NCBI RefSeq assembly: GCF_000348685.1
Contig: NZ_ANLA01000022.1
Span: 1 to 35,505, forward strand
Reading direction: 5' to 3'
Length of the DNA: 35,505 nucleotides
Origin: Xanthomarina gelatinilytica
Lineage (GTDB): Bacteria > Bacteroidota > Bacteroidia > Flavobacteriales > Flavobacteriaceae
Shown here: positions 1-35,505 of the stretch, piece by piece
How the letters are laid out: each line of letters starts with the position of its first letter
How positions within the stretch are numbered: the first letter of the stretch is position 1
Position numbers and translations under genes: made by a program
The notes under the pieces: model-generated
Database searches by the model: none
Told to the model about the DNA's origin: nothing
What the model saw: only the letters and a program-made list of their open reading frames with translations

Positions 1-263
1 AACGTAGCGGTTTCCCAGCATTCCGTAGCAGGTTCAGCAGGTTGCGTTCCAGTTACGTCCCAAGAACAGGTTGTATCGTTGAACGTCGCAGTTTCCCAAC
101 ATTCCGTAGCAGGTTCAGCAGGCTGTGTTCCAGTTATATCCCAAGAACAGGTTGTATCATTGAACGTAGCGGTTTCCCAACATTCCGTAGCAGGTTCTGG
201 ATCTTGTGATCCTTGATTTTCCCACATACATGTAGTATCATTATATACAAAGTTATCCCAACA
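1..263 (-). repeat. Four tandem 27-residue (81-base) Cys-containing coding repeats
   Basis: The repeats lie inside the carboxypeptidase frame, with first-Cys codons at 261-263, 180-182, 99-101 and 18-20, exactly 81 bases apart. The two inner copies read CWETATFNDTTCSWDxTGTQ followed by PAEPATE. The outermost copy (CWDNFVYNDTTCMWENQGSQ) is more diverged, and the last is cut by the window edge. Each unit has two Cys eleven residues apart and two Trp, so a small disulphide-closed module is plausible. The high nucleotide identity of the inner copies suggests recent expansion, and copy number may vary between strains. Confidence 0.9.
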
Positions 264-2933
264 ATTTACAGCTGTTGGTTCATCTTGTCTATTTACTGTT
301 ACTGTTGCAATACAGCTATCAGTTTGACCATCACCATCGGTTACTGTAAGTGTTACATCAACAGGTGTTCCAACATTACTACAATCAAATGTGTCTATAT
401 CAATACTGTAATTTGTAATAGCAACATCATCAGTAGATCCATTATTAACATCAGTAGCAACAATTGTTGCGTTTCCAGTTGCATCAAGTTGAATAGTTAT
501 GTTTTGACAAGCTGCAGTTGGTGGATTAGAAAGCTCTTGAATTTTAATGATTTTGAAATCGTCAAAATAAAAACCATCAAAATTTCTAGAATAGTTTTCT
601 TGTTCTGGATTATTGTAGGCATCAGATCTGAATCTAAAACGGAAGCGGGCATTTTCTGCACCTAGTAAGAATGCATTGTTATTTTCATCAATCACGATTT
701 CTTCCATGACCCAATTGTTAAAACGGTCACCATCGTAAATTTGTCCTGAACTTTGACTGTTTTGAAAATTTGTAGTTGAAGAACTGGTAGACCTATAAAA
801 ACCATCGTTGGTGGATGTAGAAGAATTAGGTTTTGTATATTTTCCACATATAGGATACCAGGTTGAACCATTTGTTGAACCCAATAATTCTATAAAATCA
901 TAATTACGTTCAATATCCCATTTGGCATAGAATTGTACCAAAATGCCATCCGCATCAGAAAGGTCGTATGTGCTGTTTGTAGTGGCAACACTTGTATTGT
1001 TATTGCTATAAGAAGACGATGAGGTGCTTCTTATGGAACGAGAACCGGACCAGCTGGATGACGTAGTAGCATTCCAACTTCCGGAAATGGACCAGTTGCT
1101 GGTTAGGTCAGTGTCTGGATTGTCTGAAAGTAATACTGTTGGTTGGTAGTATTTTTCAAAATTGGCTTCAAAAAAAACATTTCCAGCATTATCTTCCAAA
1201 GTCACTTTATATTCAATTTTTTCATTAGGTGAAATGCTTGGATTTAATTCCAATTGAGCTGTTACATTGCGCTGCTCGGTAACAGTCATACCAGTTTGGG
1301 TTGCTGGTGACGTAATTGATACAATATTTGATGAAATAGGAGTAACGGTCAGCTTAAAACTGCTAGCTGTTTGTCCTATTCTTTCAATACCAAATTTAAG
1401 GTTGGATGTTAATGTAGTAATGTCGCTTTGGGTCTGGTCGTGGAATTTTGCATATTTTCCACCATAGTAAGCATTCATTAAATTAATACGTACCATACGT
1501 TTGGCAATAGGTATGATATTGGAAATACTTGGCCAAAAACCACCTTCGCCATAACTGCCATTCTCAGGTGTAGTGGCCAGTATATGTTGCCCTGAACCAG
1601 AGGATCCATTGCCATCGGTAGCACCACCAATCATCCAGTCATCTGCAATACCATTGGCAGAAGACAATACCCTTGCACCATAAAGGTAACGGTTGTACCG
1701 TGTCATGTCTTCATGCCATTGATGCATTTCGTTTTCACGACCAGAAACATTTAAGTTTTGACCGCCATAAGGATGAGGGATAGCATTGGCGTAAGAATGT
1801 TGCCACACAGCAGTTTTAAAATTTCTTGCCAAGATAAAGTCCCTCATGATTTGGGTTTCAGGTTCAGAAAAAGCGGATGGACCTCTATAGGAATCACTTG
1901 TGGAAGTTCCAGAAGAACCAAAACCTGCACTTCCCCAAAAATAATTGAAGTTTCTATTAAGATCAACACCTCTGGAAGCATCAGTGGTTCCGCTATAAGG
2001 TCTTAGGTTTCTACGTTGCATACCACCTCCACTAGGATTTGTTAGCTGGTTCCATCGCAAACCATCCGGATTTACAACAGGTACAAAATAAAGTTCGTTA
2101 TTGTCTACTAGGTTTTTAATAGCTGGATCTGTATTGTAATTTTCAAGAAGGTACCACATAAAATAAATATTTCCCATTAAACTGCTAAGTTCACGAGAAT
2201 GTATCATGGAGGTGTAGAGTATTTGTGGTTTGCTGCCTTCAGGAGAAGCTTGATTTCCTGTTATTCTCACATAATAAATGGTTTGCGGACTGAATCGTCT
2301 ACCTGCACTTCCGGTTCCATTGTAGGTAAGCCCATTATTGGTTATGGTACTACTAGGGTTTCCCCATGTTTTCTTACCAGTAGGGGAAGCATCTTGACGG
2401 GCTGAAATTAAATTTGGATAGAGATTATGCATATCGTCCAATGCATCCATAGTCTGCTCTAATGTCAAACAACCACCCATACTACCTGTGTCGAAGTTGT
2501 CTGGGACGTTCCAATCTATTTCATCACAGCCTTGATATTGTAAAAAGTTATCAATTATTGTACTTGAGATGGAAGCGCGTTGTGTGTTTTGGATGTTGAT
2601 ATATTTTTTTGCTTTTTCAATTTCCAAGAGTTGTTTTGCATGAGGTAGTTCTTTTTCAGCTCTTTCTCTGTAAAAAGTAGCCATGTCCTCAATAAGAACT
2701 CTATAAGAGATGCCTAAAACATCTAACCTTTTAATATCTTCATCATGGAGTTCAATTGTTAAACCATGGTCATGTAGTTTGGCGCCACACCTTAGATCAA
2801 TACCTTCATTGGCTAATCTGTTAATGGTGTGTTGGTCTTTGTTCAATACTTCTATCCGTTTAAAATTTTGTGCTTGGATAAATTGTATTGTAGTTAGCAA
2901 GACAATGATACTTAATGCAGTAATTTTTTTCAT
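1..2933 (-). CDS. Secreted M14 zinc carboxypeptidase, N-terminal ~977 codons (C-terminus outside window)
   Basis: The minus frame is open from an ATG at 2933 to the window edge, so the protein is cut. It begins with a signal peptide (residues 1-22, MKKITALSIIVLL...QAQ). The M14 peptidase domain shows the zinc motif HSRE (about residue 243), NPDG (~291), DLNRN (substrate-carboxylate Arg, ~326), YRGPSAFSEPE, the third zinc ligand in WQHS (~379), and a TPENG...GFWP segment (~460) that probably holds the catalytic Glu. After this come a beta-rich domain, a jelly-roll/MAM-like domain ending near residue 795 (DGFYFDDFKI), an HYR/Ig-like domain (~800-885), and 27-residue Cys repeats. It probably cleaves peptides outside the cell; a type IX secretion sorting domain is expected beyond the edge but is not seen. 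The frame was checked as intact at several points. The gene is divergent from the serine hydrolase at 3208; the 274-base gap between them holds no clear promoter motif. Confidence 0.9.
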   Translation of the reverse strand, partial: MKKITALSIIVLLTTIQFIQAQNFKRIEVLNKDQHTINRLANEGIDLRCGAKLHDHGLTIELHDEDIKRLDVLGISYRVLIEDMATFYRERAEKELPHAKQLLEIEKAKKYINIQNTQRASISSTIIDNFLQYQGCDEIDWNVPDNFDTGSMGGCLTLEQTMDALDDMHNLYPNLISARQDASPTGKKTWGNPSSTITNNGLTYNGTGSAGRRFSPQTIYYVRITGNQASPEGSKPQILYTSMIHSRELSSLMGNIYFMWYLLENYNTDPAIKNLVDNNELYFVPVVNPDGLRWNQLTNPSGGGMQRRNLRPYSGTTDASRGVDLNRNFNYFWGSAGFGSSGTSTSDSYRGPSAFSEPETQIMRDFILARNFKTAVWQHSYANAIPHPYGGQNLNVSGRENEMHQWHEDMTRYNRYLYGARVLSSANGIADDWMIGGATDGNGSSGSGQHILATTPENGSYGEGGFWPSISNIIPIAKRMVRINLMNAYYGGKYAKFHDQTQSDITTLTSNLKFGIERIGQTASSFKLTVTPISSNIVSITSPATQTGMTVTEQRNVTAQLELNPSISPNEKIEYKVTLEDNAGNVFFEANFEKYYQPTVLLSDNPDTDLTSNWSISGSWNATTSSSWSGSRSIRSTSSSSYSNNNTSVATTNSTYDLSDADGILVQFYAKWDIERNYDFIELLGSTNGSTWYPICGKYTKPNSSTSTNDGFYRSTSSSTTNFQNSQSSGQIYDGDRFNNWVMEEIVIDENNNAFLLGAENARFRFRFRSDAYNNPEQENYSRNFDGFYFDDFKIIKIQELSNPPTAACQNITIQLDATGNATIVATDVNNGSTDDVAITNYSIDIDTFDCSNVGTPVDVTLTVTDGDGQTDSCIATVTVNRQDEPTAVNCWDNFVYNDTTCMWENQGSQDPEPATECWETATFNDTTCSWDITGTQPAEPATECWETATFNDTTCSWDVTGTQPAEPATECWETAT

Positions 2934-3207
2934 TTTATTGGGATTTAATGAATTTGATGTGGCTAATATATATAAATATTTCAAAAAACATCTACAAAAT
3001 GCAAAAAAATCCGATAAAATGAAAAAATGTAAGAAAATTACCAATATTATTATCATTAAAAATGAGCGTGTTTTTTGATCTCTAAAATATCCAAACAGAC
3101 TTTTATTGAAGTTTTAATATTTTAGGTGTTTAAAAAGTATAAATAGGATAATAACCAATAAATAATTACCTTTAAAATCAACTTCTAATTAAAAACAAAC
3201 CAATTAT

Positions 3208-4782
3208 ATGGATTCCTTACAGATGAAGCGTTTCTTACTATCAACAAGTCTTTTTCTTACTTTGATCTTTTCTGCTTTTGGACAATTATCCTCATTGCAA
3301 GTAGATAGCCTAGTTACAGATGCCATGGATAAGTTTAATGTGGCAGGTGTTGCTGTTGCCATTGTAAAAGATGGTGATATTATTCATGAAAAAGGATATG
3401 GCGTTCTTTCAAAACAAACAAACAAACCAGTAAACCAACACAGCAATTTTGCCATAGCCTCCAATAGTAAAGCCTTTACAACAACAGCTCTGGCACTTTT
3501 GGTGGAAGATGGAAAGATAAATTGGACAGATAAAGTAATAGACCACATTCCAGAATTTAAAATGTACAATGCCTACGTGACCGAGAATTTTAATATTCAA
3601 GATTTACTTACACATAGAAGCGGGCTTGGCTTGGGGGTTGGAGATTTAATGTTTTTTCCAGATGGATCTGATTTCACAATAAACGATTTGCTTTCCAGTT
3701 TTCAATATTTCAAGCCAGTTTCAGCGTTCAGGACTCAGTTTGATTATGATAACTTGTTGTATTTGGTAGCAGGAGAACTTATTGCCAGAAAAAGTGGGAT
3801 GACTTGGGAAGCTTTTATCACAGAAAGGATTTTTAAGCCCTTGAACATGGATAATTCCTATGCTGCTCTCAACCTTATTGAAGATACAAGTAATTTGACC
3901 TTGCCACACAATACGGCAACTGGCGACTTTAAAGTGCTGCCAAATTTTCAAGAGATGATAAATGGCGCAGCTGGAGGCATTTATTCCAACGTAAATGATA
4001 TGTCCCAGTGGATGCTGCTACATTTAAACCAAGGGAAATATGGCGAAAACCTGAACAAACAATTATTCTCTGTTGAAAGTCAGCATGAAATGTGGAAAAT
4101 ACATACCACTACAGATGTTAATAGAAATCCTAGGTATAACTCTCATTTTGCTGGATATGGTTTGGGGTGGGATTTAACAGATAAAAAGGGGAACATGGTT
4201 GTCTCTCACACAGGAGGGCTTCCAGGCATGTTAAGTAGAACCGTTTTAATACCAGATTTAAATGTTGGAGTGGTTGTGCTTACCAATACAGAACCAGGAG
4301 GTGCAGGTGTTTTTCTGGCAGTTTCCAGAACTATTGTAGATGGTTATTTAGGATTGGACGACTACCAATGGACCGAAAAATTTTATAACTATTTTAAGGA
4401 AAGCCAGGCAGAAGGGGATCTTATTACCAAGCAGGTCTGGGAAACGGTTCAAGCCAATAAAAAAGTAAAAATAAACGAAAAAGATTTTTTAGGCATATAT
4501 AAGGATAATTGGTTTGGAAAGATGGAAGTGTTCAATAAAAACGGAAAGCTTTGGATTAAATCCTATCGATCTCCTAAGTTAAATGGCGAATTACAATATT
4601 ATAAAGCGAATACCTTTGCTGTTAAATGGGAGTATCAAGATATGAATGCAGATGCTTTTGTTATGTTTTATTTAGACGAAAACGGCAAAGCGCAAAGCAT
4701 TAAAATGAAAGGCATTTCGCCAAATATCGATTTTAGTTTCGATTTTCATGATTTAGATTTGCAACGTGTCAACAACAATTAA
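3208..4782 (+). CDS. Secreted serine hydrolase of the beta-lactamase / penicillin-binding-protein family, with C-terminal DUF3471-like domain
   Basis: This 524-residue protein has a signal peptide ending near AFGQ (residue 26). The class C beta-lactamase-type catalytic set is present: SxxK as SNSK (85-88), YxN as YDN (180-182) and HTG (334-336) in place of KTG. Residues ~430-524 form a beta-rich tail of the kind found in DUF3471 proteins. Family members are D-aminopeptidases, esterases or peptidoglycan hydrolases, so the substrate cannot be named; true beta-lactamase activity is not implied. An in-frame ATG at 3223 gives a more compact signal peptide (MKRFLLSTSLFL...) and is a realistic alternative start. 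The upstream base is A-rich rather than Shine-Dalgarno-like. Cardiolipin synthase follows 25 bases downstream on the same strand, so the two may be co-transcribed and both act at the envelope. Confidence 0.88.
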   Translation: MDSLQMKRFLLSTSLFLTLIFSAFGQLSSLQVDSLVTDAMDKFNVAGVAVAIVKDGDIIHEKGYGVLSKQTNKPVNQHSNFAIASNSKAFTTTALALLVEDGKINWTDKVIDHIPEFKMYNAYVTENFNIQDLLTHRSGLGLGVGDLMFFPDGSDFTINDLLSSFQYFKPVSAFRTQFDYDNLLYLVAGELIARKSGMTWEAFITERIFKPLNMDNSYAALNLIEDTSNLTLPHNTATGDFKVLPNFQEMINGAAGGIYSNVNDMSQWMLLHLNQGKYGENLNKQLFSVESQHEMWKIHTTTDVNRNPRYNSHFAGYGLGWDLTDKKGNMVVSHTGGLPGMLSRTVLIPDLNVGVVVLTNTEPGGAGVFLAVSRTIVDGYLGLDDYQWTEKFYNYFKESQAEGDLITKQVWETVQANKKVKINEKDFLGIYKDNWFGKMEVFNKNGKLWIKSYRSPKLNGELQYYKANTFAVKWEYQDMNADAFVMFYLDENGKAQSIKMKGISPNIDFSFDFHDLDLQRVNNN

Positions 4783-4807
4783 TACCTACTACTAAGTACT
4801 TCAATTT

Positions 4808-6265
4808 ATGGACTATATCTTAATCCTGGAAATAATTTATGTTATTGTTTTAATGTTGGTGAGCTATCGTGTAATTGAAGACACTCAAAACACAACAAAA
4901 GCCTTAGCCTATTTATTGCTGGTAATCTTTGTTCCCATTGTAGGGATTTTAATTTACTTTTCTTTTGGAGTGAATTATCGCATCCGGAAAATGTACGATA
5001 AAAAATTAAAAACCAATGAAAACATTCAGATAAACCTGGAAAAAGAGCTCATTTCATATTCCAAAGGTGTTTTAAAAGAAGGGGATGAAGCAGTTCAAGA
5101 AAACAAAAAATTGGTAAACCTTATTTTAAAAGATAATTTAAGCCCTTTAACAAACAATAACAACGTAAAATTGCTTATCAATGGTGAAGAAAAATTCCCA
5201 GATGTCCTGGAATGCATTGCAAAAGCCAAAGAGCACATCCATATAGAATATTATATTTTTGAAGATGATAACATTGGAGTTCAAATTATTGATCTGCTCT
5301 TAAAAAAAGTATCTGAAGGTGTTGAGGTAAGGTTTATTTATGACGATTTCGGGAGTCGTTCCATTAGAAAAAAACAAGTAAAAAGGTTGCGTGAAGGTGG
5401 TGTTAAAGTGTTTCCTTTTTACAAAATAAAACTTATTGCCTTTGCCAATAGAATCAATTATAGAAATCACAGAAAAATCATCATTATAGATGGACACACA
5501 TCGTTTGTGGGAGGAATCAATGTTAGCGATAGATACATTAATACAGAGCCTAACAAAAACAAAGTGTATTGGAGGGATACCCATTTAAAAATTGAAGGAC
5601 CAGCCACCTGGTATTTACAGTACCTGTTTTTATGCGATTGGAATTTTTGCGCACAAGACCACATGGAAATCAATAGCAAATTCTTTCCAGATTATCAATC
5701 ATTTCAATGTCAACAAGATAAATATGTCCAAATAACTGCCAGTGGACCAGATTCCGATGTGCCAACCATTAAATTTGCATTGTTGCAAGCCATTAATTTA
5801 GCAGAAAAGGAAGTGCTTATTACCACACCTTACTTTATACCAAGCAAAAGCATCATGGACGCTTTGCTTATTGCTGCAAAAAGTGGTGTAAAGGTAAAAT
5901 TGATAGTCCCAAACAATTCAGATTCTAAATTGGTTAATGCTGCTGCTTGTTCCTATTATTTGGACTTGTTAAAATCTGGTGTGGAAATTTATCGTTATAC
6001 CAAAGGATTTGTACATGCAAAAACCATGGTTATTGATAATGAAATAGCCGTTGTTGGAACAGCAAATATGGATGTTAGGAGTTTTGATCTGAATTTTGAG
6101 GTTGGTGCCATTGTTTATGATGAAGAAATAGCTGAAGAATTAAAAACTACCTTTTATAAAGATGTGGAAGACACTTCGCAACTGGATTTAATAGAGTGGG
6201 AAAAAAGACCGGCAGTTTACAGGTTCTTGGATAAATTGGCCAGATTGTTTTCCCCAATTCTATAG
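4808..6265 (+). CDS. cls: Cardiolipin synthase (phospholipase D family)
   Basis: The 485-residue protein condenses two phosphatidylglycerol molecules into cardiolipin and glycerol at the inner membrane. It has two N-terminal membrane helices (about residues 3-22 and 33-53, the PLDc_N region) and two HKD catalytic motifs, HRKIIIID starting at residue 221 and HAKTMVID starting at residue 403. Each is followed by the typical FVGG or VVGTANMD segment. Length and order match bacterial cardiolipin synthases of the ClsA type. It lies 25 bases after the serine hydrolase gene and probably shares its transcript. About 170 bases separate it from the following ABC-F gene, which has its own promoter motif. 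Confidence 0.93.
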   Translation: MDYILILEIIYVIVLMLVSYRVIEDTQNTTKALAYLLLVIFVPIVGILIYFSFGVNYRIRKMYDKKLKTNENIQINLEKELISYSKGVLKEGDEAVQENKKLVNLILKDNLSPLTNNNNVKLLINGEEKFPDVLECIAKAKEHIHIEYYIFEDDNIGVQIIDLLLKKVSEGVEVRFIYDDFGSRSIRKKQVKRLREGGVKVFPFYKIKLIAFANRINYRNHRKIIIIDGHTSFVGGINVSDRYINTEPNKNKVYWRDTHLKIEGPATWYLQYLFLCDWNFCAQDHMEINSKFFPDYQSFQCQQDKYVQITASGPDSDVPTIKFALLQAINLAEKEVLITTPYFIPSKSIMDALLIAAKSGVKVKLIVPNNSDSKLVNAAACSYYLDLLKSGVEIYRYTKGFVHAKTMVIDNEIAVVGTANMDVRSFDLNFEVGAIVYDEEIAEELKTTFYKDVEDTSQLDLIEWEKRPAVYRFLDKLARLFSPIL

Positions 6266-6405
6266 CGTTCTGGAACAAAGTTTCCAATTATTGCCTTAAC
6301 CAGTTACAGGTACATTCCTGCCTGGCATTGCTTTATTGCAGATGGATTGCTGCCATTATGTGGAATTCTTCGCGTTTAATTTTAAATTATATCTTTTCTT
6401 TTGCA

Positions 6406-6413
6406 TAATTTTG
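6406..6413 (+). promoter_or_regulatory. Promoter -7 element (TAATTTTG) for the ABC-F gene
   Basis: TAATTTTG fits the Bacteroidota TAnnTTTG -7 consensus exactly and lies 19 bases before the ATG at 6433. No clean TTG sits at the expected -33 position. The resulting 5' leader would be only about 13 bases. Confidence 0.5.
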
Positions 6414-6432
6414 CGCACTCAAAAAATAGAAC

Positions 6433-8070
6433 ATGATTTCAGTAGATGCGTTAGCAGTAGAATTTAGTGGACAAACCTTGTTTAAAGATGTGTCTTTTGT
6501 TGTAAATGAAAATGACAAGATTGCCTTAATGGGCAAAAATGGTGCTGGAAAATCAACCATGATGAAAATTATTGCAGGCGAACAAAAACCTACTCGTGGT
6601 CATGTTAGGTTTCCAAAAGATGCTGTAATTGCCTATTTGCCACAACATTTATTGACCGAAGATAAGTGTACTGTTTTTGAAGAAGCTTCCAAAGCGTTCA
6701 AGCATATTTTTGAGATGCGAGATGAAATGGAAAAATTAAATAAGGCTTTGGAAACCAGAACGGATTATGAATCGGATGAATACATGTGCATTATTGAAAA
6801 GGTGTCCGATTTAGGTGAAAAATACTACGCTCTAGAAGATGTCAATTACGATGCCGAAGTGGAAAAAGCACTTAGGGGTTTGGGTTTTAAACGTGAAGAC
6901 TTGCATCGATTGACCAGTGAATTCAGTGGTGGTTGGCGCATGAGAATAGAGCTGGCAAAAATCCTTCTTCAAAAACCAGATTTAATCCTTTTGGACGAGC
7001 CTACCAACCATATCGATATTGAATCGGTAATCTGGTTGGAAGATTTTTTAATCAACAAAGCCAAAGCTGTTATGGTAATTTCACATGACAAAGCATTTAT
7101 TGATAATATTACCAACAGGACCATTGAGGTAACCATGGGTCGCATTTATGATTACAAAGCCAATTATTCGCATTACTTGCAGTTACGTGAAGAGCGAAGA
7201 GCCAATCAAATAAAAGCTTATCAAGAACAGCAAAAGTTTATTGCAGATAATATGGCTTTTATTGAGCGCTTTAAAGGGACTTATTCAAAAACCAATCAAG
7301 TGAGTTCCAGGGAGCGTATGTTGGAAAAGCTTGAGATTATTGAAATTGATGAAATAGATACGTCGTCTTTAAAACTGCGTTTTCCACCATCCATACGTTC
7401 GGGAGATTATCCTGTATCAGTTCAGGATTTAAGTAAATCCTATGGAAATCATGTGGTGTTTAAAAATGCCAACATGTCCATTTCCAGAGGTGAAAAAGTA
7501 TGTTTTGTTGGACGGAATGGCGAAGGTAAATCTACCATGATTAAAGCCATTATGGGAGAAATTGAGGTTCAAGGTAAATGTAGTTTGGGACACAACGTTA
7601 AGGTAGGTTACTTTGCACAAAACCAAGCCTCTTTATTGGTTGAGAATTTAACTGTGTTCCAAACAGTTGATGAGGTTGCAGAAGGAGATGTTAGAACCCA
7701 GATAAAAAATATTTTGGGTCGTTTTATGTTTGGAGGAGACGATATAGACAAGAAAGTAAGTGTGCTTTCTGGAGGGGAAAAAACCAGATTGGCAATGGTA
7801 AAATTGCTTTTAGAGCCAGTAAACTTGCTTATTTTGGATGAACCTACAAACCATTTGGATTTAAAATCCAAGGATGTTTTAAAAGAAGCCTTATTAGCCT
7901 TCGATGGAACTTTAATTTTGGTATCTCACGATAGGGATTTTCTGCAAGGCTTGTCGCAAAAGGTGTTCGAGTTTAAAGACCAAAGAGTTATAGAGCATTT
8001 TGAAACAATTGATGCATTTTTGATTAGAAACAGAATGGAAAATTTAAAACAAATAGATTTAAAAAACTAA
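6433..8070 (+). CDS. ABC-F family ATPase (ribosome-associated type)
   Basis: This soluble 545-residue protein has two fused ABC domains and no membrane segments. Domain 1 has Walker A GKNGAGKST (34-42), signature FSGGWRMRIELA and Walker B LILLDEPTNHID. Domain 2 has GRNGEGKST, LSGGEKTRLAMVKLL and LLILDEPTNHLD. Between them is a charged linker (about 235-310) that would form the P-site tRNA interaction motif in known ABC-F proteins. Family members act on the ribosome, as translation factors or antibiotic protectors; the sequence resembles the housekeeping YbiT/EttA-type group more than the resistance group, but I cannot assign the subfamily. It appears monocistronic: its own promoter motif lies upstream, and the genes downstream are on the opposite strand. 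Confidence 0.92.
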   Translation: MISVDALAVEFSGQTLFKDVSFVVNENDKIALMGKNGAGKSTMMKIIAGEQKPTRGHVRFPKDAVIAYLPQHLLTEDKCTVFEEASKAFKHIFEMRDEMEKLNKALETRTDYESDEYMCIIEKVSDLGEKYYALEDVNYDAEVEKALRGLGFKREDLHRLTSEFSGGWRMRIELAKILLQKPDLILLDEPTNHIDIESVIWLEDFLINKAKAVMVISHDKAFIDNITNRTIEVTMGRIYDYKANYSHYLQLREERRANQIKAYQEQQKFIADNMAFIERFKGTYSKTNQVSSRERMLEKLEIIEIDEIDTSSLKLRFPPSIRSGDYPVSVQDLSKSYGNHVVFKNANMSISRGEKVCFVGRNGEGKSTMIKAIMGEIEVQGKCSLGHNVKVGYFAQNQASLLVENLTVFQTVDEVAEGDVRTQIKNILGRFMFGGDDIDKKVSVLSGGEKTRLAMVKLLLEPVNLLILDEPTNHLDLKSKDVLKEALLAFDGTLILVSHDRDFLQGLSQKVFEFKDQRVIEHFETIDAFLIRNRMENLKQIDLKN

Positions 8071-8197
8071 AATGCTTAATTCCAACTAAGCCTAGAAAAT
8101 GAACACTGTAGCAGCATTCTTGCTCATCATTAAAAACTTCAATTTAATAGTTGTTAATAACCTACTTTATTGACTTATGGGTTTGGAATTTGAAATT

Positions 8198-8437
8198 TCA
8201 TTGGTCATTGTAAACTTGTCCTCTATGAGGTTTTAAAGCATCGCGAATGGGCTTCATATCTGCTTCATCAACAACCATATACGCTATGGCATGCATGTCG
8301 TTCAACACTTCACAGCCAGTAATGTTCAATGGCAATTGTTTTGCTGTAATATACTCCTTTAAATGTATGTTATGGTGTTCGGCTGTTGTGGCAGCATCGG
8401 GACCTTTAAAGTCCCAAATCAATTTAAGTTTTCTCAT
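8198..8437 (-). CDS. Small conserved-looking protein of unknown function (79 residues)
   Basis: I do not recognise this family. The protein (MRKLKLIWDFKGPDAATTAE...) has no signal peptide or membrane segment and is rich in His. Its alternating strand-helix look, with HAIAYMVVDEADMKPIRDAL, suggests a small ferredoxin-like or dimeric alpha-beta barrel fold, but this is inference. I chose the ATG at 8437 because it overlaps the end of the upstream gene by 14 bases, a typical translational-coupling arrangement. A longer start at 8464 would add nine residues and overlap by 41 bases. The tight overlap with the SRPBCC gene suggests that the two act together. Confidence 0.7.
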   Translation of the reverse strand: MRKLKLIWDFKGPDAATTAEHHNIHLKEYITAKQLPLNITGCEVLNDMHAIAYMVVDEADMKPIRDALKPHRGQVYNDQ

Positions 8438-8885
8438 GTGATACGGAAATTCCTTTTTCTGCAAAATTCTTAAAATCTTGCATGTATTGTTTCGATTGTT
8501 TTTTAAAAGTTCCAGGCATAAGTAAGGTCATCATTCTTAGCATAAAACTGGATGGGATAAATTCGCTTATGCTTGTCCATTTAGTATGCCCTTCGGGTGT
8601 TTCTTCAAAATAATTCTCTTGAATGTTTTGCATGCCTTTCGCATCATACATCATATGGAATTCATAAGGCAATTTTTTGTGGGTAATGGTTTCAACCAAT
8701 TCCATTTGCCTTTTGCCCATTTGGTATTTCAATTTCATTTTAGATCCAATGTCTCCCGGAGTTCCATGAATAAATTCATGACCTAACAAACCTCTTTGCC
8801 AATGCTTCATGTTTTCAGCGTGGTTTAATTTTTTAATAAAATCGTTTAATGGAATATGGACAACAATTTCAGTGGTATATTTCAT
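8424..8885 (-). CDS. SRPBCC (START/polyketide-cyclase-like) family protein
   Basis: This 153-residue cytoplasmic protein has the pattern of the SRPBCC hydrophobic-pocket fold: an N-terminal strand with MKYTTEIVVHIPLNDFIKKL, a helix with a conserved-type Trp (MKHWQRGL), a run of antiparallel strands (SKMKLKYQMGKRQMELVETI, FHMMYDAKG, TKWTSISEF), and a long C-terminal helix (KQSKQYMQDFKNFAEKG). Members bind lipids or other small hydrophobic ligands; none can be named here. It is the first gene of a two-gene minus-strand unit with the 79-residue protein. A stretch upstream (TATCTTTA on the minus strand near 8909-8916) resembles a -7 element but does not match exactly. Confidence 0.8.
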   Translation of the reverse strand: MKYTTEIVVHIPLNDFIKKLNHAENMKHWQRGLLGHEFIHGTPGDIGSKMKLKYQMGKRQMELVETITHKKLPYEFHMMYDAKGMQNIQENYFEETPEGHTKWTSISEFIPSSFMLRMMTLLMPGTFKKQSKQYMQDFKNFAEKGISVSHEKT

Positions 8886-8986
8886 GACAATTTCATTTTA
8901 GGATATTAAAGATACGATATTTTAATTTTTAAAAACAGATAAATACAAGATACTAAAAAACTTTCAAAACCGTTTGTTAATGCAGC

Positions 8987-9016
8987 TTGTTATATAGCTT
9001 AATATTACTACTTTTG
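8987..9016 (+). promoter_or_regulatory. Promoter for the PPIase/SurA operon: TTG-N19-TACTTTTG
   Basis: TTG at 8987-8989 and TACTTTTG at 9009-9016 are separated by 19 bases, a full match to the Bacteroidota housekeeping consensus. Transcription should start near 9022-9024, about 20 bases before the ATG at 9042. Confidence 0.75.
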
Positions 9017-9041
9017 CAATCGTATCAAAATAAAAAACAAC

Positions 9042-10991
9042 ATGAATAAATATTTTTTAATTGCAGTTTTTTCTTTGTGTTTTTTCGCAAGCAATGCTCA
9101 AAACCCAAACGATGAAGTGCTGTTTACTGTTGAAAACGATCCTGTATATGTTTCTGAGTTTATAAGGGTTTTCAATAAAAACATCGATTTGGTGAAAGAC
9201 GAGTCACAAAAAGATGTGGACGAATATTTAAAATTGTTTATCAATTATAAACTTAAATTAAAAGAAGCTGAAGCTTTGGGCTTGGACAAGAAACCGTCTT
9301 ACTTAAACGAACTTTCAAGTTACAAATCGCAATTGGCAAGTAACTATTTAACAGACTCCAAAGTAACAGACGAACTGATAGAGGAAGCTTACAAAAGAAT
9401 GACCACCGAAGTGGATGCAAGCCATATTCTTATTCGATTAGATGATAACCCAACCCCAGAAGACACCTTGCAAGCTTACAATAAGTTGCTGAAATTGCGC
9501 GATAGAGTGATGCAAGAAGGTTTTGAAACAGTTAAAAAAGACATCCATAACGGAAAAACCGTTTATGCCGAAGATTTAGGCTATTTTTCAGCATTTAAAA
9601 TGGTGTACAATTTTGAAACAGCTGCATATAACACACCAGTAGGCGAGGTGTCCATGCCATTTAAAACCAGATTTGGGTATCATATTGTTTGGGTTAAGGA
9701 CAAAAGGGAGTCACGTGGAGAACGAACAGTGGCACACATCATGATTAGCAACCAAAAAAAAGATAGGCCTCACGATAAGCCAGAATCCAGAATTAACGAT
9801 ATTTATTTAAAACTGCAGCAAGGTGAAGATTTTGAAGCTTTGGCCAAACAGTTTTCCGAAGACCAAAGTTCAGCAAGCAAAGGTGGAATGTTGGCTCCAT
9901 TTACCGGAGGACAATTGAGTTCTGTTGAATTTGAAAACCAGGCATTTGCCCTGGAACATGTTGGAGATATATCAAAACCTTTTGAAACCGAATATGGTTG
10001 GCACATTATTAAGCTTTATGGAAAAAAACCGGTTGCATCTTTTGAAGACATGAAAGCTGAACTTGAAGAGAAAGTTAAAAGGGATTCCCGTTCGCAATTA
10101 ATTAACGAGTCGTTATTGAACAACCTAAAACAACAATACCAAGTAAGTGATGCAACACCAGATTTAAGCTATTTTGAATCCATATTAAATGACAATTACT
10201 TTATTGGAAAATGGGTGCTTCCAACAGATTTTAAAGCTCAAGAACCATTAATCAAAATTCAGGAGAAGCAAATAGTTTATGAGGACTTTGGCCAGTATTT
10301 AGTAAAAAACCAAAGACGCCAAATGCCAAAAATGAGCATAAAAACCCTAGTGGTTAACAGCTACCATGCGTTTTTGGAAAACGAATTGCTGCAATATAAA
10401 AAAGAGAGATTGGAAGTGGAAAACCAAGATTACGCCAATATTGTTGAAGAATATAGGGATGGTTTGTTGTTGTTCGATTTAATGGAAACCGAAATATGGA
10501 ACGCAGCTAAAAAAGATTCTGTAGGTTTGCAAACGTATTACAACAAACATAAGGACAATTACTTTTGGAATCAAAGAGTGGATGCAGTGGTAGCTTCTTC
10601 GGCAAAAAAAACCACTATTAAAAAAGTTCAAAAATTACTGCAAAAAAATCAAACACCAGAACAAATTAAAGCAGCCTTAAATTCAGAAAGTGAAATAGAT
10701 GTTATCTTCACATCAGGAATCATGGATGCACAACATCAATCTTTACCAGCAGATTTTAAATTTAAAACAGGTGTTTCAGACATATACAAATTTAACGAAG
10801 GATATATTGTAGCCAATGTAAAAGAAGTGCTGCCAAAAGAAACAAAGAGTTTCGAAGAGGCTAAAGGTGCCGTTATTAGTGATTTCCAAAACCATAAAGA
10901 AGCCAATTGGATCTTGAGCTTGGAAGAAAAATACCAGGTAAATGTAAACCAAGATGTGCTTGAAAGCGTAAAAAAACAATTAAACAAATAA
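9042..10991 (+). CDS. Periplasmic peptidyl-prolyl cis-trans isomerase with two parvulin domains
   Basis: The 649-residue protein has a signal peptide ending at SNAQ (residue 20). A SurA/PpiC-type N-terminal helical region (about 25-120) is followed by parvulin domain 1 (starting ASHILIRL ~125, ending FGYHIVWV) and parvulin domain 2 (starting RTVAHIMI ~228, containing FSEDQSSASKGG and ending YGWHIIKL ~325). The remaining ~310 residues are a second helical/chaperone-like region. The role is folding of outer-membrane or secreted proteins in the periplasm. It is the first of four consecutive genes, with the next start 5 bases after the stop. It is about 1.5 times the length of E. coli SurA because of the C-terminal extension. 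Confidence 0.9.
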   Translation: MNKYFLIAVFSLCFFASNAQNPNDEVLFTVENDPVYVSEFIRVFNKNIDLVKDESQKDVDEYLKLFINYKLKLKEAEALGLDKKPSYLNELSSYKSQLASNYLTDSKVTDELIEEAYKRMTTEVDASHILIRLDDNPTPEDTLQAYNKLLKLRDRVMQEGFETVKKDIHNGKTVYAEDLGYFSAFKMVYNFETAAYNTPVGEVSMPFKTRFGYHIVWVKDKRESRGERTVAHIMISNQKKDRPHDKPESRINDIYLKLQQGEDFEALAKQFSEDQSSASKGGMLAPFTGGQLSSVEFENQAFALEHVGDISKPFETEYGWHIIKLYGKKPVASFEDMKAELEEKVKRDSRSQLINESLLNNLKQQYQVSDATPDLSYFESILNDNYFIGKWVLPTDFKAQEPLIKIQEKQIVYEDFGQYLVKNQRRQMPKMSIKTLVVNSYHAFLENELLQYKKERLEVENQDYANIVEEYRDGLLLFDLMETEIWNAAKKDSVGLQTYYNKHKDNYFWNQRVDAVVASSAKKTTIKKVQKLLQKNQTPEQIKAALNSESEIDVIFTSGIMDAQHQSLPADFKFKTGVSDIYKFNEGYIVANVKEVLPKETKSFEEAKGAVISDFQNHKEANWILSLEEKYQVNVNQDVLESVKKQLNK

Positions 10992-10995
10992 TCTA

Positions 10996-11856
10996 TTGAG
11001 ATTAACAACCAAGATATTATTTATACTTGCTTTAACCTGGCTGTTGCAGTCCTGCGATTTTTTTAAAGAAACAGACGACCGAAAAGCGATTGCAAGGGTA
11101 AACGACACTTATTTATACGAGGAAGACATTCAGTCTTTGCTTAAAGAAGGCATGTCATCTCAAGACAGTGCTGTGGTTGTTACAAATTTCATAAATCGTT
11201 GGGCAACCGAGCAGTTGTTGGTAAGTGGAGCCAAGCGCAACCTTACCGAAGCCAAACAGGAAGCATTCAATAAATTGGCCATGGAATATAAAAACGATCT
11301 GTATTCCAAAGCTTATTTGGAAGCTTTGGTGGCCAAAAACATTGATACTGTGGTGAGCATAGAGGAAATGGAAGCCTATTATAACGATAACAAACAGGTG
11401 TTTGTTTTAAATGAAGACCTAATAAAACTAAGATATATTAACATAGACGAAAACCGATTGGATTTAAAGGATGTGGAAACCAAATTCAAGCGTTTTAACG
11501 AGACAGATAAAAAAGAGCTGGATTCCATTTCCATTCAGTTTAAATCTTTTTCATTAAAAGATTCTGTTTGGGTAAAAGCCGACCAAGTGGTAGATAAAAT
11601 CCCTCCAATTACCAGTGAAAACAGAAACGAACTGTTAAAAAAATCTAATTTTATACAACTCAAAGACTCATTAGGATTATATTTGGTGCATATTAACGAT
11701 GTGTTACTTAGAAATAGCACAGCACCACTGGAATATGTTAAACCAACAATAGATAAAATTGTTATCAACAAACGAAAGTTAGAACTCATTAGGGAATTAG
11801 AAAAAGACATTACTAAAGATGCTATTAAAAATAAAAAATTTGAAATCTACAATTAA
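10996..11856 (+). CDS. Probable lipoprotein of the SurA/PpiC-like chaperone group, no visible parvulin domain
   Basis: The 286-residue frame starts at TTG (10996), 5 bases after the preceding stop; no in-frame ATG precedes the signal sequence. The N-terminus has a lipobox (LLQSC, Cys20), so the protein is probably membrane-anchored and periplasmic. Residues ~30-120 (IARVNDTYLYEEDI...) look like the SurA N-terminal chaperone fold. I do not see the strand-helix signature of a parvulin (no GxSHIL-type or YGWHI-type motifs), so it may act as a chaperone without isomerase activity. Its 3' end overlaps the SurA-like gene by 38 bases. It is placed between two double-parvulin PPIase genes, which suggests a shared folding pathway. 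Confidence 0.82.
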   Translation: MRLTTKILFILALTWLLQSCDFFKETDDRKAIARVNDTYLYEEDIQSLLKEGMSSQDSAVVVTNFINRWATEQLLVSGAKRNLTEAKQEAFNKLAMEYKNDLYSKAYLEALVAKNIDTVVSIEEMEAYYNDNKQVFVLNEDLIKLRYINIDENRLDLKDVETKFKRFNETDKKELDSISIQFKSFSLKDSVWVKADQVVDKIPPITSENRNELLKKSNFIQLKDSLGLYLVHINDVLLRNSTAPLEYVKPTIDKIVINKRKLELIRELEKDITKDAIKNKKFEIYN

Positions 11857-13270
11857 ATTCAACCAGTATGTACTAATAGGTTTGTTCTGTTTAGTATCAC
11901 AATTCGTTTCTGCACAGATCATTATTGAAGATGAAGAAGAAGCCCAAGTTGTTAAAACAGATTCTGTAGATAGAACATCCTCAAGAAAAATTGATGGTGT
12001 TGCAGCTGTAGTTGGAGATTACATCATTTTAGATTCAGACATCGATAATACCATCCTTCAGCTTAAAGCACAAGGAGCTTCTATGGAAGGTGTTACCAGA
12101 TGCCAATTGTTTGGTAAATTACTGGAAGACAAATTGTATGCACATCATGCCATACAAGATAGTATTGTTGTATCAGATGCGGAAATTCGTTCAGCTGTAG
12201 ATTATCAATTGCAACAGTTTTTGGCACAATCTGGGAAAACCATGGAAGAACTTATAGCCTTTTATAACAAAGAAGACGAAAAAAGCTTTAGGGATGAAAT
12301 GTTTGAAATCAATAAGAGCAATAAGTTGGCAAGCGAAATGCAAAAGAAAATTATTGAAGAAGTGGAAGTGACTCCAGAAGAGGTAAGACAGTTCTTTAAT
12401 AAAATTCCAGAAGATGAAAGACCAACCTTTGGTACCGAATTGAAAGTAGCTCAAATTGTTATTGAGCCAAAAGCTTCTCCTGAGAATGTTCAAAAAGCCA
12501 TAGACCAGCTAAACCAATTTAGAGCCGATGTCTTGGAAAATGGAGCAAGTTTCCGTTCTAAAGTTGTATTGTATACAGACGATAAAGAATCTATTAAAAC
12601 AGGAGGACTCTATACCTTATACAGAAAAAAACCAAGAATGGTAAAAGAGTTTAGGGATGTTGCCTTTGCCATGCAAGAAGGTGAAATATCCGAGCCCTTT
12701 GAGACAGAGTTTGGTTGGCATATCATTTATTTGGAAAAAATTAGAGGTCAAGAATACGATGTACGTCATATTTTATTGATTCCAGAAGTATCTCAAGAAG
12801 CCGTAAACGAAGCAAAAGCCAAAATAGAAAACATCAGGGAACGTATCATTGCTGGAGATATATCGTTTGAAGATGCGGCAAGGGAATCCAGTGATGAAAA
12901 AGAGACCAAGAGCGAAGGAGGTTATTTAATCAATCCAGCGACACAGGATTACAATTTTGAACTTACCAGAATGGATCCAGAACTTTATGGTCAAATTCAG
13001 GATTTGGAAGAAGATGAAGTAAGTTTAATTGTAACCGAAAGAGGTAGAACAGGCAATATTAAGTTTAAAATCATGAAAGTAAGCGATCGTGTGGACGAAC
13101 ACGTTGCTGACTATTCCAAAGATTACTTAAAAATAAAAGAACTAGCTTTAAATGAAAAGAGGTTTAAAGTAATAGAAGAATGGCAAGACGAAAAAATCAT
13201 GGAAACCTATATTAAAATTAATGGCGAACATAGGGATTGCGAATTTTCTAGTAACTGGTTAAAAAAATAA
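11819..13270 (+). CDS. surA: SurA-like periplasmic chaperone / peptidyl-prolyl isomerase
   Basis: This 483-residue protein has a signal peptide ending FVSAQ (residue 33). An N-terminal SurA domain opens with VAAVVGDYIILDSDIDNTI, close to the family hallmark. Two parvulin domains follow, one beginning ELKVAQIVI (~204) and ending FGWHIIYL, the other beginning YDVRHILLIP (~312) with ESSDEKETKSEGG. The family escorts unfolded outer-membrane proteins to the BAM machinery. The ATG at 11819 overlaps the upstream gene by 38 bases; a TTG at 11840 would shorten the overlap to 17. MoxR follows two bases after the stop. The length is close to that of proteobacterial SurA (~430). Confidence 0.88.
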   Translation: MLLKIKNLKSTIKFNQYVLIGLFCLVSQFVSAQIIIEDEEEAQVVKTDSVDRTSSRKIDGVAAVVGDYIILDSDIDNTILQLKAQGASMEGVTRCQLFGKLLEDKLYAHHAIQDSIVVSDAEIRSAVDYQLQQFLAQSGKTMEELIAFYNKEDEKSFRDEMFEINKSNKLASEMQKKIIEEVEVTPEEVRQFFNKIPEDERPTFGTELKVAQIVIEPKASPENVQKAIDQLNQFRADVLENGASFRSKVVLYTDDKESIKTGGLYTLYRKKPRMVKEFRDVAFAMQEGEISEPFETEFGWHIIYLEKIRGQEYDVRHILLIPEVSQEAVNEAKAKIENIRERIIAGDISFEDAARESSDEKETKSEGGYLINPATQDYNFELTRMDPELYGQIQDLEEDEVSLIVTERGRTGNIKFKIMKVSDRVDEHVADYSKDYLKIKELALNEKRFKVIEEWQDEKIMETYIKINGEHRDCEFSSNWLKK

Positions 13271-13272
13271 AT

Positions 13273-14226
13273 ATGTCCGACGTAGCTAAAGTAGAAGCCT
13301 TAGTAAAAAAATATCATGCCCTAAAATCAGAAATCGCCAAAGTTATAGTTGGTCAAGATCAAGTGGTTAGCCAGATATTGATTTCTATATTTTCTGGAGG
13401 CCACGCACTTTTGATAGGTGTACCAGGATTGGCAAAAACCTTAATGGTCAATACCATTGCCCAAACCCTGGGATTGGATTTTAAACGCATTCAATTTACA
13501 CCAGATTTAATGCCCAGTGATATCCTGGGAAGTGAAATCCTAGATGAAAACAGACATTTTAAATTTATAAAAGGACCTATTTTTGCTAACATTATTTTGG
13601 CAGACGAGATTAACAGAACACCACCTAAAACCCAAGCAGCTTTATTGGAGGCCATGCAAGAGCGTTCGGTGACTGTGGCAGGACATAATTATAAGTTGGA
13701 TTTGCCTTATTTTGTATTGGCAACCCAAAACCCAATAGAACAAGAAGGAACGTATCCATTACCAGAAGCTCAGCTGGATCGTTTTATGTTTGCCATTAAT
13801 TTAGATTACCCAACCTTTGATGAAGAAGTGCAAGTGGTAAAAGCTACCACTACAGATGTACAGGCTACCGTAAATTCGCTGTTTTCTGCCCAAGAAATTA
13901 TAGATATCCAGCATGTTATAAGACGTATGCCAGTGGCAGACAACGTTATTGAATATGCGGTGAAAATGGTTGCTAAAACCAGGCCAAATGGAGCTTCTCC
14001 TTCAGAGTTGGTTAAAACTTACATAGATTGGGGAGCAGGTCCAAGAGCCTCCCAAAATTTAATACTTGCAGCCAAAACACATGCTGCCATACATGGTAAA
14101 TTTTCCCCAGATATTGAAAATGTTCAAGCTGTTGCCGAAAGTATTTTAAGACATCGAATCATAAAAAACTACAAAGCCGAAGCCGAAGGTATTTCAGAAG
14201 AGCAAATCATTAAAAGCTTATTTTAA
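13273..14226 (+). CDS. MoxR-family AAA+ ATPase
   Basis: This 317-residue cytoplasmic ATPase has Walker A GVPGLAKT (49-56), Walker B IILADEINRTPPKTQ (Asp111, Glu112) and sensor 1 ATQNPIEQEGTYPLPEAQLD. The C-terminal lid contains GASPSELVKTYIDWGAGPRAS. MoxR proteins act as chaperones that help assemble or metallate protein complexes, usually together with a VWA-domain partner. No VWA gene is next to it here, since the operon ends after this gene. It begins two bases after the SurA stop, so it is translationally linked to the folding genes. Confidence 0.93.
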   Translation: MSDVAKVEALVKKYHALKSEIAKVIVGQDQVVSQILISIFSGGHALLIGVPGLAKTLMVNTIAQTLGLDFKRIQFTPDLMPSDILGSEILDENRHFKFIKGPIFANIILADEINRTPPKTQAALLEAMQERSVTVAGHNYKLDLPYFVLATQNPIEQEGTYPLPEAQLDRFMFAINLDYPTFDEEVQVVKATTTDVQATVNSLFSAQEIIDIQHVIRRMPVADNVIEYAVKMVAKTRPNGASPSELVKTYIDWGAGPRASQNLILAAKTHAAIHGKFSPDIENVQAVAESILRHRIIKNYKAEAEGISEEQIIKSLF

Positions 14227-14242
14227 TACAGTTTTTTTAAGC

Positions 14243-14268
14243 TGAATTTTTAAAAAATTCATTTTTAT
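14243..14268 (+). terminator. Weak intrinsic terminator after moxR
   Basis: A palindrome TGAATTTTT/AAAAATTCA (14243-14261) is followed by ATTTTTATTT. The stem is entirely A/T except for one pair, so termination would be weak. The rest of the 266-base gap to the aconitase gene is very AT-rich with no gene seen. Confidence 0.35.
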
Positions 14269-14427
14269 TTGTCTTCAAACAAAAATTTACATTTTGTTAA
14301 TTTATTATTTTAAGCAATGATAAATTATGAAAAACTTAAAATATTAAACAAAAAAAGAACATTTTTTGAATTATATTCAGTTTTTTCTTCATTTTGTTAC
14401 ATATTTTTAAATCTCCTTTAAAATTTG

Positions 14428-14435
14428 TAATTTTG
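14428..14435 (+). promoter_or_regulatory. Promoter -7 element (TAATTTTG) for aconitase
   Basis: An exact TAnnTTTG lies 57 bases before the ATG at 14493. No TTG sits within 17-23 bases upstream, so the -33 half is weak or absent. The 5' leader would be about 50 bases. Confidence 0.5.
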
Positions 14436-14492
14436 CAATCCAATCCTTTTAGGAACAAATAAATCTAATTAACAACCCTTTAAATACAACTT

Positions 14493-16757
14493 ATGGCATT
14501 TGATATAGACATGATAAAAAAAGTGTATTCCACAATGGCAGAACGTGTAGATACTGCACGAAAAATTGTAGGAAAACCATTAACACTTTCTGAAAAGATT
14601 TTATATGCCCATCTTTGGGATGGCACACCTACTAAAGCTTTTGTTAGAGGTAAAGATTATGTAGATTTTGCACCAGATAGAATTGCCTGCCAAGATGCTA
14701 CAGCACAAATGGCTTTATTGCAATTTATGCAAGCTGGTAAATCTAAAGTTGCTGTGCCCACAACAGTGCATTGCGATCACTTGATTCAAGCCAAGCAAGG
14801 AGCTGCACCAGATTTGTTGCGTGCCAATCAAACAAGCAGCGAAGTGTTCGATTTTTTAGCGTCTGTATCTAATAAATATGGTATTGGATTCTGGAAACCT
14901 GGAGCTGGAATTATTCATCAGGTTGTTTTAGAAAATTACGCTTTTCCAGGCGGTATGATGATTGGAACCGATTCGCACACCGTAAATGCTGGTGGATTAG
15001 GAATGGTTGCCATAGGAGTAGGTGGCGCAGATGCCGTAGATGTTATGGCAGGTATGGCTTGGGAATTGAAATTTCCAAAACTTATAGGTGTTAAATTAAC
15101 CGGTAGTTTAAACGGATGGACATCCGCTAAAGATGTGATCCTTAAAGTAGCAGGTATTTTAACGGTGAAAGGTGGTACAGGCGCCATTGTGGAATATTTT
15201 GGTCCTGGAGCCAAAAACTTATCCTGTACAGGAAAAGGAACCATTTGTAACATGGGTGCAGAAATTGGCGCAACAACGTCTACTTTTGGTTACGATGATT
15301 CTATGGAGCGTTATTTAAGAGCTACAGATAGAAACGAAATTGCCGATGAAGCCAATAAAATACGTGAATATTTAACAGGAGATGATGAAGTTTACGCAAA
15401 CCCTGAAACGTATTTTGATCAAGTGATTGAAATTGATTTGGATACCTTGCGTCCTCATTTAAATGGCCCTTTTACGCCAGATTTGGCAACTCCAGTTGGA
15501 GAGCTTGGTGAAAAGGCAAGAAAAAATGATTGGCCAATAAAAGTGGATTGGGGACTTATAGGGTCTTGTACAAACTCTTCGTATGAAGATTTAACACGTG
15601 CTGCTTCTATTGCAAAACAAGCTGTAGATAAAAAAATTAAAGCAAAATCAGATTTTGGTATCAATCCTGGCTCTGAGCAAATCCGTTACACTGCCGAACG
15701 TGATGGGATTTTAAAAATATTTGAAGATTTAGATGCAACTATCTTTACCAATGCTTGTGGCCCATGTATTGGACAATGGGACAGAAGCGATTTAAAAGGC
15801 GATGAAAAAAATACCATTGTACATTCCTTCAACAGAAACTTTTCTAAACGTGCAGATGGAAACCCTAACACACATGCCTTTGTAGGTTCACCAGAAATGG
15901 TTGCAGCTATTGCCATAGCTGGACGTTTGGATTTTGATCCAATGAACGATACTTTAATCAATGAAGATGGCCAGGAAGTGAAACTGGATGAGCCTAAAGG
16001 GATTGAATTACCTCCTTTAGGATTCGATGTTGAAGATGCTGGTTATGTAGAGCCTTTAAAAGATGGAAGCGGTGTAGAAGTCACCGTAAGTCCTACTTCA
16101 GAACGTTTGCAATTGCTAACGCCATTCGAGCCAATTGGAAATGAAATAAAAGGAGCAAAATTATTGATCAAAGCCTTTGGTAAATGTACTACAGACCATA
16201 TTAGTATGGCTGGTCCATGGTTGCGTTTTAGAGGTCACTTGGACAATATCTCAAATAATATGTTAATTGGAGCTGTAAATGCATTCAACAAAAAAACAAA
16301 TTTTGTTAAAAATCAATTGACAGGTGATTACGAGGGTGTTCCAGATGTGGCTAGACAATACAAAGCTAAAGGAATTTACTCTATGGTTGTTGGGGACCAT
16401 AACTATGGCGAAGGATCTTCCAGAGAACATGCAGCAATGGAGCCAAGACATTTGGGTGTTGCAGCAGTATTGGTAAAATCGTTTGCGCGTATCCATGAAA
16501 CAAACCTTAAAAAACAAGGGATGTTAGGTTTAACTTTTGCAAATGAAAGCGATTATGATTTAATACAAGAGGATGATACCATTAATTTCCTTGATTTAAA
16601 CGAGTTTGCGCCAGACAAACCCCTAACTATAGAGTTTGTGCACAAAGATGGCTCTAAAGACGTTATAAAGGCTAATCATACCTACAATCAAGCCCAAATT
16701 GATTGGTACAACGAAGGGTCTGCATTAAACTTGATAAAAAAGCAAAACGCATCCTAA
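14493..16757 (+). CDS. acn: Aconitate hydratase (mitochondrial-type aconitase)
   Basis: The 754-residue enzyme isomerises citrate to isocitrate in the TCA cycle using a [4Fe-4S] cluster. The three cluster ligands are Cys359 (GSCTNSS), Cys422 and Cys425 (NACGPCIGQ), with spacing identical to Cys358/421/424 of mammalian mitochondrial aconitase. Other family motifs are [28 protein letters not shown] in domain 1, and the swivel-domain segment [18 protein letters not shown]. The length matches the mitochondrial class (~755) rather than E. coli AcnA or AcnB (~870-890). It has its own -7 element upstream and a strong terminator downstream, so it is probably a single-gene unit. Confidence 0.95.
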
Positions 16758-16777
16758 ATAAACCATTAAAACCATTA

Positions 16778-16805
16778 AAACTCCTGAAGCAATTCAGGAG
16801 TTTTT
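16778..16805 (+). terminator. Intrinsic terminator after aconitase
   Basis: CTCCTGAA (16781-16788), loop GCAA, TTCAGGAG (16793-16800), then five T. Flanking A and T bases extend the stem. It ends the aconitase transcript 20 bases after the stop. Confidence 0.85.
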
Positions 16806-16848
16806 GGTTTGTGTAAGTTAATCAATTAAACAACGTCTTTTATAGCTG

Positions 16849-17412
16849 ATGAAAAAGCCTAAATTAAATACCAGCAATATAATTTTTTTAATAGTGATTT
16901 TACTATTGATCATCCCGCAAACCCGACAACCCATACAAGTGTTTTTACACAAGGGATTGGCTTTGATTGGTCCTTCAACGGTAGCTGAGGATAAACGGGA
17001 ACAAGTGGCACATTACAATTGGGAATTGATAAGCGATACTGGAGACGTTTATAATTTTAATGAAGCTCAAGGAAAAGTAGTGCTAATTAATTTTTGGGCT
17101 ACTTGGTGCCCACCATGTATTGCCGAAATGCCAAGTTTGGATGCGCTATATGAATCTTACAAAGACAAAGTGGTTTTTTTGTTCGTTTCAAACGAAAGTC
17201 AAGAAACCATTTCAAATTTCATAACAAAAAACAATTATGGTTTTAAGGTGCATACTCCAAAAACAGCTTATCCAAAACCTTTTGATGCCAGTGCCATTCC
17301 AAGGACATACGTGATAGATAAAAAAGGTTTCATTGTAATTGACAAAACGGGAGCTGCAAACTGGAATAGCGATGGAGTAAGAAGTCAATTGGATGACTTA
17401 CTGAAAGACTAA
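16849..17412 (+). CDS. TlpA-like membrane-anchored thioredoxin-fold protein
   Basis: This 187-residue protein has one N-terminal membrane helix (about 10-24), then a periplasmic thioredoxin domain with the redox motif WCPPC (Cys87, Cys90) inside VVLINFWATWCPPCIAEMPS. The cis-Pro segment is IPRTYVIDKKG. TlpA/ResA-type proteins reduce or exchange disulphides in the periplasm, for example during cytochrome c maturation. The client here is unknown. No terminator lies between its stop and tRNA-Leu; the first hairpin downstream is at 17519-17552, so its transcript may run antisense through tRNA-Leu. Confidence 0.88.
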   Translation: MKKPKLNTSNIIFLIVILLLIIPQTRQPIQVFLHKGLALIGPSTVAEDKREQVAHYNWELISDTGDVYNFNEAQGKVVLINFWATWCPPCIAEMPSLDALYESYKDKVVFLFVSNESQETISNFITKNNYGFKVHTPKTAYPKPFDASAIPRTYVIDKKGFIVIDKTGAANWNSDGVRSQLDDLLKD

Positions 17413-17415
17413 AAG

Positions 17416-17500
17416 TGCGCACGAGAAGATTCGAACTTCCACATTCTAAGCGAATACTAGCCCCTCAAGCTAGCGCGTCTACCAATTCCGCCACGTGCGC
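17416..17500 (-). tRNA. tRNA-Leu (anticodon GAG)
   Basis: The 85-base class II tRNA has acceptor GCGCACG/CGTGCGC, D-arm start TGGCGGAATTGGTAGACGC, an anticodon stem CTAGC/GCTAG around loop TTGAGGG (anticodon GAG), a long variable arm ATTC-GCTTA-GAAT, and T-loop TTCGAAT. The 3' CCA is not encoded. It lies downstream of tRNA-Lys, from which it is separated by a terminator-like hairpin. Confidence 0.96.
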
Positions 17501-17518
17501 TTTTATTTAGTGTAAAAA

Positions 17519-17552
17519 TAAAAAAAGTTAAGCAAAATGCTTAACTTTTTTT
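17519..17552. terminator. Bidirectional terminator-like hairpin between the two tRNA genes
   Basis: GTTAAGCA (17527-17534), loop AAA, TGCTTAAC (17538-17545), with A-runs on the left and T-runs on the right, so both strands read as stem plus U-tract. On the minus strand it comes directly after tRNA-Lys; on the plus strand it would stop transcripts from the TlpA-like gene. Confidence 0.8.
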
Positions 17553-17553
17553 G

Positions 17554-17626
17554 TGACCGGGCTGGGGCTCGAACCCAGGACCCTCTCCTTAAAAGGGAGA
17601 TGCTCTACCAACTGAGCTACCAGGTC
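17554..17626 (-). tRNA. tRNA-Lys (anticodon TTT)
   Basis: The 73-base tRNA has acceptor GACCTGG/CCCGGTC, D-arm GCTC-AGTTGGTA-GAGC, anticodon stem TCTCC/GGAGA around CTTTTAA (anticodon TTT), and T-arm CTGGG-TTCGAGC-CCCAG. The 3' CCA is not encoded. As written, acceptor position 5-68 is a U-C mismatch; the other six pairs are normal. Confidence 0.96.
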
Positions 17627-17651
17627 ATTTTGTGTTTCTTTATTGAGGGTG

Positions 17652-17681
17652 CAAATATAAAACGTTTAATCAATATTCCAA
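17652..17681 (-). promoter_or_regulatory. Promoter for tRNA-Lys: TTG-N19-TATATTTG
   Basis: On the minus strand TTG (17681-17679) is followed by a 19-base spacer and TATATTTG (17659-17652), then CACCC. The start should be near 17646, about 20 bases before the tRNA. The core TTTTATATTTGCACC is the same as in the promoters at the right end of the window. Confidence 0.85.
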
Positions 17682-17757
17682 ACCTTTTTCTAAGATTATT
17701 TTTGTTTTTTTGTTTTGTTACTTTGTACAGATATTAAGTTGTAAATTTAGAACCATA

Positions 17758-18276
17758 ATGAAAATAGTTTTATTGGGATATATGGCTTCAGGGAAGTCAT
17801 TAATAGGCAGGGAATTAGCCAAAGTTTTAAAAATGGATTATCTGGATTTAGATGATTTCATTGAAATAAATGAGGGTAAATCCATTGAAAAAATTTTTAT
17901 GGAAAAAGGTGAAATTTTTTTCAGAAAAATTGAAAACAGCTATTTGGAAGCATTGATTTCATCCAAAAACAATCTGGTTTTATCTTTGGGTGGCGGCACT
18001 CCTTGTTTTACCAATAATTTGGAATTACTTAAAAACAATAAAGAAATAACAACCTTCTTTTTAAATGTTCCCGTGAGTGAATTGGCAAAAAGACTTATGA
18101 GCGACAAAGAAAACAGGCCACTTGTAAAATATGTGTCCAATGAAACCGATATGTTGGAATTTGTAGGTAAACATTTGTTTGAACGCTTACCATTTTACAA
18201 TCAAGCTCACTTTAAAATGGACGCTAACAAACCTAAAGAAGAGGTTGTCGAGTCCATTATTACAAAATTATTTTAA
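17758..18276 (+). CDS. aroK: Shikimate kinase
   Basis: The 172-residue enzyme phosphorylates shikimate to shikimate 3-phosphate with ATP, the fifth step of chorismate and aromatic amino-acid synthesis. Visible motifs are Walker A GYMASGKS (7-14), the substrate Asp in DLDDF (Asp32), GEIFFRKIE with Arg56, the GGG loop (78-80), the lid Arg120 (ENRPL) and Arg143. The ATG at 17758 gives the canonical MKIVLLGYMASGKS start; a longer frame from 17710 would add sixteen residues unlike the family. TACTTTG at 17719-17725 is a one-base-short match to the -7 consensus. The 3' end overlaps the convergent phosphoribosyltransferase gene by 9 bases. Confidence 0.94.
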   Translation: MKIVLLGYMASGKSLIGRELAKVLKMDYLDLDDFIEINEGKSIEKIFMEKGEIFFRKIENSYLEALISSKNNLVLSLGGGTPCFTNNLELLKNNKEITTFFLNVPVSELAKRLMSDKENRPLVKYVSNETDMLEFVGKHLFERLPFYNQAHFKMDANKPKEEVVESIITKLF

Positions 18277-18771
18277 ATAGGCTTTAAACGCTTTTCCTTC
18301 TAAAACAACATCAATGTGCTCATTTAAAGAAGTGGACAAAGAAATACCTTTAAAATCTGCTTTAACAGGATACTTTTTATGATTTCTGTTTACAAGCACA
18401 GCTGTTTTAAATTGCTTTAAAGGCACCTCGAGAAAATGTTTTACACCATATATCAAAGTGGTTCCGGAGTTTAGGACATCATCAATTAAAACCACAGATT
18501 TGTTTTGGTAGTCTTCAGGTTTTAAAGATGTTTTAATGCTGTTTCTAGGGTTTTTTTTGTCAATCTCAACCTTACACAATACAGGAGCAATCGGGGAAAT
18601 TTTATTTAAAACCAATTTTAGTTTTTTGGCAAGTATGTAACCATTACTGTCAATCCCAGCCAAAATAACTTCAGTTTCATTAACATTGTTTTCATAAATC
18701 TGATACGCGATTCGTTTAATTTTATGATTGATCTCCTCGTGATTTAATATGATGTTTTTAGTTAAAGTCAT
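18268..18771 (-). CDS. Phosphoribosyltransferase (PyrR-like type I PRTase)
   Basis: The 167-residue protein carries the PRPP-binding signature VVLIDDVLNSGTT (93-105) of type I phosphoribosyltransferases. The order of elements and length fit the PyrR or hypoxanthine/uracil PRTase group. In Bacteroidota such genes are often labelled PyrR-like, but neither base specificity nor RNA binding can be read from the sequence. It converges with aroK (tail overlap of 9 bases) and lies 57 bases downstream of the S4-domain gene on the same strand, so it could share that gene's promoter. Confidence 0.85.
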   Translation of the reverse strand: MTLTKNIILNHEEINHKIKRIAYQIYENNVNETEVILAGIDSNGYILAKKLKLVLNKISPIAPVLCKVEIDKKNPRNSIKTSLKPEDYQNKSVVLIDDVLNSGTTLIYGVKHFLEVPLKQFKTAVLVNRNHKKYPVKADFKGISLSTSLNEHIDVVLEGKAFKAYLK

Positions 18772-18828
18772 CTTGTATGGTTATTTGTTCAAAGATAAAA
18801 TACTAAATTAAAACTTAAGTTGTTTTTG

Positions 18829-19200
18829 TTACTCAATTTCATCTTGATAATCGTCAATATCCCTTCGGTCTTTTTTGGTTGGCCTGCCAGTTCCTTTTTT
18901 CCTGTAATAATCTTTGGAATATTTTAAAAGTTCTTGCGCCTCAAAGGCTTCCTTTGGTGTGGTATCAGTTCGGTAAATGTCTACCAGTTTGGCACCAACC
19001 CTATTTGGAGGCAAATCGTTTATTGTAAATGTGTAATTTATTTGGTCTTTTCTTAATTGCACTTCATCTGTAGGATAAACATCGCGGCTAGGTTTCACTT
19101 GGTCACCATTAACCCTAACATGTCCCTTTTTGCATGCAGTAGTAGCAAGACTCCTTGTTTTATAATATCTCACACACCATAAATACTTGTCAATTCGCAT
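18829..19200 (-). CDS. hslR: S4-domain RNA-binding protein, Hsp15 family
   Basis: The 123-residue protein starts with an S4 RNA-binding domain (MRIDKYLWCVRYYKTRSLAT, then KKGHVRVNGDQVKPSRDV) and ends in a charged tail (RKKGTGRPTKKDRRDIDD). This layout matches Hsp15, which in E. coli binds 50S subunits carrying stalled peptidyl-tRNA and helps rescue them. The length is close to the E. coli protein (133). It is divergent from the FKBP gene, with a shared 82-base gap. Confidence 0.88.
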   Translation of the reverse strand: MRIDKYLWCVRYYKTRSLATTACKKGHVRVNGDQVKPSRDVYPTDEVQLRKDQINYTFTINDLPPNRVGAKLVDIYRTDTTPKEAFEAQELLKYSKDYYRKKGTGRPTKKDRRDIDDYQDEIE

Positions 19201-19230
19201 AACTTTTATTGAAAATCTACGTTAATGTTC

Positions 19231-19261
19231 TTGTGCAAAATTATTAATAAATTGTATCTTG
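19231..19261 (+). promoter_or_regulatory. Candidate promoter for the FKBP lipoprotein gene (TTG-N21-TATCTTG)
   Basis: TTG at 19231-19233 and TATCTTG at 19255-19261 are 21 bases apart; the -7 is one T short of TAnnTTTG but is followed by CACC as in the strong promoters. It shares bases with the divergent promoter for the S4 gene, so the two polymerases would compete. Confidence 0.45.
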
Positions 19262-19269
19262 CACCTCAA
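19236..19269 (-). promoter_or_regulatory. Candidate promoter for the S4-domain gene (TAATTTTG)
   Basis: The minus strand shows TAATTTTG (19243-19236), an exact -7 match, 35 bases before the ATG at 19200. The nearest TTG (19269-19267) is 23 bases upstream, longer than usual. It overlaps the promoter of the divergent FKBP gene. Confidence 0.5.
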
Positions 19270-19282
19270 AAAAGAAGCAATA

Positions 19283-20377
19283 ATGAAAATTAAAAATGTA
19301 GCAACTGCTATTTTCTGTTTAGGCTTGGTAGTTTTATCCTGTAAAAAGGATGATGATAATGATGAGCCTTATGTGGTTCCAGTTAGGGACAGACAGGAAG
19401 TGTATGACGAAAATATAGCCGAGATTGAAGAATACCTGGAAACGCACTTTTACAATTACGAAGAGTTTCAACAAAATCCAGCTTATAGCGATTTAAGTGT
19501 GATGCCTTATAACGTGACACCTAATGATACTTTTGAGATTGTTTTTGATACCATTGCAGGTGCCAATAGCGATAAAACGTCGTTAATGGAGATGTTGGGC
19601 GATGAATTGAAATTCAAAGAAGTCACCGATTCTGAAGGTATTGTTTACAAACTTTATTACCTGGTAGTAAGGGAAGGTATGGGTGGTGAGATTCATGGCA
19701 TTGATCGTGTGTTTGCTAATTACCAAGGATTTTTAATGGATAGCACACTGTTTGATAGTGCTGTTTCTGCTATTCCTTTTGATTTGACAGCAGTAGGAAA
19801 TATTAGAGGTGTTGTTGATGGTTTTAGAGAGGGTATCATTGAGTTTAAAGCAAGACAAGCATATACCGAAAACGGAGATGGAACCATAACAAATCACAAC
19901 CATGGTATTGGAGCCGTGTTTGTGCCTTCTGGATTGGGCTATTTCTCACAAACTCAAGCTACAGTTCCAGCTTATTCCAATTTAATATTTATTTTCAATG
20001 CTGAAAAAAGAACCCTGTTGGATCACGATTCCGACGGAGTGTTTTCATATTTGGAAAACCTTGATGGAGATAAAGATTATTTTAATGATGATACCGATGG
20101 TGATGGTTTAGCCAATTTCGTGGACGTGGATGATGATGGTGATGGAACTTTAACCAAAGATGAAGTGGAAAGAACAGCCTACACTGAAGATGAAAATATG
20201 CAGCCTTTTACCACCAATGCTGCTGCTCAAGCTTATTACGATGCCTATGCAGCTCCTGGGGAATTGTTATACAGTATAGAAGATAATAATGATGGTACGT
20301 TTACATTAAACACAGTTATTATTACAGACTCTAACAATGACGGCATTCCGGATTATTTGGACAGTAGTGTGTTTTAA
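19283..20377 (+). CDS. FKBP-type peptidyl-prolyl isomerase lipoprotein with thrombospondin type 3-like calcium repeats
   Basis: From the ATG at 19283 this is a 364-residue protein. I prefer this start to one at 19259 because it yields a normal lipoprotein signal (lipobox VVLSC, Cys20). After an acidic linker comes an FKBP-like domain (about residues 85-245) with NYQGFLMDSTLFDSA and the closing strand FVPSGLGYFSQ...SNLIFIFN. The C-terminal ~115 residues are Asp-rich: DHDSDGVF, LDGDKDYFNDDTDGDGLANF, DVDDDGDGTLTKDE and, at the end, DSNNDGIPDYLD, which are EF-hand-like calcium-binding loops as in thrombospondin type 3 repeats. It probably sits at the outer membrane and assists folding, perhaps with calcium-dependent stability. 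Confidence 0.85.
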   Translation: MKIKNVATAIFCLGLVVLSCKKDDDNDEPYVVPVRDRQEVYDENIAEIEEYLETHFYNYEEFQQNPAYSDLSVMPYNVTPNDTFEIVFDTIAGANSDKTSLMEMLGDELKFKEVTDSEGIVYKLYYLVVREGMGGEIHGIDRVFANYQGFLMDSTLFDSAVSAIPFDLTAVGNIRGVVDGFREGIIEFKARQAYTENGDGTITNHNHGIGAVFVPSGLGYFSQTQATVPAYSNLIFIFNAEKRTLLDHDSDGVFSYLENLDGDKDYFNDDTDGDGLANFVDVDDDGDGTLTKDEVERTAYTEDENMQPFTTNAAAQAYYDAYAAPGELLYSIEDNNDGTFTLNTVIITDSNNDGIPDYLDSSVF

Positions 20378-20397
20378 ACTTACAGACATCCATAAAC

Positions 20398-20429
20398 AAA
20401 AAAGCCACTTTTAATAAAGTGGCTTTTTT
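20398..20429. terminator. Bidirectional terminator between the FKBP and beta-barrel genes
   Basis: AAAGCCACTTT (20401-20411), loop TAAT, AAAGTGGCTTT (20416-20426), flanked by A on the left and T on the right. It serves the two convergent genes. Confidence 0.88.
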
Positions 20430-20437
20430 GTATTTAT

Positions 20438-21025
20438 TTATAAAATAAATGATAAACTTAAAATTAATTGATCTGGTCTTGTGTCTATTCTACTTACACC
20501 CAAACCAGAATGGTTGTCAATAAATGTGGCCTCGTTTTCGCTAAAGCCTCTTTCGTATCTTAAATCAATACCAATCCTGTTAAAACTTACACCCAAGCCA
20601 AAATTTAAACCAACAGTAAGGTCGTTTTCTACATCCTTTATGTCAATTCCTTCAAATTCGGTGTCTAAAATGTATTGAAATGAAGGTCCTGCAAATGCAT
20701 TGAACATTTTTAGAATCCTAATACCAACCAAAAGAGGTGCATCCAGTTTTTGCATTTTAAAACTACCATCACTATAGTCGCTACTGGTGTTTGTATAAAC
20801 CAATTCCGGTTTGGCAAAAATTTTACCACCAAATTTTCCAAAGATACCAAAATGGTATCCTATGTTCCTATCTGGGTTTTCAGCATTACTACCTATGGAT
20901 TCAAAATAATCACCATTGGCATTGTAATTAATACCACCTTTAAAACCAAAACCAGATTTGTTTTGGGCATAAGAAAACGTGGTAAAAAGTACACATACTA
21001 AACCAATATAAATTGCATGTTTCAT
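20438..21025 (-). CDS. Outer-membrane beta-barrel protein (PorT-like family)
   Basis: From the ATG at 21025 the protein has 195 residues with a signal peptide ending FSYAQ (residue 21). The rest alternates polar and hydrophobic residues in short strands with glycine and aromatic residues, e.g. GFGFKGGINYNANG, YHFGIFGKFGG, LTVGLNFGLGVSF, IGIDLRYERGF, and it ends LILSLSFIL with a terminal hydrophobic residue. This is the look of the 8-stranded PorT/OmpW-like barrels common in Bacteroidota. The function is unknown. An earlier ATG at 21073 would place sixteen odd residues before the signal peptide, so I rejected it. It follows the transketolase C-subunit by 48 bases and may be co-transcribed. Confidence 0.85.
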   Translation of the reverse strand: MKHAIYIGLVCVLFTTFSYAQNKSGFGFKGGINYNANGDYFESIGSNAENPDRNIGYHFGIFGKFGGKIFAKPELVYTNTSSDYSDGSFKMQKLDAPLLVGIRILKMFNAFAGPSFQYILDTEFEGIDIKDVENDLTVGLNFGLGVSFNRIGIDLRYERGFSENEATFIDNHSGLGVSRIDTRPDQLILSLSFIL

Positions 21026-21073
21026 GAGTCTCGTTTTTAAAGTTCTTAGAAATAAAACGAAACAAATAGGCAA

Positions 21074-22027
21074 TTATTTTCTTTTTATAACAGTTTGGGC
21101 TGCTTTAACAATGGCATCACTGTTTAAGCCATATTTTTCCATTAATTGCTCTGGAGTGCCAGATTCGCCAAAAGTGTCATTAGTGGCTACAAATTCCTGT
21201 GGTGTAGGTTTGTTGGTTGCTAAAACCCTGGCAACACTTTCTCCTAGGCCTCCAAGAAAGTTGTGTTCTTCAGCAGTAACAATGCAACCGGTTTTGGAAA
21301 CCGATTTAATAATAGCTTCGTTATCCAATGGTTTTATGGTGTGAATGTTTATAACCTCTGCAGAAATCCCTTCGGCATTCAATACTTTGGCAGCCTCAAG
21401 TGCTTCCCAAACCAGATGGCCAGTAGCAACAATGGTAACATCTGTTCCATCAATTAAATGAAGTGCTTTGCCAATTTCAAACGTTTGCTCTTCTGGAGTG
21501 AAATTTGCTACTTTTGGTCTCCCAAAACGCAAGTAAACAGGTCCATGATGTTTAGCTATGGCTATAGTGGCAGCTTTGGTCTGGTTGTAATCGCAAGGGT
21601 TGATAACTGTCATGCCTGGCAACATTTTCATTAAGCCAATATCTTCCAGTATTTGATGTGTGGCACCATCTTCACCTAAAGTCAATCCTGCATGCGAGGC
21701 ACATATTTTTACATTTTTATCAGAATAGGCTACACTTTGGCGAATTTGATCGTAAACGCGACCTGTGGAAAAGTTGGCAAATGTTCCTGTGAATGGTATT
21801 TTTCCACCAATGGTCATACCGGCAGCCAAACCAATCATGTTGGCTTCAGCAATTCCTACTTGAAAAAACCGTTCTGGATGATTTGCTTTAAAATCGTCCA
21901 TTTTCAAGGAACCAATTAAATCGGCACAGAGTGCTACCACATTTTCATTGGTTTTTCCAAGTTCTGTTAATCCTGCTCCAAAACCTGAGCGTGTATCTTT
22001 ATTTCCTGTATTTGTATATGTTTTCAT
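21074..22027 (-). CDS. Transketolase, C-terminal subunit (split enzyme)
   Basis: This 317-residue protein corresponds to the pyrimidine-binding and C-terminal domains of transketolase. The catalytic Glu that activates thiamine diphosphate lies in VGIAEANMIGLAAGM. FTGTFANFSTGRVYDQIRQS, ASHAGLTLGEDGATHQ and the C-terminal domain with VINIHTIKPLD and LGGLGESVA are typical. Together with the N-terminal subunit upstream it transfers two-carbon units in the non-oxidative pentose phosphate pathway. The two genes lie 123 bases apart in the same direction. DXP synthase and pyruvate dehydrogenase beta share this fold, but the pairing with the N-subunit favours transketolase. Confidence 0.93.
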   Translation of the reverse strand: MKTYTNTGNKDTRSGFGAGLTELGKTNENVVALCADLIGSLKMDDFKANHPERFFQVGIAEANMIGLAAGMTIGGKIPFTGTFANFSTGRVYDQIRQSVAYSDKNVKICASHAGLTLGEDGATHQILEDIGLMKMLPGMTVINPCDYNQTKAATIAIAKHHGPVYLRFGRPKVANFTPEEQTFEIGKALHLIDGTDVTIVATGHLVWEALEAAKVLNAEGISAEVINIHTIKPLDNEAIIKSVSKTGCIVTAEEHNFLGGLGESVARVLATNKPTPQEFVATNDTFGESGTPEQLMEKYGLNSDAIVKAAQTVIKRK

Positions 22028-22045
22028 CTATTTAGATTTTATCAA

Positions 22046-22115
22046 GAACCTGTGGTTCAGTTGTTTGGTTGTTTTGATGGGTGTGGACATTATTTGTCAA
22101 ATGCCCATTATGGGC
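22046..22115. repeat. Two short inverted repeats in the gap between the transketolase subunits
   Basis: GAACC-TGT-GGTTC (22046-22058) and the perfect palindrome GCCCAT-T-ATGGGC (22103-22115) lie in the 123-base spacer. Neither is followed by a good T-run, so they look more like RNA-processing or regulatory hairpins than terminators. Their function is unknown. Confidence 0.45.
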
Positions 22116-22150
22116 TTTCATAAGTCTAAAAATCGTAATTAGAGAAAGGG

Positions 22151-22996
22151 TTAATAATCTCCTACTGTTTCAGGATTTTGTTCCAATCCTCTTGCTAATT
22201 GTTCATCGTTTGGAGCTTTTCCATGCCAAGCATGTGTGTGCATCATAAAATCAACACCATGACCCATTACTGTTTTTAATAAAACGCAAACAGGTTTACC
22301 TTGACCAGTTTTGGATTTTGCCTCAGCCATGCCTTTTAAGATGGCTTCAATGTCATTCCCTTCATTAATTTCCACAACAGTCCAACCAAACGCTTCAAAT
22401 TTAGCTTTAAGGCTTCCCATAGGCAACACATCGTCTGTGGAGCCGTCAATTTGCTGTCCGTTTAAATCTACTGTGGCTATAATATTGTCAACCTTGTTTC
22501 CGGCAGCATACATAATGGCTTCCCAATTTTGCCCTTCTTGCAATTCACCATCGCCATGAAGACTGTAAATTAAATGCGAATCTTTGTTTAATTTTTTGGT
22601 TTGTGCAGCTCCTAAAGCTACAGACATGCCTTGACCTAAAGATCCAGAGGCTATACGTACGCCAGGTAAGTTTTCATGTGTGGTTGGGTGACCTTGCAAA
22701 CGGGAATTGATTAAACGAAAGGTGTTTAATTCGTTTACAGGAAAATAGCCAGACCTGGCTAAAACACTATAATATACAGGAGAGATGTGGCCATTGGATA
22801 AGAAGAACAAGTCTTCTCCTATACCATCCATATCAAAATGGTCTTTTCTGTCCATAATCTCACTGTATAGTGCTACAAAAAATTCTGCACAACCTAATGA
22901 ACCTCCAGGATGGCCTGAATTTACTTTGTGCACCATACGCAAAATGTCTCTACGTACCTGTGTTGTTAAATCTTTTAATTGTTGTGTGTTTGGCAT
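22151..22996 (-). CDS. Transketolase, N-terminal subunit (split enzyme)
   Basis: The 281-residue protein is the thiamine-diphosphate (PP) domain of transketolase. It shows VNSGHPGGSLGCAEF, LSNGHISPVYYSVLA, the GSLGQGMSVALGAA segment, and the ThDP/Mg motif GDGELQEGQNWE...DLNGQQIDG. Length and split point match the two-gene transketolases known in many Bacteroidota and archaea, in contrast to the ~660-residue single chain of E. coli. It is the first gene of the minus-strand unit, with a full promoter at 23022-23051. Confidence 0.94.
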   Translation of the reverse strand: MPNTQQLKDLTTQVRRDILRMVHKVNSGHPGGSLGCAEFFVALYSEIMDRKDHFDMDGIGEDLFFLSNGHISPVYYSVLARSGYFPVNELNTFRLINSRLQGHPTTHENLPGVRIASGSLGQGMSVALGAAQTKKLNKDSHLIYSLHGDGELQEGQNWEAIMYAAGNKVDNIIATVDLNGQQIDGSTDDVLPMGSLKAKFEAFGWTVVEINEGNDIEAILKGMAEAKSKTGQGKPVCVLLKTVMGHGVDFMMHTHAWHGKAPNDEQLARGLEQNPETVGDY

Positions 22997-23021
22997 GTTT
23001 TAAAAGTTAATTTTTAAATGG

Positions 23022-23051
23022 CAAAAATAAAGTTTTAAAACGCGTAATCAA
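23022..23051 (-). promoter_or_regulatory. Promoter for the transketolase genes: TTG-N19-TATTTTTG
   Basis: The minus strand has TTG (23051-23049), a 19-base spacer and TATTTTTG (23029-23022), a full consensus match, 26 bases before the ATG at 22996. Confidence 0.75.
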
Positions 23052-23137
23052 AAGGAGTTGTTAGGCACTTATTAACGAATTATGTGGATTTGCTAACAAT
23101 TTTGATTTTATTAAGAAGTTCCAAAGCATATGTTAAT

Positions 23138-23145
23138 TATATTTG
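23138..23145 (+). promoter_or_regulatory. Promoter -7 element (TATATTTG) for tgt
   Basis: An exact TAnnTTTG lies 21 bases before the ATG at 23166. The -33 region has only GTTCC (around 23118-23122), so it is a weak upstream half. Confidence 0.55.
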
Positions 23146-23165
23146 CCGACTGATGATCTAAGAAC

Positions 23166-24296
23166 ATGATATTCGAATTAAAAGGAAAAGACACCCAATC
23201 TAAAGCCAGAGCTGGAGAGATTACTACAGACCATGGCAAAATTGAAACACCTATTTTTATGCCAGTTGGTACTGTGGCCTCTGTAAAAGGGGTTCATCAA
23301 CGTGAATTAAAGAACGATATCAATCCAGATATAATTTTAGGGAATACCTACCACTTGTATTTAAGGCCTCAAACCAAAATCCTTGAAAAAGCAGGAGGTC
23401 TCCACAAATTCATGAATTGGGATAGGAATATTTTAACCGACTCTGGTGGATATCAAGTATACTCACTCTCTGCCAATAGAAAAATAAAGGAAGAAGGGGT
23501 GAAGTTTAAATCTCATATTGATGGAAGTTACCACACATTTACCCCAGAAAACGTGATGGAGATTCAAAGAAGTATAGGAGCAGATATTATCATGGCTTTT
23601 GATGAGTGCACGCCTTACCCTTGCGATTATCACTATGCCAAACGGTCTATGCACATGACCCATAGATGGTTGGATAGATGTATGACACATTTAGAGAAAA
23701 CCCCTTTTAAATACGGTTATAGTCAAACCTTTTTTCCAATAGTTCAAGGAAGCACATATAAAGACCTAAGGATGCAATCGGCCGAATATATAGCAAATGC
23801 TGGAGCGGAAGGTAATGCCATAGGAGGTTTGTCTGTTGGAGAACCTGCCGAAGAAATGTATGCCATGACAGAGGTGGTAACCACCATATTACCAGAAGAT
23901 AAACCCAGATATTTAATGGGAGTTGGTACTCCTATCAATATCTTGGAAAATATTGCCTTGGGTGTGGATATGTTCGATTGTGTCATGCCTACCAGAAATG
24001 CCAGAAATGGTATGTTATTTACGGCTCATGGTACCATAAATATTAAAAATAAAAAGTGGGAAGCCGACTTTTCACCTGTGGATGAGTTAGGTATTACTTT
24101 TGTAGATACAGATTACACCAAAGCTTATTTGCGTCATCTATTTAGTGTGAATGAAAGATTGGGAGCCCAAATTGCAACTATTCATAACTTAGGATTTTAT
24201 ATGTGGTTGGTTCGTGAAGCTAGAAAACATATCTTAGCAGGAGATTTTAGAACTTGGAAGGACATGATGGTGAAACAAATGGATAAGCGATTATAA
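23166..24296 (+). CDS. tgt: tRNA-guanine transglycosylase (queuosine pathway), lacking the usual zinc cysteines
   Basis: The 376-residue enzyme exchanges guanine-34 for the queuosine precursor preQ1 in GUN-anticodon tRNAs. The general acid/base Asp92 (DSGGYQV), the nucleophile Asp271 (DMFDCV) and the RNA-binding TRNARNG segment are present. Aligned on the nucleophile, the zinc ligands of the Zymomonas enzyme (C318, C320, C323, H349) fall on Gly309, Thr311, Asp314 and His340, so only the His remains. From memory, other Bacteroidota TGTs show the same loss, so this is probably a lineage trait and not a defect. It heads a likely operon with the LptF/G permease (30 bases downstream) and a DMT transporter. 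Confidence 0.95.
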   Translation: MIFELKGKDTQSKARAGEITTDHGKIETPIFMPVGTVASVKGVHQRELKNDINPDIILGNTYHLYLRPQTKILEKAGGLHKFMNWDRNILTDSGGYQVYSLSANRKIKEEGVKFKSHIDGSYHTFTPENVMEIQRSIGADIIMAFDECTPYPCDYHYAKRSMHMTHRWLDRCMTHLEKTPFKYGYSQTFFPIVQGSTYKDLRMQSAEYIANAGAEGNAIGGLSVGEPAEEMYAMTEVVTTILPEDKPRYLMGVGTPINILENIALGVDMFDCVMPTRNARNGMLFTAHGTINIKNKKWEADFSPVDELGITFVDTDYTKAYLRHLFSVNERLGAQIATIHNLGFYMWLVREARKHILAGDFRTWKDMMVKQMDKRL

Positions 24297-24326
24297 CAAA
24301 TTAAAAACACCAACAATAGACAGACA

Positions 24327-25403
24327 TTGAAAATACTGGACTGGTACATATTAAAACGTTATTTATTTACATTTTTCATCATGTTATTGTTGTTCATACC
24401 TATTGGTATAACAGTTCATTTAGCTGAGAAAATTGGTAAAATTCTTGAAAACGAAGTGCCTTTAGGTGAAGTATTGCTTTATTTTTTGGACTTTACCATA
24501 TATTTTGCGCACTTATTGTTCCCTTTATTTTTATTCCTATCAGTTATTTGGTTTACTTCCAAATTAGCCAACAATACAGAGGTAATTGCTTTTTTAAGTT
24601 CTGGCGTTTCATTCTCCAGGTTTTTAAGACCTTATATGATTGGTGCTAGCATTGTAGCCATTCTAGCCTTGGTTTTGGGTATGTATTTGGCACCTAATGC
24701 CAGTAATGGTTTTAACGATTTTAACTATAAATACCTTAAAAGCAAGAACGATGCACTGGACAATCAAAACGTGTATCGACAAATTAATGACAACGATTAT
24801 ATTTATGTAAGTAGCTTTGATGTGAAACAAAAAGTGGGAAGGGATTTCACTTTAGAACATTTTGAAAATGACAAAATGACTTACAAAATAAGTGCCAACA
24901 CCATTAAATACGATGAGAAAGACTCCATTTATAAACTTATAAATTATACTAAAAGACGTATAGGTGAAGGCGATGATATTTTAGAAATCTCTAGACGGAA
25001 AGACACCATTTTTTCTTTTGATTTGGAAGATTTAACGCCTGTTATTTACATTGCTGAAACTCTACCATATGGAGAGTTGAATAAATTTATCAAAAAAGAA
25101 GAACAAAGAGGTTCTTCATACATCAATAGATATAAATTGGTAAAATACAGGAAATGGAGTTTGCCCGTTTCTGTATTTATTTTAACCATTATAGCTGTTG
25201 CTGTTTCCTCCATAAAACGTCGTGGAGGGATGGGAGTAAACTTGGCTTTTGGTATTTGTATTGCCATGGTTTTTGTGTTTTTCGATAAAATATTTGGAGT
25301 TCTTGCCTCACAGTCAGACTTTTCCCCATTGGTTGCAGTATGGTTCCCAAATGCAATTTTTGGAGTGTTGGCTGCTTATCTTCTGTACAATGCAAAACGA
25401 TAG
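24327..25403 (+). CDS. LptF/LptG-family permease (YjgP/YjgQ family)
   Basis: The 358-residue membrane protein starts at TTG (24327), since no ATG precedes the conserved N-terminus MKILDWYILKRYLFTFF. Membrane helices are predicted by eye at about 10-30, 50-78, 100-120, then a ~170-residue periplasmic domain, and helices at about 278-295, 305-325 and 330-352. This is the LptF/LptG topology. With LptB and LptC these proteins extract lipopolysaccharide from the inner membrane and pass it to the outer membrane. F and G cannot be told apart here. The stop overlaps the next gene by 14 bases. Confidence 0.9.
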   Translation: MKILDWYILKRYLFTFFIMLLLFIPIGITVHLAEKIGKILENEVPLGEVLLYFLDFTIYFAHLLFPLFLFLSVIWFTSKLANNTEVIAFLSSGVSFSRFLRPYMIGASIVAILALVLGMYLAPNASNGFNDFNYKYLKSKNDALDNQNVYRQINDNDYIYVSSFDVKQKVGRDFTLEHFENDKMTYKISANTIKYDEKDSIYKLINYTKRRIGEGDDILEISRRKDTIFSFDLEDLTPVIYIAETLPYGELNKFIKKEEQRGSSYINRYKLVKYRKWSLPVSVFILTIIAVAVSSIKRRGGMGVNLAFGICIAMVFVFFDKIFGVLASQSDFSPLVAVWFPNAIFGVLAAYLLYNAKR

Positions 25404-26292
25404 TTTAAAAAATTACCTGCATTTACATCTTCTGGTTTTTATTGCAGGCTTTACGGCTGTTTTAGGCGAACTTATTACCATTAATGCAGTTTCACTGGTA
25501 TGGTATAGAATGTTAATGGCAACTGTGCTTATGTTTGTGTATGTTTATTTTGCCAAAATAAACATAAAGATCCCACCCAAATCCCTTTTAAAATTATCTT
25601 TTGCAGGTATAATTATTGCTTTACACTGGATCACGTTTTTTGAGTCCATTAAGGTGTCAAACATTTCCATTACCTTGGCCATGTTTTCAACTGGAGCTTT
25701 TTTTGCCTCCTTATTGGAGCCCCTTATCTATAAACGAAAAATTATTGGGTACGAAATTATTTTTGGGCTCCTCATTATTGTTGGTGTTGCCATTATAACC
25801 AACAGTGAATTTAAATATATAAATGGAATTGTTCTTGGTATTGTTTCAGCCTTTTTATCATCCACTTTTGCCGTATTGAATGGGAAATTTTTGGAAAAAC
25901 ATACTGCAACTGTTATTTCTGTTTACGAGTTTATTAGTGGTGTTTTATTTATCAGCATTTTCATGCTTCTTTTTGGGGAAGGTTTTTCAAAGGAATTCTT
26001 TAATTTAAGCACTTCAGATTTTGGCTATTTGTTTATTTTGGCATCGGTATGTACTGCCTACGCTTTTATTGCCTCTGTGTATGTAATGAAGTACCTAAGC
26101 CCTTATACAGTGGTTTTAACTTATAACTTGGAACCAGTTTATGGAATCATCCTGGCCCTTTTGTTTTTTCCTAAAAACGAAATGATGAGTACTTCGTTTT
26201 ATGTTGGAGCTTTTATAATTATAAGTGTTGTAATGCTCAATGGGTTTTTAAAACAAAGAAAACGCAGAAAAGCAAAAAAGCTTCCCAAATAA
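25390..26292 (+). CDS. DMT-family (EamA) transporter
   Basis: From the ATG at 25390 the protein has 300 residues and about ten membrane helices in two EamA-like halves, with SLVWYRMLMATVLMF in the first half and PYTVVLTYNLEPVYGIILAL in the second, typical of the drug/metabolite transporter superfamily. The C-terminus is strongly basic (KQRKRRKAKKLPK) and cytoplasmic. The substrate cannot be inferred. I chose 25390 over the longer open frame from 25249 because it overlaps the permease gene by only 14 bases (ATGCAAAACGATAG) and gives a normal first helix. Confidence 0.88.
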   Translation: MQNDSLKNYLHLHLLVFIAGFTAVLGELITINAVSLVWYRMLMATVLMFVYVYFAKINIKIPPKSLLKLSFAGIIIALHWITFFESIKVSNISITLAMFSTGAFFASLLEPLIYKRKIIGYEIIFGLLIIVGVAIITNSEFKYINGIVLGIVSAFLSSTFAVLNGKFLEKHTATVISVYEFISGVLFISIFMLLFGEGFSKEFFNLSTSDFGYLFILASVCTAYAFIASVYVMKYLSPYTVVLTYNLEPVYGIILALLFFPKNEMMSTSFYVGAFIIISVVMLNGFLKQRKRRKAKKLPK

Positions 26293-26401
26293 CCAATAAG
26301 TAACTTTTTTATCCTTAAATAGATACGCACAATTAAAAGCAATTGATTAAATTTAACGTGTATTTCGTTTTAATTCTAAAATTAAAACAAAATAAAATAT
26401 G

Positions 26402-26409
26402 TAATTTTG
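26402..26409 (+). promoter_or_regulatory. Promoter -7 element (TAATTTTG) for accA
   Basis: An exact TAnnTTTG lies 30 bases before the ATG at 26440. No clear TTG is seen at the -33 position. Confidence 0.5.
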
Positions 26410-26439
26410 TGTGCTAATTAAAACAAACTACAATTTCCA

Positions 26440-27393
26440 ATGGAATATTTAGATTTTGAACTTCCTATTAAAGAACTAGAGGAACAATTACAAAAATGCC
26501 AGGTTATAGGTCAGGAAAGCGAAGTAGATGTAACTGAAACCTGTAAACAAATAGAAAAAAAACTTATTGCCACCAAAAAGGATATATATAAAAACTTGAC
26601 GCCTTGGCAACGTGTTCAATTATCCAGACACCCAAACAGACCTTATACCTTAGACTATATTAAAGCCTTATGTGGAGATTCGTTTCTGGAACTACATGGA
26701 GACAGAAATGTAAAAGACGACAAAGCCATGATTGGTGGTCTTGGTAAAATTGGCGACCAAAGCTTTATGTTTATTGGACAGCAAAAAGGGTATAACACTA
26801 AAACAAGACAATATAGAAACTTTGGGATGGCAAACCCAGAAGGATACAGAAAAGCCCTCCGTTTAATGAAATCAGCTGAAAAATTTGGCATACCTGTAGT
26901 TACTTTTATAGACACTCCAGGTGCTTATCCAGGATTGGAAGCTGAAGAACGAGGACAAGGTGAGGCCATTGCCAGAAACATACTGGAAATGTCCAGATTA
27001 AAAGTGCCTGTAATCTGTATCGTTATAGGTGAAGGTGCCTCTGGAGGAGCTTTGGGAATAGGAGTAGGAGATAAGTTTCTTATGCTTGAAAATGCTTGGT
27101 TTTCTGTTATTTCACCCGAAAACTGTTCGTCCATCCTTTGGAGAAGTTGGGAATATAAAGAACAAGCTGCCGAAGCCCTAAAACTTACAGCCAAAGACAG
27201 TAAAAGCATTAAGGTAATAGATGATATTATTAAAGAACCAATAGGTGGAGCACATAGCGATAGGGAAAAAACATATTTGGCAGTAAAAAGTGCCATCCTT
27301 AAATCTTATGACGAATTAAAAAACTTATCACCAAAAGATTTAGTAAAAAAACGCATGGAAAAATATATGGATATGGGCGTTTTTAAAGGCTAG
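26440..27393 (+). CDS. accA: Acetyl-CoA carboxylase, carboxyltransferase subunit alpha
   Basis: The 317-residue protein is the alpha half of the carboxyltransferase that makes malonyl-CoA, the first committed step of fatty-acid synthesis. Family motifs are [20 protein letters not shown] near residue 52, [33 protein letters not shown], and the oxyanion-hole segment [16 protein letters not shown]. Length matches E. coli AccA (319). Its partner accD is not in the window. A hairpin terminator follows 24 bases after the stop. Confidence 0.96.
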
Positions 27394-27416
27394 TTCTTTT
27401 AAAACCTATGAAACAT

Positions 27417-27447
27417 AAATCTGAAATGTCTTATTTCAGATTTTTTT
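27417..27447 (+). terminator. Intrinsic terminator after accA
   Basis: AAATCTGAAAT (27417-27427), loop GTCTT, ATTTCAGATTT (27433-27443), with a run of seven T (27441-27447). Confidence 0.88.
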
Positions 27448-27467
27448 ATGCTTATTAACAATATTTT

Positions 27468-27496
27468 TAAGTTATTAACAGTTAAATTGTTAACTT
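27468..27496. promoter_or_regulatory. Dyad upstream of dnaB
   Basis: TTAACA (27475-27480), GTTAAAT, TGTTAA (27488-27493), with AAG/CTT flanks. A further TTATTAACA at 27452-27460 repeats the left arm. It lies 65-90 bases before dnaB and could be an operator or a hairpin in the leader; no regulator can be named. A loose -7 (TACTTTCG) lies at about 27548-27555. Confidence 0.35.
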
Positions 27497-27560
27497 ATGG
27501 TGGACAATCAAGATAGATTTACACATCGTTAATCTTTTCAATTTAGCTACTTTCGTAAAC

Positions 27561-29099
27561 ATGAAACAACCAAACCAAATAAAAGGATATCAAGTAGATA
27601 AAAGCACGATTATTAATCTAGAACGTGGTAAAATACCTCCTCAAGCTATTGATTTAGAGGAAGTTGTGCTAGGCGCCATGATGATTGATAAAAAAGGTGT
27701 CGATGAGGTGATTGACATTCTAAGCCCTGAAGCTTTTTATAAAGAAGCGCATCAGCACATTTTTGAAGCTGTTTTTCAGTTGTTCGAAAACAGTGAACCT
27801 GTCGACTTATTAACCGTTTCCAGCCAATTAAAGAAAAATTCAAAATTGGATTTGGTTGGTGGTGATTTCTACCTCATTTCCTTAACCCAAAAAGTGTCGT
27901 CTTCAGCACATATCGAGTTTCATGCACGTATTATTTTACAAAAATACATTCAGCGAAGCTTGATTAAAATTTCCAGTGAAATTATTGAGGATTCTTACGA
28001 TGAAACACAAGATGTCTTTGACTTGTTGGATCGTGCAGAATCAAAATTATACGAAGTCACTCAAGGAAACATAAAAAAATCAAGTGAAACGGCCCAGGAA
28101 TTGGTAATACAGGCTAAAAAGAAAATTGAAGAAATTTCAAATAAAGAAGGTTTAAGTGGTATCCCTTCCGGTTTTACTAAATTGGATAAGTTAACCTCTG
28201 GCTGGCAAGAAAGCGATTTAATTATTGTTGCTGCCAGACCTGGTATGGGTAAAACAGCTTTAACCTTGTCCATGGCAAGAAACATTGCGGTAAATCAAAG
28301 TATTCCTGTGGCTTTCTTTTCTTTGGAGATGGCATCTGTACAATTGATCATGCGTTTAATTTCCAGTGAAACAGGTTTGTCTTCAGAAAAACTTAGAACT
28401 GGAAAACTAGAAAAACACGAATGGGAACAGTTAAATGTTAAGGTTAAAAGCCTTGAAAAAGCGCCTTTGTTCATTGATGATACTCCATCGCTTTCCATAT
28501 TCGATTTAAGGGCAAAAGCAAGACGTCTGGCCTCACAACATGGTATAAAATTGATAATTATAGATTATTTGCAATTAATGACAGCTGGAGGAAGCCAAAA
28601 AGGAGGAAACAGAGAGCAGGAAATCTCAACCATTTCCAGAAACTTAAAAGCCCTTGCAAAGGAATTGAGTGTACCGGTTATTGCCTTATCGCAATTATCC
28701 CGTGCTGTAGAAACTCGTGGTGGCAGTAAAAGGCCTTTGCTTTCAGATTTACGTGAATCTGGAGCCATTGAGCAAGATGCAGATATTGTATCCTTTATTT
28801 ATAGACCTGAATATTATAAAATAGACGAATGGGATGATGAAGAGCGCACTCCTACTGAAGGGCAGGCAGAGTTTATTATAGCCAAACACAGAAATGGAGG
28901 CTTGGATAACATCCGTTTAAAGTTTATTGGTCATTTAGGGAAATTCGACAATTTAGATGATTTTGATACACCCTTTGGTCAGGAATTTCATTCTAAAATG
29001 AATGCAGCAGCCAACGATAATACGTTTTCACCAGATACATTTCCATCAGCAAATGATGCGTTTGATGCTCCTGAGGAAGACAACGACGTACCATTTTAA
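27561..29099 (+). CDS. dnaB: Replicative DNA helicase DnaB
   Basis: The 512-residue protein unwinds DNA at the replication fork as a hexamer. The N-terminal domain (IPPQAIDLEEVVLGAMMIDK..., to ~170) binds primase. The RecA-like domain has Walker A GMGKTA (228-233), Walker B LIIIDYLQLM (Asp335), the H4-like segment and the ALSQLSRAVETRGGSKRP loop with the arginine-finger region SDLRESGAIEQDAD. No intein is present. The acidic, low-complexity C-terminal tail (EEDNDVPF) resembles SSB-type tails. A dyad lies upstream, and the AI-2E family gene follows 30 bases downstream. Confidence 0.96.
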   Translation: MKQPNQIKGYQVDKSTIINLERGKIPPQAIDLEEVVLGAMMIDKKGVDEVIDILSPEAFYKEAHQHIFEAVFQLFENSEPVDLLTVSSQLKKNSKLDLVGGDFYLISLTQKVSSSAHIEFHARIILQKYIQRSLIKISSEIIEDSYDETQDVFDLLDRAESKLYEVTQGNIKKSSETAQELVIQAKKKIEEISNKEGLSGIPSGFTKLDKLTSGWQESDLIIVAARPGMGKTALTLSMARNIAVNQSIPVAFFSLEMASVQLIMRLISSETGLSSEKLRTGKLEKHEWEQLNVKVKSLEKAPLFIDDTPSLSIFDLRAKARRLASQHGIKLIIIDYLQLMTAGGSQKGGNREQEISTISRNLKALAKELSVPVIALSQLSRAVETRGGSKRPLLSDLRESGAIEQDADIVSFIYRPEYYKIDEWDDEERTPTEGQAEFIIAKHRNGGLDNIRLKFIGHLGKFDNLDDFDTPFGQEFHSKMNAAANDNTFSPDTFPSANDAFDAPEEDNDVPF

Positions 29100-29129
29100 C
29101 AACCCAAGTTTCTTTAGAGCCTAAATCTT

Positions 29130-30152
29130 ATGGATAAATTAAGAACCACAAACATATTATTGCTAGTAATTGTTGTCCCGTTAATTTTTTACTTGTTAAA
29201 AATCCTCTCATTTATATTCATTCCATTGGTGTTTTCAATGTTTATTGCCTTGCTGTTTTTACCAATTATGCGTTGGTTGGGCAAAAAAAACATCCCTAAA
29301 CCTATTAGCATACTTATTGTGGTTTTAATTATAGCTGCTGGAATGAAAATTGGTGTAGAACTCATTCAAATCTCAAGTCGTGAAATTTTAAATTCTGATA
29401 CCGAGTTCTTTTCTAAAGCTGAAGAAAAATTTGACAACTTATTCCTATTGGCACAAGAAACCTTTGGTTTTAAATTGGAGGATAAGGAAAGCGTTCTAAA
29501 ACAATTTATTGCCAAAGATAACATAGGGGATAGTATCAATTTTATTCAACGTACACTTACCATGGTACTTATGACCACTTTTTTTGTGGTTTTATGGCTT
29601 GCAGAGTCCATTAACATTCAAAAGGTATTGAACAGTACTATTTTAAAACAAAGACACACCTCACTTAAAACCTTTTTTAAAATTGAAAAAGACCTGATTA
29701 AATTCATTAAGGTTAAGTTTTTTATTAGTTTGGCAACAGGTATAGGAACAGGTTTGGCCTGTGTGTTTTTTGATGTGAGCTTCCCAATTTTCTGGGGACT
29801 TTTTGCGTTTATTATCAATTTTGTGCAAATGGTAGGTTCCATCATAACCGTTATCTTGTTGTCTATTTTTGCTTTTATAGAGTTGGACCCAACAAGTACC
29901 CTGTTCTTTTTCATCCTTTCCATTACAGGAGTTCAAGTCTTGTTTGGATCCATTTTGGAACCTATTTTTATGGGAAAATCATTTTCTTTAAACGTAATTA
30001 CTGTTTTGGTCATGCTCATGCTCTGGGGTTTTATTTGGGGTGTTCCGGGTTTAATTATGGCCATTCCCATTACTGTGTTCATTAAAATTATTTTAGACCA
30101 GTTTCCTGAAACCAAAGTCTTGTCCGATATCCTTTCAGGAAATAGTAAATAG
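29130..30152 (+). CDS. AI-2E / PerM-family membrane protein
   Basis: This 340-residue protein has about seven to eight membrane helices. The pattern is that of the PerM family (formerly DUF20): a helical pair at 8-45, one at about 58-77, a soluble amphipathic region (~80-150), and a helical bundle to the C-terminus with the family-like segments FWGLFAFIINFVQMVGSII and WGFIWGVPGLIMAIPITV. Members have been linked to autoinducer-2 export, Na+/H+ antiport or unknown transport, so the substrate is open. It lies 30 bases after dnaB and could be co-transcribed with it. Confidence 0.88.
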   Translation: MDKLRTTNILLLVIVVPLIFYLLKILSFIFIPLVFSMFIALLFLPIMRWLGKKNIPKPISILIVVLIIAAGMKIGVELIQISSREILNSDTEFFSKAEEKFDNLFLLAQETFGFKLEDKESVLKQFIAKDNIGDSINFIQRTLTMVLMTTFFVVLWLAESINIQKVLNSTILKQRHTSLKTFFKIEKDLIKFIKVKFFISLATGIGTGLACVFFDVSFPIFWGLFAFIINFVQMVGSIITVILLSIFAFIELDPTSTLFFFILSITGVQVLFGSILEPIFMGKSFSLNVITVLVMLMLWGFIWGVPGLIMAIPITVFIKIILDQFPETKVLSDILSGNSK

Positions 30153-30218
30153 CTTGGTTTTTGGTTAAAAATTATTTAAAACCCATTTTAAAGAACTATT
30201 TTTAAGTATATTTCAACT

Positions 30219-31475
30219 GTGAAAAAGTTAATATTTATAGTTGTTTTATTGTTCTCCGTAAAATCCTTTGCATCTTACATCCTTATTCCCATGGATGCCG
30301 AGAGCCAGAAAAACCATTTAAAGGCTTACGGAATTACCTATTGGACTTTGGAAAAGCAAATGAAGGTAAAATGGTTGTTAAACTATAGAGGCGGCTCCTT
30401 CTTGCTTCCAGATTCAGAGGAAATTAAACGTGAATGCCAGATTCGTGGTGTTTCGTTTGAAACTCTATCCAATGCCAAAGCCGAATCCATTTTAGAGGAA
30501 ATAAGCAGCCCAAGTAAAAATATGGAAGCTGTGGTTTTGGAAAAAGCACCTAAAATTGCTGTTTATACACCTAAAGGAAAACTACCTTGGGATGATGCTG
30601 TAACCATGGTCTTAACCTATGCTGAAATTCCCTATGAAACCGTTTACGATGAAGAAGTGCTAAATGATGCTCTGCTTTTATACGATTGGTTACATTTACA
30701 TCACGAAGATTTTACAGGACAATATGGCAAATTTTATGCAAATTATAGAACTTCAGCTTGGTATATAGATGAAAAGAAAGAAGCCGAAGCTTTGGCAGCT
30801 AAATTGGGTTTTGCAAAAGTATCTGAAGAAAAATTGGCTGTTTCTTTAAAAATAAGGGACTACGTAATAGGAGGAGGCTTTATGTTTGCCATGTGCAGTG
30901 CAACTGATAGTTTTGACATTGCTCTGTCTGCAGAAGGAGTGGATATTTGCGAGCCTATGTTTGATGGAGATGCCAGTGAAGCCAATTACCAATCTAAAAT
31001 AAACTATAATAAAACCTTTGCTTTTAAAGATTTCACCCTAGAAAGAAACCCTTTGGTATATGAGTTTTCTTCCATAGATATGACCCAAAAAAGACAGATT
31101 CCAAAAATGACAGATTATTTTACCTTAATGGATTTTTCTGCAAAATGGGACCCAATACCAACCATGTTGTGCCAAAACCATACAGCGTTGGTAAAAGGCT
31201 TTATGGGACAAACAACCTCATTTACCAGAGATCAAATAAAATCCAATGTGCTGATTTTGGGCGAAAACAAAACCAATGGTGAAGCTAAATACATACATGG
31301 AATAAAAGGAAAAGGGTTTTTTACGTTTTATGGTGGTCACGACCCTGAAGATTATACACATAAAGTTGGCGACCCAAAAACCGAACTGGATTTGTATCCT
31401 ACTTCACCAGGATACAGACTTATTTTAAACAATGTTTTATTTCCAGCAGCCCGTAAAAAGAAACAAAAGACATAA
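30219..31475 (+). CDS. Secreted protein of unclear function (family often labelled asparagine synthetase B in Flavobacteria)
   Basis: The 418-residue frame starts at GTG (30219). A signal peptide (MKKLIFIVVLLFSVKSFA) predicts export, which does not fit asparagine synthetase, a cytosolic enzyme. I see neither the N-terminal Cys nucleophile nor the SGGLDS-type PP-loop of that family. The N-terminal ~85 residues (SYILIPMDAESQKNHLKAYG) are followed by a domain starting IAVYTPKGKLPWDDAV (~112) that has the alternating pattern of a class I glutamine-amidotransferase-like fold, including a tight turn with GGGFMFAMCSATDSF (Cys at ~227) and FYGGHDPEDYTHKVGD (His at ~370). This resembles ThuA/GATase-like proteins, but the activity is unknown. 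Confidence 0.8.
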   Translation: MKKLIFIVVLLFSVKSFASYILIPMDAESQKNHLKAYGITYWTLEKQMKVKWLLNYRGGSFLLPDSEEIKRECQIRGVSFETLSNAKAESILEEISSPSKNMEAVVLEKAPKIAVYTPKGKLPWDDAVTMVLTYAEIPYETVYDEEVLNDALLLYDWLHLHHEDFTGQYGKFYANYRTSAWYIDEKKEAEALAAKLGFAKVSEEKLAVSLKIRDYVIGGGFMFAMCSATDSFDIALSAEGVDICEPMFDGDASEANYQSKINYNKTFAFKDFTLERNPLVYEFSSIDMTQKRQIPKMTDYFTLMDFSAKWDPIPTMLCQNHTALVKGFMGQTTSFTRDQIKSNVLILGENKTNGEAKYIHGIKGKGFFTFYGGHDPEDYTHKVGDPKTELDLYPTSPGYRLILNNVLFPAARKKKQKT

Positions 31476-31500
31476 AAAAAACCCGATTCAAAAGAATCGG
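31474..31500 (-). terminator. Terminator of the thrS-infC-rpmI-rplT operon
   Basis: On the minus strand CCGATTC, loop TTTT, GAATCGG is followed by G and eight T (31481-31474), 43 bases after the rplT stop. On the plus strand the same stem lacks a good T-run, so it works mainly for the minus operon. Confidence 0.85.
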
Positions 31501-31542
31501 ATTATTTATAAGTGAAATATGTTATACAATAGGCGAAACGCC

Positions 31543-31887
31543 TTATTTTACTTTATCAATTACAGCTTTAAAAGCTTCAGGGTTGTTCATAGCTAAATCT
31601 GCTAAAACCTTACGGTTTAATTCAATGTCATTAGCTTTTAATTTCCCCATGAACTGAGAATAAGATAATCCATGTTCTCTGGCTCCAGCGTTAATACGCG
31701 TAATCCATAAGGCACGGAATGTTCTTTTTTTGTTTCTACGGTCTCTATACGAATATAACATCGCTTTGTCAACCGCATTTTTTGCTACTGTCCAAACGTT
31801 TTTACGACGTCCAAAGTAACCTTTTGCTTGTTTAAGAACCTTTTTTCTTCTGGCTCTTTTTGCTACAGAATTTACTGATCTTGGCAT
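31543..31887 (-). CDS. rplT: 50S ribosomal protein L20
   Basis: The 114-residue protein binds 23S rRNA early in 50S assembly. It begins [20 protein letters not shown], followed by [20 protein letters not shown], and contains [22 protein letters not shown], all typical of L20, at standard length. In bacteria studied so far, L20 represses its own operon by binding a leader or intergenic RNA that mimics its rRNA site. The 114-base spacer upstream, to rpmI, is long for such an operon and could hold this site. The terminator follows downstream. Confidence 0.97.
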
Positions 31888-32001
31888 AATTTAAATTGTT
31901 TTTTGTAGTAGGCGACCCAATAATTCTTAACTATAATGTCTGAATTTCGAATACTTTTATTGCCCAACTCCAGGGTTTATAATTAATTTAACCGAACGCG
32001 A

Positions 32002-32199
32002 TTACTTTAATCGTAATTGTTCTTTAATGTTGTTCTCATCACTCGGGTGTACTAAAGTACTGTGAGTTAATGCTAACTTACGCTTTTTAGACTTCTTTGT
32101 TAAGATGTGACTTTTAAAAGCGTGCTTTCTTTTAATCTTACCAGTACCTGTTAATTTAAAACGTTTTTTGGCACTAGATTTGGTTTTCATTTTAGGCAT
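32002..32199 (-). CDS. rpmI: 50S ribosomal protein L35
   Basis: The 65-residue, very basic protein ([37 protein letters not shown]) is L35 at standard length. It is preceded by a strong Shine-Dalgarno sequence (AGGAG, six bases before the ATG), which is rare in this window. It lies 63 bases after infC and 114 bases before rplT, in the conserved infC-rpmI-rplT order. Confidence 0.97.
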
Positions 32200-32205
32200 C
32201 TTGTT

Positions 32206-32210
32206 CTCCT
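32206..32210 (-). promoter_or_regulatory. Consensus Shine-Dalgarno site for rpmI
   Basis: AGGAG on the minus strand with a six-base spacer (GAACAAG read across) before the ATG at 32199. I saw no comparable site in front of the other start codons whose upstream sequence I examined in detail, which are A/T-rich as usual in Bacteroidota. Confidence 0.6.
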
Positions 32211-32242
32211 AGTTTTGATTATTATTTCACTTATTATCTTAA

Positions 32243-32261
32243 ACCTGACAGTTGTTCAGGT
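32243..32261 (-). promoter_or_regulatory. Hairpin between infC and rpmI
   Basis: ACCTGA, a seven-base loop, TCAGGT, starting two bases after the infC stop. No T-run follows. It could protect the mRNA end, attenuate, or be part of an L20-type autoregulation site; this is inference. Confidence 0.4.
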
Positions 32262-32262
32262 A

Positions 32263-32817
32263 TTATTTTGTTTTTTTGGGAGCAATAAACATGGTCATAC
32301 GTTTACCTTCCAATTTAGGCATTTGTTCAACTTTGCCTAATTCTTCTAAATCTTGGGCTAATCTTAATAACAAAATCTGTCCTTGCTCTTTAAACACTAT
32401 CGATCGACCTTTAAAAAACACAAACGCTTTTAGTTTTGCGCCTTCCTTTAAAAATTTCTCAGCATGTTTCTTTTTAAATTCATAATCATGGTCGTCTGTT
32501 TGAGGACCAAATCTTATTTCTTTAACAACAACCTTGCTCGCTTTAGATTTTAAAGCTTTTTCACGTTTCTTTTGCTCATAAAGAAACTTTTTATAATCCA
32601 TAACCTTGCAAACTGGTGGGTCTGCTTTAGGAGATATCTCTACAAGATCTAAACCTTGTTCGTCTGCTATGGCAAGTGCGTCCTTAATTGGGTAAATCCC
32701 AACTTCAACGTTATCACCTACTAAACGCACTTTTTCAGATCTAATCTTAGAATTAATCCTGTGCTGATCTTCTTGATTTACTCGTCTTGTGACTTGTTTT
32801 CTTCTACGTATTGCTAT
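32263..32817 (-). CDS. infC: Translation initiation factor IF-3, probable AUA start
   Basis: The family core is clear: [40 protein letters not shown], the linker with [20 protein letters not shown], and the C-terminal domain to APKKTK. The first standard start codon in frame is a GTG at 32730, but this would remove about 29 residues of the N-terminal domain. The frame stays open upstream to a stop at 32830-32832 and encodes a typical basic IF-3 N-terminus ([20 protein letters not shown]). In that stretch only ATA codons (32815-32817, or 32821-32823) can act as near-cognate starts. I choose 32817, giving 184 residues. It begins 28 bases after thrS. E. coli infC starts on AUU, which lets IF-3 control its own synthesis; the same logic could apply here. 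Confidence 0.88.
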
Positions 32818-32845
32818 GGCTATATAATTTTAGTTAAACTTATTT

Positions 32846-34786
32846 TTAAAATGTTTTTAATGATTTTTTTATATCTTCATTAATAATATTGGTTAAACCT
32901 TCAACAGTAATCATGCCAAGATCTTCACCACCATGTTGGCGAACCGAAATTTTGTTTTCTTGCTCCTCGTTTTCTCCAACTATCACCATGTATGGGATTT
33001 TTTTCATTTCGGCTTCCCGAATTTTCTTCCCCATGGTTTCATTTCTATTATCAATTAGGGCGCGAATTTCGTTATTTTCTAACACATTTAAAACTTTTTT
33101 CGCGTATTTTTCATATTTCTCACTTATTGAGAGCACAATAACTTGGTCTGGCATGAGCCATAGTGGGAAATTTCCTCCAGTATGTTCCAGTAAAATGGCA
33201 ATAAAACGTTCCATGCTCCCAAAAGGTGCACGATGGATCATTACAGGTCTATGTAATTCGTTGTCGCTGCCTTTATAGGTTAAATCAAAACGTTCTGGAA
33301 GGGTATAGTCTACTTGTATGGTGCCAAGTTGCCATTGTCTCCCCAAGGCATCTTTAACCATAAAATCCAATTTTGGGCCATAAAAAGCTGCTTCACCTGT
33401 TTCCACAACAAAATTCAATCCTTTGTCTTTGGCAGCATTAATAATGGCTTGCTCTGCTTTTTCCCATAAATGATCTTCACCAATGTACTTTTCAGGGTTT
33501 TCTGGATCTCTCAATGATACTTGAGCTGTAAAGTTTTCAAAGCCTAATGATCCAAAAACATAAAGTACTAAATCTATCACATCCTTAAATTCCTTGTCCA
33601 ATTGCTCTGGTGTACAGAAAATATGGGCATCATCTTGGGTAAAACCCCTTACTCGGGTCAAACCATGCAATTCGCCACTTTGTTCATACCTATAAACAGT
33701 GCCAAATTCGGCAAAACGTTTCGGCAATTCTTTATAAGACCATTGAGAACTATTGTATATTTCACAATGATGCGGACAATTCATGGGCTTTAATAAAAAT
33801 TCTTCCCCTTCTTTTGGGGTGTGTATGGGTTGAAAACTATCTGCACCATATTTCGCGTAATGTCCAGAAGTTACATAGAGTTCTTTTTGTCCAATATGAG
33901 GAGTCACAACCATTTCGTAACCAGCTTTTTTTTGTGCTTTCTTTAGAAAGTTTTCCAAACGTTCACGTAAAGCAGCCCCTTTTGGAAGCCACAACGGAAG
34001 CCCTTGACCTACTTTTTGAGAAAAAGTAAACAACTCCAGTTCTTTGCCAAGTTTTCTGTGATCTCTTTTTTTGGCCTCCTCCAATAGTTCCAAATACTCT
34101 GTAAGCTCTTTCTGCTTTGGGAAGGAAATCCCATAGACTCTTGTTAATTGTTTGTTGTTTTCATCCCCTTTCCAATAGGCACCTGCTACGCTTAAAATCT
34201 TCACAGCCTTAACAATTCCTGTGTTAGGAATATGGCCACCTCGACATAAATCGGTAAAAGTAGAGTGATCACAAAATGTAATGGTTCCATCCTCAAGATT
34301 TTCAATTAAATCTACTTTGTAAGGGTTTTTGTTTCTGTAATAAGAAATGGCCTCTGCTTTGGAAATAGATCGCATCTTAAATTCATGTTTTCCCCTGGCA
34401 ATTTCAAGCATCTTGTCTTCAATGCGTTTAAAGTCTTTGTCGGATATAGAGTCTTCACCTAAATCTATATCGTAATAAAACCCGTTTTCAATAGCAGGAC
34501 CTACCCATAATTTAGCATTTGGATACAGCTCCTCAATAGCTTGAGCTAGAATATGTGCAGATGAGTGCCAAAAAGCTTTTTTGCCTTCATCGTCATTCCA
34601 AGTATATAAGATTAAAGAGCCATCGGTAGTCAAAGGAGTGGTGGTTTCAATAACTGTATCGTTAAATTTAGCCGAAATAACATTTCTGGCAAATCCCTCA
34701 CTAATGCTTTTGGCAACTTCCATTGCTGTCGTGTTTTTTTCAAACGACCTAATACTACCATCTGGCAATGTAATCTGTATCATCAT
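32846..34786 (-). CDS. thrS: Threonyl-tRNA synthetase
   Basis: The 646-residue enzyme charges tRNA-Thr and edits Ser-tRNA-Thr. Domains in order: TGS (1-62), the editing domain with HSSAHILAQAIEELYP and the HxxxH-type site, FCDHSTFTDLCRGGHIPNTG, the class II catalytic core with zinc ligands Cys in MNCPHHCEIY (~337), His in SGELHGLTRVRGFTQDDAH and His in VMIHRAPFGSMERF, and the anticodon-binding domain (~545-646). The first two codons are both ATG (34786 or 34783). It is the first gene of the thrS-infC-rpmI-rplT operon. Its promoter predicts a leader of only about 20 bases, which leaves no room for a T-box or a tRNA-like operator. Confidence 0.97.
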   Translation of the reverse strand: MMIQITLPDGSIRSFEKNTTAMEVAKSISEGFARNVISAKFNDTVIETTTPLTTDGSLILYTWNDDEGKKAFWHSSAHILAQAIEELYPNAKLWVGPAIENGFYYDIDLGEDSISDKDFKRIEDKMLEIARGKHEFKMRSISKAEAISYYRNKNPYKVDLIENLEDGTITFCDHSTFTDLCRGGHIPNTGIVKAVKILSVAGAYWKGDENNKQLTRVYGISFPKQKELTEYLELLEEAKKRDHRKLGKELELFTFSQKVGQGLPLWLPKGAALRERLENFLKKAQKKAGYEMVVTPHIGQKELYVTSGHYAKYGADSFQPIHTPKEGEEFLLKPMNCPHHCEIYNSSQWSYKELPKRFAEFGTVYRYEQSGELHGLTRVRGFTQDDAHIFCTPEQLDKEFKDVIDLVLYVFGSLGFENFTAQVSLRDPENPEKYIGEDHLWEKAEQAIINAAKDKGLNFVVETGEAAFYGPKLDFMVKDALGRQWQLGTIQVDYTLPERFDLTYKGSDNELHRPVMIHRAPFGSMERFIAILLEHTGGNFPLWLMPDQVIVLSISEKYEKYAKKVLNVLENNEIRALIDNRNETMGKKIREAEMKKIPYMVIVGENEEQENKISVRQHGGEDLGMITVEGLTNIINEDIKKSLKTF

Positions 34787-34811
34787 AAATCTTTTAAAGT
34801 AAAATAAGATG

Positions 34812-34842
34812 CAAAGATAATAGGATAAACAATCACATACAA
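34812..34842 (-). promoter_or_regulatory. Promoter for thrS: TTG-N20-TATCTTTG
   Basis: On the minus strand TTG (34842-34840), a 20-base spacer and TATCTTTG (34819-34812), a full consensus match. It lies 25 bases before the ATG. Confidence 0.75.
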
Positions 34843-34926
34843 TATATATATAGGTATTAATTTAAAGCATCCTATATTTTTTGTCTTGTATATAAAATTA
34901 CCATCAATACTTAAGCATTAAGATTA

Positions 34927-35100
34927 GGGCGTTCCCTTTTGTGCAACAAAAGGTCAGGCTTTACACTATATCTTTTTTTTAAACATTATAAATAAAACCC
35001 ATCTCAATAAATATATCCCATCTCAGTCTTTAGTTCTTAAAATAAAAAAACAAGACAATTCAATCCTTAAAAAAAAGGATGCCGTTTCAATCCTTAACGC
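34927..35100. ncRNA. Structured intergenic element with paired ends (possible ncRNA or dispersed repeat)
   Basis: The 5' end GGGCGTT (GCGTT at 34929-34933) can pair with AACGC at 35096-35100. Inside are a strong hairpin, CCTTTTGT-GCA-ACAAAAGG (34935-34953), and a second arm, ATCTTTTTTTT (34970-34980) with AAAAAAAAGGAT (35069-35080). A local alternative, ATCCTT (35063-35068) with AAGGAT (35075-35080), competes for the last arm. The segments TCAGGCTTTACACTATATCT and CAATCCTTAACGC resemble, from memory, a recurrent element of flavobacterial genomes that has the forms GGGCGTG...GGTCGGGCT...CGCTATATCTTTT...AAAAGGAT...CACGC. I could not check this against a database. Strand and expression are unknown. 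Confidence 0.5.
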
Positions 35101-35189
35101 TTAAAAGAAACTTAAGCTAAAAAAAACACAAGCTAACTCCTTCTAAAAGAAACAGCTGCAAATCCTTTAAAAAATACTTGGCAAAAAGT

Positions 35190-35221
35190 TTGTTTGATAA
35201 AGGAAAAGGGTTGTATCTTTG
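35190..35221 (+). promoter_or_regulatory. Tandem promoter 1: TTG-N17/21-TATCTTTG
   Basis: TATCTTTG at 35214-35221 with TTG at 35194-35196 (17-base spacer) or 35190-35192 (21). It is preceded by an A-rich AAAGGAAAAGGGTT and followed by CACTC. Confidence 0.75.
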
Positions 35222-35327
35222 CACTCGCTAAAAACGGGATATACGTTTAGGTGAAGTTCTTTTACAGGTTGTTTTTTGTTTTTTTTGGGTGTTTCGAAAA
35301 AACTTTCAAAAAATATAAAAAATAGCT

Positions 35328-35356
35328 TTGAAGTAAGGAAAAAGGGTTTATATTTG
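35328..35356 (+). promoter_or_regulatory. Tandem promoter 2: TTG-N18-TATATTTG
   Basis: TTG at 35328-35330 and TATATTTG at 35349-35356, followed by CACCC. Upstream is an A-tract region (CTTTCAAAAAATATAAAAAA) like an UP element. It lies 135 bases after promoter 1. Confidence 0.8.
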
Positions 35357-35470
35357 CACCCTCAAAAAACCGGGATGTTTTTTGGAGAGCAACAAGTTCT
35401 TGCGTTACGTGTTTTTTTTCGGTGGTTTTGGGATGGTTGGAAAACTTTTTCAAAAAAAGCAAAAAAAACA

Positions 35471-35501
35471 TTGCATGGATAAAAAAAGGGTTTTATATTT
35501 G
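35471..35501 (+). promoter_or_regulatory. Tandem promoter 3: TTG-N20-TATATTTG
   Basis: TTG at 35471-35473 and TATATTTG at 35494-35501, ending in CACC at the window edge. Its upstream A-tracts copy those of promoter 2, 145 bases before. The start site would fall just outside the window, so the driven gene lies beyond. Confidence 0.8.
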
Positions 35502-35505
35502 CACC

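Follow-up and report, generated by a model that had tools for sequence, protein, structure and literature searches.

We believe that the end of the window, by which we mean the whole stretch of DNA analysed here, 35,505 nucleotides that form an entire contig (C22) and stop with its last base at 35505, is probably a ribosomal RNA (rrn) promoter stack built of promoter-hairpin-boxA modules. Each module would consist, in order, of an A-tract, a -33/-7 promoter whose start region is GC-rich, a hairpin at the predicted 5' end of the transcript and a boxA, and tandem duplication of this unit of ~140 bases would be the simplest origin of the stack. As far as sequence comparison can establish such things, the promoters, the family-wide order and conservation of the module and the presence of a 16S gene downstream in relatives are firm.

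Stacked promoters at a contig end

Three promoter repeats lie on the plus strand at 35204-35225, 35339-35360 and 35484-35505, with start-to-start distances of 135 and 145 bases, and belong to three promoters of the form TTG-N17-21-TAnnTTTGCAC (P1, P2 and P3; Table 1). The pattern RAAAAGGGTTNTATNTTTGCAC, with at most three mismatches allowed, occurs in the window at these three places only (0.02 expected; 0 of 100 shuffles reach three). Among 5000 dinucleotide shuffles of 35180-35505, three TTG-N17-21-TAnnTTTG sites arose in none, two in 9 and one in 294, and GGGTT..TAnnTTTGCA likewise appeared in none. The promoter stretch is free of overlapping ORFs of 80 aa or longer. Together, these results confirm what an earlier note on this DNA had claimed, namely three repeats at this spacing, on the plus strand and with no gene between them.

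The primary sigma factor and the promoters of Bacteroidota are unlike the textbook ones, and all three window promoters are of the sigma-ABfr type found there, with TAnnTTTG at -7 and TTG or TTTG near -33; the distance from TTG to the -7 element is 17 or 21 bases in P1, 18 in P2 and 20 in P3. Two or more promoters on one strand with no intervening gene make a tandem array, which the window itself shows, probably in an rrn context. The A-tract of P2 could be an UP-like element. Transcripts of F. johnsoniae start 4-5 nt after the -7 element (excerpts of PMC6847099), and if this distance holds here, the starts proposed in the earlier note, 35228, 35363 and 35508, fall about 2 nt late (predicted starts in Table 1). 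The further suggestion that the tRNA-Lys promoter, which lies on the minus strand with its -7 element at 17659, has the same extended core holds in part: TTTTATATTTGCACCC is shared, but the AAAAAGGG spacer is absent.

Table 1. Features of the stack and of its divergent neighbour, in window positions.
Feature	Position	Strand	Remarks
thrS, threonine--tRNA ligase, divergent neighbour	32846..34786	-	TIGR00418, 720 bits
Putative thrS promoter	34810..34842	-	TTG-N20-TATCTTTGCA
P1 core	35190..35224	+	TTG 35190-35192 (or 35194-35196); -7 TATCTTTG 35214-35221; predicted start ~35226
P1 hairpin at predicted 5' end (boxB position)	35226..35253	+	holds first CGGGAT; z -1.6, not significant alone
P1 boxA-like element	35256..35266	+	GTTCTTTTACA
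A-tract upstream of P2	35297..35321	+	repeat of P3's A-tract (D5, 76%)
P2 core	35328..35359	+	TTG 35328-35330; -7 TATATTTG 35349-35356; predicted start ~35361
P2 hairpin at predicted 5' end	35361..35387	+	CGGGAT in loop; z -0.3, not significant alone
P2 boxA-like element	35396..35406	+	GTTCTTGCGTT; core kept, 3' half degenerate
A-tract upstream of P3	35441..35465	+	repeat D5
P3 core, 16S-proximal	35471..35504	+	TTG 35471-35473; -7 TATATTTG 35494-35501; predicted start ~35506, past contig end

Searches of the window's own 3.05 Mb assembly (G000) gave no match to 16S or 23S, and the start of a second contig, C16, is the reverse complement of the window's promoter stack at 94% identity. The absence of rRNA genes, together with two contig ends bearing the same stack, is what would be expected of an assembly that broke at a repeated rrn operon, and it suggests that the genome has two or more rrn operon copies.

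Stacks of this kind are widespread in the family. A 16S match was present in 77 of the 149 family genomes searched; from the part of the listed places that was fetched, we analysed 94 leaders drawn from 70 genomes, 4 of these genomes coming from the same-genus search, and left out one duplicate locus (L119). For counting promoters we used the 70 operons with at least 500 bases upstream (49 genomes, those with two operons counting twice), and called none in 1 operon, one in 16, two in 31, three in 20 and four in 2, so that 53 of the 70 have at least two, at a median spacing of 137 bases (range 91-318). These calls rest on the motif, and some are likely spurious (L204 at -554, L165 at -588, L226 at -346), while others were perhaps missed. 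Among other Bacteroidia, at least two promoters were called in 15 of 22 operons, the remainder of 29 loci after removal of one from the same family (L232) and six with less than 400 bases upstream. Within the genus, three promoters are seen in G000, at both contig ends, and in G005 (L009, L016), and two in the available stretches of G001, G002, G004 and G007; this variation in copy number, which the earlier note had wished to see compared in related genomes, fits its reading of the copies as diverged tandem duplications.

The 16S gene and thrS in relatives

The 16S motif GAGTTTGATC was located in four same-genus genomes downstream of the -7 element corresponding to the last promoter of the window, at 188 (G001), 187 (G002), 191 (G004) and 190 (G005) bases counted from the start of that proximal -7 element; the same search found no 16S match in G003, G006, G007 or G000 itself. 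From these distances the motif is expected near 35681-35685 here. Rfam places the start of 16S about 8 bases before the motif (in L118), and, judging by the relatives, the window's own 16S being absent from the assembly, the gene would begin some 170-180 bases beyond position 35505.

The linkage of thrS, which diverges from the stack, points the same way. We kept a sample of 80 relatives from at least 597 that were confirmed (loci L035-L114). Within this sample, 16S lies divergent from thrS at 487-850 bases in 11 loci, 9 of them among the 66 near a contig end and two elsewhere; in a further 57 of the 80 the contig stops at most 1150 bases from thrS, with no 16S reached, and in 12 of the 80, all more than 1150 bases from a contig end, there is no upstream 16S. 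With 11 of the 80 showing a divergent 16S and 12 lacking one, the pairing of thrS and rrn appears to be common in the family, though not universal. In 66 of the 80 sampled loci, thrS starts no more than 1150 bases from a contig end; this nearness is probably a side effect of placement beside rrn, an adjacency that offers a reason for the many flavobacterial contigs that end just upstream of thrS.

Could the promoters instead drive something else past 35505, such as a tRNA cluster or a protein gene? The window does stop before any gene, and its own assembly is without 16S. Nonetheless, with 16S in place downstream of the matching promoter in G001, G002, G004 and G005, and divergent from thrS in 11 of the 80 sampled loci, we regard such an arrangement as extremely improbable. 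The expectation of an rRNA operon just past the contig end, which the earlier note voiced alongside that of a tRNA cluster, is thus supported by inference from relatives, through both the 187-191-base distances and the divergent thrS linkage.

A Flavo-1 RNA-like element (RF01705) occupies 34948-35106 on the minus strand, in the interval that separates the rrn stack from the thrS promoter; at 34.6 bits it falls short of the gathering score, which is 42 (E 3.4e-5 for a search over 1.5 kb). At E of 0.05 or less, Flavo-1 was found in none of seven other sources, comprising the C16 end of the window's own genome and six loci of G001, G002, G005 and G007, two of which overlap. One Flavo-1 RNA that does exceed the gathering score, at 48.7 bits, lies at 1419-1537 of L003, minus strand, which corresponds to about 20470-20588 of contig C21 of G000, and is flanked by two genes that by eye resemble RND-efflux parts; in other same-genus genomes, L021 and L034 reach 54.8 bits, and L015, at 36, is below the cut-off. 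The AT-rich gap between thrS and rrn also holds short two-copy direct repeats at 34988-35025, 35044-35097 and 35102-35133 (D6, D3 and D7), which may be due to chance.

Putative hairpin and boxA elements after the promoters

The CGGGAT and AAGTTCTT segments that the earlier note saw downstream of the promoter copies are indeed present after P1 and P2, the equivalent of P3 falling beyond the contig end. It did not recognize these shared segments as hairpin and boxA; they are probably RNA elements of these two kinds. In the family, the 47 proximal modules give a leader element before 16S with the consensus AAAAAAGTTCATTAACATATTGAA. Before 23S, GTTC[AT]TTGACATATTG is present in all 29 complete 16S-23S spacers (33 loci were examined, 4 of which do not reach 23S), at 111-221 bases upstream of 23S, in the form GTTCATTGACATATTG in 28 of them and with T replacing A after GTTC in one. 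The consensus of boxA is GYTCNTTNACA-like. Since its positions in the leader and before 23S are those of boxA in E. coli, and since it fits this consensus, AAGTTC[AT]T is taken as the boxA of the family, and the AAGTTCTT segments as its copies, an identity established to the extent that sequence and position can do so. The family element carries a boxA sequence at both places; in the window, the P1 copy fits as well, and the P2 copy does so in its core only. Besides the main boxA, 24 of the 29 complete spacers (L115-L149) contain at least one extra GTTC[AT]T, 299-649 bases before 23S.

The element is found after upstream promoters as well as proximal ones. Modules that shared both genome and first 40 bases were collapsed into one, although near-identical copies within a genome may still count twice. 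On this basis, GTTC[AT]T lies at a distance of 20-90 bases downstream of 47 of 73 upstream (non-proximal) promoters and of 54 of 70 proximal ones, as against 2 of 73 control sites (Fisher p 1e-16, upstream versus controls). The controls are promoter-like sites from thrS and its downstream flanks, chance motif matches included, and their number equals that of the upstream modules by coincidence. It counts against the module reading that 26 of the 73 upstream modules are without the strict GTTC[AT]T and that 13 of the 73 have not even GTTC at offset 30-76. GTTC alone is present there in 60 of the 73, compared with 60 of 70 proximal modules and 12 of 73 controls; AGTTC at the same offset gives 43 of 73, 52 of 70 and 2 of 73, respectively. 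The upstream copies are looser, with C at boxA position 9 in only 7 of 43, as against 36 of 47 proximal copies, but 32 of the 43 have A at position 8 and 33 have it at position 10. In other Bacteroidia, GTTC[AT]T is present in 12 of 20 upstream modules, one of the 20 probably being a spurious promoter.

The position of the element 40-52 bases from -7, seen in 34 of the 47 upstream modules bearing it, might indicate that AAGTTC acts as DNA, as a factor-binding site or a downstream promoter element, rather than as an RNA boxA. The spacing varies, however, being 24-35 bases in most element-bearing upstream modules outside the family, and the same element stands before 23S in every complete spacer, as boxA does in E. 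coli (excerpts of PMC10250234), so that we consider a role as DNA quite unlikely.

Between the predicted start and the boxA, the RNA can fold from about +1. Against shuffles, upstream leader segments have a mean fold z of -1.78 (34 of 73 at p<=0.05) and proximal segments one of -1.86 (33 of 70), compared with -0.33 for the control sites (5 of 73). In segments of at most 42 bases with a GTTC, hairpin halves pair better with each other than with the halves of other genomes, at -8.5 vs -5.8 kcal/mol for native and chimeric upstream hairpins (n=50, p 2e-6) and -6.8 vs -4.7 kcal/mol for proximal ones (n=45, p 3e-6). Two results speak against a hairpin: the window's own P1 and P2 copies are not significant alone (Table 1), and RNAalifold, run on a MAFFT alignment of 21 leader segments, returned no consensus structure, perhaps through misalignment.

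The two contig ends of G000 allow the modules to be compared within one genome. Window and C16 copy differ at 1 of 101 bases in the promoter cores, at 3 of 55 in the hairpins (all three in the P1 loop, the P2 hairpin being identical) and at 3 of 22 in the boxA 11-mers (two where either A or T is tolerated, and one in P2 outside the core), and at 18 positions in the remaining 183 bases, gaps counted. Purifying selection or gene conversion could each explain part of this pattern.

Possible function of the repeated module and comparison with known systems

Are the upstream hairpins and boxA copies used, or is this an ordinary tandem rrn stack in which they are mere relics of duplication and the last boxA before 16S is the one that serves? 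The looser upstream boxA and the variable number of promoters within the genus would both be natural for relics, and transcripts from P1 and P2 would in any case cross the proximal boxA too. At the same time, the GTTC[AT]T core recurs after upstream promoters in the family and in other Bacteroidia amid differing surroundings, hairpin halves pair better natively than with those of other genomes, and comparison of the two rrn copies shows boxA cores that vary at the A/T position alone and a P1 hairpin that varies nowhere but in its loop, though gene conversion could limit such differences too. We favour function over relics, since the core is retained from family to family amid changing surroundings: functional upstream boxA copies seem somewhat probable, and relics an unlikely reading, if one of real weight.

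Consider what functional modules would mean for transcription. All three promoters would fire, raising initiation capacity, and their GC-rich start regions may serve growth control, although in each operon a single promoter may account for almost all of the output. Each transcript would expose its hairpin and boxA within about 45 nt, NusB (a NusB gene is present) together with S10 would bind each boxA, and polymerase would be modified within ~45 nt of whichever start was used, so that the antitermination complex could assemble before polymerase meets the next promoter or a Rho site. Extended to Bacteroidia as a class, our proposal is a tentative one, with the odds somewhat against it: the duplicating rrn unit would be a promoter with its own nut-like hairpin-boxA site, selected at each start; early loading of NusB and S10 would let polymerases from upstream starts pass busy downstream promoters; and the stack would amount to several antitermination-competent starts in series. 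A promoter-hairpin-boxA module repeated in series opens to experiment the question of what an antitermination signal is for at every start, and it supplies predicted start and boxA sites that can be examined in many genomes.

Little on rRNA transcription in Bacteroidota was found in the open-access literature, to which our survey was mostly confined, and within it we found no description of a boxA for each promoter in Bacteroidota. The tandem rrn promoters of E. coli are about 120 bases apart. In the P1-P2 arrangement of E. coli, with its boxB-boxA-boxC leader, there is one leader set, just after P2, and boxA occurs in the leader and before 23S (excerpts of PMC10250234). The stack resembles it in its tandem promoters, in a boxA both in the leader and, in the family, before 23S and in a putative stem-loop before boxA, but differs in that a hairpin and boxA of its own seem to accompany every promoter, and in the TTG/TAnnTTTG type of the promoters. 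Mycobacterial rrn regions (P1, PCL1) likewise vary in promoter number, and promoter duplication is discussed for them, so that multi-promoter stacks before rRNA operons are, as the earlier note remarked, known from other bacteria; there, however, boxA is placed in the CL2 leader motif, and the excerpts of PMC10218544 do not state a boxA for each promoter.

The promoters themselves are of a known Bacteroidota type (excerpts of PMC6847099 and PMC7366714), and like the primary-sigma promoters of that group (TTTG/TAnnTTTG) all three have an exact TAnnTTTG at -7 and a TTG near -33. Unlike the promoters derived from RNA-seq of F. johnsoniae, in which the -33 TTG is much less evident in the excerpts of PMC6847099, those described here are stacked and have a strong -33 element, with TTG 19-21 bases before 130 of the 149 TAnnTTTGCASC sites in family rrn leaders; the native F. 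johnsoniae rrn promoter is itself probably stronger than an ompA one (excerpts of PMC8710568). Tandem rrn promoters are ordinary, and it is the repetition of an antitermination signal at each start that is the less familiar variant.
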